Shown piece after piece: positions 1 through 64,000 of a DNA stretch of 64,000 nt. Both the position numbers and the translations under genes were made by a program. Within the stretch, counting starts at the first letter, position 1, and the number at the start of each line of letters is the position of its first letter. Origin of the DNA: a gamma proteobacterium HTCC5015 (GTDB lineage Bacteria; Pseudomonadota; Gammaproteobacteria; HTCC5015). The stretch covers positions 7,975-71,974 of the forward strand of contig DS990600.1 of the NCBI GenBank assembly GCA_000155715.1. Direction: 5' to 3'. Below the pieces are notes generated by a model, which was not told the origin of the DNA, did no database searches, and saw only the letters and a program-made list of their open reading frames with translations.

Positions 1-556
1 AATTGTCCCGCTGATGTTTCAGGCAGAGACGATCAAGCCCGCCCCCGGTGTTCGCCCTTACAGCGCGCTTCAGCTAGCGGGACGGGATGTCTACATTGCC
101 GAGGGCTGTGTCGGTTGCCACTCGCAAATGGTGCGCCCATTTGCCGACGAAACCCTACGCTATGGCACGCCCTCAATCGCAGGTGAGTCGGTCTATGATC
201 GGCCTTTTCTGTGGGGCTCTAAACGCACGGGACCTGACCTCGCCCGCGTTGGTGGCCTCTACCCGGATCACTGGCATCGCGTGCATTTAATCAACCCTCG
301 AGATGTTGTTCCCGAATCCAATATGCCCGGCTTCCCTTGGCTGGAAGATCGCTTACTTGACGGTCAGCAACTTACTCAGCGTATGCGAGTACTACAAAGC
401 ATGGGGCATCCCTACTCCGACGATGCGATTGAGCAAGCGGCCAGCAAGGTCGAAGGCAAAACTGAGATGGATGCACTCATCGCCTATCTGCAAGTTCTCG
501 GCACACAATGGGATCGCTCAACGCCCCAAGAAAACGCTGGGGAGGTATCGCCATGA
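1..556 (+). CDS. ccoO: cbb3-type cytochrome c oxidase subunit II (partial, 5' end outside window)
   Basis: Membrane-anchored monohaem cytochrome c subunit of the cbb3 terminal oxidase, which passes electrons towards the catalytic subunit CcoN. The open frame enters from the window edge at base 2, so the N-terminal membrane anchor is missing; the first in-frame ATG (base 14) is internal to the family alignment. About 184 residues are visible, with one c-type haem motif CVGCH (bases about 106-120) followed by S-Q-M-V-R-P-F, typical of CcoO, and a late Met-rich segment (ESNMPGFPW) that fits the axial Met ligand. The stop overlaps the ATG of ccoQ by 4 bp (ATGA), so the genes are translationally coupled. 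Identification is firm; ccoN should lie just upstream. Confidence 0.95.
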
Positions 557-741
557 GTTACGGAGATTTCATTGGAGTTTTTACCACTCTATTGATCATT
601 TGCTTTCTTGGCATCTGCTTTTGGGCGTGGAGCCGAAGTAATAAGGAAACCTTTTCATCGATGGCGGAGCTCCCATTAAACGATCAACCCAACACGCCGC
701 AGACATCATCATCTAAAGATGTGGAGAACCATCATGAGTAA
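553..741 (+). CDS. ccoQ: cbb3-type cytochrome oxidase subunit CcoQ
   Basis: Small (62 aa) single-span membrane protein at the CcoQ position between ccoO and ccoP. In the family it stabilises the oxidase complex and carries no cofactor. The N-terminus [14 protein letters not shown] begins a transmembrane helix ending near residue 24, followed by the [12 protein letters not shown] stretch common in CcoQ/FixQ and a polar Ser/Gln-rich tail. The start at 553 has GGAGG at about 540 and overlaps the ccoO stop by 4 bp; the 3' end overlaps ccoP by 8 bp. Upstream starts in this frame would run deep into ccoO and are unlikely. Confidence 0.9.
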
Positions 742-1618
742 TTTTTGGAGCATCTATATCGCCCTTTTGGTGCTGGGCAACATCGCCGCACTGGTCTGGT
801 TGCTATTCGCCACCAATAAAAAACAAGAGGGAGAAATTGGTACGACAGGGCACGAGTGGGACGGCATTGAAGAACTGGATACCCCCATGCCTCGCTGGTG
901 GCTGTGGATGTTTATTCTCTCCGTGATTTTCGGTTTGATTTACTTTGTCTTATACCCAGGCATCGGCAGCTATGAAGGCACTTACGGTTGGACGCAAGCA
1001 CAGCAACACAAGGAGCAAATGGCTGCGGTGGAATCTCAAGAGGCGGCCTTTTTTGATCGCTTAGGCAACCAGAGCATCCACGAACTCAGCAGTGACTCAC
1101 AGGCAATGGCCACGGCGGGACGACTATTTGCCAACCACTGCTCTACTTGTCATGGCGCAGACGCACGTGGTGCTGTTGGCTTCCCCAACCTAGCGGATGA
1201 CGACTGGTTGTATGGCAGCTCACCTGAGCAAATTCAACACAGCATTCGCCAGGGCCGCAACGGTGTTATGCCCCCCTTTGGCGCCGCGTTGGGCGACAAG
1301 GGTGTCTATCAACTTTCGCACTATGTGGTGAGCTTGAGCCGAGGCTCTAGCGATAGCATTGCCGTTAAAGCGGGCGCTAAACAGTTCGCCACCAGCTGCG
1401 CCATGTGCCACGGTGCAGACGCAAAGGGCAACACCGCTTTAGGCGCGCCCAATCTCACCGACGACATCTGGTTGCACGGCCGCTCTCTGGCGCAGATTCA
1501 ATCGGTTATCCGCGACGGTCGACAGGGCAAAATGCCGAAACACGAGAACATACTCAGCGAGGGAAAAATTCATCTTCTGAGCGCCTACTTGCTGTCTTTC
1601 CAAAACGACGCGAAGTAA
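734..1618 (+). CDS. ccoP: cbb3-type cytochrome c oxidase subunit III (dihaem)
   Basis: Dihaem cytochrome c subunit that accepts electrons from soluble cytochrome c for the cbb3 oxidase. Two membrane spans (residues about 3-26 and 54-76) precede a periplasmic region with two haem motifs, CSTCH (about residues 136-140) and CAMCH (about 222-226), each followed by G-A-D. The length of 294 aa is normal for CcoP. I chose the ATG at 734 because it follows a GGAG and sits in the usual overlap with ccoQ; an in-frame ATG at 719 would add five residues inside ccoQ. The gap to the next gene is 4 bp, so the cluster continues as one transcript. Confidence 0.95.
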   Translation: MSNFWSIYIALLVLGNIAALVWLLFATNKKQEGEIGTTGHEWDGIEELDTPMPRWWLWMFILSVIFGLIYFVLYPGIGSYEGTYGWTQAQQHKEQMAAVESQEAAFFDRLGNQSIHELSSDSQAMATAGRLFANHCSTCHGADARGAVGFPNLADDDWLYGSSPEQIQHSIRQGRNGVMPPFGAALGDKGVYQLSHYVVSLSRGSSDSIAVKAGAKQFATSCAMCHGADAKGNTALGAPNLTDDIWLHGRSLAQIQSVIRDGRQGKMPKHENILSEGKIHLLSAYLLSFQNDAK

Positions 1619-1622
1619 AGCA

Positions 1623-1940
1623 ATGAATCAGCGCATCGACACAAATAAGTTAAACCGCATTAAGCGCCGCATACTATGGCGGCGCATTGGTATCGTTTCG
1701 TGGATTTCCTTTTTATTTGCCGCGCTGGCTTCCGTTATTTTCTTTGCCATGTTCGATCCAGAACATCTCTCTCATGTTACGACATTTCCCATCGATCTCA
1801 GTCGAATGCAGGGCTACAGCTTTGGATTTTTACTGTTCTGGCTGCTCACGGCCAGCTGTGGAACAACGGTAGCGTGGATGATGAATCTGCCTATTGCCAA
1901 ACTGAGACGCCCACTACCCACTCTCCAAGACGACGAGTAA
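1623..1940 (+). CDS. small conserved-context membrane protein between ccoP and ccoG
   Basis: 105-residue protein with a basic N-terminus (residues 1-21, many Lys/Arg), a transmembrane helix at about 22-44 and a second at about 66-88, then a short polar tail. I do not recognise a named family. It is packed 4 bp after ccoP and 4 bp before ccoG, so it is transcribed with the oxidase genes and may help assembly or stability of the complex; that role is inferred from position only. The topology suggests both termini in the cytoplasm. Confidence 0.7.
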   Translation: MNQRIDTNKLNRIKRRILWRRIGIVSWISFLFAALASVIFFAMFDPEHLSHVTTFPIDLSRMQGYSFGFLLFWLLTASCGTTVAWMMNLPIAKLRRPLPTLQDDE

Positions 1941-1944
1941 AACC

Positions 1945-3366
1945 ATGAAAGAACACAAGCTGCACGCGATTCAAGATATGGATTCGCTCTACGCGGCTCA
2001 AGAAAAAATTTATGCGCGCGAAGCCAAAGGCCGCTTTCAAACACTGAGAAAAATAGCAGCCTGGATTCTATTAGGAGGTTTCTATCTTGTCGCATGGCTG
2101 CCTTGGGATGATCGGCAGGCCATTTTGTTCGATCTCCCAGCCCGACAGTTTCATATTTTAGGCTTAACGTTTTGGCCTCAAGATTTTTTCTTTCTAGCTT
2201 GGCTGCTTGTTATTGCCGCGCTCGCTCTTTTCTTTTTTACCGCACTTGCAGGCCGCGTTTGGTGTGGCTATGCCTGCCCACAAACGGTGTGGACCGAAGT
2301 GTTCGTTGCCATGGAACGCTGGGTCGAAGGTGGCCGCCGAGACCAAATCCGCCTCAGTAAAATGTCGTGGAAAAAACCGGAAAGAATCCGCAAGGTGCTC
2401 GCCAAACAGGCGCTGTGGATTGCCTTCGCACTGTGGACAGGTTTTACCTTTGTCGGCTACTTCACGCCCATTCGAGAACTCGGCTACAACATTCTCATTA
2501 CCTTATCCAGTTCCGAGTATTTGCTCGGCCCTTGGGAGACCTTTTGGGTTTTATTCTATGCCCTAGCCACTTATGGGAACGCGGGTTTTCTGCGCGAACA
2601 AGTCTGTCTCTATATGTGTCCTTATGCGCGTTTCCAAAGCGTCATGTTTGATTCCAATAGCCTGATTATCTCCTACGACGAAGAGCGTGGAGAACCGCGT
2701 ATGAAAGGCAAAGAGCGCAAGCAGGCAGGGGATAATGCCGGCGACTGCGTCGATTGCAATATGTGCGTTCAGGTCTGCCCCACCGGCATTGATATTCGCG
2801 ATGGACTGCAATATGAATGCATCACCTGCGCTGCCTGCATTGATATTTGCGACGATGTTATGGAGCGCCACGACAAGCCCAAAGGTCTCATTCGCTACAC
2901 CACTGAAAATGCGCTCAATCACAAGCCCTCTAAGATCTGGCGGCCACGGACTGTCATATACGGCATTTTGCTTTTCTGTCTGACTCTGGGCCTTGCATTA
3001 AGTATCGGCCTTCGCAGCTCCTTGGATGTTGAAGTATTGCGTGACAGAAATGCCTTTTTCCGCGTGGTTGATGAACAGCATATAGCCAATGTGTACACGC
3101 TTAAAATTCTCAACAAAACGGAAAGTGCGCAGCGCTATCAAATCGCTGTCAGCGGCTTAGAGGGCGCCTCCGTAGAATGGGTACACGGTCAGCAAGTGGC
3201 CGCTGGCGAAATGGGGACTCTGCCTATTCGCATCGTAGCACCCACAAAATCGCTGAAGGGGTTTAGCCAGACCATCGAGCTTCGCATCCGTGAAATCGCC
3301 CCCCAAAGCGGTGGCCAAAGTGTTCAACGCGAAACTCGGTTTTTTGGCCCAGAAGCTGCGCGCTGA
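1945..3366 (+). CDS. ccoG: cytochrome c oxidase accessory protein CcoG (RdxA/FixG)
   Basis: Polyferredoxin-like membrane protein needed for cbb3 oxidase maturation; in the family it acts on copper, reducing Cu(II) for delivery to CcoN. Of 473 residues, the first half has several membrane spans and the conserved segment GRVWCGYACPQTVWTE. Two ferredoxin-type Cys clusters follow: C268, C271, C274, C278 and C292, C295, C298, C302. The C-terminus (about 360-473) is the periplasmic Ig-like FixG_C domain. The gene closes the first half of the cco locus; the usual partners ccoH, ccoI and ccoS are found only 5.5 kb further on, after an inserted block. Confidence 0.95.
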   Translation: MKEHKLHAIQDMDSLYAAQEKIYAREAKGRFQTLRKIAAWILLGGFYLVAWLPWDDRQAILFDLPARQFHILGLTFWPQDFFFLAWLLVIAALALFFFTALAGRVWCGYACPQTVWTEVFVAMERWVEGGRRDQIRLSKMSWKKPERIRKVLAKQALWIAFALWTGFTFVGYFTPIRELGYNILITLSSSEYLLGPWETFWVLFYALATYGNAGFLREQVCLYMCPYARFQSVMFDSNSLIISYDEERGEPRMKGKERKQAGDNAGDCVDCNMCVQVCPTGIDIRDGLQYECITCAACIDICDDVMERHDKPKGLIRYTTENALNHKPSKIWRPRTVIYGILLFCLTLGLALSIGLRSSLDVEVLRDRNAFFRVVDEQHIANVYTLKILNKTESAQRYQIAVSGLEGASVEWVHGQQVAAGEMGTLPIRIVAPTKSLKGFSQTIELRIREIAPQSGGQSVQRETRFFGPEAAR

Positions 3367-4113
3367 TTAAACGCGTCGATGCTTGCGGTATATTTCGCGC
3401 ACCCACTCGAAACCCGCACTGTCCCGCCACTTCTGACGCAGTGGCTCCATGCCATCGCGGTAGTCATCTCGACAGTAGACGGGATGCTCGTCGGGGCAGG
3501 CCAGTGGAGCGAGCAAAGCGGCGGCGGTAATATCAGCGGCAGTGAGTTGGTCGCCCACAATGTAACCGCTCTCCGACACCTGATCTTCTAACCAACGCAC
3601 GGCATCCTCGATCAAACCCTCCGAGCGATCAACGGCATCGGGCGATAAATTAAACGCCTTTTTCGCCATTACGGTGACCATCGGAAAGCTCATCTTTAAC
3701 AAACGCTTCTGCCACTGGCTTGCATCGAGTGTCCACAAGCGAAGAATACTATCGGGCTGAGAAAATGCCGTGGCGTAGGCGTAGCGAATCACATGACTAC
3801 CAATGCGATCAAACATCGCCTCGGCCTCCATCACTTGGTCGCGCACCACGCGATCTTCAGGGATTAACGCAAAGGGGGCGCGATTGCGCTCCAGCCAGTG
3901 AAGGATGCGCGTACTGTCTTGAATCACCGTTTCGCCCACTTCAATAATAGGCACCGTCGTCGCGCGACGCGACTTCAAGAGTGCGGGAGCAATATGCAAA
4001 AAAGGCGTCCAACGCACTTCGCGATAGGGCACATGAGCAAAGTCGAGCGTCCAGCGAATTTTCTCGCTGAAGTGCGAAATCGAGAATGTATACAGCGTGA
4101 TATCGTTGCTCAT
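3367..4113 (-). CDS. glutathione S-transferase family protein
   Basis: 248-residue GST-fold protein. The N-terminal thioredoxin-like half has LYTFSISHFSEKIRW, with Ser residues where the GST catalytic Ser/Cys sits, then the cis-Pro motif VPIIEVG and the Q-D-S glutathione-binding triplet near residue 66. The C-terminal helical domain includes YIVGDQLTAADI, the N-capping region typical of GSTs. Substrate cannot be read from the sequence. Its stop codon lies directly after the end of ccoG (tail to tail), and its promoter region is shared with the divergent GNAT gene at 4243. It belongs to the block that interrupts the cco cluster. Confidence 0.9.
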   Translation of the reverse strand: MSNDITLYTFSISHFSEKIRWTLDFAHVPYREVRWTPFLHIAPALLKSRRATTVPIIEVGETVIQDSTRILHWLERNRAPFALIPEDRVVRDQVMEAEAMFDRIGSHVIRYAYATAFSQPDSILRLWTLDASQWQKRLLKMSFPMVTVMAKKAFNLSPDAVDRSEGLIEDAVRWLEDQVSESGYIVGDQLTAADITAAALLAPLACPDEHPVYCRDDYRDGMEPLRQKWRDSAGFEWVREIYRKHRRV

Positions 4114-4190
4114 AACCTGCCCTCAAAAAGTGATTGCGGCAAGTATACTGACTTGCGTTTAACAAGCCACCCAATCCCCTTAAAAACCTC

Positions 4191-4219
4191 ATTAAATCAA
4201 TGAGTTTAATTGCTATACT
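4191..4219 (+). promoter_or_regulatory. operator-like dyad and -10 box upstream of the GNAT gene
   Basis: ATTAAA and TTTAAT form perfect 6-bp inverted arms around an 8-bp spacer at 4191-4210. A TATACT box lies at 4214-4219, placing the left arm over the -35 region, as for a repressor site. A near copy (17 of 20 bases) lies at 8562-8581 upstream of the acyltransferase/GH3 gene pair. The regulator is unknown. Confidence 0.4.
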
Positions 4220-4242
4220 GCGCGCTTGGGAGGAGAAACACT

Positions 4243-5331
4243 ATGAACCAGCAATGGGCTATTCGCGCCGCCACTGAGCGCGACAATGACAGCATTTTAG
4301 ACATACTCGAAGCCGCGCCACAAATGGGCGTTGTGCAACTCGCTTTTGAGCGCCGCCCGAGTTACTTCAACGCACTGCTTGTCAGCCATGATGAACCCGA
4401 AGTCTATGTCTATGAAGACTTAGAAAAGCAACGCATTGCCGGCATGTTTAGCTGTGGAAAGCGAGATATGTACATCAACGGGAAAATCACCTCCCTGCGC
4501 TATACCGGCGACCTGCGCATTCACCCTAAATATCAAGGCACGCGGGTACTCTTTCGCATGGCCAAAGTACTCAAAAACCTCAGCGGGGAACAAGAGTGGA
4601 TGCACACTGTAATTTTGAGTGACAACGCCAAATCGATGCACGCTGTTAGTACAGGGCGGGGCGGCCTACCGGACTACTACCACCAAGCCAGCTTTGTCAC
4701 CCACAGTCTGTTTCTGAAAGCCAAGAAATTACCGTTGTCCGATCAAGTCCGTGGGGCTAAAGAGAGCGATATTCCGGCTATGCAAGCTCTCTACAACGAG
4801 GAACAATCGCGCAAACAATTTGCCCCCCTTCTCGACTTGCAAGCGCTTCACCAAGGCAACGACCCACACTACCGTGGGCTCGCCCTAGACCACTTTATTG
4901 TTCTTGAAGAGGCAGGCGAAATCACCGCCATGATGGGGTTATGGGATCAGGAAAGCTTCAAACAAACTCGCGTCACTGGCTACCACTGGAGCTTCGCCCT
5001 AAGTCGGCACCTTTACAATCTGTGGGCAAAGCTGTTCGGCGGATTTACTATTCCACCCAAAGGTGAAACCCTGCACTACCGCTACGCCTACGCTACTACG
5101 TGCAAAGGCAATAGCGCCAAACGCCTCGGTGCACTGCTCAGTGCCGTTAGCCAGCAATGTAAAGGGGAAGTGCTGACACTGGGGCTTGATAAAAAAGACC
5201 CTCTCAACCAAGCCACCAAACACTGGCGAAAACATACCCTAGGCAGCGAGCACTTCGTCACCAGTTATCAAGGTGATCCACGTGAACAGCTAGACGAATG
5301 CTTGGTACACCCAGAAATTGCACGCCTATAA
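4243..5331 (+). CDS. GNAT-family acetyltransferase-like protein
   Basis: 362-residue protein whose N-terminal 170 residues look like a GNAT domain (WAIRAATERDNDSILDIL at the start and SLRYTGDLRIHPKYQGTRV resembling the acyl-CoA-binding strand and loop). A second, more divergent domain follows from about 180 (VRGAKESDIPAMQALYNEE). The ATG at 4243 follows a strong GGAGGAG; an in-frame TTG at 4210 is less likely. The promoter carries a TATACT box and an operator-like dyad (4191-4210) that recurs near the acyltransferase-like gene at 7613-8449, so the two may be co-regulated. The acceptor substrate is unknown. Confidence 0.75.
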   Translation: MNQQWAIRAATERDNDSILDILEAAPQMGVVQLAFERRPSYFNALLVSHDEPEVYVYEDLEKQRIAGMFSCGKRDMYINGKITSLRYTGDLRIHPKYQGTRVLFRMAKVLKNLSGEQEWMHTVILSDNAKSMHAVSTGRGGLPDYYHQASFVTHSLFLKAKKLPLSDQVRGAKESDIPAMQALYNEEQSRKQFAPLLDLQALHQGNDPHYRGLALDHFIVLEEAGEITAMMGLWDQESFKQTRVTGYHWSFALSRHLYNLWAKLFGGFTIPPKGETLHYRYAYATTCKGNSAKRLGALLSAVSQQCKGEVLTLGLDKKDPLNQATKHWRKHTLGSEHFVTSYQGDPREQLDECLVHPEIARL

Positions 5332-5525
5332 ACACTCTGTTTGCCGTCAAGCGTTTTCGGTGACTGCATACAACGTTGTGGCATCTTAAGGCTGGGGGTA
5401 TTTCATGATGGCCCAAGCTGCGGTGAGCATCTTGCGTATGATGGCAACATTAGCTTGCATTTTCTTTTTGCCATTCTCCACCATGCGCTCTTTAAAGACG
5501 TTGGCAAAAGAGTCATGCGAGCCGA

Positions 5526-5700
5526 CTAGGGCCTGTTACCACAAATTTTATGATCTCTGCTGGAAGCCATTTTCCTGCCCAGCAAGGCAGAAGGCGTGCC
5601 GTGTAGTACGTCTACACAAACAACGGATAACGCAGCTGGGCGGAAAATAGCTCCAGCCCTTCGGGTTGTGGCTAAAAAAGCGCCACTCAGCGCTCGTCGT
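5526..5700 (+). mobile_element. MITE-like hairpin repeat, copy 1 (right end missing)
   Basis: Copy of a non-coding element also found at 59924-60194 and 60884-61060. It starts at a CTAG with GGGCCTGTTACCACAAATTT and contains the family core: a self-complementary region centred on GTGTAGTACGTCTACAC flanked by CCTGCCCAGC and GCTGGGCGG arms. Similarity to the copy at 59924 continues to about 5700, then is lost before the right terminal inverted repeat, so this copy is truncated or rearranged. No transposase gene is present. Confidence 0.75.
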
Positions 5701-5858
5701 AGGTATTTATAACCACGTCGCGAGCCGCAGGCGCAGCCATCTGCTTATCGGATTTATGGGCAGATTGTCGCGTCGGCTGTACCTCCCCAAAATGCCTGTC
5801 ATTCCTCCAAACCCCAAATCTTCGAAATATTCGTCACTCCTCTATTCTCTGAAAAAAC
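5701..5858. other. non-coding stretch between repeat copies
   Basis: Contains the remains of another palindromic intergenic repeat (CGCGAGCCGCAGGCGCAGCC, later GATTGTCGCGTCGGCTG), related in style to the element at 38103-38236. The short open frames here have no credible start or family and are not called as genes. Confidence 0.4.
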
Positions 5859-5946
5859 CGTCATTCCCGCGCAGGCGGGAATCCAGCGTCGTTGAATGCG
5901 TGAGTTAGTAAAGCCACTGGGCTCCCGCCTGCGCGGGAGCGACGGC
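5859..5946. repeat. REP-like inverted pair (GCGCAGGCGGGA type)
   Basis: Two outward hairpins: CATTCCCGCGCAGGCGGGAA at 5861-5880 and GCTCCCGCCTGCGCGGGAGC at 5921-5940, 40 bp apart. The same pair, reversed in order, lies at 12969-13056. Located just after the stop of the GH3 gene, where it could end transcription or stabilise the mRNA. Confidence 0.75.
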
Positions 5947-5981
5947 GAGGAAACTCGCCTTTGGGTAGCCGAAAAAAGGGC

Positions 5982-7616
5982 TTAAGCTGAGCGCCGCGCC
6001 TGAGCGACATCGTCCTCTTTGAGCGGCGCCACGACTTCTTCGACACGCTTTAACGGCTCTACTTTGATATCGCCTTCAATCATACCGCGGGCAAGGCAAA
6101 TTTTGGTGTAGCGCGCTCGCGCGCCATCGCCGATCAAACAGCGCGGCGGGTCGAGTTGACCTAGGTTGCGCGCCAATTCGTAGTGGAAGTTTTCGCTCAA
6201 TAATTTGTCGAGCAAAGCAATACACTCCGACTCAGTCATTTTCGCCTCGCCTTCAGCCAGCAAGGTGTAGTGAGGTCGTGTATCGCCCTCTTTCGACATC
6301 ACCGCCAGCAGTGACACAGGGAAGCTTCCCGAGGCCTCGGCAAACTGATTGAGCGTACTTTGAGCCAGTAACACACTCATTTTTTCGCCCACCATATCAA
6401 CCCCATCGTCGCGGCCTTTAAAGCTCAAACAGGGAATGCCCCCCATGAAGCCATCGACTTCAATGACGTCGTTCATGCGATAGCGCAAAAGTCCGTTGCC
6501 CGCACTGAGAACGGGTTTAACACGCTGGCCTACGTCGAGTGCCCAAGGCGGTAAGACATCGCCTGTGCCCACATCTTCAAACTCGTATACATGGCTCTGA
6601 TAGGCCAGTGGGAAGCGCTCCTGAAAGGGAATCGTCACAACGCCCTCAGTGGCCCACAGTCCCTTGCCTTCGACAGCGACACCCGCCAGCTGCTGGCGCA
6701 GTTCATTGGCCCAATGGGTCGACGAGGCGGTATCCCAAGATGAAACCAATGCCAACTTGGGCCACAACTCGGGCCAAAAGCTGGCGAGGTCTTTTCCGTC
6801 CCAAGCTCGAAGCATTTGTGCCACACGGCGGTTACGGGGCGCGGGCATCGCGCCCATTCCAGCCGCGCGCGAGCCCCAACTACCGCTGGACAACACCTCG
6901 GCAATGTCTTCGCGGCTGTCGCTCAACACTTCTAGCAAACGCAGACCAAAGGTGGGACTCCAGATGGAAATCATCGACAAATCGCCCGCGGAGGCCAAGT
7001 GGGCGACCGTGGCAAAAAAGGAGTCCTCGACGGTTTCCGTCATGGAGACCGACTGCGGTACCGCCTGGGAACTCTTGGCCACCATGCGCTTCACGGGGGA
7101 CAGTAAATTCATATCGTCGTTAATGCCCGCACTGAGCTCTTTTCGACGACCGTCAGGTAACCAAGACAGCGACCAGTAGTGACGACCAGCCGCAATACCG
7201 GGATAGTCGCGGTAAAGTTGATAGATCCAAGGGGCAATGGCCGCATCGAGTTCGCTCAGAAAGCCCTGAGTGTAAGGGATCAGTTTGTATTTAGAGGTCG
7301 AGCCACTCGTGGGTTGATAGCGCATCACCGAATCGCTAATGAGCTTCTCCCGACCATCGCGCTGCCGCTCGACCCCCTCTTTCCAAAAACTGTAGTCGGT
7401 GACGGGTAGCTCTTTGGTATAGGCATCCCACCCCATGTCCGCGTTGACACCGAGTTTCGCCCCACTGTCGGTCACGCTAACGCGCTCGACCAGTGAGGCA
7501 AGTTTTTGACGTTGGATTTGTTCTAGCTGAGCAGCTTGGCGCTGAAAGCGTCCGTGACCGCCCCGCAGTGCCCACCGCATCACCTGGTGGGCAAAAGGGT
7601 TCATCCAGCGGTTCAT
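5982..7616 (-). CDS. GH3-family acyl-adenylate/amidotransferase-like protein
   Basis: 544-residue member of the GH3 superfamily, known in plants for ATP-dependent conjugation of amino acids to auxin and jasmonate; bacterial members are mostly uncharacterised. Visible motifs are the nucleotide-binding loop TSGSTSK (about residues 103-109) and LLRYRMNDVIEVDGF, matching the Y-R-x-x-D motif of adenylating enzymes. I start it at the ATG at 7616, which overlaps the stop of the upstream gene (ATGA); the open frame extends 57 residues further but inside that gene. The coupling says the two proteins work together: adenylation here, acyl transfer by the partner. Substrate unknown. Confidence 0.85.
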   Translation of the reverse strand: MNRWMNPFAHQVMRWALRGGHGRFQRQAAQLEQIQRQKLASLVERVSVTDSGAKLGVNADMGWDAYTKELPVTDYSFWKEGVERQRDGREKLISDSVMRYQPTSGSTSKYKLIPYTQGFLSELDAAIAPWIYQLYRDYPGIAAGRHYWSLSWLPDGRRKELSAGINDDMNLLSPVKRMVAKSSQAVPQSVSMTETVEDSFFATVAHLASAGDLSMISIWSPTFGLRLLEVLSDSREDIAEVLSSGSWGSRAAGMGAMPAPRNRRVAQMLRAWDGKDLASFWPELWPKLALVSSWDTASSTHWANELRQQLAGVAVEGKGLWATEGVVTIPFQERFPLAYQSHVYEFEDVGTGDVLPPWALDVGQRVKPVLSAGNGLLRYRMNDVIEVDGFMGGIPCLSFKGRDDGVDMVGEKMSVLLAQSTLNQFAEASGSFPVSLLAVMSKEGDTRPHYTLLAEGEAKMTESECIALLDKLLSENFHYELARNLGQLDPPRCLIGDGARARYTKICLARGMIEGDIKVEPLKRVEEVVAPLKEDDVAQARRSA

Positions 7617-8449
7617 GAAACCTGCTGAGACACTTCTGTATCGGGAGCGCTCGCTCGATTTTGATCCCGCGCCACCACAGCACGCGGCTTCAAGCCAATC
7701 AGCTTGCGGAATAGCACACCCACATATTTTATAACTGACATGTAGCCAATATCGCCCACACAGGGCAGCTCTGTGCCCCGGCGCCACGTGGGATTAACCG
7801 TTTCAAAAAAATCGATTTTAGGCTGTTTAGCTCGCAGCTCTTGAGTGATATCAGCTACACCACTTTTTACATTTTGATAATCACTGCCAAAATCTAGCAA
7901 TTGCGTCTCGCTGTTATAGCACCCCGGAAACAATTGTTCAGAGTAGCTCGCTGCCACATTGCAGTAGCGCTTTTCTTGTTTTTCACTCAGTGAGCGAGCG
8001 GGATAGTAAGCGCCCTCTGGGAAGTTGTTGGCCATCAGCAAATACGTTTTGTAGCCCTTGGAAATCAACAGCCAAAACAGAGGAGTCAATGGGTTGGCCA
8101 AGCGCTGCTTAATCACATAAATAAAGAAATGCACCTGCAGCGCAGTAGAGCCCCAATACTCTTTTTCGAGCACCGTGTCACCACTAAAGATACCGATGGC
8201 GTTGCGGCCATTATCATCGATTTGACAGGTTTTTACCGTAGAGAATCCAACGATTTTGTCGTCTGAGCGGCGGCGCATCATGATGGCCCCAGTTTTTTCA
8301 CTCAGATCTTTAATAAATGTTTGTAGATCGGCGCCATCGTAGTAGCGCTCAAACACTTCGAACATCTGGGAAATATCTTTTACGCTGATTTTTTTAACCG
8401 GCTGAAAATGCGCACGAATCGCTTTTTTATTAGTTGACGACTGTTTCAT
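7613..8449 (-). CDS. GNAT-fold acyltransferase-like protein coupled to the GH3 gene
   Basis: 278-residue protein of unknown function. The middle (GAIMMRRRSDDKIVGFSTVK, then LEKEYWGSTALQVHFFIYVIKQ) looks like a GNAT-type acyltransferase fold, but I see no diagnostic catalytic motif and the assignment is tentative. The ATG at 8449 has a GGGGG eight bases upstream; the GTG at 8458 lies over that site. It is the first gene of a two-gene operon and ends in a 4-bp overlap with the GH3 gene. An operator-like dyad at 8562-8581 matches one upstream of the GNAT gene at 4243. Confidence 0.6.
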   Translation of the reverse strand: MKQSSTNKKAIRAHFQPVKKISVKDISQMFEVFERYYDGADLQTFIKDLSEKTGAIMMRRRSDDKIVGFSTVKTCQIDDNGRNAIGIFSGDTVLEKEYWGSTALQVHFFIYVIKQRLANPLTPLFWLLISKGYKTYLLMANNFPEGAYYPARSLSEKQEKRYCNVAASYSEQLFPGCYNSETQLLDFGSDYQNVKSGVADITQELRAKQPKIDFFETVNPTWRRGTELPCVGDIGYMSVIKYVGVLFRKLIGLKPRAVVARDQNRASAPDTEVSQQVS

Positions 8450-8561
8450 TATAATCACCCCCCAGTGATTGTGTAAAAGCAGTAACTTTCATACCCCAAA
8501 CAGGGAATGGATAGTATTACGACCGCTTGTCGGCGAAAAGCGCCCGCTCACACTTTGTCGC

Positions 8562-8581
8562 ATTAAATCAAGTAGTTTAAA
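8562..8581. promoter_or_regulatory. second copy of the ATTAAA-TTTAA operator-like dyad
   Basis: 17 of 20 bases match the dyad at 4191-4210. It lies about 113 bp upstream of the start of the acyltransferase-like gene, between it and the repeat element at 8656. No convincing promoter is evident at the usual spacing, so its role is uncertain. Confidence 0.35.
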
Positions 8582-8655
8582 TAAAGCCTCACATTTTAGT
8601 GGACAGGCGTGCACTATTTGTCGGCTAATACCCCGTTTTTTGCGTGTTTTGTCCC

Positions 8656-8807
8656 CTAGGGCCTGTGCACTCTCATCCTGTATCCCCTGCTGGAGTCATT
8701 TTTTTGTCCAGCAGTTCCAGCCGGTGCGCAGTGTAGTCGCTCTACATCAGTAACGGCTGGGGCTGCTGGGCGGAAAAAGGGCCCAAGGAATGAGTGTGAA
8801 CAGGCCA
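8656..8807 (+). mobile_element. divergent MITE-like hairpin repeat, copy 4
   Basis: Same architecture as the elements at 5526, 59924 and 60884 but diverged in sequence: CTAG then GGGCCTGTGCACTCTCAT at the left, and at the right the complement of GGCCTGTTCACACTCATTCC, with internal GTGTAG-TCGCT-CTACAT and CAGCAG...CTGCTGGGCGGAAAA arms. Non-coding. It sits at the boundary between the inserted block and the ccoH-ccoI-ccoS genes. Confidence 0.65.
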
Positions 8808-8825
8808 TCGTTAAATTAACGGAAA

Positions 8826-8867
8826 GTGACGTAAATCAATCGTTAGTCACGCTTGTATCGCTATACT
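8826..8867 (+). promoter_or_regulatory. FNR/Anr-type box and -10 element upstream of ccoH
   Basis: GTGAC-GTAA-ATCAA at 8826-8839 matches 8 of 10 defined positions of the FNR/Anr consensus TTGAT-N4-ATCAA. TATACT at 8862-8867 is a good -10 box. A start of transcription 7 bases downstream falls on the ATG at 8874, exactly 41.5 bp from the centre of the box, the class II FNR position. Oxygen control of cbb3 assembly genes by FNR-type regulators is well known. Confidence 0.55.
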
Positions 8868-8873
8868 CGAGCC

Positions 8874-9128
8874 ATGAAAAATAGCCCTTACACGACAAAC
8901 ACTCCGTCTGAAACCCGCATAGCAAACAAAGCTTGGTACCAGCAGTTTTGGCCTTGGTTTCTGATTGGCATTCTCAGCAGTGGGATGGTGGGTGGCATCG
9001 TCACCATTGCGATCGCCCAGCAAAACCCGCCCACTTTAATCAGAGAGGACATTGGACGTTTCGGCCAAGTGAACCCTGGTGAGCGGGACTCTACAGCTTC
9101 TGCTCATCCCACCTCATCGCCGCAGTGA
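8874..9128 (+). CDS. ccoH: short FixH/CcoH-like cbb3 oxidase assembly protein
   Basis: 84-residue protein with the FixH signature WYQQFWPWFLIGILSSGMVG near residues 18-37, followed by a membrane span and the post-membrane segment AIAQQNPPTL. Normal FixH proteins are about twice as long; the periplasmic domain is absent and replaced by a short polar tail. It is the first gene of ccoH-ccoI-ccoS and overlaps ccoI by 4 bp. The family helps oxidase assembly, probably with CcoI. No clear Shine-Dalgarno is visible and the predicted mRNA starts at or near the ATG. Confidence 0.75.
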   Translation: MKNSPYTTNTPSETRIANKAWYQQFWPWFLIGILSSGMVGGIVTIAIAQQNPPTLIREDIGRFGQVNPGERDSTASAHPTSSPQ

Positions 9129-11629
9129 TGAGCGCTCACCAAGACAGTGTGGCGTCAGCCATTACTTGCCAGCACTGTGGCGAGCAAACACCATTGATGG
9201 CAGCAGTCGTCAACAAAGATAATGGGCACTACTATTGCTGCCACGGCTGCCTGAGTGCCGCACAGTGGATTCAGTCTGCGGGACTGGACGACTTTTATCG
9301 CTTACGAGAACTCAGTGGTGGCGACGCAGCACCGAAACCGTCAGAAAGTACTAATCCTAAAGAGTGGCGGGATTACGACCGCCTAGATCTACTCGACAAC
9401 TACAGTCACAACCTCGGCGAACAAGGCCGATCAATACGTTTAGCCGTACCACAACTGTATTGCAACGCCTGCTCATGGCTATTGGATCGAAGCTTGTCTC
9501 AGCTGGACGGTGTCGATGACATCTGGGTAAATGGCGCCTCTCGCCAAGCGACTATCAACTGGCGCCAAGCGGAGACGCCGCTGTCTGAAATTCTCGCCTT
9601 AATGGCTTCATTGGGCTATCCCGCTCGACCGCTGGCCGACAGTGAATACAGCGTTCAAGAAAAACTTGAAAATCGGGCCGCGCTCAAGCGCTTAGCCGTC
9701 GCGGGGCTGGGCATGATGCAAATCATGACCTACGCCTTCAGCCTTTACTTAGGTGCTTTCCAAGGTATCGAGGCGGGTTTAGAGCGTTTCTTTCACCTAA
9801 CTAGCCTGCTGCTGGCCACAGCAGTGGTGTTCTACTCAGCCGCACCTTTTTTCCAAAACGCCTGGAGCGACATCAAACACCGCCGCGCGGGCATGGATGT
9901 CCCAGTAGCGCTCGCCATCGGAGGCGCCTACCTCGCCAGTGTCATTATTACCCTCAGCGACAGCCGCCAAGCCGTGTACTTTGACTCGGCGGTTATGTTC
10001 ACTTTCTTCCTCTCTCTCGGTCGCTACTGGGAGATGCGAATACGCCATCGCGCCTTGTCCAGCGTAGAGGCCCTGCAGCAATTACTGCCCCCTTTGGTCA
10101 CGGTGAGTCGCTCGGGAGAATCACTTAAAGTAGCCCCCAACCAACTTAAAGTGGGCGATAGCATCACACTCAAAGCTGGGGACGTGGTGCCTGCAGACGC
10201 GATTATTTTAGAGGGCGACGCTCAATTCGATGAGGCACTGTTAACAGGAGAAGCCACTCCCCAACACCACCATACGGGGCAAACCATCCTGAGCGGTGCC
10301 ATTTTGCTGCACGGCCTCGTCAGCGCCCGCATCACACACAGTGGCCAAAACACCACGCTGTCTCAACTGCGGCAACTCATCGAGCAGTCCCGTCGGCACC
10401 GCCCTGCCGTTGCCCTGCTCGCCGACCGCGTGGCCCACTATTTTGTGGGCACCTTGCTCTTGATGACATCCGCAACCGGACTGGCGTGGTATTGGATAGA
10501 CCCGAGCCAAGTCCTTCCCAATACACTGGCCATGCTCGTCGTCACTTGCCCCTGCGCACTCTCTCTGGCCATACCCGCCGCCCTCACGGCAGCGGGTCAC
10601 GGTTTAAGCCACCAAGGCATTCTATTGGCGAACCCTCAAGCACTTGAAATACTGCCCAGTATCGACCACTGGTTTTTCGATAAAACAGGCACGCTCACAA
10701 CGGGAAAACTGCGCCGCCAACGCACGATTATTTTAGCAAAAAAATGGGATGAGGAAGCCGTGCTCGCCATCGCCTCAACACTCGAGAAGCACAGCGAACA
10801 TCCCATCGCCTCCGCATTTTCTGAGGACGCGCGCTTCAACGAAAACCTTCAACACATCCACGCCGTTGCCAACAAAGGGATAGAAGCCCAGTTAGACCAG
10901 CAGCGTCTGCGCATTGGTCACCCCCTATGGGCCAGCGCAATTTGTCAGGACTCAGCGTCACTGCCGCAAAAATTAAACACGTTTCGAGTGGTTCTATGTC
11001 ATGAATCGGGACCTATTGCCGGCTTTGAAATTGAAGAGTCTGTACGCCCTCAAGCCAAGCAATGCATTCAGCAATTACAATCCCACTCAAGCGTGAGCGT
11101 GCTCAGCGGCGATGAATACAATCGAGTACTCGCCCTAGCCAATACACTCAATATCGATGCCACTTTTAGCGCACAGAGCCCCGAGGAAAAAGTCGAAATC
11201 ATCAAAAAGGCACAACAAAATGGCTTGCGAGTCGCCATGGTAGGCGATGGCGCTAATGATGCTCCCAGCTTGGCGCAGGCAGATGTCACTATCGCTATGT
11301 CGAATGGCAACATTTTGGCCCAAAGCACCGCCGATATTATTTTGCTGAACCAGCAACTATCGAGCTTGCCCATTCTACGCGACATCGCACGTCAAACTCG
11401 CCGCATCATCCGGCAAAATTTGGGCTGGGCCATCGGCTACAACTTACTGGCCCTACCCTTGGCGGCATTCGGCTATATTGCCCCTTGGGCGGCGGCTATT
11501 GGCATGTCGGTTAGCTCCCTATTGGTTGTGCTCAACAGTGCGAGACTACAACGCACTGTGACTCGCCAGCTCTATCGGTTACCCTCTTCTAATCACAACC
11601 CCCAGCGCACCGAGAGCGCATTGCCGTGA
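9125..11629 (+). CDS. ccoI: Cu+-exporting P-type ATPase CcoI (FixI)
   Basis: Heavy-metal P1B ATPase that supplies copper for cbb3 oxidase assembly. 834 residues: an N-terminal Cys cluster (C15, C18, C38, C39, C42) typical of CcoI/FixI, a degenerate HMA-type motif CNAC (113-116), eight predicted spans, the CPC ion-binding motif (about 475-477), the phosphorylation motif DKTGT (from about 519) and the hinge motif GDGAND (from about 707). It overlaps ccoH by 4 bp and ccoS by 4 bp, so all three are coupled. Two adjacent ATGs (9125, 9128) are possible starts. Confidence 0.95.
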   Translation: MMSAHQDSVASAITCQHCGEQTPLMAAVVNKDNGHYYCCHGCLSAAQWIQSAGLDDFYRLRELSGGDAAPKPSESTNPKEWRDYDRLDLLDNYSHNLGEQGRSIRLAVPQLYCNACSWLLDRSLSQLDGVDDIWVNGASRQATINWRQAETPLSEILALMASLGYPARPLADSEYSVQEKLENRAALKRLAVAGLGMMQIMTYAFSLYLGAFQGIEAGLERFFHLTSLLLATAVVFYSAAPFFQNAWSDIKHRRAGMDVPVALAIGGAYLASVIITLSDSRQAVYFDSAVMFTFFLSLGRYWEMRIRHRALSSVEALQQLLPPLVTVSRSGESLKVAPNQLKVGDSITLKAGDVVPADAIILEGDAQFDEALLTGEATPQHHHTGQTILSGAILLHGLVSARITHSGQNTTLSQLRQLIEQSRRHRPAVALLADRVAHYFVGTLLLMTSATGLAWYWIDPSQVLPNTLAMLVVTCPCALSLAIPAALTAAGHGLSHQGILLANPQALEILPSIDHWFFDKTGTLTTGKLRRQRTIILAKKWDEEAVLAIASTLEKHSEHPIASAFSEDARFNENLQHIHAVANKGIEAQLDQQRLRIGHPLWASAICQDSASLPQKLNTFRVVLCHESGPIAGFEIEESVRPQAKQCIQQLQSHSSVSVLSGDEYNRVLALANTLNIDATFSAQSPEEKVEIIKKAQQNGLRVAMVGDGANDAPSLAQADVTIAMSNGNILAQSTADIILLNQQLSSLPILRDIARQTRRIIRQNLGWAIGYNLLALPLAAFGYIAPWAAAIGMSVSSLLVVLNSARLQRTVTRQLYRLPSSNHNPQRTESALP

Positions 11630-11799
11630 ACATTTTGTTTCTACTGATTCCAATTGGCTTGTTGTTGCTCGCTCTAGCGATCGGTGCATTTTTCTGGGCT
11701 GTGGGCAACGGCCAATACGATGATCTCGATAGCCCTGCACTCATGGCGCTGGAAGAAGATCACACTCAGCGCCGTCGAGAATCAAAACACCCATCTTAA
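11626..11799 (+). CDS. ccoS: cbb3-type oxidase assembly protein CcoS
   Basis: 57-residue single-span protein. Translation from the GTG at 11626 begins M-N-I-L-F-L-L-I-P-I-G-L, then FFWAVGNGQYDDLDSPA, the CcoS signature (membrane helix followed by W-x-x-x-x-G-Q-[FY]-D-D-L). In the family it is needed for haem/copper insertion into the oxidase. The GTG overlaps the ccoI stop by 4 bp (GTGA). It is the last gene of the cco locus. Confidence 0.9.
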   Translation: MNILFLLIPIGLLLLALAIGAFFWAVGNGQYDDLDSPALMALEEDHTQRRRESKHPS

Positions 11800-11846
11800 A
11801 TTCTTCATACAGGTGTGTTCTACTCCCCTAAATACTGGAGAGTCCT

Positions 11847-12902
11847 ATGAATATTGATCGACAAAAACCCGTTTTAGTCACTGGTGCCAATGGCTATATC
11901 GCCTCTTGGCTGGTCAAAAAACTCCTTGAGGAAGGCCTGACGGTTCACGGCACAGTGCGCGACCCGAACAACACCGGCAAAGTCGGCCATCTGCATAAAA
12001 TCGCCGACAAGAGCTCGGGTACCCTCAAGCTATTTGCCGCCGATTTATTAAAAGAGGGCGCATTCGACGAGGCCATACAAGGCTGTGAGCTTGTTTTTCA
12101 TACCGCCTCACCCTTTGTCGTCCGTGGTATTAAAGACCCTATGGCGGAGCTGGTAGAGCCCGCCAAGTTAGGTACGCGCAATGTGCTAGAAGCAGCCAAT
12201 CGCTGCGACAGCGTCAAGCGCATTGTTCTAACATCCAGCGTAGTGGGCATCTATGGCGATGCGGTAGACATCTTGGAAACTTCCTCGGGCGTTTTTACCG
12301 AGGAGTACTGGAACACCACGAGCCGCGTCGATCACCAGCCCTACAACTACTCTAAGGTAGAGGCGGAGAAAGTCGGCTGGGATATTCAAAAAGCACAAGA
12401 TCGCTGGGATTTGGTTGTCGTCAACCCTGGGCTGGTCATGGGACCATCACTGACGACCGCCAGCAACTCCACCAGCCTGAGCACGATTAAAGAGCTGGTC
12501 GACGGCAGTATGAGAACGGGCGTCCCCGACCTCAACTTTGCGCTGGTCGATGTTCGCGATGTGGCGCTAGCACACTATCAAGCCGGATTTACGCCCTCGG
12601 CCTCAGGCCGTCACATCCTCACCAGCACTTCAACCAGCTTGATGGGCATGGTCGATATCATCAAGCAACAGTTTGGCAAAAAGCGTTTTGCCTACCCGAT
12701 GATGATTGCCCCCAAGTGGATCGTCTCTTTAATGGGTCCCTCACAGGGAGTCACACGAGAATTCGTCAAAAAGAATGTGGGCTACCCACTGGAGTTTGAC
12801 AATAGCTACACCCGCAAAGATCTCGACATGGTGTTTCGCCCAATCGAAGAAACCATCAGCGATCACTTGCAGCAGATGCTCGACGACGGCATTGTGAAAT
12901 AA
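11847..12902 (+). CDS. NAD(P)-dependent epimerase/reductase (extended SDR)
   Basis: 351-residue extended short-chain dehydrogenase of the dihydroflavonol-4-reductase/aldehyde-reductase type. The Rossmann motif TGANGYIA is at 12-19 and the catalytic Y-x-x-x-K at Y166-K170 (YNYSK), preceded by LTSSVVGIYG with the catalytic Ser. This subgroup reduces small carbonyl compounds with NADPH; the substrate is not evident. A GGAGAG lies 8 bases before the ATG. It is separated by 47 bp from ccoS and followed by intergenic repeats, so it is probably a single-gene unit. Confidence 0.88.
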   Translation: MNIDRQKPVLVTGANGYIASWLVKKLLEEGLTVHGTVRDPNNTGKVGHLHKIADKSSGTLKLFAADLLKEGAFDEAIQGCELVFHTASPFVVRGIKDPMAELVEPAKLGTRNVLEAANRCDSVKRIVLTSSVVGIYGDAVDILETSSGVFTEEYWNTTSRVDHQPYNYSKVEAEKVGWDIQKAQDRWDLVVVNPGLVMGPSLTTASNSTSLSTIKELVDGSMRTGVPDLNFALVDVRDVALAHYQAGFTPSASGRHILTSTSTSLMGMVDIIKQQFGKKRFAYPMMIAPKWIVSLMGPSQGVTREFVKKNVGYPLEFDNSYTRKDLDMVFRPIEETISDHLQQMLDDGIVK

Positions 12903-12968
12903 AAGGCACCGAAACACCGTCGATGTGTATATCGGCGCAGCCGAACCCCTCGTCATTCCTACACCCCT

Positions 12969-13056
12969 CGTCGCTCCCGCGCAGGCGGGAGCCCAGTGGC
13001 TTACTACCCCCACTCACTCAAAGACGCTGGATTCCCGCCTGCGCGGGAATGACGAG
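12969..13056. repeat. REP-like inverted pair (GCGCAGGCGGGA type)
   Basis: CTCCCGCGCAGGCGGGAGCC and ATTCCCGCCTGCGCGGGAAT hairpins separated by about 40 bp, the same unit as at 5859-5946. Fills the gap after the reductase gene. Confidence 0.75.
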
Positions 13057-13130
13057 TATGTCGGAGATTTGGGGATTTAGAGGAAAGACGGTCATTGGGC
13101 AGACTCAATAATAAAATAAGCCCCATGCCT

Positions 13131-13206
13131 CGTCATTCCAGACTTGATCTGGAATCTCCCAAACGGAGCCTTGATAGGGAGATCCTGAATCAAGTTCAGG
13201 ATGACG
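13131..13206. repeat. interspersed hairpin repeat (GACTTGATCTGGAATCT type)
   Basis: CGTCATTCCAGACTTGATCT at the left and GATCCTGAATCAAGTTCAGG plus ATGACG at the right; the ends CGTCAT...ATGACG are inverted. The same unit recurs inside the tandem array at 40720-41405 and, as half a unit, at 61744-61772. Confidence 0.75.
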
Positions 13207-13264
13207 GCGGCTCGCAATGACGCGTGATTCATGGTTGCGCTCTAGCTTTTTTACTGGCGGTCAA

Positions 13265-14131
13265 CTAGCGCAGCAATAACAGGGGCTTTTGCGTGTGATG
13301 CAGCATTTTCGACGTAAAGCTACCAAGAACCAACTCGCGAATGCGGGTATGACCAAACGCCCCCATTACGATCAAATCGATTCCGTGCTTTTTCTGATAA
13401 TCCACGAGCGCTTCATCTACATGGCCATCGAGTGGGCTGACCGTTAGCTCAAAACCCGCATCTTTCAACGGCCCCTCCGCCTCAGCCAGTACACGACTGT
13501 TGCTGCGGCCCACATGTACAAGATGACAGGGAATCCCTTTAAGTAACTCGCTGCGCAGCACCATGTCGAGAGCCTTGCGCGAGGCGTCACTGCCGTCGTA
13601 GGCCAACATAAAGGACTCGGGACGTTCAAAATCGGCATTGACTACCAAAATCGGGCGGTGCAGAGAGCGAATCACCGTTTCTAAATGGGCACCCAATTGT
13701 TTGCTCTCACCCTCGTGATCTTCGCCCCGAATGCCCATCACCACAGCGCCTAGGCGCTGCTCCCATTCAATCAAGGTTTCCGTTAAACCACCGTGACGCT
13801 GAACCGTTTCGGCATTGCTCACACCCGCGCTTTCTACTCGCTCCAGCGCGGCCTGCAACATCAACTTGCCCTGCTGCATCAACAGCTTACTTTTTTGCTG
13901 CTCCAGCGAAGCCAGTTCTTCTAGCAAGTCCTCTTGCGCGCCTAGACCAATGCTTCCCGACAGGTCGGTCATAGCGGCGCTGCGCGGGTGCTCGATGTTG
14001 TGCAATAACTCCAGAGGGGCCGACAAGCGCTGACTCATCCAAGCGGCGTAATCGCACACTGCTTTACTGATAGGCGAGCCATCAATACAAGCCAGTATCG
14101 AATCTGAGCCCAGCGCTTTGTCGTTTGTCAT
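13265..14131 (-). CDS. tandem-domain universal stress protein
   Basis: 288-residue protein with two UspA domains (about 8-150 and 160-288). The second domain has the ATP-binding signature VMGAFGHTRIRELVLGS (G-x2-G-x9-G-S). The first keeps VVMGIRG but is less regular. It starts one base after the stop of the sulP gene on the same strand, so transporter and stress protein form an operon; such Usp proteins often sense nucleotide or ion status, and a regulatory link to the transporter is inferred from the pairing. Confidence 0.9.
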   Translation of the reverse strand: MTNDKALGSDSILACIDGSPISKAVCDYAAWMSQRLSAPLELLHNIEHPRSAAMTDLSGSIGLGAQEDLLEELASLEQQKSKLLMQQGKLMLQAALERVESAGVSNAETVQRHGGLTETLIEWEQRLGAVVMGIRGEDHEGESKQLGAHLETVIRSLHRPILVVNADFERPESFMLAYDGSDASRKALDMVLRSELLKGIPCHLVHVGRSNSRVLAEAEGPLKDAGFELTVSPLDGHVDEALVDYQKKHGIDLIVMGAFGHTRIRELVLGSFTSKMLHHTQKPLLLLR

Positions 14132-14132
14132 A

Positions 14133-15668
14133 TTAGTGCCCCCCTAGGACTTTATCGATTTCTTCGGGTTTATCGTGAATGCCAAAGCGGTCGACAATAG
14201 TGGCACTGGCTTCATTCAGTCCAATCAATTCCACATCGGCGCCCTCTCGCTTAAATTTAATCACCGCTTTATCCAGCGCACCCACGGCAGAAATATCCCA
14301 GAAGTGCGCGCGGCTCAAGTCAATCACCACTTTATCGACCACTTCTTTAAAATCAAAGTAGGCCACAAATTTATCAGCCGAGTTAAAAAACACTTGGCCG
14401 ACCACATCGTAACGGCGAACACTGCGCTCGCCCTCTTCGGCCAAATCGCTCTTCACATACATAAAGTGACTGACTTTGTTGGCAAAGAACAGCGCCGCGA
14501 GCAAAACACCCACAAACACGCCCAACGCCAAGTTGTGCGTCCACACCACCACGGCAACAGTGGATATCATGACGACACTAGACGATAGGGGGTGGTGGCG
14601 GAGATTGCGGACTGACTCCCAGCTAAAGGTGCCTATGGACACCATAATCATAACGGCCACTAGCGCGGCCATGGGAATCTGCGAAACCCAATCACTCAAA
14701 AACACCACGAGGATTAACAACACCACGCCGGCCACTAAAGCCGAGAGGCGCCCGCGGCCGCCCGATTTCACATTGATAACCGATTGGCCAATCATGGCAC
14801 AACCGGCCATACCGCCGAGCAGGCCCGAGCCAATGTTAGCGATGCCCTGTCCTTTACACTCGCGGTTTTTATCGCTGCTGGTGTCAGTCAAGTCATCGAC
14901 AATCGTCGCCGTCATCAAGGATTCCAACAAGCCGACAACAGCTAGGGCCGCCGAGTAGGGGAAGATGACCTTGAGTGTTTCAAGAGTCAGCGGCACCTCG
15001 GGCCACAGGAAAATTGGCAGTGAATCGGGCAGCTCACCCATATCGCCCACCGTGCGCATGCCCAAAGCTTGAACACCGCTCCACTCTTGAAAGGGCGCCC
15101 AGTGCGTCAGCATATAAAGCCCCGTCATCGTGACGATGCACACCAGCGGCGAGGGAATCACACTACCTACTACGGGCAAACGCGGGAACAGATAGATAAT
15201 GCCCAAGCCCGCTGCCGTCATCGCGTAAACATGCCAGGTCACATCGGTGAGCTCGGGCAACTGCGCCATAAAAATCAAAATCGCCAAGGCGTTCACAAAC
15301 CCCGTGACCACCGAGCGCGACACAAAGCGCATCAACTCACCCAGCTTTAAATAGCCCGCCACAATTTGCAGCGCCCCGGTTAGCAGGGTCGCCGCCAGCA
15401 AATACTGCAAGCCGTGTTCTTTAACCAGCGTCACCATCAACAGCGCCATAGCGCCCGTGGCTGCCGAAATCATACCGGGGCGGCCACCGACAAAGGCGAT
15501 GACCACCGCAATACAAAATGACGCATACAGGCCGACCTTGGGGTCAACACCAGCAATAATCGAAAAGGCAATGGCTTCGGGAATTAAAGCCAGTGCCACA
15601 ACAAGGCCAGCGAGAATATCGCCGCGCACATTACCCAGCCAATCGCTTTTGGTCGAAGATAAAATCAT
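14133..15668 (-). CDS. SulP-family anion transporter with STAS domain
   Basis: 511-residue SulP permease. The N-terminus [20 protein letters not shown] is the conserved first-helix motif, GLYASF and a Gly-rich region ([15 protein letters not shown]) follow, and about 10-12 spans reach residue 390. A C-terminal STAS domain (about 395-511; [20 protein letters not shown]) completes it. Members carry sulfate, bicarbonate or other anions; the motif set cannot decide between these. I start at the ATG at 15668, since the 79 residues upstream in frame are polar, Arg/Gly-rich and outside the family. It leads the operon with the universal stress protein. Confidence 0.9.
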
Positions 15669-15766
15669 GGAGAACCTAGACACTCTGTGGATAGACGGGC
15701 CACCGAGAACGGGCGGCGCTAGCAGGCTGCTAAAGGCGCGCAGAATAGCGAAAGACGCCCCACAAA

Positions 15767-16633
15767 TCAATTTGGCCAATCGAACTCCACGCTCAGGGGA
15801 ATGTGGTCCGACAACCCGCGCCAAGGCTGCCCCGTCAGGCGCTTCACGGCGTTGACCGAGACGCCGCGCGCGTAGACTCGATCCACTTTGAGCAGCGGAT
15901 ACCAAGCGGGAAAGCTCGGTGCCACCTTACCCAAGTGGGCCTCGAACACTTCCTCGACTTCACTGTGCTGGCGCAGGTAGCGATCACAGCGCTGTCGCCA
16001 ATCGTTGAAATCCCCCGCAATCAACAAGGCTTCATGGTGGGGCACGTGCGACTCAATACGATCCGACAATTGGCGAATTTGCCGACGGCGCTCGCGCTCA
16101 AATAGCCCCAAATGCACACAAATAATGTGTAAGCGCTGACCGTCATTCGACTCGATCACACCGTGCAGCAAACTGCGGCTGGCATTCTCACGATGGGACA
16201 CATTGATATTTTCCCAATCGCTAAAGGGCTGCCGACTTAGAATCGCATTGCCGTGATGTCCGTGCTGATAGACTGCATTTTTGCCATAGGCCGTGTGCGG
16301 CCACAGGCTATCCGCCAAAAATTCCAACTGCTCTTCTTCGGGCCAGTGTCGATGATTATTGCGATGGTGGTGATGCTCGCCTTGCAACTCCTGCAAACAC
16401 ACAATATCCGCATTCGCCGCCCGCAGAGCCTCGCGCATATCGTGCAACACCAAGCGGCGATTGCCCACGCCAAACCCTTTATGCATATTGTATGTAATTA
16501 ACTTCATCGTGTTTTTATTGTTCTTCGCAATCGGTAAAAGGCAATAGTGAACGCCTACTATTAGAACGACGACCGCCCCTGCAACAGCCATTTTTAACAA
16601 TAACAAGCACCACCGCAATCGGCTACTTCGCAT
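15767..16633 (-). CDS. endonuclease/exonuclease/phosphatase family protein
   Basis: 288-residue EEP-fold protein with an N-terminal hydrophobic segment (about 8-30) likely to be a signal anchor. Motifs: TYNMHKG (metal-binding Asn, about 48-54), CLQELQG (Glu), [21 protein letters not shown] (Asp/Asn) and a terminal LSDHIPL (catalytic Asp-His). The family cleaves phosphodiester or phosphoester bonds (DNA, sphingolipid or inositol phosphates). The ATG at 16633 has GGGGG seven bases upstream; an internal Met at 16507 would give a soluble form but lacks a good ribosome site. It is divergent from the BCCT transporter gene. Confidence 0.85.
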
Positions 16634-16733
16634 ATTCAGCCCCCAAGCCCTTGCTGGTGCTTAAATTGAAATTTCCACATGAGTGTATAGAGTGTAGGGG
16701 TCGAATATCATTCGCAATCTGACGGGAGATGCC

Positions 16734-18308
16734 GTGTCTGAATACAAAGATAAATACAGTATCGAGAGTACCGACTACGCGGTCGGTCAAGATAATATTA
16801 AAAAGTGGGGGTTTGATGTTCACAACCCCGTATTCATCATTAGCAGCGTCCTTATCCTCGCCTTTTTGATCGCCACACTCATCGCCGACCCCAAGGTAGC
16901 AAAAGAAACGCTTGACGGCTTGAAGTGGGACATTATTGGCAATTTTGACAAACTTTTCGTGTGGTCTGCCAATATATTTGTGTTGTTTTGCATCGCGATG
17001 GCACTGTCACCTTGGGGCAAAATTCGCCTTGGCGGTGTCAATGCTGAGGCCGAGCACTCGACGCTCTCGTGGCTGGCCATGCTATTTGCTGCAGGCATGG
17101 GGATCGACCTGATGTTTTGGGGTGTCGCCGAACCTGTCGCCTATTTCACGGGCTGGTATGAAACCCCCTTAGGTGTAGAAGCAAACACGCCCGAAGCGGC
17201 CCGTCTGGCCCTTGGTGCCACCATGTACCACTGGGGTATTCACCCTTGGGCTATCTATGGCGTTGTGGCGCTATCGCTGGCTTTTTTCTGTTACAACAAA
17301 GGGCTGCCTCTCTCCATTCGCTCGGCGTTCTACCCCATTCTGGGCGACCAAGCGTGGGGCTGGCCTGGTCACATCATCGATATTCTCGCGGTACTGGCCA
17401 CCCTATTCGGCCTAGCCACATCACTCGGTCTCGGCGCGAGCCAAGCCGCTGCAGGGATTAACCATGTGTTTGGTATCGACTCTGGTGTTGGCCTACAAAT
17501 TGGCGTCATCGTCGGTGTTACCTTGCTCGCCATCGTCTCCGTGGTTCGAGGTCTAGACGGTGGTGTAAAACTATTGAGTAACATCAACATGCTGATCGCA
17601 TTTGTGCTACTTGTCTTCGTTGCCTTGGTCGGCGCAGCCGTCGCATTTGGGTCTATCCCCACGACGCTGATGGCTTACGTTGAAAACCTCATCCCCTTGA
17701 GCAATCCCCATGGTCGCCCCGATGAAGCGTGGTTCCAAGGTTGGACTGTATTCTATTGGGCGTGGTGGATTTCTTGGTCACCTTTTGTTGGCATGTTTAT
17801 CGCGCGTGTTTCTAAAGGTCGGACCATTCGGGAGTTCCTAATCGCGGTGCTCGCGGTACCCACTCTAGTCACTGTTATTTGGATGTCTGTGTACGGCGGC
17901 ATTGGTATCGACCAAGTAGCCAACAAAATCGGCTTGCTGGGCTCAGACGGCCTCACGTCTGTGCCGTTGGCCATGTTCCAGATGTTTGATGCCTTGCCCA
18001 TGAGCATGGTTCTCTCAGTCATCGCCATTGTTCTGGTCATGGTGTTCTTTATCACCTCATCAGATTCTGGCTCTTTGGTCATCGATAGCATTACGGCTGG
18101 TGGCAAAATCGACGCACCGGCTCCTCAGCGCATTTTCTGGGCTGCGATAGAAGGCGCTATTGCCGCGGCCCTGCTGTGGATTGGCGGTAAGGAGGCGATT
18201 GAAGCACTCCAGGCGGGCGCCATCTCAACCGGCTTGCCGTTTACCTTTGTGTTGCTTTTCATGTGTGTAAGCCTGGTTATGGGCTTACGCACGGAGCCGA
18301 AAAGCTAA
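16734..18308 (+). CDS. BCCT-family choline/betaine/carnitine transporter
   Basis: 524-residue, 12-span BCCT transporter for quaternary amines. Signature segments: GMGIDLMFWGVAEPV (from residue 121), HWGIHPWAIY, and SWSPFVGMFIARVSKGRTIR. The unwound-helix motif reads G-M-G-I-D; in BetP a Gly at this Asp position goes with Na+/betaine symport, and an Asp with choline transport, so a choline-type substrate is favoured. The long cytoplasmic C-terminal tail of E. coli BetT is absent. GTG start at 16734 after GGGAG. A bidirectional terminator follows the stop. Confidence 0.92.
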   Translation: MSEYKDKYSIESTDYAVGQDNIKKWGFDVHNPVFIISSVLILAFLIATLIADPKVAKETLDGLKWDIIGNFDKLFVWSANIFVLFCIAMALSPWGKIRLGGVNAEAEHSTLSWLAMLFAAGMGIDLMFWGVAEPVAYFTGWYETPLGVEANTPEAARLALGATMYHWGIHPWAIYGVVALSLAFFCYNKGLPLSIRSAFYPILGDQAWGWPGHIIDILAVLATLFGLATSLGLGASQAAAGINHVFGIDSGVGLQIGVIVGVTLLAIVSVVRGLDGGVKLLSNINMLIAFVLLVFVALVGAAVAFGSIPTTLMAYVENLIPLSNPHGRPDEAWFQGWTVFYWAWWISWSPFVGMFIARVSKGRTIREFLIAVLAVPTLVTVIWMSVYGGIGIDQVANKIGLLGSDGLTSVPLAMFQMFDALPMSMVLSVIAIVLVMVFFITSSDSGSLVIDSITAGGKIDAPAPQRIFWAAIEGAIAAALLWIGGKEAIEALQAGAISTGLPFTFVLLFMCVSLVMGLRTEPKS

Positions 18309-18330
18309 ACAAGGCAAGCAAAACCGCTAA

Positions 18331-18359
18331 AAAAAGCCCAGCACATGCTGGGCTTTTTA
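18331..18359. terminator. bidirectional rho-independent terminator
   Basis: AGCCCAGC-ACAT-GCTGGGCT (18335-18354) with an A-run on the left and a T-run on the right. It ends the BCCT gene on the plus strand and overlaps the 3' end of the exonuclease gene on the minus strand. Confidence 0.9.
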
Positions 18360-19073
18360 TTGGCAAAGCGCTTTTACCCGCCGATCGCCCAATTGCCACT
18401 TTTGTATTTGGGCCTGTAGTAGCTCTGCGGTTGCAATCGCATCGACCAATGCATCGTGGTTTTCGTATTCTGGAAGGTGGTAGCGCAAGCGCGCATCGGG
18501 CAATCTTAGCGATGGCAACGACTTATTCCTAAAGCGATCAAACCATCCCTGACTTTGCTTTAAGCAAGTGGTTTCCAAAGCAAAAGTGTCTATCACTGGG
18601 AACAACCAGGGCTGAGACCACAGAGAAAAGCCCAACATTCTAAAAAATTCTCGCTCCATTGCCCGATAGTGCACGACACTGAGGCGTCCAGCCATAGCTC
18701 GCAACAGTTCCGGTATAACAGCATCAATAGTGGGTGCACGAGAGACATCACTATGCGTGATGCCATGCACGATCACCGAGCTATCACTGAGTTCTCCGGG
18801 GTTGACCAGCCAATGTTTCGCACTCGCCAAATAAACGCGAGACGCATCGAACTCGACCAAACCAATACTTACAATTTTATCTCGTTCTGCATTTAACCCC
18901 GTGGTTTCTATGTCGATCGCTAGGCAAGGCGCTTCGACCAATTTTTGATCCAGATAGGAAAAACCCGATTGGTAAAAATCCTTTAACTCTGCATGACTGC
19001 AACCGGCCATCAATTGCTGGAATCCGATCCACTCTTCGGGAACTGAGCCGCGCTCTTGTAAAATATTATCCAT
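18357..19073 (-). CDS. DEDDh-type 3'-5' exonuclease
   Basis: 238-residue exonuclease of the DNA polymerase III epsilon type. The catalytic set is visible: D54 and E56 in AIDIETTGL, a central Asp region, and the H-x4-D motif in NHDALVDAIATAE. Orphan members of this family next to DUF294 proteins are common in gammaproteobacteria. It overlaps the upstream DUF294 gene by 8 bp and so is translationally coupled to it. The nucleic-acid or nucleotide substrate is not known; the coupling suggests nucleotide-based signalling or its turnover. Confidence 0.88.
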   Translation of the reverse strand: MDNILQERGSVPEEWIGFQQLMAGCSHAELKDFYQSGFSYLDQKLVEAPCLAIDIETTGLNAERDKIVSIGLVEFDASRVYLASAKHWLVNPGELSDSSVIVHGITHSDVSRAPTIDAVIPELLRAMAGRLSVVHYRAMEREFFRMLGFSLWSQPWLFPVIDTFALETTCLKQSQGWFDRFRNKSLPSLRLPDARLRYHLPEYENHDALVDAIATAELLQAQIQKWQLGDRRVKALCQ

Positions 19074-20913
19074 TAGCAGTGTATCGATATTTCATAAAGC
19101 GTTGAGCCTGAGCCACAACGCTAAAGGCTTCTTTTAAAGATCGCTGGCGAGTCAAACTCAGCGTATCCGGAGCGATTTTATTGTCGGGTTGTCGCTTCTC
19201 TCGAATCGCTAACATTTGCTGGTGAGCACGCATGCTGTAGAGCAACTCTAAAGCGTTACTTAGCTCTTCATATTTTTCTTTTGGCAGCAGTTTAGTTTTT
19301 GAAATATCATCAAGGCGTTCAAACGAGTTTTGAGACATCGACCCCATTGCCAGCGCGTGCACTCGAATAATATCGGTTAGAGGCGCCGTCCCTCGACGCT
19401 TGATATTCAAAGACCGCTTCTCCCTGCCGTCCTCCTCTAAAACAAAGTTTTTAAAAACACCCAATGGTGGCGTGCGGTTTAACGCATTCCTTGCCAACGA
19501 TGCCAAAAAGGGTTTGCTACCTTTTGCCTTCGTGGCAATAAACTGCTGGAGCTCCCTCGCCCACTTTTTCTTGCCATGCACTGCCACCAAGTCGAAAAAT
19601 ATGGAAGCGTTTAGCAACGCTTTGGGTTCCGGATTCTCAATCCACTCTGTGAATTGATCGCGCCACTCATAAAGCCGCAAGCGCCACTGGGGATTCGAGG
19701 CCATAATCAATCCCTCACAGAGCGGGTATCCACAGCGGTCTAACCCCTCGCACAGCATTTGACCAAATTGCTCAAAGTAATGGCCATGGCTGGCTTCGTC
19801 GTAGTCATCTGACAGAATTAACGCATTGTCCTGATCGGTTACTAACAGTTGTTCATCGCGCGCCAAGGAACCCAATGCAATCAAACAATAAGGCACTGGC
19901 GGAGGGCCTAATTCTTCCTCAACCAGCTTTGCCATTTGCTGCATAAAGCTTGCGCCAATCACCGACATTGCCGAGCCAATCATATGCGATGTTGCGTGCT
20001 CGTTAACCAACCGTTCATACACGGCTGGCAACTGCGCTGAAAGCTGAGCCAGTGCCTCCACACTCTCTGAAGACAAAATACTGCGAACGAGTAACAGCGA
20101 GTTTTGCGACTCGTGGGCAACCATATCGAGCAATGAAACAACACCGAGCACTCGATTTTCATCCACGATGGGCACATGGTGAATGTTATTCCGCAGCATC
20201 ACGAGCATCACTTCGTGTAAATACGCATGGTCATCCATCACCTGCGGTTCCGTGCTCATAATCTCACCGACGGGTGTGTCATAGGGCAGACGTTTCGCGA
20301 CCACTTTGGCTCGCAAGTCGTTGTCTGTCACGATCCCCAAAAGGCGCCCCTGTTCATCCTGAACCACCGCCGCTGCAATGTAGTGATCAGAGATGCGCAC
20401 GGCACACTCCGCGACCGTTGTATCGGGAGTAACAACTAGAGGTTCTGTTTTAATCAATTCGGTCACCGGCACCGTCGTCATATCATCGGTACCGACTTGG
20501 GTCGCCTGCTCTAGAATCGAGTGCTCATTAACCTCAAAGAAATCGCCAAACTCGGAGTACTTTTCACAGTAATCCATAAACAGTTGGATCGGTATCAAAT
20601 AAAACAAGCAATCCTTGCGAGTGGTGGCGGGGAAGCGCACCTTGGCATTCATCAACAGCCCCATCTGTCCAAACACATGGCCCGCTGGTAGACGATTGAA
20701 TAAACTGCCATCTCGACGAAAAAGCTCTACTTCGCCAGAGCGCACGAAATACAAATGGTGTATGGGATCCTCTAATGCCAATACCACTTGACCCGCCTGC
20801 TGATAGCTCACCTCGATAGAACGCGCCATAGCAGAAAGTGCATCCGCCGGCAGCCAGCAAAAAGGTTCGTAGTCACTCAGTGCTCGTTCGATATCAGGTA
20901 GCTCTACACTCAT
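19066..20913 (-). CDS. CNB-CBS-DUF294 nucleotidyltransferase-like signalling protein
   Basis: 615-residue protein: an N-terminal cyclic-nucleotide-binding fold (about 15-135; HHLYFVRSGEVELFRRDGS, then LPAGHVFGQMGLL), two CBS domains (about 150-280; LGIVTDNDLRAKVV and VLGVVSLLDMV), a DUF294 nucleotidyltransferase domain (about 300-440; IALGSLARDEQLLVTDQDNAL with the G-S and D-x-D motif) and a C-terminal helical DUF294_C domain. The resemblance to GlnD-type transferases suggests nucleotidylation of a partner. ATG at 20913 after GGAA. Coupled to the downstream exonuclease. Confidence 0.9.
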   Translation of the reverse strand: MSVELPDIERALSDYEPFCWLPADALSAMARSIEVSYQQAGQVVLALEDPIHHLYFVRSGEVELFRRDGSLFNRLPAGHVFGQMGLLMNAKVRFPATTRKDCLFYLIPIQLFMDYCEKYSEFGDFFEVNEHSILEQATQVGTDDMTTVPVTELIKTEPLVVTPDTTVAECAVRISDHYIAAAVVQDEQGRLLGIVTDNDLRAKVVAKRLPYDTPVGEIMSTEPQVMDDHAYLHEVMLVMLRNNIHHVPIVDENRVLGVVSLLDMVAHESQNSLLLVRSILSSESVEALAQLSAQLPAVYERLVNEHATSHMIGSAMSVIGASFMQQMAKLVEEELGPPPVPYCLIALGSLARDEQLLVTDQDNALILSDDYDEASHGHYFEQFGQMLCEGLDRCGYPLCEGLIMASNPQWRLRLYEWRDQFTEWIENPEPKALLNASIFFDLVAVHGKKKWARELQQFIATKAKGSKPFLASLARNALNRTPPLGVFKNFVLEEDGREKRSLNIKRRGTAPLTDIIRVHALAMGSMSQNSFERLDDISKTKLLPKEKYEELSNALELLYSMRAHQQMLAIREKRQPDNKIAPDTLSLTRQRSLKEAFSVVAQAQRFMKYRYTANG

Positions 20914-21063
20914 CACTGATTCCTTTGCCTAAATAAGAGAATAAAGCGCCTAAAAACAGGGGCTTTTTGTTATTCCACTCAATGTCGTCAGTCGCCTTAC
21001 GTCACTAGATTTGCATAGCTCTAGGCTGCCTAGCAAGCCGACTGACTCAAGACAGGTTCTGCC

Positions 21064-22203
21064 CTACATCCAATAGCGCAGCAGCAAAGCCACTCGGCCA
21101 ATGAGTCGCTTCCATAGTGCCAGCTTGATATAGCCGCCTCGGCCAACTTCTTTTGCGTGTTTTAAGTCGTTTTGAAAGTGTTTGCTTAATGTTTCGACAT
21201 TGTCTTTGCACGTGAGCACGGCGTCGACTTCTAAATCGTGGCGCAGGCTGCGCTGGTTTAAGTTGCTAGAGCCGACGGTCCCCCAGTGATCGATGAGCAG
21301 CGTTTTGGCGTGCAGCATGCCTGTTTGATATTCAAAAATTCGCACGCCGTCTTCTAGTAACTCTCGGTAAAAATGCGATGACGCCCAAGGCATAAAAAAA
21401 ATGTCGGAGTGTGCGGGCAGCATCAAACGCACATCAACACCGCGCTTGGCGGCGTAGCGCAATCCGCGCAGCAGCTTGGCATCGGGCATAAAGTAGGCGT
21501 TGGTCACCCAAATACGCTGCTTCGAGCGACCGATGTGACGCAGCACCCGCTTGTGCTGCATGCGTCGCAAATAGCGGCTGTAGTTGAGCATAAACTGCCC
21601 CGACACAGGCTTTTTCGCTCGACTGGGTTTTACGGAGGGATGTTGCCACGCCTGTAGAAAGGCGCGCTTGAGTTCAACGCAGTTTTTACTCTGCACTCGT
21701 AACGCTGTATCGCGCCAGCCTTTGCCGCCCTCATCCAACGCGAGGTGATCCGCCGTAATGTTAAGACTGCCCAGCCAGGCAATGCGGTGATCGATCATCG
21801 TCACCTTGCGGTGGTTGCGGCGATTTACCCAACTAAAAAAATGCATTAAACGCAGCGGCAACGCATAGCGATTGGCCGCCAGAGCCCACTGCCAAAAGCG
21901 CCAGGGCATGGGATGGTAGACCCGCGCCTCGCCACCGGCTTTTCTCAATTGCTGCAATAGCGCGGTAATGGTCCAAGGCGAACCCGCGCCATCGACGAGT
22001 AAGCGCACGCTCACCCCCCGCTCTGCTGCCGCACACAAGGCGCTGATAAGGCGTTGCCCGATGGCGTCCTCGGCAAAGATATAGACCTCCATATCAATGC
22101 TTTTTTGCGCATGGGCAATGTCCGTTAGCAAGCCTTCAAAGTATTGATTGGCAACGGTGAACAAGCGCTCTTTGACAGGGGCTGTATCGGTCGCGCTCGA
22201 CAT
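21064..22203 (-). CDS. phospholipase D-family protein (cardiolipin synthase-like)
   Basis: 379-residue protein with two HKD motifs: H131-R-K-x4-D in HRKVTMIDHRIAWLGSLN and H298-A-K-x4-D in HAKTLLIDHWGTVGSSNLN. The spacing matches ClsB-type cardiolipin synthases, which join phosphatidyl groups. No N-terminal membrane spans, unlike ClsA. The ATG at 22203 follows AGGAG inside the end of the AraC-type gene, 5 bp downstream of that gene's stop, so both lie in one operon. Confidence 0.88.
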   Translation of the reverse strand: MSSATDTAPVKERLFTVANQYFEGLLTDIAHAQKSIDMEVYIFAEDAIGQRLISALCAAAERGVSVRLLVDGAGSPWTITALLQQLRKAGGEARVYHPMPWRFWQWALAANRYALPLRLMHFFSWVNRRNHRKVTMIDHRIAWLGSLNITADHLALDEGGKGWRDTALRVQSKNCVELKRAFLQAWQHPSVKPSRAKKPVSGQFMLNYSRYLRRMQHKRVLRHIGRSKQRIWVTNAYFMPDAKLLRGLRYAAKRGVDVRLMLPAHSDIFFMPWASSHFYRELLEDGVRIFEYQTGMLHAKTLLIDHWGTVGSSNLNQRSLRHDLEVDAVLTCKDNVETLSKHFQNDLKHAKEVGRGGYIKLALWKRLIGRVALLLRYWM

Positions 22204-22208
22204 GGGCG

Positions 22209-23261
22209 TCACTCCTGAGACAGACGCTGGCGAAATTCGCTAGGCGTCATTTCAGCCCAACTTTTAAAGGCCTTAGTAAAGTTGCTGGCATCGCTGTACC
22301 CCAGCAACTCGGCAATGCTCTCCAAGCTGGAGTCGGTGGCCTCTAGTTGATGTATCGCTCGACGGAATCGCGATGAATCTTTGATTTGCTGGTAGCTGGT
22401 TCCCGCAGTTTGCAAGCGCCGCTTTAATGTACGCGGCGACATATGCAATTGTTCAGCCACTTGCTCTAAGGTGGGTAAACGCCCCTCCCAGTCTTGAATT
22501 TGCAAGCGCACCATACCCGCCACATCGTTGCGCACATTGAGTCGCACCAGTTCCGCTTCCATCTGTTCTTGCGCGGCGCTGACTAGCTCGGGATTGGCCT
22601 TGGGCAGAGGCTGGCGCATCATCTCGATAGGAAAGCGCAGCTCGTTCACCACCTGATCAAAATGCAAACTCAAGCCGGGCGACAAGCCCTCGGGCAAACG
22701 GCTCGATGGCTGTGGAAAGGTAATCAACATGCGCGTATCCAGCGACTTTTCCAAAGAGCCGGTTAAGCGACGCGCCAACTGCTCTAAGTTAGAAAAGGCC
22801 GACAGCACATGAAACCGCCCAATACGCTCGTCCACATAGCCCTCATCGGGCGGCTGCATGCGGATGCAGCCCCACTCGTCATTGGTGAAAAACACCATGT
22901 CGTCGAACTCGGCGCGGGTTTTATTAAATTGCACCACCATTTCGGCGGCGTCTTGCAACGTTTCGCTAATTTGCGCGGCAAAGCCGAGTACGCCGTGGGT
23001 CGAAAAACTGAGCCGACGACCGTAATCCATTCCCAGCCAAGGGTCGGGAATGGCGTCCATAATATTGTTGAGTACGCACTCCATCGACAAGTGACCAATG
23101 CGTGAATGGGGGTTAATCAAGGCACTCAGCTCCAAGCCGCTGTTGCGCAAAGCCACCTGCGGCGGCACGCCACGCTCGGCGGCGTACTCTTGCATAGCAA
23201 TCAAGTACTCCGCGGCCATGGTGTATTCACCGTGCCCCAATGTTGTACGCTGGTCGTTCAT
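22209..23261 (-). CDS. AraC-family transcriptional regulator (OruR/VirS-like)
   Basis: 350-residue regulator: an N-terminal arabinose-binding-like domain (about 15-200; HSRIGHLSMECVLNNIMDA, HGVLGFAAQISETLQDA) and a C-terminal AraC HTH (about 255-345; LEQVAEQLHMSPRTLKRRLQ, SIAELLGYSDASNFTKAFK). I start at the ATG at 23261, after TTGGGG; the longer open frame to 23414 is Arg/Leu-rich and overlaps the promoter area. It is divergent from the hydrolase-SDR-esterase operon and is the likely activator of that operon in response to a lipid or hydrophobic substrate. Confidence 0.87.
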   Translation of the reverse strand: MNDQRTTLGHGEYTMAAEYLIAMQEYAAERGVPPQVALRNSGLELSALINPHSRIGHLSMECVLNNIMDAIPDPWLGMDYGRRLSFSTHGVLGFAAQISETLQDAAEMVVQFNKTRAEFDDMVFFTNDEWGCIRMQPPDEGYVDERIGRFHVLSAFSNLEQLARRLTGSLEKSLDTRMLITFPQPSSRLPEGLSPGLSLHFDQVVNELRFPIEMMRQPLPKANPELVSAAQEQMEAELVRLNVRNDVAGMVRLQIQDWEGRLPTLEQVAEQLHMSPRTLKRRLQTAGTSYQQIKDSSRFRRAIHQLEATDSSLESIAELLGYSDASNFTKAFKSWAEMTPSEFRQRLSQE

Positions 23262-23393
23262 TTGGCCCCAAATCACCGATAACTTGTCACATCGTAACCT
23301 GTTTCGTTGAAGGCGCAAGCGGGATAGTAGTCGCATAAGCTGACAAAACTGTGTAAACACGACCAAAGCGGCATTGAACCGCGGGAGGACAAG

Positions 23394-24245
23394 ATGGCCA
23401 CTGCAAGAAACCACTCTGGCGCTAAAAAGACGATTTCGCCGCGCAAAATGGACTTCCCCTTCGAGGAAATTGATAGCAAGTACTGGTATAACGGGAACGC
23501 GCTATTAACGACATTTTTTGCAGCGCTCTCGGCGACTTTTCCTCCCGGAGAGCAACAATTTATCGATTCTGTGCGCTACTACCGCAACCAGGTAAAAGAT
23601 AAAAAACTGCTCGAACAAATTCGAGGCTTTATTGGGCAAGAGGGGCACCACAGCCACCAGCACAAAAAAGCCAACCAGGAGTTAGATCGTCGCGGCTTAT
23701 TCGCGACGCGCTTAGAAGAGCACTTAAAGCGCGATATTAAATTTTTAAATCGCTTTATGTCGCCCGCCTCGCAACTGGCGGCCACGGCCGCAGCGGAGCA
23801 CATTACGGCCATTATGGCCGAGTATGTGTTGACCCACCCCGAGGTGACGGCACCGATGGCCGACTCGGTGGGCGAGCTGATTGAGTGGCACGCGGTCGAG
23901 GAAATCGAACACAAAGCCGTGGCTTTTGACGTGTACATGCAGTGCGTTGGAGACCGCCAATTATTGCGTCGCTCCATGGTGATGATCTCCACCGAGTTTT
24001 CGCTGCGCGTTATGGCCTACCAAGCGGCACTGCTGTATTGGGATCGCCGCCTACCTAGACCCAGCGAAGTGGTCGAAGCGGGGCGGTTCCTGTTTGGCAA
24101 ACGCGGTATGATCCGCAAGATGCGAAAACCCTTTATGGAGTTTTTCCGTCGCGACTTCCACCCCTGGGATGTGGATAACACCCATCTTATCGAGCAGTGG
24201 AAAGCCGCCCACAAAGCATTAGAGAAACACTTAGAAGCGGCTTAA
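23394..24245 (+). CDS. predicted metal-dependent hydrolase (PF10118 type), paralogue 1
   Basis: 283-residue all-helical protein of the uncharacterised metal-dependent hydrolase family. Repeated E/H clusters suggest a di-metal site: G-Q-E83-G-H85-H86, A-E135-H136, and W-H166-A-V-E169-E170-I-E-H173-K. The segment DSKYWYNGNALLTTFF and the C-terminal FHPWDVDNTHLIEQW are shared with the second copy at 50971-51810. The family often sits with SDRs and hydrolases of lipid metabolism; no reaction is established. The ATG at 23394 follows GGGAGGA and the gene opens a four-gene operon divergent from the AraC regulator. Confidence 0.85.
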   Translation: MATARNHSGAKKTISPRKMDFPFEEIDSKYWYNGNALLTTFFAALSATFPPGEQQFIDSVRYYRNQVKDKKLLEQIRGFIGQEGHHSHQHKKANQELDRRGLFATRLEEHLKRDIKFLNRFMSPASQLAATAAAEHITAIMAEYVLTHPEVTAPMADSVGELIEWHAVEEIEHKAVAFDVYMQCVGDRQLLRRSMVMISTEFSLRVMAYQAALLYWDRRLPRPSEVVEAGRFLFGKRGMIRKMRKPFMEFFRRDFHPWDVDNTHLIEQWKAAHKALEKHLEAA

Positions 24246-24277
24246 AACCGCATTAATCACACAAAAAGAGGAACAAC

Positions 24278-25099
24278 ATGAGTAAATTGAACCAACGCGT
24301 CGTCGCCATCACGGGTGCAGGGTCTGGTATTGGCCGCGCTCTCGCCGTCGAATCTGCCAAGCGCGGAGCCGATCTCGCCCTCAGCGATGTCAACGAGGCT
24401 GGCCTAAAAGAGACCGCAGCCCAGTGCGAAAAAGCCGGCGCCAAAGTTCATACTCAAATTGTTAATGTCGCCGAGCGCGACGCCGTTGAAGCTTGGTGCG
24501 ACGCCATCGTCAAACACTTTGGCAAAGTGCATGTCATCATCAACAACGCGGGCGTTGCCCTCAACGCCGATGTGGCGCACACCGAGTACGAAGATTTTGA
24601 GTGGTTGATGGGCATCAATTTCTGGGGCGTTGTCTATGGAACAAAAACTTTTCTTCCACAGATCCGCAAGAACGACTGGGGCCACATTGTTAACATTTCC
24701 AGTTTGTTTGGCCTTCTTGGCATTCCCAACCAAAGCGCCTACAACGCCGCCAAATTTGCCGTGCGCGGTTTCACCGAAAGCTTGCAGTGTGAAATGCGCG
24801 TCAGCGGCGAGAACATTGGTGTTAGCTGCGTTCACCCCGGCGGTATTAAAACCAATATTGCCAACGCCGCGCGCTTTAGCCACAGCACCAGCACGCGATC
24901 GCAAGATGCCGACCAGCTCAAGAAAGAGTTCAATGAAAAGCTGGCCCGCACCACACCAGAACAGGCGGCCAACATCATTCTCAAGGGCATAGAAAACAAC
25001 CAAGAGCGTGTACTCGTGGGTATGGATGCTGTCGCCCTAGACCGCATGCAGCGCATGATGCCGACAGGCTATCGCAAGCTCGTCGCCAAGTTTGCCTAA
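24278..25099 (+). CDS. short-chain dehydrogenase/reductase
   Basis: 273-residue classical SDR. NAD(P)-binding TGAGSGIG at 12-19, NNAG at 89-92, and the catalytic triad S141/S142, Y155 and K159 (NQSAYNAAKF). The acidic S-D after the second strand (LALSDVNE) favours NAD(H). It oxidises or reduces an alcohol/carbonyl, probably hydrophobic given the neighbours. AGAGGA lies before the start, 32 bp after the metal hydrolase gene. Its stop overlaps the ATG of the next gene by 1 bp. Confidence 0.9.
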   Translation: MSKLNQRVVAITGAGSGIGRALAVESAKRGADLALSDVNEAGLKETAAQCEKAGAKVHTQIVNVAERDAVEAWCDAIVKHFGKVHVIINNAGVALNADVAHTEYEDFEWLMGINFWGVVYGTKTFLPQIRKNDWGHIVNISSLFGLLGIPNQSAYNAAKFAVRGFTESLQCEMRVSGENIGVSCVHPGGIKTNIANAARFSHSTSTRSQDADQLKKEFNEKLARTTPEQAANIILKGIENNQERVLVGMDAVALDRMQRMMPTGYRKLVAKFA

Positions 25100-26022
25100 T
25101 GACGGTGGAGATGCGCTCGGGGCACGCGCCCTGCAATGAGATCGAACTGTACTACGAAGACCTAGGTCGCCAAGGCGACCCCGCCGTCTTGCTGGTCTGC
25201 GGCATGTCGGTACAGCTGATCGAATGGCCCGATTCTCTTTGTCGGCATCTCGTCGATCAAGGTTTTCGCGTCATTCGCTTTGACAACCGCGAGGCGGGGC
25301 TGTCGTCGCGCAGCACGGTCAAACAAGCGCCCCCCATTATTCGTTCGTACTATCGCTATAAACGCGGTTTGCCCGTCAAGGCGGACTACCCGCTGCGACA
25401 GCTCATGCGCGACGCCGTCGCCTTACTCGATCATCTCGACATTGCTAAAGCCCACTGGGTGGGTTTTTCAATGGGCGGCATGATTTCTCAGTTGGCCGCC
25501 ATCCACGCCTCCGAGCGTGTGCTGTCGCTCACTTCCATTATGTCGAACAGCAACGACGCCGACCTACCCATGCCCCGTCTCAAAACCTTGTTGCGCTTGA
25601 TCACACCACCACGCAATAAAAGCAACGAAGCGGTCGCCCACACCATTGCCCTTTTATTTGAAAGCTTGCAAGGGCCTAAATACCCCACGCCGAGAAGCGA
25701 GTTGCTCGAACACGCCCATCAGGTTATTCAGCGCTCTCGCAGGCCGTACGCGGGCCCCATGCACCAAATGGCGCTGTTTGCCGAAGGGGGCTGGCGCCAC
25801 GATTTAAAAACGATTCAAGCACCTACTTTGATTGTTCACGGTACAGGGGATCCACTGGTTCGCATCGAAGGTGGCCGACGCTGCGCGGCTGAAATTCCCG
25901 GTGCTCAACTGTGGGAAATCGAAGGCTGGGGGCACGACTTTCCCGCGGCACTGATCGAAGACCTCAGTCACGGCATCGCTCGACACCTACTCAATTCACA
26001 ACCACAGGCCACCGCCTCTTAA
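25099..26022 (+). CDS. alpha/beta hydrolase
   Basis: 307-residue alpha/beta-fold hydrolase. Nucleophile elbow G-F-S124-M-G-G, an oxyanion-region C-G-M-S at 34-37, the acid in LIVHGTGDPLV and the catalytic His in GWGHDFP. Resembles esterases or epoxide hydrolase-like enzymes that use small or lipidic esters. The start codon overlaps the stop of the SDR gene (TAATG), so it is coupled to it; a 25-bp gap leads to the next esterase. Confidence 0.88.
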   Translation: MTVEMRSGHAPCNEIELYYEDLGRQGDPAVLLVCGMSVQLIEWPDSLCRHLVDQGFRVIRFDNREAGLSSRSTVKQAPPIIRSYYRYKRGLPVKADYPLRQLMRDAVALLDHLDIAKAHWVGFSMGGMISQLAAIHASERVLSLTSIMSNSNDADLPMPRLKTLLRLITPPRNKSNEAVAHTIALLFESLQGPKYPTPRSELLEHAHQVIQRSRRPYAGPMHQMALFAEGGWRHDLKTIQAPTLIVHGTGDPLVRIEGGRRCAAEIPGAQLWEIEGWGHDFPAALIEDLSHGIARHLLNSQPQATAS

Positions 26023-26047
26023 TCCGCTCTGGGGAGACACTGGAACC

Positions 26048-26971
26048 ATGCCGAGTTTAAACGCCAAAGCCATTCGCCTATTCACGCGAGCCACCATTAA
26101 GCGCCACGGCTTAGATCTCGACGAAGCCGTCGCCCACATGCGCCGACAAATTAACAACAACGCTCTGCCCACATTGCTGCCATTGGGTGTTCGCGCGGAG
26201 CGCTGCTCCATCGCCGGTATTAACGGCTTGCGCGTCGCCGTCAAAAAACCGCGTCGCACCCTGCTCTACTTTCACGGCGGCGGCTTTGTCGCCGGCCGTC
26301 CAGACACCTATAAAAACTTTGCCGGGCGCTTGGCCAAACAACTGCAAGCGGAAGTCTATCTTCCCGATTATCGGCTGGCCCCGGAGCATCCCTACCCCGC
26401 GCCAATTGACGATGCCGTCGCCTGCTATCACTGGTTGCTCAGCAATCACGTCGACCCCAGCACGCTGGCCATCGGCGGCGACTCGGCAGGCGGTAGTATG
26501 ACGCTGGCCACGCTGCTTCGCCTGCGCGACGAAAAAGCACCACTGCCCGCCGCGGCCTTTGCGCTCTCTCCCGCGGGCCACCTCGGTTGCACCAATCCCA
26601 GCATGGATGACAACGACCATCTCGACGACATGCTGTCCGCCGATCTAATACGCCGCTGCGCCGAAGCCTACGCCAAAGGTCAGGATCCCAGTATTCCGTA
26701 TTTATCCCCCGCCCTCGGCGAGTACCACGACATTCCGCCCCTAGCACTGGCGGTCGACGAAAACGAGTGTCTGCGCGATGGCGCCCACGACGTCGCGCAG
26801 AAAATGCGCGAAGCGGGCGGCACCGTCGAACTCATTTCCCGCTGGGGCCTATTCCATGTCTGGCCGATATTTACGCCCTTCATTCGCGAATCCCGCGAAG
26901 ACACGGCGCAGATTGGCCGCTTTCTGAATCGCTATATGAACTTCAACGATCGTTTAAAGCCCGCCGCGTAA
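26048..26971 (+). CDS. HSL-family alpha/beta hydrolase (esterase/lipase)
   Basis: 307-residue hormone-sensitive-lipase-type esterase. Oxyanion-hole motif HGGG at 76-79 and nucleophile G-D-S146-A-G-G; the acid lies in VDENECLRDGA and the catalytic His in WGLFHVWP. Last gene of the operon; GGGGAG precedes the ATG. Two different alpha/beta hydrolases in one operon suggest successive hydrolysis steps on one ester or lipid substrate. Two small hairpins follow the stop (26973-27003). Confidence 0.9.
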   Translation: MPSLNAKAIRLFTRATIKRHGLDLDEAVAHMRRQINNNALPTLLPLGVRAERCSIAGINGLRVAVKKPRRTLLYFHGGGFVAGRPDTYKNFAGRLAKQLQAEVYLPDYRLAPEHPYPAPIDDAVACYHWLLSNHVDPSTLAIGGDSAGGSMTLATLLRLRDEKAPLPAAAFALSPAGHLGCTNPSMDDNDHLDDMLSADLIRRCAEAYAKGQDPSIPYLSPALGEYHDIPPLALAVDENECLRDGAHDVAQKMREAGGTVELISRWGLFHVWPIFTPFIRESREDTAQIGRFLNRYMNFNDRLKPAA

Positions 26972-27519
26972 GCCCACAACTGTGGGTCGGCTTTCAAGCC
27001 GACTCACACAGCGCCGGGGCGGTGCCCCTCCTAAAAATGCCGAGCCTGTAGGTAAATTGCGTTCCGAATGCCGAGTAGGCTCAAGTGAAGTCGGCCTGAA
27101 GCACCCTGAAGGGCATAAAGCCGACCCACGGTGGCTTAGTTTGGCAGATGATGAAGCTCCGCTTCTAACCAACACTTTTTAGTGTGACATTTTCCTAAGA
27201 GGCACGCCTTGATGCCCTTCAATGCACTCGGGGCGATAGCCGCTACCGGTACAGCGAATTGTCTCGGCGGCGTCGGAGTAAAGTCCGACCCACGGTAACT
27301 GCGACTGGGAGACCTCAATCACTTTTAGAGTGTTTATTCAAAGCAGGCGCTTTACACAACTTAGCCATTTCGTTATAGTGGCTTCGCGCTAGGGCGTTCG
27401 CCCTTATCCAAACATTAGCGCTACTGCTAAATAAGAAAGTCGCCGGGGCGGCTAGATCATCGAAAAATGATCTAGCCGTCACCCGTGACGCCAAAGCGAT
27501 AAACGCATTCAGCCTCCCC
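26972..27519. other. 548-bp non-coding stretch with hairpins
   Basis: Directly after the esterase stop are two perfect hairpins, CCCACA-AC-TGTGGG (26973-26986) and GTCGGCTT-TC-AAGCCGAC (26986-27003), without a T-run. Further GTCGG/CCGAC-bearing repeats occur at about 27090-27130 and 27270-27290 (both followed by CCCACGGT). A perfect 12-bp stem CGGCTAGATCAT / ATGATCTAGCCG lies at 27449-27478. No credible gene is seen. Confidence 0.6.
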
Positions 27520-28428
27520 CTACACCGAATACGCTTCAGAGGCCTGTATTAAGGACTGCGCCAAAGTCTTTGTGGCGGGGCCGACGTAGTCTGAGTGACC
27601 GTAAACCAAGTACAAATCACCGCGCCTTGTGGCGCCCTGCTCTAGATTCAACCGCACGAGCTCGCCTTTGTTCAGGTACTCAGAGACGGCGTGCAAAGGC
27701 AGCCAGGCAAAACCCACACCGCTCAATACCGTTTTCACCGCGGTTTGAATACTCGACACCGTCCAGCGCTGCTGCGAGCGCAGCCAGCCCGTATCGGTTT
27801 GTTTGTAGCGCCCCGAATCTCGAATCACGATATGAGTGTGTTTTTGCAGAGCGCGGCTCTGCAGCGGCTTTTCCGAGCCCGCCAAGGGGTGCGAAGCACC
27901 CGTGACCGCGACAAACTCTGCCGAGTAAATTTGATCGCCGCTGTAGCCCGGCGGCACGCGATAAGCCACTACTAAATCGGCCGTGCCCGCATCGAGTGCC
28001 TCTTCGCTGCCCGACAAAATGGCCTCGTGGTAGTGCACTCGGGTTCCACGACTTTGGGGTTCAAACGCTTTCAAAGCACTTAGCACCACATCCAGTGGAA
28101 AGGCCTCGTCAATCACTAGGGTTAAAGAGGTCTCCCACTCCGATTGCAACGGCTTGACTAGGCCCTCCAAAGCGACCGATTCCTCCAACAATTGACGCGC
28201 ACCTCGATACATCACCTGCCCCGCTTCCGTCAGCACGGCGCGGCGCCCCGACATGGTTAACACCTCCAGCCCCAAAACGCTTTTCAGCTTGTTCACCGCA
28301 TAGCTGACTGTGGATTGGCTTTTATTCAAAGCCTCGGCAGCTTGCGCAAAGCCACCGCAATCAATCACCGCGACAAAGCAGCGCCATTGTTCCAATGTGA
28401 TACGAGGGTGGGTCGTTTTAATATCCAT
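27520..28428 (-). CDS. LysR-family transcriptional regulator
   Basis: 302-residue LysR regulator. N-terminal winged HTH (about 8-67; EQWRCFVAVIDCGGFAQAAE, NKSQSTVSYAVNKLKSVLG) and a substrate-binding domain from about 95. It is divergent from the glutathionyl-hydroquinone reductase gene, 86 bp apart, the usual place for the regulator of that gene; the inducer may be a quinone or electrophile. Intergenic A/T-rich sequence (28440-28490) would hold the operator. Confidence 0.92.
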   Translation of the reverse strand: MDIKTTHPRITLEQWRCFVAVIDCGGFAQAAEALNKSQSTVSYAVNKLKSVLGLEVLTMSGRRAVLTEAGQVMYRGARQLLEESVALEGLVKPLQSEWETSLTLVIDEAFPLDVVLSALKAFEPQSRGTRVHYHEAILSGSEEALDAGTADLVVAYRVPPGYSGDQIYSAEFVAVTGASHPLAGSEKPLQSRALQKHTHIVIRDSGRYKQTDTGWLRSQQRWTVSSIQTAVKTVLSGVGFAWLPLHAVSEYLNKGELVRLNLEQGATRRGDLYLVYGHSDYVGPATKTLAQSLIQASEAYSV

Positions 28429-28514
28429 AATTTCGATAAGTTTTAGCGTATTTTTGCCATTTTATATTGATTTTATTCAACGATAATAGAGTTTCTCACC
28501 ACTTAGGAGGCACT

Positions 28515-29465
28515 ATGTCGGAAAAAACCAACAGCTGGAAAACCAGTGTCAAAGGCGGCGAATACCGCCGTAAAGACTCACAGTTTCGCCACTGGATCAG
28601 CACCGACGGCAGCGGCGACTTTGCCGCCGAGGCCAATCGCTACCATCTATACGTTTCACTGGCTTGCCCCTGGGCACACCGCGCCTTGATTTTCAGAAAG
28701 CTCAAAGAGCTGGAGTCGCTGATTGATGTGTCCGTGGTTCACCCCGATTTACTGGAGAACGGCTGGTCATTCGACACCGACTACCCCGGCACCACTGGGG
28801 ATAAACTCTACGGTGTCTCGCACCTCAAGGAGCTGTACTACAAAGCCGATCCCCACTACGACGGCAACTTTACCGTGCCCATGCTGTGGGATAAAAAAAC
28901 GCAAACCATCGTTAACAACGAATCTGCCGAAATTATCCGCATGTTCAACAGCGCCTTCGATGGCATCACGGGCAACACGTTAGATTACTACCCAAAATCA
29001 CTGCGCGAAGACATCGACACCATCAATCAACGCGTTTACCACGACATCAACAACGGCGTTTACAAAACGGGGTTTGCCACCTCTCAGGCGGCCTATGAAA
29101 AACACTTTGACGCGCTCTTCGCGGCACTCGATGAGATCGAGCAGCGGCTCGGCCAACAGCGCTATCTAGTCGGCGCTCACATTACCGAGGCGGACTGGCG
29201 CCTGTTTACTACGCTAGTGCGTTTTGACGCCGTGTATGTCGGTCACTTTAAGTGCAATTTACGTCGCATTGCCGATTACCCCAACCTGTCCAACTATTTG
29301 CGCGATCTCTACCAGCAGCCCGGTATCGCCGAGACGACAGACATTCCCTTTATTCAGCGCCATTACTATTTTAGCCACAAACACATCAACGCCAATCAAG
29401 TTGTCCCCAAAGGCCCTGAGCTGCACTTAGATGCGCCCCACGACCGTGGTCGACTATCAGCCTGA
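28515..29465 (+). CDS. glutathionyl-hydroquinone reductase (Xi-class GST)
   Basis: 316-residue enzyme of the YqjG/PcpF type, which removes glutathione from glutathionyl-hydroquinones. The catalytic motif S-L-A-C-P-W-A-H-R appears at about residues 45-53, and GDKLYGVSHLKELYYKADP, VPMLWDKK and the NNESAEIIRM glutathione-binding segment are all typical. The length fits the family. I chose the ATG at 28515 behind a perfect AGGAGG; an upstream ATG at 28467 has no ribosome site. Transcription ends at the hairpin at 29512-29538. Confidence 0.92.
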   Translation: MSEKTNSWKTSVKGGEYRRKDSQFRHWISTDGSGDFAAEANRYHLYVSLACPWAHRALIFRKLKELESLIDVSVVHPDLLENGWSFDTDYPGTTGDKLYGVSHLKELYYKADPHYDGNFTVPMLWDKKTQTIVNNESAEIIRMFNSAFDGITGNTLDYYPKSLREDIDTINQRVYHDINNGVYKTGFATSQAAYEKHFDALFAALDEIEQRLGQQRYLVGAHITEADWRLFTTLVRFDAVYVGHFKCNLRRIADYPNLSNYLRDLYQQPGIAETTDIPFIQRHYYFSHKHINANQVVPKGPELHLDAPHDRGRLSA

Positions 29466-29511
29466 TTCGGCGCTTGCTTTTACCCGCAAATAGGCCTTCA
29501 ATAGAACCGTA

Positions 29512-29538
29512 CACCACGACTTGTTCGTGGTGTTTTTT
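29512..29538 (+). terminator. rho-independent terminator
   Basis: CACCACGA-CTTGT-TCGTGGTG followed by a run of six T, 47 bp after the glutathionyl-hydroquinone reductase stop. Confidence 0.88.
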
Positions 29539-29572
29539 ACGCCTGCTGCTAAATAACTCAAGAGCCTAAAAT

Positions 29573-29989
29573 ATGGTCTACACACACCCACCTATTACAC
29601 TGCCCGAACTTGATGTTGCCCGCATTGAAAGCCTATTAGAAAAGCTGGATCTCAAGGCGAAAAACAATCACACGGAGCTATTTGAAGAATTGTACCGCTG
29701 TCGTATTGTCTCATCACAGGAAGTATCGCCCGATGTCGTCACAATGAATTCACGAGTAAAATACACGCGATTGGATACTCAGCAGCAGTCAACACTGACA
29801 CTCTGCTACCCTGATCAGATAAGCCGAGCCGACGATGCCGTTTCAATTCTCGCCCCCATTGGCAGTGCCATCATCGGGTTAAGTGTCGGCCAAATCATTG
29901 ACTGGCCACTTCCAAACGGAAAAAACGCACCATTGCGTATTGACGAGTTACTATTCCAGCCCGAGCGCTCTGGCAACTACACGCTTTAA
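29573..29989 (+). CDS. rnk: nucleoside diphosphate kinase regulator Rnk
   Basis: 138-residue Rnk protein: a short N-terminal coiled coil (about 10-48) and a C-terminal GreA/GreB-type FKBP-like domain (VSPDVVTMNSRVKYTRLD, ADDAVSILAPIGSAIIGLSVGQIIDWPLP). In other bacteria Rnk binds RNA polymerase, competes with Gre factors and affects nucleoside triphosphate pools. It is closely followed (1 bp) by the DUF2721 gene, giving a two-gene unit behind the terminator at 29512. Confidence 0.92.
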   Translation: MVYTHPPITLPELDVARIESLLEKLDLKAKNNHTELFEELYRCRIVSSQEVSPDVVTMNSRVKYTRLDTQQQSTLTLCYPDQISRADDAVSILAPIGSAIIGLSVGQIIDWPLPNGKNAPLRIDELLFQPERSGNYTL

Positions 29990-29990
29990 T

Positions 29991-30446
29991 ATGAACGAAG
30001 CCCATATTCTCAGCAGCATTGCAGATACCATTCAGCTCGCCGTCGCTCCGGTCTTCCTGCTCACGGGGCTCGGGGCGCTACTCAGCGTGTTAACAGGGCG
30101 CCTAGCGCGCATCGTCGATCGCGCTCGCAAGCTGGAGAAAAATCGGCGCGAACAGCGCGGTGCCGAACTGCTCGCCAGTCGCCGCGAGCTGCTGGGCCTA
30201 ATGGAACGCATCAAATTGATCAACTGGGCCATTTCCCTATGTACGGTAGCCGAGCTTCTAGTGTGTGTACTGATTGCCTGCTTGTTTCTCGCCGATTTAC
30301 TGAGCTACCCCATACAAACCTTGCTCGCCATTCTGTTTGTCGGCGCCATGCTGTCCATGACCGTCGGCTTGATGCTATTTCTGCGCGAAATTTATATTGC
30401 CATTGGGACGCTGCGCTTCGAAGTCGACGGCCCCGAAACATCTTAA
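29991..30446 (+). CDS. DUF2721 family membrane protein
   Basis: 151-residue protein with one N-terminal span (about 14-37, VAPVFLLTGLGALLSVLTGRLARIVDR), a charged middle segment with E-R-I-K, and two more C-terminal spans (about 75-98 and 107-130). This arrangement, with R-L-x-R-I-x-D-R after the first helix, is that of DUF2721 proteins, whose function is unknown. The ATG at 29991 lies two bases after the rnk stop; a longer open frame reads into rnk and is not used. Confidence 0.82.
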   Translation: MNEAHILSSIADTIQLAVAPVFLLTGLGALLSVLTGRLARIVDRARKLEKNRREQRGAELLASRRELLGLMERIKLINWAISLCTVAELLVCVLIACLFLADLLSYPIQTLLAILFVGAMLSMTVGLMLFLREIYIAIGTLRFEVDGPETS

Positions 30447-30607
30447 GCGCTCCCCACCCCATCCCACGCACCGACTGAGTGCGTTTTTGCGCCAATCTTG
30501 ATGAATATCAACTAAGTAGCGACTTTGTTGATGGACTCTTCACGCCTTATCTATAGAATCGCCGCAAAAAAGAGTGGGGGCCATACTTTAGGGAGTGCAC
30601 TACGGCA

Positions 30608-33600
30608 GTGTCTATTCGCAACTACGCGAAAAAAATCGGGCTCGTATTGATCAATATCGCTTTGCTCTACTGGCTGTTCACCCAGCTATTAGCCAGCCCC
30701 ACTTACACGGAAGACGATCTCCATCGCGAGCGCCAGCACGCTGTGGAGCTAGCCCGTGGTGGAGAGATCCAAGACGCCCTGATCCGCCTGCACTCACTAT
30801 CTGAGTTTGCCGAAGACCACCAACCCCTGTGGCAAGACTACGCAATTGTCTTAACCTGGGACGGCCAAGATACCGAGGCCCTCGCCCAGCTTGAGCACAT
30901 CGACTTAGCCACCGCGCCCGACTACTTTATCGACGACATGTTGGCCGCCAGCGCGCGCATGGGCGCTTCCGCTACAGCGCTTGAGTTAGCGCGAGAGGGC
31001 GCTCGCCGCCAGCCTCCTTTAAAGGCAGCCATTCAACGAACCCAACAGCAATTTGAACAGGCAGGCGATGCGCAAACCGCTCGCCAGCTCGATCAATATC
31101 TTGCGGCCTCTACACCCCATAACGCCCAAACTGAGAGTACAAAGACCCACGCTTCACACTCGACTGACGAGCCAACGAGCGCGCAAACAGACCGTTCGGC
31201 TAAACAGCCCATGCGGCTGACCCAATCAGAGCTGGAGCACTCAGCGTGGCAAGCCCGCAGTCAAGGGCACTACGCCAAGGCACTCAAACTCTATAAAGAG
31301 GGGGCGAAGCGCTTTCCTGAAAATCGCCAATTCGCCCTAGGTGCCGCTCTGTGCCTGATCGAAATGCGCCGACCACTCGAGGCGCAATCTCAACTTGATG
31401 CATTGCAAAAGCGCTTCCCCAAAGCACGGGATGTGAAAGCCGCGCGCGTCTATGCCGCGCGCCATAACCAGCAGTGGTCAAAAGCGCTGGCGCTGCAATC
31501 AGAACTACTCAATAAGAGCCCCAACCCCCAAAGCGACAGCATGAACTGGCTCGTACTCGCGGAGCAGCGCCACGCCGACAACGCCGCAGCCATGCGCCAA
31601 GAAATTGCCAACCAGCTGCGCCAAAACCCCAATAACCGCTGGCTGAGAGAGGCCTTGTTAGTCCGCCTAACATGGGCGCAAAAGCACCAACAGGCCAACC
31701 ACCACGCTCGCCGTTTGAACCCTCGCACGATGAGTGAACGCGCACTGGAAGCTGCCGCCTTCAGCGCGCGCAGCAGTGAGCAAAATCAGCGCGCAGCAAC
31801 GCTGTATAGCGTGGGTCGCCAACGCTTTCCCAACAATCACACCTTCACTCGCGGCTTAGCATTGGCGCAAGCGGCGGATGGGCAAAAGTACGAGGCCATC
31901 CACACGCTCAGAGAAATGGAGACGACGTCCACCATGACGCCCGACCAGCGCATCGCTTTGGCCGATACCTACGCGGACCAAGGTGCTTATTTAAAGGCGC
32001 AAGAGCACTACCACACCGTTTATAAAAACGACCCCAGCAACACGGCTGCCTACGAGAGTTGGCTCATCAATCTCTCCAAAGCGGGTCTGGCCGAAGTGGC
32101 CTATCGCGACTTTCAGCAATCGGACATCGACATCTCCGAGACGGCCCGCGCCGAACTCATGGCGAGACATACAGCGCACACCATTCGCCGCAGCCGCTCA
32201 GAGGATTACTCACCCAAGCAACGCCTCGCCATCGCCAAAACCGCTTTGCAGCTCAGCGAGGAAACCATCGCCTACTTGCGCACAGCTCTGCCCTCAGAAG
32301 AAGCGCGCTGGTTTCACGCCGAGGGCGACCGATTGCGCGCCCTTGCCAACTTGGAACGCGAAGCAGACGTCACGCGCGCCTATGAACAGATGCGAGCTCA
32401 ATTCGATAAAACACCCGCCAACGACATTCAACTCATGGCCGCGTCTGCCTATTTACGCCAACAACAACCCGAGCGAGCCGAGGCGCTGGCCCATGAGGTG
32501 TTGGCTAAAAACAGCGGCGATTACCAAGCTCTCGAAACGCTGTATTTTGCCGAACTCGCTCAGGAGAAGCACAGCGCAGCCAGTAACACGCTGAAGCAAC
32601 TGGTCGATGGCCAAGCTATTTGGCGCTGGAGTGAAGACGGGCGCATCCACCGCCCCAACCCACGACGCCTTACCGCTGAGCGAACTCGCGCAATGCACCA
32701 AGCCTATATGAACAATCTGGCAGAAGCTGAGCGCCAGTTCGACGCTATGTTAGCTCGCGCACCGAGCAACACTGACATCAAAACCGACCGCGCCACTCTC
32801 TACCGCTGGCGCGGTTGGCCGCGCCGCTCCCAAAGAGCTATCGACCCAATACTGGTCAACGAGCCCATGCTGTATAGCGCTCGCCAAGGCCGCTTTTATA
32901 ACGCCATGGCAACGCAGGACTACCAGCAAGCTGAGCATGAGGTAGCGGCTTTAAATCGGGACTTTCCAGAGAAAGCCGATACAAAAACGGTGAACGCTAT
33001 CTGGCGCATTCATCAACTCGACAGCCTTAACATCGAAGCCGGCTGGTCTCGGGGCACAGGCTCTAGTTTTGAAAGCGACGACTGGCAGTTAGAAGCCACC
33101 TACTTCACCAGCCCGTGGCAACACCACAAACACTATCGCAGCTTTGTTCGCGGACGCTTAGCACTCAGCGACTTTGGCAGTAGCGATTCCATTGAGCGCC
33201 TAGGTGCAGGCATTGAATACCGTGGCTACTGGGGTAGCTGGCAAGCAGAGCTCAGCCAATCTCTGAGCAGCAACGACGTGGGCTTCAGCCTGAGCGGCCT
33301 ATTGCAAATCACCGACCAGTGGCAGGCAACGGGTGGCTATCAATCCTATTCCGATCAAACGCCCGTGCGCGCTGCAGCCGCCGATATTTCACTGGCCACG
33401 CTCGACTTGGGACTCAACTACACACCCAATGAAAGACACGGTTACCGCATGAATACCTCGCTTGGCGATTTCAGCGACGACAACCAGCGTCTGCAACTCG
33501 GCCTGTCGGGCTATCAGCACTTTTACCAAGACCCAATACACCAGTGGACACTGCACGAGTACGCCAGCCAACAATCCAACGATCCGCTGGCCGCGCCCTA

Positions 33601-33886
33601 CTACAACCCCGAACAAGCGACCACGGTTGGCCTGGGGCTCGAATACATAGGTGTCATTCACCAGCGTTACTACCGCCACTTTAAACAGCGCTTAAGGCTC
33701 GATCTCAGTCGCACTGCCGAGAAAAACTTTAGCGCGGGCGCAGGCTGGAATTTCACCTATGAGCATCTATGGCAGCGCAGTCGCACCTTCAATTGGCACT
33801 ACGGTATTGGTATTGGCAGTGCCCGCTACGATGGCGACTCCGAAGACGTCCTGCGCTTGTTTGGAGGATTAACATGGCGGTTTTAA
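30608..33886 (+). CDS. pgaA: poly-beta-1,6-GlcNAc export porin PgaA with extended N-terminus
   Basis: 1092-residue outer-membrane exporter of partially deacetylated PNAG. A hydrophobic N-terminus (about 12-30) acts as signal or anchor. TPR-like repeats run from about 35 to 780, and a C-terminal beta-barrel from about 800 ends in Phe (GGLTWRF), as expected for an outer-membrane protein. E. coli PgaA has 807 residues; here about 200 extra N-terminal residues with TPR-like helices and a polar linker rich in Thr/Ser/Gln (about 167-200) precede the usual TPR superhelix. GTG start at 30608. It overlaps pgaB by 13 bp. Confidence 0.9.
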   Translation: MSIRNYAKKIGLVLINIALLYWLFTQLLASPTYTEDDLHRERQHAVELARGGEIQDALIRLHSLSEFAEDHQPLWQDYAIVLTWDGQDTEALAQLEHIDLATAPDYFIDDMLAASARMGASATALELAREGARRQPPLKAAIQRTQQQFEQAGDAQTARQLDQYLAASTPHNAQTESTKTHASHSTDEPTSAQTDRSAKQPMRLTQSELEHSAWQARSQGHYAKALKLYKEGAKRFPENRQFALGAALCLIEMRRPLEAQSQLDALQKRFPKARDVKAARVYAARHNQQWSKALALQSELLNKSPNPQSDSMNWLVLAEQRHADNAAAMRQEIANQLRQNPNNRWLREALLVRLTWAQKHQQANHHARRLNPRTMSERALEAAAFSARSSEQNQRAATLYSVGRQRFPNNHTFTRGLALAQAADGQKYEAIHTLREMETTSTMTPDQRIALADTYADQGAYLKAQEHYHTVYKNDPSNTAAYESWLINLSKAGLAEVAYRDFQQSDIDISETARAELMARHTAHTIRRSRSEDYSPKQRLAIAKTALQLSEETIAYLRTALPSEEARWFHAEGDRLRALANLEREADVTRAYEQMRAQFDKTPANDIQLMAASAYLRQQQPERAEALAHEVLAKNSGDYQALETLYFAELAQEKHSAASNTLKQLVDGQAIWRWSEDGRIHRPNPRRLTAERTRAMHQAYMNNLAEAERQFDAMLARAPSNTDIKTDRATLYRWRGWPRRSQRAIDPILVNEPMLYSARQGRFYNAMATQDYQQAEHEVAALNRDFPEKADTKTVNAIWRIHQLDSLNIEAGWSRGTGSSFESDDWQLEATYFTSPWQHHKHYRSFVRGRLALSDFGSSDSIERLGAGIEYRGYWGSWQAELSQSLSSNDVGFSLSGLLQITDQWQATGGYQSYSDQTPVRAAAADISLATLDLGLNYTPNERHGYRMNTSLGDFSDDNQRLQLGLSGYQHFYQDPIHQWTLHEYASQQSNDPLAAPYYNPEQATTVGLGLEYIGVIHQRYYRHFKQRLRLDLSRTAEKNFSAGAGWNFTYEHLWQRSRTFNWHYGIGIGSARYDGDSEDVLRLFGGLTWRF

Positions 33887-35883
33887 TACGCAAATCTCTC
33901 TCCCTCACAACGGCGCTTTGTGCGGCGGCGCTGCTTGGCGCCTGCCAAATCAATCCTGCTGCCGTCCAGACAGAGCCCAATCACATTGAGCGTCCCAGCG
34001 ACTTTTTTGCGCTGTGTTACCACGATGTTCGCGACGATGTAAAAGGCGATCTCGACAAGGATCAGGGCGCGGTCAATACCGAACATTTGGCACAACATTT
34101 TGACTGGCTACAGCAGCAGGGTTACACCCCCGTGTCGCTAGACGAGATCGAAGCCGCGCGCGCCGGTGAAAAACCGCTGCCCCCAAAAGCGGTGTTGCTG
34201 ACATTCGACGATGGTTACGACAGCTTTTACTACAAAATTTACCCCCTGCTGAAGCTGTACAACTACCCGGCCGTATTTGCCCTCGTCACCGATTGGATAG
34301 AAACGCCCGACGGCGAGAAAGTCCCCTATGGCGACGAGCTAAAAGATCGACGCGAGTTTTTACACTGGGATCAAGTGCGCGAAATGCAAGCCTCTGGGTT
34401 AGTGGAAATCGCCTCTCACACCCATAACCTGCACCGCGGCATCACCAGCAATCCCCAAGGCAATATTCAAGCCGCGGCATTAACTCGCCAGTACAGCAAT
34501 GGCCGCTACGAAAGTGAAGCGGACTATCGTCAACGCCTCTATCGCGACTTTAAACTCAGTGCCGACCTCATTGAGCAGAACACCGAGCAGCGTCCGCGCA
34601 CTCTGGTCTGGCCCTACGGCCGCTACAGCGACGAGGCTTGGGCGCAAGCTCAGAAAGCGGGTTATCAGCATTCACTGGTATTGGAACAGGGCGAAAACGT
34701 GCTGAATGACGGCCCACATATCAATCGCTATTTGATTTCAGCCAATCCCACACCCACCCAGTTTCGCGATATTTTCCAGGCGCCTCAGCTTCGCCAACCA
34801 CAGCGCGTGGTCCATGTGGATCTCGACTACCTGTACGACCCCGATCCCGCGCAGCAGCATCAAAATCTCAGTGCGCTCGTGCGCCGCATCTACAAAATGG
34901 AAATCAATACCGTGTACTTGCAAGCCTTCGCCGACCCCGATGGCGACGGCAACGCTCAAGCACTGTACTTCCCCAACCGCCACCTACCCATGCGCGCCGA
35001 TCTCTACAGCCGCGTCTCGTGGCAGTTGAAAACCCGCGCCAACGTCGATGTCTACGCGTGGATGCCGGTTAGCGCCTTCGATTTAGGCGACGAGACCTAC
35101 CGCGAGCTTGGCGTTTACAGTATGGCCAATGGCGAAATCGCACCCGCTCAGGCCAATTATCGGCGGCTGTCGATTTTTGCCCCCGAAGCGAAAAAAATCA
35201 TTAAAGACATCTATGCCGATCTCGCGATTCACGCGGAAATTCCCGGCCTTATTTTTCACGATGACGCCTATCTTTCAGACTACGAAGATGTACGCCCCGA
35301 AGCGCTAGATTACTACCGCCAACACGGCCTGCAGTTTGATAGCCCACAAGCTCTGCGCCGCGATGCAGCCACCCTCTCCCAGTGGGCCAAAATAAAAACC
35401 CAAGCACTGACCGATTTCACGCTGGAACTCGCCGAGGTTGTCGAACACTACCGCCCCGACGTCAAACTGGCGCGCAACCTATACGCTCGCCCCGTGCTTC
35501 AGCCCAGTAGCGAACAATGGTTTGCGCAAAACCTCGACAACGCCGTCGAGCACTACGACACCACAGCAATTATGGCGATGCCCTATATGGAAGGCGCCAG
35601 AAGTGCGGGCGAAGCCGAACAATGGTTGGCGTCGTTGATGGATGCCGTCGAAGCAAGCAAACTGCCCAAGCACAAAATTCTCTTCGAGCTACAGGCCAAG
35701 CAGTGGCACAAAGACAACGCCCCCGTGCCCGCCGAAGAGCTGGCAAGACAGATGCAAGCATTCAAAGCCCGAGGTTTTCAAAACTACGGCTACTACCCCG
35801 ACGACTTTATTGCCGGCCAACCCGAGATGGACATCATTCGCCCGCACTTGTCTACCACTGACTACCCCCACATGAGGCGCTGA
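33874..35883 (+). CDS. pgaB: poly-beta-1,6-N-acetylglucosamine N-deacetylase PgaB
   Basis: 669-residue lipoprotein that deacetylates PNAG in the periplasm before export. Lipobox L-L-G-A-C near residue 26. The polysaccharide deacetylase domain carries TFDDGY (D112, D113) and S-H182-T-H-N-L-H187, the metal-binding pair spaced as in E. coli PgaB, plus WPYGRY. The C-terminal half (about 310-660; VVHVDLDYLYDPDPAQQ) is the glycoside-hydrolase-like domain that binds and can cleave the polymer. The ATG at 33874 follows GGAGG inside the end of pgaA; a longer frame inside pgaA is rejected. One base separates it from pgaC. Confidence 0.95.
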   Translation: MAVLIRKSLSLTTALCAAALLGACQINPAAVQTEPNHIERPSDFFALCYHDVRDDVKGDLDKDQGAVNTEHLAQHFDWLQQQGYTPVSLDEIEAARAGEKPLPPKAVLLTFDDGYDSFYYKIYPLLKLYNYPAVFALVTDWIETPDGEKVPYGDELKDRREFLHWDQVREMQASGLVEIASHTHNLHRGITSNPQGNIQAAALTRQYSNGRYESEADYRQRLYRDFKLSADLIEQNTEQRPRTLVWPYGRYSDEAWAQAQKAGYQHSLVLEQGENVLNDGPHINRYLISANPTPTQFRDIFQAPQLRQPQRVVHVDLDYLYDPDPAQQHQNLSALVRRIYKMEINTVYLQAFADPDGDGNAQALYFPNRHLPMRADLYSRVSWQLKTRANVDVYAWMPVSAFDLGDETYRELGVYSMANGEIAPAQANYRRLSIFAPEAKKIIKDIYADLAIHAEIPGLIFHDDAYLSDYEDVRPEALDYYRQHGLQFDSPQALRRDAATLSQWAKIKTQALTDFTLELAEVVEHYRPDVKLARNLYARPVLQPSSEQWFAQNLDNAVEHYDTTAIMAMPYMEGARSAGEAEQWLASLMDAVEASKLPKHKILFELQAKQWHKDNAPVPAEELARQMQAFKARGFQNYGYYPDDFIAGQPEMDIIRPHLSTTDYPHMRR

Positions 35884-35884
35884 T

Positions 35885-37159
35885 ATGCAAAGCATTGTCG
35901 AAACCCTCATGCACTTTGCCTTTTACTACCCGTTATTCATGGCCTATGTCTGGATGATTGGTGCCATTTACTATCGCTTTCACTGGGAGACGCGAGACGG
36001 CAAAGATTTTGAGCACCCCGACGAGCTGCCCGAATACCCGCCCGTGTCTGTTCTGCTGCCCTGCTTTAATGAGAGTACACTGGCTGAAGAAACTATTTTT
36101 CATTTATTTGAACAGACCTACCCCAATATGGAAGTCATCGCCATCAACGATGGCAGCAGCGATGACACGGGAGAGGTTCTCGACAAACTAGAGCAGCAGT
36201 ACAAAAAACTGCGTGTTATTCATCTCGACAGCAATCAGGGCAAAGCCATGGCGATGAATGTTGGCGCCATGATTTCCGAAAATGAATATCTCGTTGGTAT
36301 TGACGGCGACGCCGTGCTCGACCCCCACGCTGTACACTGGTTAATGGCGCATTTTGTTCACGGCGGGCCGCGCTTGGGCGCCGTAACCGGGAATCCACGC
36401 ATTCGCAATCGCACCACGCTACTGGGCAAAATCCAAGTGGGTGAATTCTCCTCCATTATTGGCTTAATCAAGCGCGCCCAACGTATTTACGGCCGCGTGT
36501 TCACGGTGTCGGGCGTGGTCGTTGCCTTTCGTCGAACAGCACTACAGCGCATTGGTTACTGGACGACCGACATAGTCACCGAGGACATCGACATCAGCTG
36601 GCGTCTGCAACTCGACCACTGGGATGTCCGCTACGAGCCCAATGCACTTTGTTGGATTTTGATGCCCGAGACGATTAAGGGGCTTTGGAAGCAACGATTG
36701 CGCTGGGCGCAAGGTGGGGCTGAGGTTCTCAAACGCTATGGCAAGCAGCTACTGCAATGGCGCAAGCGCCGCATGTGGCTGGTAGCGCTAGAGTATTTAG
36801 TCAGCGTCGTGTGGAGCTATGTAGTCACAAGTATTGTTGCACTTTGGGCCCTAGGCCACTTTATCGACTTGCCAAACTACCTGTATGTAGAAAGCATCGT
36901 GCCGGGTTGGAACGGCGTCGTGTTGGGGCTGACCTGTCTTTTGCAATTTGCCGTCAGCATCGCCATCGACGCGCGCTACGATCGCGGTCTAGGTCGCTAC
37001 TATTATTGGATGATCTGGTACCCACTGGCCTACTGGATGATCAACACCGCCACTGTCGTCATCGCCGTGCCCAAGGCCCTGCTCAAGAAAAAAGGCACTC
37101 GTGCCACTTGGAAAAGCCCCGATCGCGGCGTACAAAGTCGAGGGTCGTCAAAGCGATGA
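35885..37159 (+). CDS. pgaC: poly-beta-1,6-N-acetylglucosamine synthase PgaC
   Basis: 424-residue processive family 2 glycosyltransferase that polymerises UDP-GlcNAc at the inner membrane. An N-terminal span, then the catalytic domain with DGSSDDTG, DGDAVLDP, the base motif TEDIDISW and the QRLRWAQGG processivity motif, then C-terminal spans (about 300-400). Its stop overlaps the pgaD start by 4 bp (ATGA). The PgaC-PgaD pair in E. coli is activated by c-di-GMP at their interface; the same control is plausible here. Confidence 0.95.
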   Translation: MQSIVETLMHFAFYYPLFMAYVWMIGAIYYRFHWETRDGKDFEHPDELPEYPPVSVLLPCFNESTLAEETIFHLFEQTYPNMEVIAINDGSSDDTGEVLDKLEQQYKKLRVIHLDSNQGKAMAMNVGAMISENEYLVGIDGDAVLDPHAVHWLMAHFVHGGPRLGAVTGNPRIRNRTTLLGKIQVGEFSSIIGLIKRAQRIYGRVFTVSGVVVAFRRTALQRIGYWTTDIVTEDIDISWRLQLDHWDVRYEPNALCWILMPETIKGLWKQRLRWAQGGAEVLKRYGKQLLQWRKRRMWLVALEYLVSVVWSYVVTSIVALWALGHFIDLPNYLYVESIVPGWNGVVLGLTCLLQFAVSIAIDARYDRGLGRYYYWMIWYPLAYWMINTATVVIAVPKALLKKKGTRATWKSPDRGVQSRGSSKR

Positions 37160-37644
37160 GTAAAAAAGAAACCGCCGATTATTTGATTATTGATACCCCC
37201 AGCGTACTCAGGCGCTCGGAGCGCTTGGCTGCGGGCGGTGTCACCTTGGCATTTTGGTTGGCCATGTTTTATCTGTGGCAGCCCTTGATTAGCTTAGTGG
37301 CTTGGCTATTCAACACAAAATTATTCTACGAGCACATGATCGTACTCGGTGGCTTCCGCGGTTTTATGGAAGTGCTGGTGATCTATCTAGCGGTTATTTT
37401 GTTTCTTGGCGGCGGCTTAATTTTTTGGGCTAAACTCAATCAATGGCGATTCAGAGGCAAAGAAAAGCGCACACTGCCGCCCAAGGCCAGCCCCGAACAA
37501 ATTGCCGAGTTCTTTGTCGTCGACAGCGAACAGTTAAAGCAATGGCAGAGCATTAAAAACGCACGCGTTTACTTTGATCAGGGCAATCATGTGGCGCGCG
37601 TTGAAAGCAACGAACCCGAGGGTGTTGATCAAGAAACGTCTTGA
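37156..37644 (+). CDS. pgaD: PgaD-like subunit of the PNAG synthase
   Basis: 162-residue membrane partner of PgaC. Two spans (about 26-52 and 72-96) with a short cytoplasmic N-terminus and a charged C-terminal part (KLNQWRFRGKEKR, then a helix) as in PgaD, which in E. coli forms the c-di-GMP-binding site with PgaC. The ATG at 37156 overlaps the pgaC stop. The last 16 bp overlap the convergent membrane gene at 37629-38081. Confidence 0.85.
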   Translation: MSKKETADYLIIDTPSVLRRSERLAAGGVTLAFWLAMFYLWQPLISLVAWLFNTKLFYEHMIVLGGFRGFMEVLVIYLAVILFLGGGLIFWAKLNQWRFRGKEKRTLPPKASPEQIAEFFVVDSEQLKQWQSIKNARVYFDQGNHVARVESNEPEGVDQETS

Positions 37645-38081
37645 TCTTCGGCGCGCGCATCCTTGCGACGCTGTTCACGGTGCTGCGCGTAAACAGCAAT
37701 CACGCACAGCGCAAACACGTCTAACCACTCCACAGCCATACCTACGGGGCGTGTGGGATCGAACACAATCCAAACTGCGTGAAACACAATCAAACCGTAC
37801 ATCCAGCCACGCCAATAGCGCTCGGCTTTGACACCCCAGCGGTGGATAGCCAGCGCCACTGCCGCCGTCCCAACTAGTGCCACAATCAAAGCCCAGGGCA
37901 GAGACTCAATCACTCGCGCTTCACTCGCCGACAGCGCCATCGGTTGCGGCAAGCCCGCCGCGATGGAGGCATCGCCCAAATCCGCCAGCAAAGCGGTTCT
38001 CAACGCCCAAGCGCGCTCAGCCAATACGGCGTACCAGCCCGCCAGCAGTGCCAGATATATAGACAGTTTTTGTTGGCTCAT
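37629..38081 (-). CDS. membrane protein of unknown function
   Basis: 150-residue protein with about four predicted spans (residues 7-24, 60-82, 92-107, 116-132). I do not recognise a family. It overlaps the end of pgaD tail to tail by 16 bp and has no co-directional partner, so it may be its own unit starting at 38081 with the repeat at 38103 in its upstream region. Codon use resembles its neighbours and the frame is clean, so I take it as a real gene. Confidence 0.65.
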   Translation of the reverse strand: MSQQKLSIYLALLAGWYAVLAERAWALRTALLADLGDASIAAGLPQPMALSASEARVIESLPWALIVALVGTAAVALAIHRWGVKAERYWRGWMYGLIVFHAVWIVFDPTRPVGMAVEWLDVFALCVIAVYAQHREQRRKDARAEDQDVS

Positions 38082-38102
38082 AGTTCTGTGTACTCTTCTA
38101 TC

Positions 38103-38236
38103 CCGTCATTGCGAGCCGAAGGCGAAGCTTCCGCTCCTGCTCACGCCCCTTACCTACATCCCTGTAGGCAAAGCAATCTGCCCATCAAACACACCAACAG
38201 ATTGCCGCGTCGGCTGCGCCTCCTCGCAATGACGAG
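38103..38236. repeat. intergenic repeat with inverted ends (CGTCATTGCGAG / CTCGCAATGACG)
   Basis: Begins CGTCATTGCGAGCCGAAGGC and ends with the complement CTCGCAATGACG. Its core, GAAGCTTCCGCTCCTGCTC plus a CCTACATCCCTGTAGG palindrome, recurs at about 41412-41440 (partial), 49945, 50422 and 50795. Non-coding. Confidence 0.75.
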
Positions 38237-38267
38237 TTTTTAACGTACAACCACCCTGTACGCTCGG

Positions 38268-38984
38268 CTACTGCTCAACATTGTGATAGATATTTTGAAC
38301 ATCATCTAACTCGTTCAACATATCCAGAAACTTCTCAAACAACTCGGCGTCTTCGCCGCTCACGGTGGTGTAACTCTGTGGGATAAACTGAATTTCATCG
38401 ACATCAAAATCGATGTCCTCAAAGGCCGCCGACAAAGCCTCTCGGGTTTTGGCGTATTCCGTATTCGGGGTAAACACCGTCACCATGCCGTCTTCGCTTT
38501 CGATGTCGGTCACATCCACATCCGCTTCCATCAGCGCTTCTAACACAGCGTCTTCATCATCGTGGGCAAAGCGGAAAATGGCGGCGTGGTCGAACATGTG
38601 TGCCACAGTGCCCTGCGTGCCAATTTTGCATTTGGTTTTGGTGAAAGCGACGCGCACATCGCCAAAGGTGCGATTGGGGTTATCCGTTAAACACTCAACA
38701 ATCGCCATACTGCCGCCGGGGCCGTAACCCTCGTAGCGGGCGGGCACAAAGTCTTCGCCACCGCCGCCTTTGGCTTTGTCGATGGCCTTGTCGATCACAT
38801 GGGCGGGTACCTGCGCTTTTTTAGCGCGATCAATCAATCCGCGCAGCGTTAAATTGGCATCGGGGTCGGGGCCTCCCGCTTTGGCGCTGACATAAATTTC
38901 TCGACCAAAACGGCTGTAAACCTTGGCTTTCATATCCGAGGTTTTTGCCATCGACTCTTTGCGGTTTTGATAAGCGCGGCCCAT
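38268..38984 (-). CDS. YebC/PmpR family protein, YeeN type
   Basis: 238-residue YebC-family protein. The start [40 protein letters not shown] and [20 protein letters not shown] are conserved family segments; the start and overall pattern fit the YeeN-like branch rather than the YebC next to ruvC. YebC proteins act as transcription regulators or as ribosome-associated factors relieving stalls. No co-directional neighbour within 100 bp; repeats lie on its 3' side. Confidence 0.92.
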
Positions 38985-39093
38985 AGAGAAGGTGCTCCGA
39001 TGAATAACAATAAGCGAGCTATTATAGGTATTTACGCCGCCGAGCGCAGCACTACATTCGCCCCGTCAGCGCGAGCCGAATGCAACAGGGCAA

Positions 39094-40587
39094 TCAACGC
39101 TTGCGCTGAGACAACCTTTCCAAGTGCAAGCCCGTAATGGCCACACGCAATAACCGCAGAGGGTGGTTTTCAAACAGCGCGTGTATAAAGCGCACAATTT
39201 GCTGGTGCTTGGCTTGGGTGTAGGGATACCAATTGGCTTCGATGGCACCGCTGTTGGCATCTTTTAAAATGTGCTTGCTGCGCGTAAAAGCGCGCAAACC
39301 TTCAACGCCGCGGGCGCGCCCCCAACCCGTCTCTTTGCGGCCACCAAAAGACAGCCACGGGTTGCCCTCCACCATATTGACATTATTAATCGACACGCCA
39401 CCCACTTCGAGCGCTTGAGCGACACGATCCGCCTGATCCCGATCGCCCGTAAAAACGCTGGCCTGCAAACCAAATGGCGAGTCGTTGGCGAGCCGAATGG
39501 CCTCGGCCTCATCCGCAAAGGGCATCACCGGCAAGACAGGGCCGAAGGTCTCTTCAGCTACGGCGGCCATCGACGCATCCATGCCTGTGAGGACGGTGGG
39601 CTGCATCAGCCCCTGTGATGCGTCGATCTCGTCGCCACCCACCAGTATGGCCGCGCCTTTCGACACGGCATCCTCGATGTGACGGCGCGCAATACGGTAT
39701 TGAAAATCGACCGTTAATCGCCCCAAGTCGGCGTCGCCAGAATCGTCCAGCCGCTGCACCAAGGCCTCGACTTCAGTTTTTAAGCGTTGATTAAACGCAT
39801 TGTAAATACTGTCTTGCACATACAAGCGCTCCACCGCCGAACAGGACTGCCCGTTGTGGGTAAAGGCGCCCCACACTGCCGCGGCGACGGCACGGTCGAG
39901 ATTGGCAGTGTCAAAAACCACCATGGGGTCTTTACCGCCGAGTTCCAAATCGACGGGGATTAAATAATCAGCGGCTTGTCGTGCAATGGCCTTGCCCGTT
40001 TTGGTAGAGCCCGTGAAAAAGATTTTTTCGGGTCGCTCATCAATAAGGGCGCGGCCTAGTTCGCCATTGCCATACACCACAGCCACCGACTGAGCCAACA
40101 AAGGGGAAGCGGATAGAAGCGACTCGTAAACACCCTGCAACGGTGTCACTTCAGACGGCTTATAAACCACCGCATTGCCACAGGCAAAGGCGGTAAAAAT
40201 TTGTGTGATGCCAATATGCAATGGGTAGTTCCAAGGCGCAATGATCAATACAGCCCCCAAGCCCTCATACATAATTTTGGACTTTTTACCCATGAGCGTA
40301 ATCGGTGTGGGCACCTTTTCATCGCGCAAGAAGCGATCGGCATTTTTTTCTAGCCATAACAGCCAGTCCACCGTGCCAATAAATTCAATATTGGCATCGG
40401 TGCGCGTTTTTCCGCACTCGCTCATCAGCGATTCGACGAGCGACTCACGCTGTCGCAGCATGGCCTGACGCACCCTCGCCAGCTCTCTCAAACGCTGGCG
40501 CACGGTGGTTTTCTGTAAATTGGCAAACGCCGAGCGCATACTCCCCATCGCCAAACGAGCGTGTTCTTGCTGATTTTCCGTCGTCAC
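39094..40587 (-). CDS. NAD(P)-dependent aldehyde dehydrogenase
   Basis: 497-residue ALDH-superfamily enzyme oxidising an aldehyde to the acid. Catalytic Cys in GQSCSAVERLYV and Glu in LELGGKDPMVV; the cofactor-binding FFTGSTKTG and the PWNYPL motif are in place. Domain order and length are normal. The C-terminal 50 residues (after KHILKDANSGA) are less typical and hydrophobic, as in fatty-aldehyde or coniferyl-aldehyde types. Single gene; its promoter side faces the 214-bp repeat array. Confidence 0.92.
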   Translation of the reverse strand: MTTENQQEHARLAMGSMRSAFANLQKTTVRQRLRELARVRQAMLRQRESLVESLMSECGKTRTDANIEFIGTVDWLLWLEKNADRFLRDEKVPTPITLMGKKSKIMYEGLGAVLIIAPWNYPLHIGITQIFTAFACGNAVVYKPSEVTPLQGVYESLLSASPLLAQSVAVVYGNGELGRALIDERPEKIFFTGSTKTGKAIARQAADYLIPVDLELGGKDPMVVFDTANLDRAVAAAVWGAFTHNGQSCSAVERLYVQDSIYNAFNQRLKTEVEALVQRLDDSGDADLGRLTVDFQYRIARRHIEDAVSKGAAILVGGDEIDASQGLMQPTVLTGMDASMAAVAEETFGPVLPVMPFADEAEAIRLANDSPFGLQASVFTGDRDQADRVAQALEVGGVSINNVNMVEGNPWLSFGGRKETGWGRARGVEGLRAFTRSKHILKDANSGAIEANWYPYTQAKHQQIVRFIHALFENHPLRLLRVAITGLHLERLSQRKR

Positions 40588-40719
40588 AATATCTCTCCAA
40601 AAACCGTATTGCGATAATTTATCACTTTATGGGCAGCTTGGCATTTCCACAAAAAGTGCCACTTAGCTACCTACCCAAGCCTTTGCAAGAGACGCCTTCA
40701 TGCCCTTGGGTGCTCGGCC

Positions 40720-41405
40720 CGACAATGCGTCGTCATTGCAATGACCACAAATACCCCCACACACTCGTCACTCCAAACTTGAATTGGAATCTCCTTAACC
40801 ATTACCCGTCATTCCAGACTTGATTTGGAATCTCCAAACCGTAGCCCTGATAGGTAGATCCTGAATCAAGTTCAGGATGACGTAAGGAGTTGGGTATGAC
40901 GGATAAGATATCTGTAGGAGGCCCGCCCCGGGCCGACAGCGCGTCGTCATTGTAATGACCACAAATAAATCCCCACACTCGTCACTCCAAACTTGATTTG
41001 GAATCTCCTTAACCATTACCCGTCACTCCAGACTTGATCTGGAATCTCCAAACCGAAGCCCTGACAGGTAGATCCTGAATCAAGTTCAGGATGACGTAAG
41101 GAGTTGGGAATGACGAATAAAATATCTGTGGGAGGCCCGCCCCGGGCCGACAGCGCGTCGTCATTGTAATGACCACAAATAAATCCCCACACTCGTCACT
41201 CCAAACTTGATTTGGAATCTCCTTAACCATTACCCGTCATTCCAGGCACTCCCCCGTCATTCCAGACTTGATCTGGAATCTCCAAATCGGAGCCCTGATA
41301 GGTAGATCCTGAATCAAGTTCAGGATGACGTAAGGAGTTGGCTATGACGGATAAGATATCTGTAGGAGGCCCTCCCCCGGGCCGACAGCGCGTCGTCATT
41401 GCTGA
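40720..41405. repeat. tandem array of a 214-bp intergenic unit (about three copies)
   Basis: The unit beginning CGTCATTCCAGACTTGAT starts at 40807, 41021 and 41235, exactly 214 bp apart. Each unit contains the GATCCTGAATCAAGTTCAGG hairpin half, then GACGTAAGGAGTTGG, GGAGGCCCGCCCCGGGCC, and CGTCGTCATTGTAATGACCA. A partial unit precedes (from about 40720); the third copy breaks off into the GAAGCTTCCGCTCCTG core at about 41405. The copies are nearly identical. Open frames here repeat with the same period and are not genes. Confidence 0.9.
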
Positions 41406-41508
41406 GCTGCAGGCGAAGCTTCCGCTCCTGTTTACGCCCCTCACAACATCAACAAAGCTAGAGCCTTCATCACGGCTGTGGCACAGTAAGCCCAACCACG
41501 AGGTCACT

Positions 41509-42486
41509 ATGTCACGCCCCAAACATCATCTCGCCAACGGCCGCTTTCGCAACAACGCCGAATTGAATAACCACAGCAGCCTACTGAAATTTTTGCGCTG
41601 GCAGTGGCAAAGCCCTCGCGTCGAGCGCATCGCCTTTCCCATCGATCGCAGCCAACACGAATGGGTTAGAGGCAATCGCAGCGAAAGCAGCCTCACTTGG
41701 CTTGGTCACGCCTCGTTTTTGCTGCAACATCAAGGCTTCAACCTGCTCACCGACCCCGTACTCAGCGAGCGCGCCTCGCCCTCGCAGCGGGTGGGCCCCA
41801 AGCGCACCACCGCCCCCGCCATGAGCCTCGCCGAATTGCCCGAGATTGATATCGTGGTGATCTCACACGACCACTACGATCACCTCGATAAAAACACCGT
41901 GCGAGGCCTTGCTAAACAACAAGCGCAATCGCCGCTGTTTGTCGTACCGTTAAAACTCGGCCAGTGGCTCAGCCAACAGGGTATAGATCACTGGGTAGAA
42001 CTCGACTGGTGGCAAAGCCACGAGCACCGCGGATGGCAGTTTCACGCCGTGCCCGTGCAACACTTTTCAGGCCGCGGCACGCGACCCAACAACACCCTTT
42101 GGGCGGGCTTTGTGATCGATACCCCCGAAGACGATCGAGGCCAGAAAAAACGCATTTTCTTTGCCGGCGATAGCGGCTACAGCGATGACTTTAAACAGAT
42201 AGCAAAACAGTTCAAATCGATCGATCTGGCCTTAATCCCTATCGGCGCCTACGAACCGCGCTGGTTTATGCGGGATATGCACATGAACCCCGAAGAAGCC
42301 GTACAAGTACACATCGACCTCCAAGCCAAACGCTCCATCGCCATGCACTGGGGCACCTTTGTACTCACCGACGAAGCCATGGACGAACCGCCTAAAAAAT
42401 TAAACGAAGCCAAAGCAGTACACGGCATTCAAGACGATGCTTTCATTACCCTGCAACACGGCCAAACCCTGCGCGGCGATCTGTGA
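41509..42486 (+). CDS. MBL-fold metal-dependent hydrolase (NAPE-PLD/UlaG-like)
   Basis: 325-residue metallo-beta-lactamase-fold protein. Metal-binding HDHYDHLD at about 121-128, an early W-L-G-H-A-S-F segment typical of NAPE-PLD-like lactone/phospholipid hydrolases, the FAGDSGYSDDF motif (metal Asp) and a late M-H-W-G-T (His). I start at the ATG at 41509 behind GAGG; the longer frame from 41338 reads through repeat DNA. Substrate unknown. It lies between the 214-bp array and the integron-like island. Confidence 0.88.
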   Translation: MSRPKHHLANGRFRNNAELNNHSSLLKFLRWQWQSPRVERIAFPIDRSQHEWVRGNRSESSLTWLGHASFLLQHQGFNLLTDPVLSERASPSQRVGPKRTTAPAMSLAELPEIDIVVISHDHYDHLDKNTVRGLAKQQAQSPLFVVPLKLGQWLSQQGIDHWVELDWWQSHEHRGWQFHAVPVQHFSGRGTRPNNTLWAGFVIDTPEDDRGQKKRIFFAGDSGYSDDFKQIAKQFKSIDLALIPIGAYEPRWFMRDMHMNPEEAVQVHIDLQAKRSIAMHWGTFVLTDEAMDEPPKKLNEAKAVHGIQDDAFITLQHGQTLRGDL

Positions 42487-42583
42487 TTAAAATTTGACGC
42501 CGCTCCCCTATTGCGGGGGAGGAGTGCTCGGCTATTCCCAGACGCTTAACTTGTTTGGGGCGTCCACTAAAGCGGGGGAACTA
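42487..42583. other. short gap with hairpins at the left edge of the cassette island
   Basis: Holds a GCTCCCC...GGGGGAGG hairpin at about 42505-42525 that could end the MBL gene, and a GACGC...GCGTC dyad at 42541-42565 containing GCTTAAC, which resembles an integron core site but lacks the rest of an attC. Confidence 0.45.
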
Positions 42584-42642
42584 CACTAACGCCGTGTTAA
42601 CTGGCCCAGCGTAGCTGGGTCCAGTTGAACACTTTGTTAGGC
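42584..42642 (-). other. attC recombination site 1
   Basis: 59-bp imperfect palindrome. Read on the minus strand it starts with R'' GCCTAAC and ends in GTTAGTG. The arms pair as GTGTT-AACTGG-CCCAGC, and the R''-side arm has two extra bases (C, then A) exactly where attC sites carry extrahelical bases; the unpaired spacers are AAA and GGC. R'' lies 33 bp downstream of the stop of the minus-strand gene at 42675, the normal cassette order. Confidence 0.82.
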
Positions 42643-42674
42643 TAATTGTGAGCAAACAAGCTAGAAGACCAAAA

Positions 42675-43436
42675 TTACTTGCCAGCTTCTGCAATAATCT
42701 CAAAATTATGAATGTTGTTTAGAACACCGTTATCCCAGCCGCCAACGACAAGATCATCCGCTTGGTCCTTGAGGGCAGCAGCAACTTTCCCGGCAAAGTG
42801 AGCTTCTCTTCCACTCTCATCGGTAAAGGTATCAAAAATACCAAAAGTGTTGCTATCTAATTTAAGTGATGTCCATAACAACGTTTTTGGTTCAGTTTCT
42901 GCGACAACAGATGCGGCTCCGGTTAATAGCTGCTGTAATTCTTGCTCTTTTCCTGGTTGGGCTTTTAACAATATATAAGTTGCGCTTGTTGCATTTTCTA
43001 AGTCTGTGTCAGGTTTTTTATAGGATAAAACGCTAAAGTTAGAAATATTAGCAACAACCCCCTTATCCCAACCATGCTCTACGAGCGTATCTGCATTGGT
43101 ATTTAATGCGGCTGCTACTTTCCCTGCAAAGTGCTCTGACCGGCCCGCTTCATCTGGAAAAAAATCAAAAATTCCGAAACTGCCATCGTTTTTTTTAAGC
43201 GCATACCAATACAATGTATTGGGTTCAGTTTGCGCGACCAGTGTTGCGCCTTCCTTTAGAAAAGCAGTTAGCTCTTTGTCTTGTCCAGACTTGGCCTCAA
43301 ATGGAATATAGCTTGCTTCTTTCATGATGGTCTCCTGTTTTGGTACTTCTGAGCGTGATATAGACACATTCATTAAAATGAATAGAAATACAGTTAGATA
43401 AATATTTGCTTTACGCATAGGGTTGAAAGTTTCCAT
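42675..43436 (-). CDS. secreted protein with two antibiotic-biosynthesis-monooxygenase (ABM)-like domains
   Basis: 253-residue protein with a signal peptide (hydrophobic core about 12-25, ending near ISRSE) and an internal duplication: residues about 46-135 and 160-250 share T-E-P-x-T-L-x-W, FGIFD-x-F-x-DE-x-GR and HFAGKVAAAL. Single ABM proteins such as YgiN are dimeric monooxygenases on quinols or polyketides; here two domains are fused and exported, so the role is uncertain. Start at 43436 after AGGGGAA. It is divergent from the GlxA-like regulator; together they form one cassette ending at attC site 1. Confidence 0.75.
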   Translation of the reverse strand: METFNPMRKANIYLTVFLFILMNVSISRSEVPKQETIMKEASYIPFEAKSGQDKELTAFLKEGATLVAQTEPNTLYWYALKKNDGSFGIFDFFPDEAGRSEHFAGKVAAALNTNADTLVEHGWDKGVVANISNFSVLSYKKPDTDLENATSATYILLKAQPGKEQELQQLLTGAASVVAETEPKTLLWTSLKLDSNTFGIFDTFTDESGREAHFAGKVAAALKDQADDLVVGGWDNGVLNNIHNFEIIAEAGK

Positions 43437-43553
43437 AAATTCCCCTTATGTTGAAATCGAGTTGCCATTGTAGGGATTGGCGCAGCTTGACCAGTAGTGG
43501 CAAAAAAGACAACATTCATGCAATATCTGCCATTATTTGTTTGGAGTGTATGG

Positions 43554-44549
43554 ATGACGACAATTGTGATTCTTTCAGTGAATAACGCCTTGCCATCAGG
43601 GCTTATGGGCATGGTTGATATCTTTGCATTAAGTGGTTTGCATTTTGTGCAGAAGTCTGGAGATGGAGCACTTTCGAAGGTGGAGTGGCACCCAAACGTG
43701 ATTTTGGCGAATCATGATGGGCAGCCGATAACTGACGGGCATGGGCGTATTTTTGAGGTCGACTCTGATTTTGCTTCAATTGAGCATTGCGATGCAGTGT
43801 TGGTACCGGGGTTTATTCCAAATGGTCAAGGACACCCACCCAAAACCACTACAGATAAGCTTACCTGCTCATGGTTGGCTACACAATATAAAAAAGGAGC
43901 GCTCATGTGTGGCTCTTGTAGCGGTGTATTTGCACTTGGAGAGGCGGGCTTACTTAATAACCGAAAATGCACTACCACGTGGTGGTTACATGATGAATTA
44001 AAGCAACGATTCCCAAAGGCGAATGCGGTATGGGCAAGTGAATTAATTGATGATAACGGTATCATCACTGCTGGTGGCCCACTTTCCTGGGTCACCATTG
44101 CATTGCATATAGTGAAAAAGCTTGCTGGTATTGAAACGGCGAAGGTTGTGGCTGATTTTTCTGTCGTTGATGCGATACCAAAATCTCAAAACCTGTATGT
44201 GCCGGAGGGGTATCAGGCTTCAAACAATCCATTCCTAGCAAAAGCGGAATATGCCATTCGTAAAGCACACTACCAAACCATGAGCGCTGGTGATTTGGCA
44301 AAAATAATGGCTGTTTCTGAACGTACGCTAAATCGTAAGTTAAAAGAGTTAACCGGAGAAACCCCCAAAGCCTTTATTGACGGGGTTAGAATAAGCCATG
44401 CTTGCACATTGTTAGCAACCACCAATACGTCCGTAAAGGAAATCGCCCTTTCTCTGGGTTATACGGACGATAGCGTATTTCGTCGTCTCTTTAAGCAGAA
44501 AATAAAAATGACACCTTCCAACTATCAACAACAAAGACGCAATAATTAA
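43554..44549 (+). CDS. GlxA-family transcriptional regulator (DJ-1/PfpI-like + AraC HTH)
   Basis: 331-residue regulator. The N-terminal DJ-1/PfpI-like domain (about 1-190) keeps a Cys at the nucleophile elbow (GALMCGSCSGVFALGEAGLL, C119 and C122). The C-terminal AraC HTH (about 225-325) shows LAKIMAVSERTLNRKLKEL and EIALSLGYTDDSVFRRLFK. I start at the ATG at 43554, 7 bases after GGAG, which gives the family N-terminus MTTIVILSV; the GTG at 43497 is less likely. Divergent from the ABM-domain gene and probably its regulator. It lies antisense to the cassette direction and ends 13 bp from attC site 2. Confidence 0.87.
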   Translation: MTTIVILSVNNALPSGLMGMVDIFALSGLHFVQKSGDGALSKVEWHPNVILANHDGQPITDGHGRIFEVDSDFASIEHCDAVLVPGFIPNGQGHPPKTTTDKLTCSWLATQYKKGALMCGSCSGVFALGEAGLLNNRKCTTTWWLHDELKQRFPKANAVWASELIDDNGIITAGGPLSWVTIALHIVKKLAGIETAKVVADFSVVDAIPKSQNLYVPEGYQASNNPFLAKAEYAIRKAHYQTMSAGDLAKIMAVSERTLNRKLKELTGETPKAFIDGVRISHACTLLATTNTSVKEIALSLGYTDDSVFRRLFKQKIKMTPSNYQQQRRNN

Positions 44550-44562
44550 AGTTAAGCTTTTA

Positions 44563-44624
44563 GCCTAACGCCTGCGTAACAGGCGCGAATTTATGCGCGT
44601 CCTTGTTGACGCACTTGATACTAA
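44563..44624 (-). other. attC recombination site 2 (one end degenerate)
   Basis: Read on the minus strand it ends in a perfect R' GCGTTAGGC. The arms pair as TGCGT-AACA-GG-CGCG, and the R''-side arm carries an extra C and an extra A at the two extrahelical positions, as in site 1. The R'' core (TTAGTAT region) is degenerate. It starts 7 bp after the stop of the SMR gene. Confidence 0.7.
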
Positions 44625-44630
44625 GAAGTT

Positions 44631-44960
44631 TCAATGGCTAACTGAACTAGAAAATACATTCATAACTACCACACCACTAATAATCAATAAAATTCCAATA
44701 ATGGCAGCGGCATCTAGTTTTTGACCGAATAGCAAAAGCCCTGCTGTTGATATCAAGACTATTCCCAAGCCTGACCAGATCGCATAAGCAACACCCATCG
44801 GAATAGTTTTTAAAACTAGAGATAGAAAATAGAATGCCACACCAAAGCCAACGACAACGATTAGGCTAGGTATTAGCTTCGAAAATCCTTCTGATGCCTT
44901 TAGAGCACTTGTTGCAATTACTTCAGCGACAATGGCTATGAACAAGTAAAGATATCCCAT
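44631..44960 (-). CDS. small multidrug resistance (SMR) efflux protein
   Basis: 109-residue, four-span SMR transporter of the EmrE/QacE type. The membrane-embedded Glu is E14 or so in [15 protein letters not shown], the hallmark A-E-[IV]-x-x-[TS] motif; [18 protein letters not shown] is the conserved W63 region. It exports cationic compounds against proton flow. ATG at 44960 with GGAGG five bases upstream. SMR genes are frequent integron cassettes; here the gene lies between attC sites 2 and 3 in cassette orientation. Confidence 0.93.
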
Positions 44961-44975
44961 GATTCCTCCAAAGAA

Positions 44976-45045
44976 ACATAACGCTTGGCTTTGCGGCGTG
45001 CTGGAGCGCAGCGTAGGCGCGTCCGCCAACAGCCACTGGTTATGT
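44976..45045 (-). other. attC recombination site 3
   Basis: 70-bp imperfect palindrome. Read on the minus strand: R'' ACATAAC, then CAG-TGGCT, extra G, a TTG(G)CGG arm, extra A, then a central GCGC-rich stem and the matching arm, ending in R' GCGTTATGT. R'' starts 6 bp after the stop of the TIR-domain gene, and R' is 16 bp before the SMR start, as between two cassettes. Confidence 0.8.
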
Positions 45046-45050
45046 GGAAA

Positions 45051-45977
45051 TTAGAACGGGATATCATCGTCCCACTCAGGTTCTTGTGTGCCCCCTACCG
45101 GGATATTTTCGATCCCATGTTTGGCAAAGAGACCGTTCAGCTCTTTCACGAAAGCTGTAGATTTAGTGAGCACCTGATTGTCACTGACTTCACTACGTAG
45201 GCTTTCGAGCGAATCTTTTGGTATATCCGGTTGCTCTTGAAGAAGAGCTACCTTTTCTAGCGCATCGTCAACTTCAGTTGACTGAGAGATGGCATTTGAA
45301 ATACAGCGAATCATTTTCGCCCGAGTTTTTGGCGATTTTATGATTGTATTAAAAATTTCCTCAGCCACCTGAGCAACAGTTTTATTAACCGCCTGTATTC
45401 CCTGATATTTACCAATAAAACCGTACGGGTCTAGGCCTCTTCGAACCGGAATAATGAGTATGTCACGGCCGACGGCAACGCCAACCTCCTGATCACACCA
45501 ATTGCTTTCTTTAAAGCCTGGCATTAACAGGCAAGCCATGGCATCCATTGTTTGCAATGCCGCTTCTATTTCGGTTTGCCACTCCTTGCTAGGCTCAATG
45601 TCCTCGTGCGCCACAAACCCCGATATGGCGTAATTTCGTAGTGCATGTTGGAGTTGACCAGTCTTTACCTTGAAGGAAGCCAGGTGGCTTAAAAACAACC
45701 TGAAATGCCCAACTTTCCAGAACGTAGCCTCTTTGGGGGCGCTGGATGAGTACGCGTGGTCTAGCTCCAATTCATCCGCGATTCTGAGTACCAAATCTTC
45801 GTTCGCATCAGCCAATAGTTCCTTGACGTAAACCCACTTGCTATTTGCGCTCGGTTGGAAATCCTTGCAGTCAATGCCGTAGGCTCCGAGATAAACATCG
45901 ATATCAGAAAAGCTCATCCTCGACTGAAGCTCGCGCCCAATCCGGTCAATGAGATCAATTCTGTCTAATACCTTCAT
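45051..45977 (-). CDS. TIR-domain protein with SSB-like C-terminal acidic tip
   Basis: 308-residue protein. An N-terminal helical domain (about 1-75) of no family I can name; a TIR domain at about 92-200 with FRLFLSH, the BB-loop-like SGFVAHEDIEPSKEWQTEIE and SNWCDQEVG, where E164 sits at the position of the catalytic Glu of NAD-cleaving TIRs; a helical region; and a tail ending EWDDDIPF. The last six residues are identical to the C-terminal tip of bacterial SSB (DDDIPF), the docking peptide for RecQ, PriA, ExoI and others. Carried on an integron-type cassette (attC site 3 follows the stop). Bacterial TIR proteins are commonly NADase effectors of antiphage defence; that function is inferred. 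Confidence 0.82.
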   Translation of the reverse strand: MKVLDRIDLIDRIGRELQSRMSFSDIDVYLGAYGIDCKDFQPSANSKWVYVKELLADANEDLVLRIADELELDHAYSSSAPKEATFWKVGHFRLFLSHLASFKVKTGQLQHALRNYAISGFVAHEDIEPSKEWQTEIEAALQTMDAMACLLMPGFKESNWCDQEVGVAVGRDILIIPVRRGLDPYGFIGKYQGIQAVNKTVAQVAEEIFNTIIKSPKTRAKMIRCISNAISQSTEVDDALEKVALLQEQPDIPKDSLESLRSEVSDNQVLTKSTAFVKELNGLFAKHGIENIPVGGTQEPEWDDDIPF

Positions 45978-45995
45978 CGCGAAGCTTCCTTTCTC

Positions 45996-46027
45996 ACATA
46001 ACAGCTAAATCAGCGGCCTTGGGCCGC
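45996..46027 (-). other. half attC site
   Basis: On the minus strand the sequence ends TTTAGCTGTTATGTG with R' GTTATGT 18 bp before the TIR gene start, preceded by a GCGGCC-CAA-GGCCGC stem like a terminal loop of an attC. The opposite arm and R'' cannot be found, so the upstream half has been lost or replaced. Confidence 0.45.
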
Positions 46028-46220
46028 ATATGTCGATGCCGCATATTTCTTGAGTGCGGCTCATTTTATTGGGTAAAAACGTCATAAATTCAGTAACTTT
46101 TTTTTCATCGATCTATTTTTCTTGGATATGGGGTGCTATGCCGCATATTTCGGCGTGGCCTCTTTTTCTACTTGTCTGATTTTATTTAATTTTTGAGAGG
46201 TGTTCGCTGATTTCGGACAC
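46028..46220. other. A/T-rich gap between cassette array and toxin-antitoxin unit
   Basis: Contains TGCCGCATATTT twice (about 46037 and 46140) and a hairpin GAGGTGT...GACACCTC at about 46195-46222. No open frame of credible length or family. Confidence 0.4.
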
Positions 46221-46277
46221 CTCCCTGTGTTTTGGTGGGGTTTAAGTTAGCACAGGGTTTGCGGGGGTAGCTATGTT
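46221..46277. repeat. direct repeat flanking HigBA, left copy
   Basis: About 58 bp, roughly 80 percent identical by eye to 46990-47046 (shared blocks TCCCTG, TTAGCACAGG, GGGGGT). It ends at the higA stop codon. Confidence 0.6.
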
Positions 46278-46591
46278 TACGCCGCGTTCAGTGGTTTTAT
46301 TCGGGCGATTTCATCCTTGCTTGCTTGGGCCGCAGTCCACAGGTCTACGGCGCGTTGTGCGTTGAGCCAGAATTCGGCGGAGTTGCCGAACAGTCGGGCT
46401 AGTCGCAGGGCCATTTCTGGGCTGACGGCGCGGCGTTCGCGCAGCAGTTCGTTGATGGACTGGCGCGAGACGCCCAGAGATTCGGCGAGCTTTGAGACCG
46501 TCAGATTGTAGTCTGGCATAAAGTCTTCTTTGAGCATCTCGCCCGGGTGAGTGGGCTGGCGCTTCATGTTGCGGGTGTTGGGAATACTCAT
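46277..46591 (-). CDS. higA: HigA-family antitoxin
   Basis: 104-residue DNA-binding antitoxin. The family opening THPGEMLKEDFMP is followed by an HTH (LTVSKLAESLGVSRQSINEL) and LARLFGNSAEFWLNAQ, all typical of HigA/VapI. It neutralises the upstream toxin and represses the operon. I use the ATG at 46591; the longer frame runs into higB. The toxin gene comes first, 10 bp upstream, which is the HigBA order. The stop coincides with a flanking direct repeat. Confidence 0.9.
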   Translation of the reverse strand: MSIPNTRNMKRQPTHPGEMLKEDFMPDYNLTVSKLAESLGVSRQSINELLRERRAVSPEMALRLARLFGNSAEFWLNAQRAVDLWTAAQASKDEIARIKPLNAA

Positions 46592-46601
46592 GGCAGTGAC
46601 C

Positions 46602-46883
46602 TCAGTGGTAATCGCAGACTTCGACGTTGTATGCATCACCATCGTCGAATAAAAAACAGATTCGCCACTGGCTATTGATGGCGATGGCGTGCTGTCCTGC
46701 CCTGTTGCCTGAAAGTGGGTGAAGGCGATTGCCCGGGGGCACTTTCAGGTCTTCAAGTCGCTTTGCCAAGTTCACATAATCGAGTTTGCGGACGGCTCTT
46801 GGCGCGACGTCTGGAGGAAATTTTTTGGATTTCCCCGTCAAGTACAGTTCTTGGGTGCGCTTATCTGCAAATGTTCTTATCAC
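46602..46883 (-). CDS. higB: HigB-family (RelE superfamily) toxin
   Basis: 93-residue toxin of the HigB type, which cleaves mRNA at the ribosome. Segments MIRTFADKRTQELYLTGK, LKVPPGNRLHPLSGNRAGQH and AINSQWRICFLFDDGDAYNVEV are standard for the family, including the basic and Arg residues near the active site (R in QWRICF). First gene of the toxin-antitoxin operon; higA follows after 10 bp. The unit sits at the edge of the integron-like island, between direct repeats. Confidence 0.92.
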   Translation of the reverse strand: MIRTFADKRTQELYLTGKSKKFPPDVAPRAVRKLDYVNLAKRLEDLKVPPGNRLHPLSGNRAGQHAIAINSQWRICFLFDDGDAYNVEVCDYH

Positions 46884-46989
46884 AAATGTAATCCGTCACG
46901 TGACAGCTGTCAATTTAAGCAAGGTAGATCTTGAATAGGTGAGATCTAAGGGGCAGTTCGGTTTTATCGAGTGGTGTTCTGGTGAACGC

Positions 46990-47046
46990 TTCCCTGCGTC
47001 TGGTGGGTTTACATTAGCACAGGCTTTGTGGGGGTGACTACGGTTT
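46990..47046. repeat. direct repeat flanking HigBA, right copy
   Basis: Partner of 46221-46277. It lies in the 5' region of the YhiN-like gene; the two copies bracket about 0.7 kb containing higBA. Confidence 0.6.
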
Positions 47047-47092
47047 CACCGCTCCTCCCCCATACCCTGTAAAACCCCGTACAATAGCCCGC

Positions 47093-48274
47093 GTGTTAGA
47101 TGCAGATGTCATAGTCATTGGTGCGGGTGCAGCGGGTTTAATGGCGGCGGCCACGGCGGGCGAGCGGGGTCGTCGCGTGCTGCTGTTAGAGCACAACCAG
47201 CGAGCGGGTCAAAAAATTTTGATCTCGGGCGGCGGGCGCTGCAATTTCACCAACCTCTACAATGCCCCCGAACACTTTTTAAGCAACAACCCACATTTTT
47301 GTAAATCCGCTCTGGCGCGCTACACCCAGTGGGACTTTATCGCCAAGGTCGCCGAGCGCGGCATTGCCTACCATGAAAAAACCTTGGGGCAGCAATTCTG
47401 TGATGACAGCGCTCAGCAGATTGTCGATTTACTGGTCGATGACTGCCGAGCCGCTGGTGTCGAACTGCGCTGTGGCATCGCTGTGCAATCTGTGGACAAA
47501 ACAGGTGCGTCTTTTTGCGTTCGTACCGATAGCGGCGACTTTTACAGCCAGTCGGTGATTGTGGCCTGTGGTGGCCGCTCGTTCCCGCGCCTGGGCGCCA
47601 GCGATTTGGGCTATCGCATCGCCGATTCCTTTGGCCTTGCTCTCACCGCCCAGCGCCCCGCCCTCGTGCCATTCACCTTTGATAAAACACAGCGCCAACG
47701 CTATGAAGAGCTAGCGGGGGTTTCTCTGGATGTGCGCGTCGAGTGCAACGGCCAGAGCTTTCGCGAAGCCATGCTGTTCACTCACAAAGGCCTGAGCGGC
47801 CCGGCGATTTTGCAAATCTCCTCCTACTGGCAGCACGGCGACAGCGTGGATATCGACCTGCTGCCCGAGATCGATTTTATGGATTGGCTGGAACAGCAGC
47901 GCCAAGCGCACGGCAAGCGCTCTGTCAGCAAAGCTTTGAGCGAGTGCTTACCGCGGCGGCTGGCTGAACACATTGCGACGCATCAATCCCTACACCACAA
48001 AGTGCTAGCCGAATTGAGCAAGGCAGATATGGCCCATTTACAACAACATATTCAACCTTGGCGCGTCGCACCCGCGGGCGATGAGGGCTATCGCAAGGCC
48101 GAAGTGACCCTCGGTGGCGTTGATACCCGCGAGCTGTCCTCCAAGACTATGGAGGCCAGGGCGGTGAATGGTCTATATTTCGTAGGTGAGATCGTCGATG
48201 TCACTGGGCATCTCGGTGGCCACAATTTTCAATGGGCTTGGGCCTCTGGTTACTGTGCAGGTTGTTATGCGTAA
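47093..48274 (+). CDS. HI0933/YhiN-family flavoprotein
   Basis: 393-residue FAD-binding protein of the HI0933/YhiN family. N-terminal dinucleotide motif VIGAGAAGLMAA (about 6-17), GRRVLLLEHNQRAGQKILISG, GGGRCNF, and the C-terminal TLGGVDTRELSSKTME and YFVGEIVDVTGHLGGHNFQWA, all diagnostic. The physiological reaction is not established. GTG start at 47093 without a strong ribosome site. The stop overlaps the next gene by 8 bp. Confidence 0.9.
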   Translation: MLDADVIVIGAGAAGLMAAATAGERGRRVLLLEHNQRAGQKILISGGGRCNFTNLYNAPEHFLSNNPHFCKSALARYTQWDFIAKVAERGIAYHEKTLGQQFCDDSAQQIVDLLVDDCRAAGVELRCGIAVQSVDKTGASFCVRTDSGDFYSQSVIVACGGRSFPRLGASDLGYRIADSFGLALTAQRPALVPFTFDKTQRQRYEELAGVSLDVRVECNGQSFREAMLFTHKGLSGPAILQISSYWQHGDSVDIDLLPEIDFMDWLEQQRQAHGKRSVSKALSECLPRRLAEHIATHQSLHHKVLAELSKADMAHLQQHIQPWRVAPAGDEGYRKAEVTLGGVDTRELSSKTMEARAVNGLYFVGEIVDVTGHLGGHNFQWAWASGYCAGCYA

Positions 48275-48665
48275 ACGGGAATTACTCTTTGCCTCTGTTA
48301 TCACCTTAAACGCCATACTGATATCGGCCTGCAGCTCATCGTCCCCATCTGGATTTCGTTTGAACCTCAACCAGCCCCACAGCCAAGTGTGGGAAGTGGA
48401 GACGAAAATCGATTGCGACCCGGCGCTCGAGAGCTCTTGTATGCGCATTCAGCGCAAGGCAGATGGGCAATGGCGGCCCTTCACTCGCACCATTGAAGAT
48501 TTTGAATACCAAGGCGGTATGCACTATCGCATTCGCGTCGGCATCACCCCCGCCGATGCTCACTCGGGCACCGCCAGCGAGCGCTATACCCTGCTGGATA
48601 TTCTCAGCAGAAAGCCTATTGAATTAGACGTTGAACCCAAAACCGAACCGGATACACAACCATGA
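48267..48665 (+). CDS. DUF4377-like lipoprotein
   Basis: 132-residue lipoprotein. Signal with lipobox I-S-A-C near residue 22. The mature part resembles DUF4377: a Cys pair in DCDPALESSCMRI, WRPFTRTIEDFEYQGGMHYR and a late YTLLDILSRK. Function unknown; DUF4377 domains occur next to META/HslJ domains in envelope stress proteins. Translationally coupled at both ends: it overlaps YhiN by 8 bp and rubB by 4 bp. Confidence 0.75.
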   Translation: MRKRELLFASVITLNAILISACSSSSPSGFRLNLNQPHSQVWEVETKIDCDPALESSCMRIQRKADGQWRPFTRTIEDFEYQGGMHYRIRVGITPADAHSGTASERYTLLDILSRKPIELDVEPKTEPDTQP

Positions 48666-49798
48666 TCATTATTATCGGCACTGGCCTAGCGGGCTACAGC
48701 ACCGCCAAAGAATTTCGCAAGCACGACAAGGAATCGCCATTGATGTTAATCACATCCGACGATGGCGCAAACTATTCAAAACCCATGCTCTCTAATGCCT
48801 TAACTAAGGACAAAAGCCCCGAGAGCTTGGCCATGCAAAGTGCCGAAAAAATGGCCGAAACACTCAATGCCACCATCAAGACGGAGACCCAAGTCACCGC
48901 CATCAATCCCGCGCAGCACAGTGTCACCGCAGGCGGCGAAACCTATGAATACAGCAAGCTGGTGTTAGCCACCGGTGCCAATCCCATCACGCCGCCACTG
49001 GAAGGCGACGCCACCGACGATATCTACACGGTTAACTCCTTGCACCACTACCGCAGCTTTCACCCCGTCGTAGGCGATACCGAGACCATTGCGATTATTG
49101 GCCCCGGTCTGATTGGTTGCGAGTTCGCCAACGACCTCGCCAACATTGGCAAAACCGTTCATGTTGTCGGTCCCGACAAAACACCACTGAGCCTGTTGCT
49201 GCCCGAAACCGCGGGTCAGGCCCTACAAGCCGATTTGGAAAAACAAGGTATTACCTTCCACTTAGGTGTATTGCCCAAGGCCGTCAACAAAAAAGGCAAT
49301 GGCTACGAGCTGACATTAGACAACGGTGACACCATCGAGGCCGATACCGTCCTCAGCGCAGTGGGCTTGCGCCCCAATACCGAGTTGGCCGAAATGGCCG
49401 ATTTGCACGTCGAGCGCGGCGTGATCGCCAACCGCCTATTGCAAACCAGCGACCCCGATATTTACACCTTGGGGGACAGTGCTCAGGTTGAGGGCCGCGT
49501 TCTGCCCTACATCATGCCGATCATGCACGCCGCTCGGGCACTTGGGCAGACACTGGCGGGTACCGACACCGAAGTGAAATACCCCGCCATGCCCGTGGTC
49601 ATCAAAACCCCCGCTCACCCCATCGTGATTTCCGCCCCCGCTCCCGGCGCCGAAGGCGAGTGGGATATCGAACAGCGCGAAGACGGCGTGAAAGCCCTGT
49701 TTAAAAACGGCGACGACCTGCTCGGCTTTGCCCTCACGGGCTCCGCCGTATCGGAGAAGCAAGCTCTGAGCAAAGAACTGCCGCCTGTGATGGGATAG
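48662..49798 (+). CDS. rubredoxin-NAD(+) reductase (RubB/AlkT type)
   Basis: 378-residue FAD/NAD-dependent reductase very similar in pattern to Pseudomonas RubB: IIIIGTGLAGYSTAKEFRKH, DDGANYSKPMLSNALTK, the second dinucleotide fold IIGPGLIGCEFANDL, SAVGLRPNTELA and the FAD-end motif YTLGDSAQVEG. It reduces rubredoxin, feeding alkane hydroxylase or oxygen-stress detoxification. No rubredoxin gene is present in this window, so the partner must be encoded elsewhere. Start ATG overlaps the lipoprotein stop (ATGA). Confidence 0.88.
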   Translation: MIIIIGTGLAGYSTAKEFRKHDKESPLMLITSDDGANYSKPMLSNALTKDKSPESLAMQSAEKMAETLNATIKTETQVTAINPAQHSVTAGGETYEYSKLVLATGANPITPPLEGDATDDIYTVNSLHHYRSFHPVVGDTETIAIIGPGLIGCEFANDLANIGKTVHVVGPDKTPLSLLLPETAGQALQADLEKQGITFHLGVLPKAVNKKGNGYELTLDNGDTIEADTVLSAVGLRPNTELAEMADLHVERGVIANRLLQTSDPDIYTLGDSAQVEGRVLPYIMPIMHAARALGQTLAGTDTEVKYPAMPVVIKTPAHPIVISAPAPGAEGEWDIEQREDGVKALFKNGDDLLGFALTGSAVSEKQALSKELPPVMG

Positions 49799-49828
49799 CG
49801 CACCGACGACGATAGTAAGCCACTGTGA

Positions 49829-50862
49829 CTGCCCCATAGCGGGCAGTCACGACATGTAATAAACCTTCGGCGAAGCCACACACATTCGCCTGCAGGGCAG
49901 GCTCCTACAGAGAGTGTCGATACCACGTCTTTGTTTTGGAGATTCTGAAGCTTCCGCTCCTGCTCGCGCTCCTTACCTACATCCCTGTAGGCAAATCAAG
50001 TTCAGAATGACTTAATGGGTTTGGAGTAACGGGAAGTTATACCCCATTGCCACACCGAGGCGCACAGGCAAAAACGGATAAAGCCGAGGACGGACTATCT
50101 TAAGAAAGGAGCGAGGCACGAGCGAGTTCCGCAGGCGCCGTTTTGGCCGAGCATCGCAGGGCACCCGAAGGGGGTGGCAGTTGGGGGCGATAGCTGCTCC
50201 TGCACTATCGACATTCGCGCCTTCCATGGCGCTCGCGGCGATGACCGCCAAGGAAGGCGGAAATGCAGACTGCGCAGGAGCAGCTGTCTGCGCTTGGCTA
50301 CTTTCTTTTCGCCGTAGAAAAGAAAGTGGCTGCACCGTCGGGGGCAGTCGCGACATTAAAACAACTTCGGCGAAGCCGGACACTGTTCGCCTGCAGGGCA
50401 GGCTCCTACGCTCTGTAGATTCTGAAGCTTCCGCTCCTGCTCGCGCCCCTTACCTACATCCCTGTAGGCAAATCAAGTTCAGAATGACGTAGGAAGTTTG
50501 GAGTGACAGGAGGTTATACCCCATTGCCATACCGAGACGCACAGGCAAAAACGGATAAAGCCGAGGACTGTTTGAACAAACCCGCAGGGTTTGTGAGTTC
50601 CGCAGGCGCCGTTTTTGCCGAGCATCGCAGGGAACCCGAAGGGTGTGGCATCGGGCGGCGCTTTCTTTGGCTACTTTCTTTTCGCTGTAGAAAAGAAAGT
50701 GGCTGCCCCGTCGGGGGCAGTCGCGACATTAAAACAACTTCGGCGAAGCCGGACACTGTTCGCCTGCAGGGCAGGCTCCTACGCTCTGTAGATTCTGAAG
50801 CTTCCGCTCCTGCTCACGCCCCTTACCTACATCCCTGTAGGCAAATCAAGTTCAGAATGAAG
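49829..50862. repeat. block of long direct intergenic repeats (477 and 373 bp units)
   Basis: Units starting GATTCTGAAGCTTCCGCTCC begin at 49941, 50418 and 50791 (third partial). Each carries the CCTACATCCCTGTAGG palindrome, TTATACCCCATTGCCA, GTTCCGCAGGCGCCG, an ACTTTCTTTTC/GAAAAGAAAGT hairpin, and CTTCGGCGAAGCC. The first unit has about 100 extra bases bounded by AGCTGCTCCTGC (50192-50203) and GCAGGAGCAGCT (50274-50285). Open frames here repeat between units and are not genes. This fills the 1.2 kb gap before the next gene. Confidence 0.88.
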
Positions 50863-50970
50863 AGGCTTTGCTCTTGGCCATAAATCATAATAAGCGTCAC
50901 CTATATTGCTAGCGCTTGAGCAAAAGCTGCACCACACTGTGACTAGGTCTCACAAAATATGAGGTGTGCC

Positions 50971-51810
50971 ATGACAGCCAAACCCACCCCTAAACCGCGC
51001 CGCATGGCGTTTGAATTCGATCCCAAAATGGACAAGTACTGGTATCACGGCAACAGCTTGATGACGACCATGCTGAGTGTGATGTCGGGTATGTTCCCCG
51101 AGGGGGAGCGCTTTTTCATACACGCGGTTCGCCACTACCAAGACCAAGTCAAAGATCCCGAACTGCAAAAAGAGATTCGCGCTTTTATCGGGCAGGAGGC
51201 CCACCACGGCAACGCTCATGAAGTGGTCAATCAGCTGATTACAGAGCGCGGTGTGCCCGTCGATCAAGTCGAGGCAGAAGTGATCGACAAGCTCAAAATG
51301 GCCAAGGGCCGTTTGCCCGCTCGCGGCCAGTTGGCTATTACCATTGCGCTAGAGCACTTTACCGCCATGCTCGCCAATTGGCTGCTCAACCACCCCGAGA
51401 TCATGGACGATCTGCCCGCCGATATGAAAGAGCTCTTTATTTGGCACGCCATTGAAGAAATCGAACACAAGGCCGTTGCCTTCGATGTTTACCAACAGTG
51501 CGAGGGCAATTATTTTGTTCGCGTATTTTTCATGATGACCGCCACTTTCAAGTTCCTACGCGATATCGTGTGGTTTCAAAGCAAGTTTCTGTGGCGAGAT
51601 CGCCACTTCCCCAAATTGTGGGAGTGGCGACAAACAGGGCGCTTTTTGTTTGGCAAAGGCGGCGCACTGAGCAGCACGCTAGGCCACTATCTGTCCTACT
51701 ACAAACCGGGCTTCCACCCTTGGCAGCACGACAACACCCATTTGATTAAAGATTGGGAACAGCGCTTTCCGCGCATCGCTGAACGCCTCGACCAGCACTT
51801 GGCCGCCTAG
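50971..51810 (+). CDS. predicted metal-dependent hydrolase (PF10118 type), paralogue 2
   Basis: 279-residue paralogue of the protein at 23394-24245. Shared blocks: KYWYHGNSLMTT, FIGQEAHHGNAHE (Glu and His ligands), LEHFTAML, WHAIEEIEHKAVAFDVYQQC and FHPWQHDNTHLI. This copy stands without the SDR/hydrolase neighbours and is instead tail to tail with an EamA transporter (4-bp overlap). The ATG at 50971 follows GAGGTG; an ATG at 50959 lies over that site. The metal and reaction are unknown. Confidence 0.85.
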   Translation: MTAKPTPKPRRMAFEFDPKMDKYWYHGNSLMTTMLSVMSGMFPEGERFFIHAVRHYQDQVKDPELQKEIRAFIGQEAHHGNAHEVVNQLITERGVPVDQVEAEVIDKLKMAKGRLPARGQLAITIALEHFTAMLANWLLNHPEIMDDLPADMKELFIWHAIEEIEHKAVAFDVYQQCEGNYFVRVFFMMTATFKFLRDIVWFQSKFLWRDRHFPKLWEWRQTGRFLFGKGGALSSTLGHYLSYYKPGFHPWQHDNTHLIKDWEQRFPRIAERLDQHLAA

Positions 51811-52682
51811 CGCGCTCGACGCCACTCGGCAACAAGCCCTGTGGCTAACAAAGCTCCGAGAGTGGTGATAACAATCGCTGCTAAGGCTTGGTAGCTCAGA
51901 ACCTCGCCCAATATCGGCACCGCTGCCAAGCCGCTCACTGTGGGCACCAATGCCATCATGGCGCCCATACGAGCGGGCCCAATGCGCTCGACGGCTTTCA
52001 TATAAAAAATCATCGCCACTACGACAGCAATAACGCCTTGGTAAAACCCTTGAAGCAACAACTCTTGCCAAGGGGCATCCAGCAATTTTGATTCAAAGCC
52101 CAAAAAATAGAAGGGCAGGAACAGTGCGGCGCAACCGTAGGCCACCGTCGTCGTCGCCTGCCACGCACTGATACGCCAACGCTTTGCCAGTACCGTATAC
52201 AGGGCCCAACAGCTCACCGACAGTATCAAATACACATCACCCAGCAGGTCGCTCTGCGCGGATAAATTTGTCAACATCAAAGCGCCGCCCACGGCAATCA
52301 ATGCCAAGCCCATCCAGCGCAGTGGGCTGGGGCGATCACCCAGCACGCCAAAAGCCAACAAGGCGCTGGCAAAGGGAATTAAACCCGGTAGTAACACCGA
52401 GGCGTGCACCGCGGTGGTGTGCTGGAAAGCGGCGTAGACGAAAGCGCAGTAGCCGATGCCACCGGTCATCGCCAAGGCGAGACCGCGCGAGTTAAACCAA
52501 GGGCGATGAAAAATGACCACGGGCGACAGGCAAACGGCGCCGACCATAAACCGCAAGGCCATCGTATCGGCGGGCTCTAGCGTGCCCTGACCGCCGATGC
52601 GTGAAACCAACACAAAGCCCGACCAACAAGCCACAGCGACGAGGCCCGCCAAATATCCAGCCAGTGCGTCAGACCGTTTCAT
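51807..52682 (-). CDS. EamA/DMT-family transporter
   Basis: 291-residue protein with ten predicted spans in two EamA repeats (about 8-140 and 150-285). The drug/metabolite transporter pattern AxxxWG-like start (AVACWSGFVLVSRIGGQG), FMVGAVCLSPV and the second-repeat LIGPARMGAMMALVPTVSGL region are evident. Such proteins export amino acids or other small metabolites; the substrate is not predictable. It converges on the metal hydrolase gene. Confidence 0.88.
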   Translation of the reverse strand: MKRSDALAGYLAGLVAVACWSGFVLVSRIGGQGTLEPADTMALRFMVGAVCLSPVVIFHRPWFNSRGLALAMTGGIGYCAFVYAAFQHTTAVHASVLLPGLIPFASALLAFGVLGDRPSPLRWMGLALIAVGGALMLTNLSAQSDLLGDVYLILSVSCWALYTVLAKRWRISAWQATTTVAYGCAALFLPFYFLGFESKLLDAPWQELLLQGFYQGVIAVVVAMIFYMKAVERIGPARMGAMMALVPTVSGLAAVPILGEVLSYQALAAIVITTLGALLATGLVAEWRRAR

Positions 52683-52841
52683 AAATGCCTTTGAATGAAT
52701 TTAAATGCTTAGAGACTTTGTCATCTTAATCGCTGCGGTGCGGATTCAATAGAAGTTTCTGGCCTCTCTAACACTGCGTTTAAGCGCATTAAAGTGCGAT
52801 CACAACATGACGATCGACCGCGCTCGTGGTACAAAACCACT

Positions 52842-54179
52842 ATGGAAAACAAAACCCTAAATGCCCCCGTTGCACGCTGGCTCTGGCAGGAAAAACACCT
52901 AGAGCTGCAATCGCCCGCCAAACGCTTGGGTCTTGGCACTCTGCGCTATCTCTATGTTTTGATCGACGACATCGCCGGCGGCCAACTGACGATGCGCGCG
53001 ATGAGTTTGGTCTACACCACGCTGCTCTCTATTGTGCCCCTGCTGGCCGTCAGCTTTTCGGTGTTAAAAGCCTTTGGCGTTCACAACAAGCAACTCGAAC
53101 CATTGATGCTGCAATTCCTAGAGCCACTGGGGCAGCAAGGTGTGGAAATCACCAGCAAAGTCATTGGCTTTATCGACAATATCGACATCGGCGTACTGGG
53201 TGTTTTTGGCGTAGTGTTGTTGTTTTATACCGCCATTTCGCTGGTACAAAAAATTGAGGCGACCTTTAACTTTGTCTGGCGTTTGCAAGAAAGCCGCAGC
53301 CTAGGTCGCCGCTTTACCGATTACGGCTCGGTTATGTTGATTGGTCCTCTACTGGTATTTTCCGCCATCGGTATGTCGGCCAAAGTGCTGAACGACGAGA
53401 TCGTGCGCAGTGCCACAGAAGTGGCGCTAGTGGGCGACTTGGTCAACCTGGGCACCCGCGCCTTGCCCTATCTTATGATTATGGCCGCCTTCTCATTCTT
53501 TTATGTGTTTATTCCCAACACCCGCGTCAAGCTCAAGGCGGGCATTATCGCTGGCGTTATCTCGGGCTTTTTGTGGCAGAGCCTCGGCTGGGCCTTTGGC
53601 AGTTTCATTGTCTCGTCGACCGACAACAGCACTTACGCCATCTACTCGGGCTTTGCCATTTTAATTATTTTTATGATGTGGATTTACATCAGCTGGCTGA
53701 TTCTTTTAATCGGCGGCAGCATCGCCTTTTATATCCAACACCCCGAGTACGTCGTCCCCGTCGGGCGCGAGGGTGGCCTGAGCAATAATCAACGCGAGCG
53801 CATTGCGCTGCAAATCATGGCGATCATTGCCGAGCGCCACTACAAAAACCACCCACCCATGAATGCCAACCAGTTTGTGAATCGCCTGCACATTCAAATT
53901 CAAGCCGTGCAGGAGGTGCTCGAAGCGCTGGAGGACGCGGGCTTGGTCGTCGACAATGGCGACAACCCACCGCTGTACCTGCCCGGCGTTCCCCTAGAGG
54001 CCACCCCCGCGTGGCGCGTGATTGAGGTGGTCCGCAGCGCGGGCGAAATGCCTTCGATTTTTCACAAGCGCACGCGCACGGTCGGTGATGTCGACAACAC
54101 CATCGACACGCTGCTTCACGCTCAGCAACACGCACTCGATGGAGTCAGTATTAAAGATTTGGCGGATATCGAGGGTTAA
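52842..54179 (+). CDS. YihY/BrkB-family inner-membrane protein with C-terminal winged-helix-like extension
   Basis: 445-residue membrane protein of the YihY/UPF0761 family. About six spans between residues 40 and 300, with GGQLTMRAMSLVYTTLLSIVPLLAV and IYSGFAILIIFMMWIYISWLILLIGG as family blocks. The C-terminal 130 residues are soluble (AIIAERHYKNHPPMN, then IQAVQEVLEALEDAGLVVDN), resembling a winged-helix domain also seen in longer BrkB proteins. Function unsettled. The ATG at 52842 lacks a strong ribosome site; a frame extension to 52794 exists. Confidence 0.85.
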   Translation: MENKTLNAPVARWLWQEKHLELQSPAKRLGLGTLRYLYVLIDDIAGGQLTMRAMSLVYTTLLSIVPLLAVSFSVLKAFGVHNKQLEPLMLQFLEPLGQQGVEITSKVIGFIDNIDIGVLGVFGVVLLFYTAISLVQKIEATFNFVWRLQESRSLGRRFTDYGSVMLIGPLLVFSAIGMSAKVLNDEIVRSATEVALVGDLVNLGTRALPYLMIMAAFSFFYVFIPNTRVKLKAGIIAGVISGFLWQSLGWAFGSFIVSSTDNSTYAIYSGFAILIIFMMWIYISWLILLIGGSIAFYIQHPEYVVPVGREGGLSNNQRERIALQIMAIIAERHYKNHPPMNANQFVNRLHIQIQAVQEVLEALEDAGLVVDNGDNPPLYLPGVPLEATPAWRVIEVVRSAGEMPSIFHKRTRTVGDVDNTIDTLLHAQQHALDGVSIKDLADIEG

Positions 54180-54263
54180 CTTTCGGCTTGAGCTCCCCCA
54201 TAGAGCGCAACTTTTAGGCACAATAGTGGTCATTATCGACTTAGTCGCAAAAGGATCTTATTG

Positions 54264-55658
54264 ATGCCTCGTTTTGGCCTCAAAGCGCGCCAGCGTCGCG
54301 CCCTTATTAGCCTTGGCCTCGCCAGCCTGCTCACCGCCTGCGCCGGCGTTGAGCCATTGCCGCCCTCACAGGCGGCGATCCCCGGCAGTGAGTCTCTGGC
54401 TTCGTCGCCTCTGGTCACACCCCGTTGGCCCCAGCTCTTCCAAGCGCCCAGCCTCCAGCCGCTGATTCGCGAGGCGCTGGCACACAACCAAGATTTTAAA
54501 GCCGCTCGCTCGCGGCTAGAGGCGGCTTTCGCCAATACCGAGGGCGACAGCCGCTGGCCCACCATCAATGCAGAAGTGAACCGCCAACGCCGCGATAACG
54601 ACGGCATCAAAACGGACTCCGCCAGCGCGGCACTGAGCGTAAACTGGGAGCTCGATGTCTGGGGCCGCCTCGCCGCAGAGAATGCCGTCGCCGCCTACAC
54701 CGCCCAATCTCTAGCGGCGGACACCCAGTGGGCGCAGTACTCTCTCGCCGCCAATGTGGCTAAAGCTTGGCTCACGGCGGTGGCCAACCACGCCCAGTGG
54801 CAACTCAGCCAACAGCGTCAGGCCAGCCTTGAGCAAAGCACGGATATTATCGAGAACGGCTACGAAAACGGCACCCGCGACGCGTTAGAGGTTTACAGTG
54901 CACGCGCCGAACTGGCCAATAGTGCCGCCGCGGAGCTACAGGCCCAACGCGCCTTTGAAAACAGCCGTTACCAACTGAACGTACTGCTTGGCCGCTTTCC
55001 CGGCCAGGCCATCGAGCTGCCCGAGTCGCTGCCCGCACCCGACAACGAGCTGCCCGCCGAGCTCTCATCCAGTTTGCTAGAGCGCCGCCCCGATGTGCGC
55101 GCTGCGCAGTTGACCCTCGCCGCACAAGAGGCCCAGTGGGCGGTGGCCAAGCGCAATCGCTGGCCGCGGTTTGCACTGACCGCACAAGCGGGCAATGCCA
55201 GCGATCGACTGAGCAGCGTCGCCTCGGGCAACGACCCTTTCTGGACGGCGATTGGCAATCTCTCCATGCCCCTCTTTCAGGGCAAAGCTCTGGCGGCGGA
55301 GCAACAGCGGCAAGCGCATCTATACGAGGCCGAGTTGGCCAACTACCGCAGCACTGCACTGACCGCCTTTCAAGAAGCTCTCAATGCCATCGACAACACA
55401 ACTTCTCTGCATCGCCGCTGGCAACTGGCTCAATCCGCCAGCGATTCTGCGCGGCAAGCGGAAGAGCAAGCGCTCGAAAGCTACCTGTCGGGCATCAGCA
55501 ACTTCAACACATGGCTGCAAGCACAACGCAGCGCCTTTGACAGTGCCAGCGCTACCATCACCGCCCAAAGTGCGTGGTTGCAAAACCGAATCGATTTACA
55601 CCTCGCCCTCGGCGGCGACTTTGACCTAACTCAAGAAGAGACTCACGATGCCCCGTAA
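54264..55658 (+). CDS. RND efflux outer-membrane lipoprotein (NodT/OprM type)
   Basis: 464-residue outer-membrane factor. Lipobox L-L-T-A-C near residue 23. Two OEP repeats with long coiled-coil helices (about 60-250 and 270-455) and the family blocks SVNWELDVWGRLA, ALEVYSARAELANSAA and LLERRPDVRAAQLTL. It forms the exit duct of the tripartite pump with the two following genes. ATG at 54264 after AGGA. Its last 11 bp overlap the adaptor gene. Confidence 0.9.
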   Translation: MPRFGLKARQRRALISLGLASLLTACAGVEPLPPSQAAIPGSESLASSPLVTPRWPQLFQAPSLQPLIREALAHNQDFKAARSRLEAAFANTEGDSRWPTINAEVNRQRRDNDGIKTDSASAALSVNWELDVWGRLAAENAVAAYTAQSLAADTQWAQYSLAANVAKAWLTAVANHAQWQLSQQRQASLEQSTDIIENGYENGTRDALEVYSARAELANSAAAELQAQRAFENSRYQLNVLLGRFPGQAIELPESLPAPDNELPAELSSSLLERRPDVRAAQLTLAAQEAQWAVAKRNRWPRFALTAQAGNASDRLSSVASGNDPFWTAIGNLSMPLFQGKALAAEQQRQAHLYEAELANYRSTALTAFQEALNAIDNTTSLHRRWQLAQSASDSARQAEEQALESYLSGISNFNTWLQAQRSAFDSASATITAQSAWLQNRIDLHLALGGDFDLTQEETHDAP

Positions 55659-56786
55659 GTTACTACTCCCCCTCGCTATTGTGGTGGCCTGTGTCGTCAT
55701 TGTTATTGGGCTTTACAGCAGCCGCCCCGACGCTCAAAAGCGCAGCAGCGTGCCCGAGCCCGTTGTACAGGTGGACACTCAAACCATTGCACTGACGGAC
55801 GAAACCGTATGGCTCCCCAGCCGCGGCTTAATGACGGCTTTTCAATCGTCGACGCTATCGGCACAAGTCAGCGGTGAAGTCATCGAGGTCACTGACGCCG
55901 CTCGCGCTCAAGGCCAGTTTCAACGCGGCGACAGCTTGATTAAAATTGACGACCGCGACTACCGCGCCGCCCTAGAGCTCGCCGAGGCCAATGTGCAAGA
56001 AGCCCAAGTCGCCTTGCAACAGGAACAGGCGCAGGCGAACAGGCTGAGCGGGACTGGCAGCGTCTTAACAAGGACACCGCGCCGTCGGATCTCGTGCTGA
56101 GAAAGCCCCAGCTCGCCGCCGCTCAGGCACAGCTGCGCGCCGCCAAAGCCCAGCGCGATCAAGCCAAGCTCGATCTCAGTCGCACGCATGTGCGAGCCCC
56201 CTACAGCGGCGCCAGTACCGCTCTCCACGTCAATGTGGGCCAATTCGTCACGACGGGCACCGCACTGGCCGATTTGGCGGGTTTATCTCCCCTCGAGGTC
56301 AGCCTGCCCATCAGCGCCCAGTGGCGAGATTTACTGGCCGATCCCGTTATTGGCAGCGAGGTGCGCTTGACCACGGAAAGCGGCGAACTCGTTGATGCCC
56401 AAATTGTGCGCAGCGCGCCCGTTATCGATCAGAGCAGTCGGCAAATTCATTTAATTGCCCGCGTCGACAGCCAATCCGCCGCCCTCGCCAGCGGCGACTT
56501 TGTCACCGCAGACATTCGCGGAAAAATCCTGAGCGATGTCGTCAAACTGCCCCGCGAAGCTATGGTCGAGGGCAGCGCCGTGTGGCGCATCGAAAACGAG
56601 CGATTAAACAAAACGCCCGTGGACGTTGCCTGGCAGGGTCAAGAGTACGTGCTGGTTCGCTCGGGTCTGGCCGAGGGCGATGTGGTCAACATCACACCGC
56701 TGGCACAAGTCACCAGTGGCACCAAAGTCTCGAATATAGACGACTCCGCCGAAAACAACGCCGAGCCCGTTGAGAGCACACCATGA
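55648..56786 (+). pseudogene. RND efflux periplasmic adaptor (MFP), disrupted by a one-base frameshift
   Basis: Membrane fusion protein of the RND pump, split over two frames. Frame one (55648-56100) has the N-terminal anchor (about 4-24) and the first lipoyl/barrel half (TLSAQVSGEVIEV, GDSLIKIDDRDYRAALE). The second frame (to 56786) has the rest (THVRAPYSGAS, LSPLEVSLPISAQWRDLLA). At about 56037 the sequence GCGCAGGCGAACAGG reads as if one G were missing from GCG-GAA; restoring it gives a continuous coiled-coil hairpin (AEQAERDWQRLNKD). About 380 residues if intact. Either a real inactivating mutation or a sequencing error; its neighbours are intact. Confidence 0.85.
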
Positions 56787-59700
56787 TCGCTTGGTTTACA
56801 CGCAACCATGTCGCCGCTAACTTGATGTTGGTGACCATCGTCTTCGCCGGCTTGATTAGCCTGACGACCAAACTGCCGTTAGAAATTTTCCCCGAGATCG
56901 AGGTCAACGTCATTACCATCTCGGTGACACAGCGAGCCGCCGCACCCGAAGACATGGAACAGGGTGTCGCCAGCCGCATCGAAGATGCCATTGCCGATTT
57001 ACCCGACATCGAGAAGCTCTCTTCTCGGTCCGCCGAACAAGTGGCCACCATTACCGTAGAACTGGTTAACGGCGCCGACCCGCAAGAGGTACTGAACGAG
57101 GTCAAGTCCCGCGTGGATGCCCTATCGACTTTGCCCAGCGATGCCGAACGACCTCAGATTGAGCTAGCGCTGAGAAAACGCGAGGTTCTCAACTTAATTG
57201 TTTCAGGGGACTTAGATGAAAAAGAACTCAGCCAGGTCGCCCGACGCATCCGAGATGAAGTCGTCCTGCGACCCGGCGTCACACAGAGCGATATTGAAGG
57301 TATTCGCCCCTACGAGATCACTCTGTCTGTCTCGGAAAACACGCTGCGCAAATATCGTTTAACGCAGGATGACATCGGGCAAGCCATTCAAAGCGAGGCC
57401 ATCGACTTATCGGCGGGGCAACTGCGCAGTGACAGCGGTGAAATCCGCGTGCGAGCCAAGTCTCAAGCCTACGATTACGACGATTTTAAAAACATCGTCA
57501 TTAAGCGCTTTAGCGACGGCTCTACGCTGTACCTCGACGACTTGGCCAGCATTAACGACGGCTTTGAAGAGGACCCCATCTTTACCCGCTACAACGGCCA
57601 ACGCGCCGCCGTTGTCAATGTCTATCGCGTCGGCCAAGAGAGCGTTATCGACATTTCCCAAGAAGTGCGCCGCTATCTTGATGAGTTGCGCCCGCGGTTG
57701 CCCCCCACCGTCGAAGTCTCGATTTGGGATGACGATTCACGCATTGTCAAAGCGCGTTTAAGCACCCTGCTGAACAGCGCTTGGCAGGGCGCCATCATGG
57801 TGATGATTCTGCTCAGCTTATTCCTCAGGCCCACCATTGCCCTGTGGGTGGTCGTAGGCATTCCCGTCAGTTTTATGGGCGCCTTGGCTGTGATGCCTCA
57901 GCTCGACATCACCATCAATATTTTAAGCTTGTTCGCCTTTATTCTGGTGCTGGGCATCGTCGTCGACGATGCCATCGTCACCGCTGAAAATGTATTTACT
58001 TACTATCGAAAAAACCCTAATGCCAGTGGCCTCGAAGCGGCCATCGAAGGCACTAAAGAAGTGGCTGTCCCCGTTACCTTTGGGATACTGACCACTGTTT
58101 GCGCCTTTTTACCCTTCACGATGATGAGCGGCAACATGGCGACCATTTACCAACAAATCGCCTTTGTCGTCGTCCCTGTTTTGCTGTTCTCCCTCGTCGA
58201 GAGCAAATTTATTCTCCCCGCTCATTTAAAGCATTTAAAACGCCCCAGCGAGGACAAAGACAATGCACTCAATCGCTTTCAGCACCGTATCTCCACGGGG
58301 CTAGAGCACTTTGTCGAACGCTATTACCAACCGTTTTTATCGCGCTGTCTTGAGCGGCGCTATACGACCATTCTTGGCTTTATCGCCCTGTTCGTCATCG
58401 CCTACTCGCTGCTCGGTTCTGGCTGGACGCGCTTTGTCTTTTTCCCCAATGTTCCCAGCGAAAGCGCGACGGCCGAACTCACCATGCAAACGGGCACACC
58501 GATTGAAGTGACAGAGGCGGCGATTGAGCGCATTGAACAAGCCGCACAGGACATGCGCGAAAAATATTTAGAAGAGGATGGCACCAGCGCCGTTCGCAAT
58601 ATTTTATCGACGATTGGCGCCACGGGAGGGGGCGGCTCAGGTAGCAGTAACAAAGGTCGCGTGCGCTTTGAAATTACGCCACCAGAAGAGCGTAACATCG
58701 ACATTTCACCGACCGAGCTCGTCAATGAGTGGCGCCGCTCGATTGGCCCGATTGCCGGTGTGGAAACACTCGATTTTGACGCACAGATTGGCCGCAGCGG
58801 CGACCCCATTGATGTGCAAATCACAGGCAATGACTACCGAGCACTCGAAGAAGTCGTCACCGCCGTACGCGACAAATTGGCCACGTTTTCCGGTGTGTTC
58901 GAAATTGCTGACAGCTTGTCCGACGGCAAACTCGAGTTAATTATCGAGCTAAAACCCCAAGCGCAAATGGTGGGGCTAACGCTTCAGCGTGTCACCCAAC
59001 AAGTGCGCCAAGCGCTGGATGGCTACCAAGCACAGCGCATACAGCGAGGTCAGGACGATGTGCGCGTGATGGTGCGCTATCCCAAAGCGGATCGCAGCTC
59101 CATCGACCAACTCGATGAAATGCGTTTGACCACACCCAGTGGCGACTCGGTGCGCTTTGCCGATGTGGCCAGCTACCACTACACCCGCGGCCCATCGGCC
59201 ATTTACCATGTCGACCGCCGCCGCGCCGTCAACATTACCGCCGATATCGACAAGAGCACCGTCAACGCCACATCGCTGAATCGCGAGCTGACCGAGTGGC
59301 TCAGTGACTATCTGAGCGCCTATCCGGGCATCAGCTTTAGCTTGGAAGGCGAAGCGCGGGAGCAAAAGGATTCACAGCGCGACCTTACGGTGAGCGGGCT
59401 GTTGGTACTATTTGCGATCTACGCCCTGCTCGCCATTCCCTTTAAGTCCTACGGGCAGCCTTTCATTGTGATGTCTATCATCCCCTTTGCCTTCATCGGT
59501 GCCCTAGCGGGGCATTGGGTTATGGGACATAGCGTTTCTATGATGAGCATTATGGGCATGATGGCGCTGATTGGCATCGTGGTGAACGACTCACTCGTAC
59601 TGGTCGACTACATCAACCAAAAGGTGCGCAGTGGCCTGTCGCTGTTCGACGCGGTTTACCACGCGGGGGGCGCGCGTTTCCGCGCCGTTTTACTCACCTC

Positions 59701-59911
59701 GCTCACCACCTTTGTGGGGCTCGTACCACTGCTGTTTGAAAAGAGTACGCAAGCCCAGTTTTTGATTCCCATGGCCATTTCACTGGGCTTTGGCATTCTC
59801 TTTGCGACCTTTGTGACGTTGATTTTGGTGCCCTGCCACTACTTGGTACTGGAGGACATTCAACGCGGCATCAAGCAACTGTTGTCGAAACTTTCATTAA
59901 ACGCTTCTTAG
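56783..59911 (+). CDS. RND efflux permease (AcrB family)
   Basis: 1042-residue proton-driven inner-membrane pump. Twelve spans; the first opens at WFTRNHVAANLMLVTIVFAG, the TM4 proton-relay Asp pair is in GIVVDDAIVTAENVF, and the second-half GIVVNDSLVLVDYIN matches the TM10 region. Two large periplasmic loops (about 35-330 and 560-860) form the pore and docking domains. Substrate range unknown. The ATG overlaps the adaptor stop by 4 bp. If the adaptor frameshift is real this pump is probably non-functional, unless another adaptor substitutes. Confidence 0.93.
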   Translation: MIAWFTRNHVAANLMLVTIVFAGLISLTTKLPLEIFPEIEVNVITISVTQRAAAPEDMEQGVASRIEDAIADLPDIEKLSSRSAEQVATITVELVNGADPQEVLNEVKSRVDALSTLPSDAERPQIELALRKREVLNLIVSGDLDEKELSQVARRIRDEVVLRPGVTQSDIEGIRPYEITLSVSENTLRKYRLTQDDIGQAIQSEAIDLSAGQLRSDSGEIRVRAKSQAYDYDDFKNIVIKRFSDGSTLYLDDLASINDGFEEDPIFTRYNGQRAAVVNVYRVGQESVIDISQEVRRYLDELRPRLPPTVEVSIWDDDSRIVKARLSTLLNSAWQGAIMVMILLSLFLRPTIALWVVVGIPVSFMGALAVMPQLDITINILSLFAFILVLGIVVDDAIVTAENVFTYYRKNPNASGLEAAIEGTKEVAVPVTFGILTTVCAFLPFTMMSGNMATIYQQIAFVVVPVLLFSLVESKFILPAHLKHLKRPSEDKDNALNRFQHRISTGLEHFVERYYQPFLSRCLERRYTTILGFIALFVIAYSLLGSGWTRFVFFPNVPSESATAELTMQTGTPIEVTEAAIERIEQAAQDMREKYLEEDGTSAVRNILSTIGATGGGGSGSSNKGRVRFEITPPEERNIDISPTELVNEWRRSIGPIAGVETLDFDAQIGRSGDPIDVQITGNDYRALEEVVTAVRDKLATFSGVFEIADSLSDGKLELIIELKPQAQMVGLTLQRVTQQVRQALDGYQAQRIQRGQDDVRVMVRYPKADRSSIDQLDEMRLTTPSGDSVRFADVASYHYTRGPSAIYHVDRRRAVNITADIDKSTVNATSLNRELTEWLSDYLSAYPGISFSLEGEAREQKDSQRDLTVSGLLVLFAIYALLAIPFKSYGQPFIVMSIIPFAFIGALAGHWVMGHSVSMMSIMGMMALIGIVVNDSLVLVDYINQKVRSGLSLFDAVYHAGGARFRAVLLTSLTTFVGLVPLLFEKSTQAQFLIPMAISLGFGILFATFVTLILVPCHYLVLEDIQRGIKQLLSKLSLNAS

Positions 59912-59923
59912 ACGATGCACTGG

Positions 59924-60194
59924 CTAGGGCCTGTTACCACAAATTTGATGATCTCTGCTGGAAGCCATTTTCCTGCCCAGCAAGGCAGAAGGAGTGCCGT
60001 GTAGTACGTCTACACAAACAACTGATAACGCAGCTGGGCGGAAAATAGCTCCAGCCCTTCGGGTTGTGGCTAAAAAAGCGCCACTCATCGTTGCTCGTCG
60101 CTCATTTGGATTCACCAAACCACGCTCCTTGCGCCTTGATTGGCGCTTTTTTAGTCACAACAGTGACCATCAAATTTGTGTTAACAGGCCCTAG
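59924..60194 (+). mobile_element. MITE-like hairpin repeat, copy 2 (longest)
   Basis: 271 bp, flanked by CTAG on both sides. Terminal inverted repeats AGGGCCTGTTACCACAAATT and, at the right, its near-complement reading into AACAGGCCCT. The core hairpin is the same as at 5526. It also carries an AAAAAAGCGCC...GGCGCTTTTTT stem (about 60072-60151) missing from copy 3. No transposase. The right CTAG contributes the G of the GTG start of the next gene. Confidence 0.85.
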
Positions 60195-60370
60195 TGATCG
60201 ACGAGTTAACAGACGCGCTGTTAGATTGGGTTTGGCGTGACAACCTCGACCAGAGCTCGCCCGTTTGCGAAGGCTTAGACCCAGAGCACAAGCGCCAGGC
60301 CGTGCGCTCCGAGTTTGGCAGTCACGTTCCCATTCCCGACGATATTCTGAAAAAATTCCAAGAGGACTGA
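60194..60370 (+). CDS. small conserved-looking protein of unknown function
   Basis: 58-residue acidic protein read from GTG at 60194: it contains ALLDWVWRDNLDQSSP, GLDPEHKRQAVRSEFG and PIPDDILKKFQED. I do not recognise the family. An in-frame stop inside the repeat element at 60182 means the GTG at its edge is the only possible start, so the element insertion fixed or trimmed the 5' end. One base separates its stop from the glyoxalase ATG, so the genes form an operon. Confidence 0.55.
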   Translation: MIDELTDALLDWVWRDNLDQSSPVCEGLDPEHKRQAVRSEFGSHVPIPDDILKKFQED

Positions 60371-60371
60371 T

Positions 60372-60812
60372 ATGCAGTATTTGCACACCATGGTTCGCGT
60401 TCACAACTTAGACGCCTCTCTGCACTTTTATTGCGACCTACTCGGTTTAAAAGAAATTCGCCGCAAAGACGTGGAAAAAGGTCGATTTACGCTGGTGTTT
60501 CTCGCCGCACCGGAGGACGAAGAGCGCGCGCAAAAAGAACAGGCGCCCATGATCGAGCTGACCTACAACTGGGATCCAGAAACGTACGACGGCGGCCGAA
60601 ACTTTGGCCACTTGGCCTATCGCGTCGACGACATTTACGCCGTGTGTCAGCGACTTCAAGACGGCGGCGTGACCATCAACCGACCACCCAGAGATGGCCA
60701 TATGGCCTTCGTTCGCTCACCCGACAATATTTCCATAGAGCTGCTGCAAAAAGGCGATGCACTAGCGGCCCAAGAACCTTGGGCCAGTATGGAGAACAGC
60801 GGCACATGGTGA
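60372..60812 (+). CDS. gloA: lactoylglutathione lyase-like VOC protein (glyoxalase I)
   Basis: 146-residue vicinal-oxygen-chelate enzyme of the glyoxalase I type, converting the methylglyoxal-glutathione hemithioacetal to S-lactoylglutathione. Metal ligands fit H6 (YLHTMVRVHN), the Glu in IELTYNWD, the His in NFGHLAYRVDDIY and the Glu in SIELLQ. It lacks nothing essential and has about the E. coli length (135) plus a short tail. Second gene of the unit with the small gene at 60194. Confidence 0.88.
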   Translation: MQYLHTMVRVHNLDASLHFYCDLLGLKEIRRKDVEKGRFTLVFLAAPEDEERAQKEQAPMIELTYNWDPETYDGGRNFGHLAYRVDDIYAVCQRLQDGGVTINRPPRDGHMAFVRSPDNISIELLQKGDALAAQEPWASMENSGTW

Positions 60813-60883
60813 AGCCATCTAAAAGAGGTTGGAAAGCTAGCTGAGAGTGATCGATCGATTGGGCGGGGCCTTTGTGCCCCGCT

Positions 60884-61060
60884 CTAGTAGAGCCTGTTAA
60901 CACAAATTTTATGATCTCTGCTGGAAGCCATTTTCCTGCCCAGCAAGGCAGAAGGAGTGCCGTGTAGTACGTCTACACAAACAACTGATAACGCAGCTGG
61001 GCGGAAAATAGCTCCAGCCCTTCGGGTTGTGACCATCAAATTTGTGGTAACAGGCCCTAG
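60884..61060 (+). mobile_element. MITE-like hairpin repeat, copy 3 (internal deletion)
   Basis: 177 bp, CTAG at both borders. Nearly identical to copy 2 in the core, but the part of copy 2 between its GTTGTG and GTGACCATC (about 60069-60160) is missing, as after a deletion between short GTG repeats. The right CTAG forms the TAG stop of the minus-strand gene at 61057-61305. Confidence 0.85.
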
Positions 61061-61305
61061 TCTCGAATCACAATATCGGGATTCATGTTGATCTCGCCGT
61101 CCTCCTCGAGCACAGCGTGTTGGTTACCCTCGGGATCGACCGCCACGACAGTGGGCGTATCGAATAGAGGGCGGCGTATAAAACGCAGCTTCCAGCCAAA
61201 ACCCGCAATGCGGTTTAAGGCCATTTTTTGATCGGTATTTAGGAATTCGCTCACATCAGGCGGAATGGGATCCATGCCCTGTCTTTTCTCATCATCTGAC
61301 ATCAT
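61057..61305 (-). CDS. conserved hypothetical protein
   Basis: 82-residue protein with AGFGWKLRFIRRPLFDTP and HAVLEEDGEINMNPDIVIRD, a pattern I associate with small conserved gammaproteobacterial proteins of unknown function. GGGAGG lies just before the ATG at 61305. Its TAG stop is the CTAG border of the repeat element at 60884-61060, so the insertion happened at the stop codon or slightly shortened the gene. Confidence 0.75.
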   Translation of the reverse strand: MMSDDEKRQGMDPIPPDVSEFLNTDQKMALNRIAGFGWKLRFIRRPLFDTPTVVAVDPEGNQHAVLEEDGEINMNPDIVIRD

Positions 61306-61418
61306 TTATCTTCCTCCCCGCTGCCTTTTTAAGACTTTAAAGGCTTTATGACAAGTACTTGGCGCTTTTCCAGTCCGCGCCAATAACTGCCTTGAGAGAA
61401 AACTTGTGCCACAAAAAA

Positions 61419-61447
61419 GGCCCTAGAGTCATCCCTAGGGCCTTTTT
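61419..61447 (-). terminator. rho-independent terminator of the tRNA-Met gene
   Basis: GGCCCTAG and CTAGGGCC arms around an 8-base loop, with A-run on the plus-strand left and T-run on the right, so it can act in both directions. It lies 8 bp beyond the CCA end of the tRNA. Confidence 0.85.
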
Positions 61448-61454
61448 ACAACAA

Positions 61455-61531
61455 TGGTAGCTATGGGTGGACTTGAACCACCGACCCCAGCATTATGAAT
61501 GCTGTGCTCTAACCAGCTGAGCTACATAGCC
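61455..61531 (-). tRNA. tRNA-Met (CAT anticodon, elongator type)
   Basis: 77 nt including encoded CCA. Read on the minus strand: acceptor GGCTATG pairs with CATAGCT region, D-arm GCTCAGCTGGTTAGAGC, anticodon stem CAGCA-TTCATAA-TGCTG with CAT, T-arm GGTGG-TTCAAGT-CCACC. The sequence follows E. coli elongator tRNA-Met and not initiator (no C:A mismatch at the first pair), and is unlike ileX. Confidence 0.95.
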
Positions 61532-61743
61532 ATGCCGTCTGCCGTTTTGGCAGGCCGCGAATTTTGCGGATTTTCTGCCTTTTTGTCAAGGCGCTCTGGT
61601 CGGAGGCAGTGTCGCCACGGAGCGCGCAGAAACACAGAGGTTTTGACGAGATATCGCCTTAGCCGTTTGCACGGCTTGAAGTATGAATAAGTTCGTCGCT
61701 CTGAGCTCCATTCAGAGCCTCTCTATCGGCGCCACAGCTTAGG

Positions 61744-61772
61744 AGATTCCAGATCAAGTCTGGAATGACGAG
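61744..61772. repeat. half unit of the GACTTGATCTGGAATCT repeat
   Basis: GGAGATTCCAGATCAAGTCT then GGAATGACG; the inverse of the left half of the unit at 13131. Between tRNA-Met and ychF; nothing else is seen in this gap. Confidence 0.65.
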
Positions 61773-61810
61773 TGAGTGGGGCCGGAGTGACGAGTGGGCG
61801 AAGGTGTCAC

Positions 61811-62905
61811 TTACACATTAAAGCGGAAGTGAACCACGTCGGCCTCTTGCAGAATGTAGTCTTTACCCTCGAGACGCCATTTGCCATTGTCTTTAGCGCC
61901 TTGCTCACCGCCAGCATCGATATAGTCTTGGTAGGCCACCACTTCGGCCCGAATAAAGCCCTTCTCAAAATCGGTGTGAATGCGGCCAGCGCCGTTAGGC
62001 GCCGTAGCGCCTTTTTTCACCGTCCAAGCCCGCACTTCTTTGACCCCCGCCGTGAAGAAGGTTTGCAAGCCCAGTAAATCGTAGCCCGCGCGAATGACGC
62101 GATTAAGCCCCGGCTCTTCTAAGCCCATATCGGCGAGAAATTCGACTTTTTCCTCGTCGTCGAGTAACGCAATTTCGGCTTCCATCGCCGCACAAACGGG
62201 AACCACACACTCGGCGCCCTCTTTCTCCGCTTGCTTGCGCACGGCGTCGAGGTGCGGGTTGTTGTCAAAACCGTCGTCATTGACGTTGGCCACATAGAGC
62301 ATGGGCTTAGCGGTGATAAAGGCGTGATCTTTGAGTTGAACCCACTGATCCGCATCAAAACCTACGGTGCGCGCGGGCTCGCCCGCCTCTAGATGGGCCA
62401 CCAACTTTTCTAGCAGCTTTGCTTTGGCAATGATGTCTTTATTGCCCGATTTGGCATTGCGCTGCGTTTTTTGAAAGGCCGTATCCGCCGCCTCTAAATC
62501 CGACAACAGCAACTCCGTATTGATGATTTCCATATCATCGAGCGGGCTGATTCCCCCCGAGACGTGGGTGATGTCGTCGTTCTCAAAGCAGCGTACGACA
62601 TGGGCAATCGCGTCCGTTTCTCGGATGTTAGCCAAGAATTTATTGCCTAGGCCCTCGCCCTTTGAGGCGCCCTCTACCAAGCCCGCAATATCGACAAACT
62701 CCATGGTCGTGGGAATGATTTTCTCGGGCTTCACAATGTCGGCGAGCGCGTCCATGCGCGCATCGGGCACGGGAACGATACCGACGTTGGGATCAATCGT
62801 GCAGAAGGGGTAATTTTCCGCTGGGATTTCCGCTTTGGTCAGGGCGTTGAATAGGGTCGATTTGCCCACATTGGGAAGCCCGACGATACCGCATTTAAAA
62901 CCCAT
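61811..62905 (-). CDS. ychF: ribosome-associated ATPase YchF (OLA1 family)
   Basis: 364-residue P-loop protein that prefers ATP. G1 motif GLPNVGKST at about 8-16, DIAGLV (G3 region), the coiled-coil insertion, and a C-terminal TGS domain (about 275-363; [16 protein letters not shown]). In other bacteria it binds ribosomes and affects stress responses. Downstream of pth on the same strand, the common rplY-pth-ychF order. Confidence 0.96.
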
Positions 62906-62978
62906 GATTTGTCTCGCTCTGTATGGTTATCTATTAAACGCTTCTCAAAGAATGAGAAGTAGACGGACGCCTTGTGTC

Positions 62979-63572
62979 TTATCGGCTGTGCAGCTGCATC
63001 ATGGCCTTTTCTAGCTGGCCACTCAAAAGCGTATCGAGCACATCATCGACATCCATCAAACTGTTAGTAATCTGCTGGCGTTCACTTTTGCTGGCATTTT
63101 TTAGCACATAGCCAACGACATCATCCCTGTGGCCTGGGTGGCCAATGCCAATGCGTAGGCGCCAAAAGTCTTTGCCCATCGCCGCGATAGTATCGCGTAA
63201 GCCGTTGTGGCCACCGTGACCCCCCGCGCGTTTTAAACGGGCAACACCGGGATCGAGGTCCAGCTCGTCGTGGGCCACTAAAATATGCTCAACGGGAATT
63301 TTATAAAAGCGCGCCATGGCCGAAATGCTGCGGCCACTGTGGTTCATGAAGGTCGTCGGCTTGAGTAGACGGATATCTCTACCCTCAAAGCGAATGCTCG
63401 CCGCCTCACCTTGAAATTTGCTATCGGGCCGAAAGCTAGCGCCGTAGCGCGCCGCGACCTCGTCTAAAAACCAAAACCCGGCGTTGTGCCGGGTTTCAGT
63501 GTACTTGTCCCCGGGGTTGCCCAAGCCAACCAGCATTTCAATGCCTGGATTGAGAACCGCGGGGCCAGCCAT
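62979..63572 (-). CDS. pth: peptidyl-tRNA hydrolase
   Basis: 197-residue enzyme releasing peptides from peptidyl-tRNA. Conserved GLGNPGDKYTETRHNAGF with catalytic His, FMNHSGRS, the D in VAHDELDLDPG and KRAGGHGGHNGLRD. It starts 6 bp after the rplY stop. An internal Met 12 residues on (IEMLVGLGN) is the start used by most homologues and is an alternative. Confidence 0.95.
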   Translation of the reverse strand: MAGPAVLNPGIEMLVGLGNPGDKYTETRHNAGFWFLDEVAARYGASFRPDSKFQGEAASIRFEGRDIRLLKPTTFMNHSGRSISAMARFYKIPVEHILVAHDELDLDPGVARLKRAGGHGGHNGLRDTIAAMGKDFWRLRIGIGHPGHRDDVVGYVLKNASKSERQQITNSLMDVDDVLDTLLSGQLEKAMMQLHSR

Positions 63573-63578
63573 TGACGC

Positions 63579-64000
63579 TTACTCGTCGCCTTTGGCTTCT
63601 TCTTCGTCTTTCGCCGTGGGCACTTCATCCGCAGCGACTTCACCGGCCTCTTCCTCTTCAGGCTCTTCGGCGATGACATGAGGCTTAGTGATAGACACCA
63701 CGCCATCGTCGTGCTCTTCGCCGTGAGACAACGCGACACTCTTAACGCCTTCGGGCATCTTGAGATCAGACAAGTGCAACGTCTCGCCCAAACCGAGCTC
63801 GGCGATATCTACCTCGATGTACTCGGGCAAGTGACGTGGCATACAAACCACTTCAATTTCCGTCATCAAGTGGTGTACTTCGCCGCCTTCGAGCTTCACG
63901 CCCTTAGACGTTTCTTCGTTGATGAAGTGAACGGGCACACTCACCGTAATTTCCTGACCGGCGACAACGCGCTGAAAATCGATGTGTGTGAGTAGGTTTT
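63579..64000 (-). CDS. rplY: 50S ribosomal protein L25/Ctc (partial, 5' end outside window)
   Basis: Ribosomal protein L25 of the long TL5/CTC type, which binds 5S rRNA. The frame is open to the window edge (THIDFQRVVAGQEITVSVPV), so the N-terminal 5S-binding part lies outside. Visible: VPVHFINEETSKGVKLEGG, a C-terminal beta domain (LPEYIEVDIAELGLGETLHL) and a long acidic tail rich in Glu/Ala. First visible gene of rplY-pth-ychF. Confidence 0.95.
   Translation of the reverse strand, partial: NLLTHIDFQRVVAGQEITVSVPVHFINEETSKGVKLEGGEVHHLMTEIEVVCMPRHLPEYIEVDIAELGLGETLHLSDLKMPEGVKSVALSHGEEHDDGVVSITKPHVIAEEPEEEEAGEVAADEVPTAKDEEEAKGDE

Follow-up and report, generated by a model that had tools for sequence, protein, structure and literature searches.

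A bacterial GH3 homolog and two predicted GNAT-fold partners form a conserved gene set that is usually found beside export pump genes

Results

Genes at the locus

We analyzed a stretch of 64,000 nucleotides from the gamma proteobacterium HTCC5015 (contig DS990600.1), referred to here as the window. On its minus strand, positions 5982 to 7616 (start ATG at 7616, stop at 5982) encode a predicted protein of 544 aa that, on its domains and motifs, belongs to the GH3 acyl-acid amido synthetase family. All three Pfam GH3 domains were matched above the cut-off of 23.6 bits: PF03321 (N-terminal; E = 4.6e-33, 115.2 bits), PF23571 (central, GH3_M; E = 1.5e-11, 44.7 bits), and PF23572 (GH3_C; E = 2e-07, 32.2 bits). 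The motifs TSGSTSKYK (residues 103-111), ATEG (322-325), and GLLRYRMND (375-383) were present, and T103, G105, K111, T323, E324, G375, R378, Y379, and D383 were invariant in 20 of 20 aligned homologs. This agrees with the original prediction of a GH3 homolog with adenylation motifs. The family profile also matched plant GH3 structures (GH3.15: E = 1.5e-33), and the plant enzymes JAR1, GH3.12, and GH3.15 have the same motifs as the window protein; we know of no plant GH3 enzyme that works with partners like those described below.

The closest known enzyme is the planctomycete N-acyl-ornithine synthetase OlsH, a GH3 protein of Singulisphaera acidiphila that uses a fatty acid and ATP and is inactive as the S115A variant (PMC12493201, available in part). 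The equivalent residue of the window GH3, S104, was nearly invariant among homologs, and a by-eye comparison with the motif list in the available part of PMC12493201 located all three nucleotide-binding motifs. Since a bacterial GH3 protein has been shown to make N-acyl-ornithine, amide formation is, by analogy, the likely chemistry of the window enzyme. The earlier statement that the products of bacterial GH3 enzymes are largely unknown has been made partly outdated by OlsH.

Directly upstream on the minus strand, positions 7613 to 8449 encode the partner of GH3, here called PAR. The mechanical ORF starts at GTG 8458 (281 aa); the likelier start is ATG 8449 (278 aa), which by eye is preceded by the purine-rich GGGGGGTGAT. 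As originally predicted, PAR and GH3 overlap by 4 bp, in an ATGA stop/start at 7616-7613 that likely couples their translation.

The partner had also been called GNAT-like. Curated sequence models gave no such call: the window PAR had no Pfam or NCBIfam match at E values up to 0.1, and 35 family members had no NCBIfam match at E values up to 0.01. In Pfam, Acetyltransf_1 (E = 0.042) and Acetyltransf_9 (E = 0.083) were each matched by one of these 35 members, the best match of any kind being TLD (2 members, E = 0.00019). Sequence searches, profile search included, found no solved relative. The predicted structure, on the other hand, has a GNAT fold. An AlphaFold2 model (pLDDT 88.8, pTM 0.84) superposed on human GCN5 (Z 12.7, rmsd 3.0, 159 residues aligned) and on LasI (Z 11.4, rmsd 4.0, 164 aligned), the latter tied with many ordinary acetyltransferases. 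A BFVD fold search with the model returned acetyltransferases, viral N-myristoyltransferases (NMTs), and unnamed proteins. PAR represents a family of GNAT-fold proteins that has no curated model in the Pfam and NCBIfam libraries searched. The usual acyl-CoA-binding loop of GNATs is Q/R-x-x-G-x-G/A; by eye, only W102-G103 of this loop is well conserved in PAR. The source genome contains a second, weak match to the PAR profile (24-26 bits).

A third gene lies on the plus strand, 650 bp past the end of GH3 (positions 4243 to 5331). It encodes a 362-aa protein that matches PF13527 (E = 1.1e-06) and whose predicted structure (pLDDT 91.8) is a tandem GNAT fold of the NMT type. The model superposed on eukaryotic NMT (Z 22.4, rmsd 3.7, 296 aligned), C-terminus usually on C-terminus: its last residue was the last aligned residue in 46 of the 50 comparison rows listed. 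In the human NMT1 rows among those 46 it pairs with residue 496, the NMT1 C-terminus, and the other chains presumably end there likewise. The C-terminal carboxylate of Gln496 is the catalytic base of human NMT1 (PMC7048800, available in part). In the tandem GNAT family, 57 of 58 sequences (32 of the 58 from Acinetobacter) end in one fixed alignment column.

This likeness in the predicted fold is not proof of a common function. Unlike NMT, with which it has about 12% identity, the tandem GNAT is bacterial and belongs to a gene set with GH3. No NMT model was among the Pfam families matched by 20 of its members (E up to 1), and a search of its profile against the PDB gave nothing beyond weak matches to acetyltransferases (best E 0.05), with no NMT among them. 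The bacterial tandem GNAT MAB_4324 superposed nearly as well (Z 21.1, rmsd 3.4, 288 aligned), with an alignment that ends at model residue 342, before the C-terminus. To our knowledge, the other bacterial tandem GNATs named here have no link to GH3. Like the window protein, Eis, MAB_4324, VipF, and the clavulanate-pathway acetyltransferase have a duplicated GNAT fold (list partly from PMC12219266, available in part).

Conservation of the gene set

In a class survey of 370 genomes, PAR was found in 8 and GH3 in 21, with no PAR genome lacking GH3 (hypergeometric 2.5e-11; 1.6e-7 without the window genome and the two other genomes used to build the profile). The two genes were adjacent in 5 of these 8 genomes; in the remaining three, GH3 runs off the contig end (G168), lies on the opposite strand at a distance of ~3 kb (G367), or is on another contig (G283). 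In the phylum set, with 13 GH3 genomes (2 of them below the family cut-off), GH3 accompanied PAR in 6 of 6 full-length PAR hits; a seventh hit (G650), partial, with one internal stop and scoring 40 bits, had no GH3. PAR and GH3 therefore co-occur across genera, classes, and phyla, and an absence of co-occurrence elsewhere, which would have counted against the original prediction, is ruled out.

To this we added a scan of named genomes with one peptide pattern, to which the window PAR itself is not an exact fit. It gave 277 relatives, of which the best 80 were kept, so the scan is biased to close relatives and some were missed; 30 of the 80 loci are from Acinetobacter. PAR lies directly before GH3 in 49 of the 80 (48 if the broken Acinetobacter GH3 of locus L094 is left out). 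No GH3 was seen in the examined stretch of 12 of the 80 loci, most of these stretches being short or having PAR near the end, and in at least 2 loci whose flanks are ample (L103 and L116), PAR has no GH3 within ~10 kb. With the window added to the 49 loci, an in-frame stop/start overlap (ATGA, GTGA, or TTGA) is possible in 38 of 50 neighbor pairs, 29 from Acinetobacter and 9 from elsewhere, the window included. Such overlap of PAR and GH3 is more than chance. A homolog of the tandem GNAT was present in the examined stretch of 48 of the best 80 of 277 relatives, and 46 of these 48 have PAR directly before GH3.

The two families have also diverged together. A GH3 tree was started from 72 sequences and kept 57, two of them identical, after those with fewer than 250 aligned residues were dropped; a branch with 99/99 support separates 48 PAR-linked GH3s from the 9 (of 16) unlinked GH3s that survived this cut, a split reached in 0 of 500 shuffles. 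PAR and GH3 distances correlate across 51 loci (r = 0.72, 0 of 2000 permutations). The gene pair is real, and in many bacteria it belongs to a set of three enzymes.

Exporter genes and other neighbors

Among the best 80 of 277 relatives, exporter genes were found in 45 of the 49 loci in which GH3 directly follows PAR, as compared to 7 of the 31 others. The reference here is those 31 loci and not random ones; genes for pumps are common in any case, and Acinetobacter contributes 30 of the 49 loci. An MMPL protein was the only exporter in 2 of the 45 exporter-bearing neighbor-pair loci and in 6 of the 7 others; when MMPL was left out, the counts were 43 of 49 and 1 of 31. In Acinetobacter, where the module follows an EmrAB-like pump, the exporter is of the EmrAB-TolC type; Marinobacter, Pleionea, and other bacteria have one of the RND type.

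The window has no pump gene next to the module. A genome search with an EmrB-type permease and another with a condensation-like neighbor gave no match, empty answers of little weight. A candidate exporter was identified at positions 54261 to 59911 (plus strand) from Pfam matches and permease similarity; it consists of an OEP gene, a membrane-fusion protein split over two frames, and an RND permease. This permease is the closest in its genome to the module-near RND permease of other species (569 bits versus 147 for the next). As the candidate exporter lies ~46 kb from the pair, it is a lead only.

Neighbors of the pair in other lineages are fatty-acid desaturases, a fatty-acid hydroxylase, Rieske proteins, and B12-radical-SAM proteins, a setting that fits an acyl-chain product. 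The hydroxylase near GH3 in Bdellovibrio-like loci has weak similarity to OlsE (51.7 bits; cut-off 475). At the A. baumannii locus L005, a LuxR-type (GerE) regulator and a Pfam amidase lie upstream, and an outer-membrane efflux homolog follows GH3. For the condensation-like neighbors F15 and F27 we found no useful solved relative, and in Pfam one weak match below the cut-off for F15 and none for F27.

In the window, the module looks inserted between ccoG and ccoH/ccoI (gene names by eye): a genome of the same family (L156) has ccoP, ccoG, and ccoI homologs in a row and lacks the module. Dispersed-repeat copies flank the pair on both sides. A search for RNA families between 5300 and 9000 gave two microRNA matches, both below their gathering scores. 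An anti-phage role was considered and rejected; PADLOC gave no match for GH3 or PAR and a partial HEC-01B match for the tandem GNAT (14.1 bits, E = 0.0072).

Discussion

The original prediction, a coupled GH3 and GNAT pair, stands as regards the co-occurring pair and the likely amide formation. Its two-enzyme scope does not: the NMT-like tandem GNAT belongs to the system too, and exporter genes accompany most of the closer relatives. Because the three-enzyme set usually lies beside an export pump, it probably makes and exports an acylated small molecule.

From the observed gene linkage, predicted folds, GH3 motifs, C-terminus conservation, and correlated divergence we infer, with moderate confidence, a three-enzyme acyl-conjugation pathway with export by the neighboring pump. 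With ATP, GH3 would convert a carboxylic acid to acyl-AMP and couple the activated acid to an amine-bearing acceptor, which is probably an amino acid. The two GNAT-fold proteins, PAR and the tandem one, would each acylate an amine from a CoA- or ACP-bound donor; the base in the tandem GNAT would be the carboxylate at its C-terminus. By two such transfers and a single ATP-driven ligation, the set could give a small acylated molecule of amino-acid or peptide-like kind with neither ribosome nor NRPS, and a pump of the EmrAB-TolC or RND type, in the window organism perhaps the distant candidate, would export it. That GH3 passes the activated acid, as acyl-AMP, to its GNAT partner is no more than a possibility; the usual donors of GNAT-fold enzymes are acyl-CoA or acyl-ACP and not acyl-AMP.

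One alternative is detoxification by conjugation and export, in which GH3 would tie toxic free acids (aromatic, bile, or fatty) to amino acids, as plant GH3 does with auxin, the GNATs would cap related amines, and the pump would remove the conjugates. Plant GH3 enzymes conjugate hormones and herbicides (PMC12493201, available in part), and the position of the module behind the Acinetobacter pump would suit such a role. That pump is possibly A. baumannii AmfAB, because ABUW_1948, next in number to ABUW_1949/1950, is assigned to tryptophan metabolism, where an amidase might be placed, and locus L005 has its amidase upstream. According to the parts of the AmfAB work available, AmfAB has no part in antibiotic non-susceptibility and matters in acid stress; the same sources describe the Amf operons as having no outer-membrane gene, which argues against the identification given the outer-membrane efflux homolog of L005. 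A system with two acyltransferases, joined in other lineages by many proteins for lipid tailoring, looks more like one for synthesis than for clearance, and we consider detoxification unlikely. Somewhat less likely still is a membrane amino-lipid resembling ornithine lipid, for which GH3 would N-acylate an amino acid and a GNAT would add more acyl groups; the lipid would stay in the envelope, with the pumps unrelated to it or flipping it. OlsH, as a GH3 enzyme that makes lyso-ornithine lipid, and the hydroxylase with weak similarity to OlsE favor this idea. The two systems are alike in that both pair a bacterial GH3 with acyl-transfer chemistry, with the same three nucleotide-binding motif regions and an ATP-dependent amide bond (likely, in our case), but OlsH works with an alpha/beta-hydrolase O-acyltransferase (OlsI) and an N-methyltransferase (OlsG) instead of GNATs, in a three-gene operon with no exporter (PMC12493201, available in part). 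OlsI was not seen here; none of the 8 nearby window proteins scanned was an alpha/beta hydrolase or a methyltransferase, and the frequent exporter genes of the neighbor-pair loci also speak against a lipid that stays in the envelope.

PAR could instead be a signal synthase like LuxI or FeeM, an N-acyl synthase, with GH3 maturing or inactivating the acyl signal. These enzymes have a single GNAT fold in common with PAR, LasI was among its structural matches, and the LuxR-type regulator of L005 would fit. However, LasI ranked no better than many ordinary acetyltransferases, no sequence match to such synthases was seen, and PAR has no useful curated-family match; we regard this as very improbable. 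That the genes are neighbors by accident or through common mobility only, with no joint pathway, might be suggested by the apparent insertion of the module and by the flanking repeats, but co-occurrence, gene order, the split along a single branch, and the agreement of distances across phyla leave this explanation with hardly any likelihood.

Literature searches found no description of the three-enzyme module. On bacterial GH3 with adenylation, or GH3 with an acyltransferase operon, they returned OlsH and otherwise plant work, and the matches listed for the GH3 name were plant and fungal work and one drug-target study. None of the papers listed for Acinetobacter and EmrAB named the GH3 family. 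Neither "GNAT" nor "Acinetobacter" occurs in the available main text of the OlsH paper (PMC12493201), and papers on locus tags near AmfAB and AmfCD, as far as available, contain nothing on GH3 or PAR.

The acyl-conjugation pathway can be extended, more tentatively, to a widespread NRPS-free route present in many Acinetobacter, in which three enzymes might make an acylated amino-acid or peptide-like metabolite for secretion by dedicated pumps: a GH3 ligase, a GNAT-fold acyltransferase without a family name, and a bacterial equivalent of NMT with the same C-terminal-carboxylate chemistry. Elsewhere, B12-radical-SAM, Rieske, and desaturase enzymes might elaborate this core into a heavily modified lipid amide.

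These data assign specific partners to bacterial GH3 proteins, which mostly have no known function, and offer a biochemical hypothesis that can be tested; they also point out a GNAT-fold family unnamed by Pfam and NCBIfam. Judging from the tandem GNAT, bacteria may use NMT-like chemistry in making small molecules. The module is present in Acinetobacter baylyi (L075), a species used in the laboratory, which allows a direct search for the product. We know of no cargo for AmfAB; if this is the Acinetobacter pump, the module would supply a candidate.

The GH3-PAR pair

The original prediction of a 4-bp overlap between a GH3 homologue and a GNAT-like partner held at the DNA level. The partner gene (PAR, 7613-8449, minus strand) lies 5' of GH3 (5982-7616, minus strand), and the two share the tetranucleotide ATGA. 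GH3 belongs to the Pfam family of that name and is full-length, and alignment with homologues placed all three nucleotide-binding motifs in it. As for the partner's GNAT-like character, its fold bore this out while sequence models missed it: no Pfam or NCBIfam model matched PAR, and a sequence search for solved structures found no relative. An AlphaFold2 model built from 35 sequences was confident (pLDDT 88.8) and has a GNAT fold, superposing on human GCN5 (Z 12.7, rmsd 3.0, 159 residues aligned) and on LasI (Z 11.4, rmsd 4.0, 164 aligned). An invariant tyrosine, Y139, sits in the helix following strand 127-133 of this model, a position at which many GNATs carry their general acid.

Just past the GH3 gene, at 5530-5660, is a dispersed repeat, of which the 2.6-Mb genome has 40 full copies of 131 bp (96-100% identity). 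When 14 copies, including this one, were inspected with their flanks, 11 carried, at their opposite end, an inverted piece that the copy at 5530-5660 lacks. The consensus, a MITE-like element, spans about 270 bp and has inverted ends AGGGCCTGTTA...TAACAGGCCCT. Because a second, diverged copy (72% over 60 bp) lies in the same orientation at about 8600-8790, on the opposite side, the element brackets the pair.

Co-occurrence and joint descent of PAR and GH3

Whether the two families occur together across genomes was a check proposed with the original prediction, and they do. Among 370 genomes of the class, PAR was found in 8 and GH3 in 21; GH3 was present in all eight PAR genomes and directly adjacent to PAR in five. 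The probability of this by chance is 2.5e-11, or 1.6e-7 once the HTCC5015 genome and the two used for profile building are removed, a calculation that ignores relatedness (the 8 PAR genomes represent 8 genera). Across the phylum (397 genomes), PAR was found in 7 and GH3 in 13 (11 over the cut-off). All six full-length PAR matches were accompanied by GH3; the seventh, a partial match, was without it.

In a scan of named genomes we analysed the best 80 of 277 PAR relatives. GH3 was within the examined stretch at 68 of these 80 loci, and at 49 it was the next gene downstream, in the same orientation ("neighbour-pair" loci); carriers include Acinetobacter, Marinobacter, Pseudomonas, Pleionea, Deltaproteobacteria, Bdellovibrio relatives and Acidobacteria. 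In a tree of 57 GH3 proteins, a branch with 99/99 support parts 48 PAR-linked proteins from 9 unlinked ones (0 of 500 label shuffles scored as low); seven more unlinked GH3s were too short to include. Pairwise distances of PAR and GH3 were correlated (r 0.72 over 51 loci, 0 of 2000 permutations), to which shared descent of whole genomes could contribute.

A third gene encodes an NMT-like tandem GNAT

A tandem GNAT is encoded at 4243-5331, just past the GH3 gene and on the strand opposite to it. A homologue lies near PAR at 48 of the best 80 of 277 loci, 46 of them with PAR directly before GH3, usually as the next gene or next but one. We refer to PAR, GH3 and the tandem GNAT as the module.

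The predicted model of the third protein (pLDDT 91.8) was compared with known structures. Among the 50 matches listed, 49 were titled N-myristoyltransferase (NMT; best Z 22.4, rmsd 3.7, 296 aligned), and the remaining one was the bacterial tandem GNAT MAB_4324 (Z 21.1, rmsd 3.4, 288 aligned). In 46 of these 50 the last aligned residue was the terminal residue of the model, 362, which in the human NMT1 superpositions pairs with residue 496. According to PMC7048800, the C-terminal carboxylate of that NMT1 residue is the catalytic base. Of 58 aligned tandem GNAT sequences, 32 of them from Acinetobacter, 57 end at one and the same column; the fifth residue from the C-terminus is Glu or Asp in 57, and the last is Ile, Leu or Val in 55. 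C-termini of PAR (91 sequences) and GH3 (80 sequences), in contrast, scatter over 26 and 27 columns.

At the level of sequence the protein matched no NMT model, and its profile did not find NMT in the PDB. It may thus act like NMT, but it is not classed as a member.

Exporter genes and other neighbors of the module

At all 30 Acinetobacter loci, genes for an HlyD-type adaptor, an EmrB-type permease and an outer-membrane efflux protein accompany the module. At the five loci whose order was read out (L075, L079, L082 and L094, and L005 of A. baumannii), adaptor and permease come first, then PAR and GH3, then the outer-membrane protein and last the tandem GNAT. In one genome each, the tandem GNAT (L082, Acinetobacter seifertii) or GH3 (L094, A. 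calcoaceticus) reads in two pieces, and the rest of the set reads as whole. Outside Acinetobacter an RND permease is often near the module, with or without an adaptor, and exporter genes occur at 15 of 19 neighbour-pair loci (MMPL only at two). Overall, exporter genes were found at 45 of 49 neighbour-pair loci versus 7 of 31 others (six with MMPL only), the latter being the remaining PAR loci and not random ones.

In A. baumannii, the pump AmfAB (A1S_1772/1773, ABUW_1949/1950) is described in PMC10812440 as making no contribution to antibiotic non-susceptibility and as mattering under acid stress. The adjacently numbered ABUW_1948 is listed under tryptophan metabolism in PMC10375965, an entry that could be compatible with an amidase. 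At L005 the pump and module have an amidase gene upstream of them. Together these points suggest that AmfAB may be the module's exporter.

Larger PAR-GH3 clusters in other lineages encode B12-binding radical-SAM, Rieske, fatty-acid desaturase, hydroxylase, SnoaL-like and short-chain dehydrogenase proteins, which suggest that a long acyl chain is oxidised or desaturated. Conserved clusters of this kind surround PAR and GH3 at L044, L047, L049, L160, L161 and many of L102-L131, in varying mixes of B12-radical-SAM, Rieske, fatty-acid desaturase or hydroxylase, SnoaL and FG-GAP/NQR2 proteins. A PAR-GH3-radical-SAM-GNAT cluster (L006) is carried at 51417-60075 of Citrobacter portucalensis plasmid NZ_CP134684.1, typed as mobilizable, IncFIB/IncFII.

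In HTCC5015 the module is flanked by genes that we named by eye as ccoG and ccoH/ccoI. Homologues of ccoP, ccoG and ccoI are consecutive, without the module, at L156, which comes from a 63% complete genome belonging to the same family; given this uninterrupted row, the module was probably either gained in HTCC5015 or lost from that other genome. Searches of the HTCC5015 genome with the EmrB-type permease and with a condensation-like neighbor gave no match, which is weak evidence of absence. The genome's closest relative of the RND permeases found near the module elsewhere belongs to an OEP-adaptor-RND set at 54261-59911. Between its OEP and permease genes, the membrane-fusion protein gene (55648-56786) is split into overlapping frames, 55648-56100 and 56094-56786, by either a frameshift or a sequencing error. 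A short-chain dehydrogenase at 24278-25099 has 51% identity to one at Acinetobacter module locus L088 and adjoins an ORF that looks alpha/beta hydrolase-like by eye.

A proposed pathway

Amide formation by GH3 is supported by OlsH, a planctomycete GH3 of an ornithine-lipid pathway, which uses ATP to join a fatty acid and ornithine into N-acyl-ornithine (PMC12493201); beyond OlsH we found no published chemistry for bacterial GH3s. We consider it unlikely that the module detoxifies compounds by conjugation, and quite unlikely that it makes an amino lipid for the membrane; synthesis of a signal seems very improbable. Most likely, the module would perform an N-acyl transfer twice and an ATP-driven amide ligation once; the acyl donors, the amine and the order of steps are inferred. 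The product, an acyl-amino-acid or a short molecule of acyl-peptide type, would then most likely be exported after assembly.
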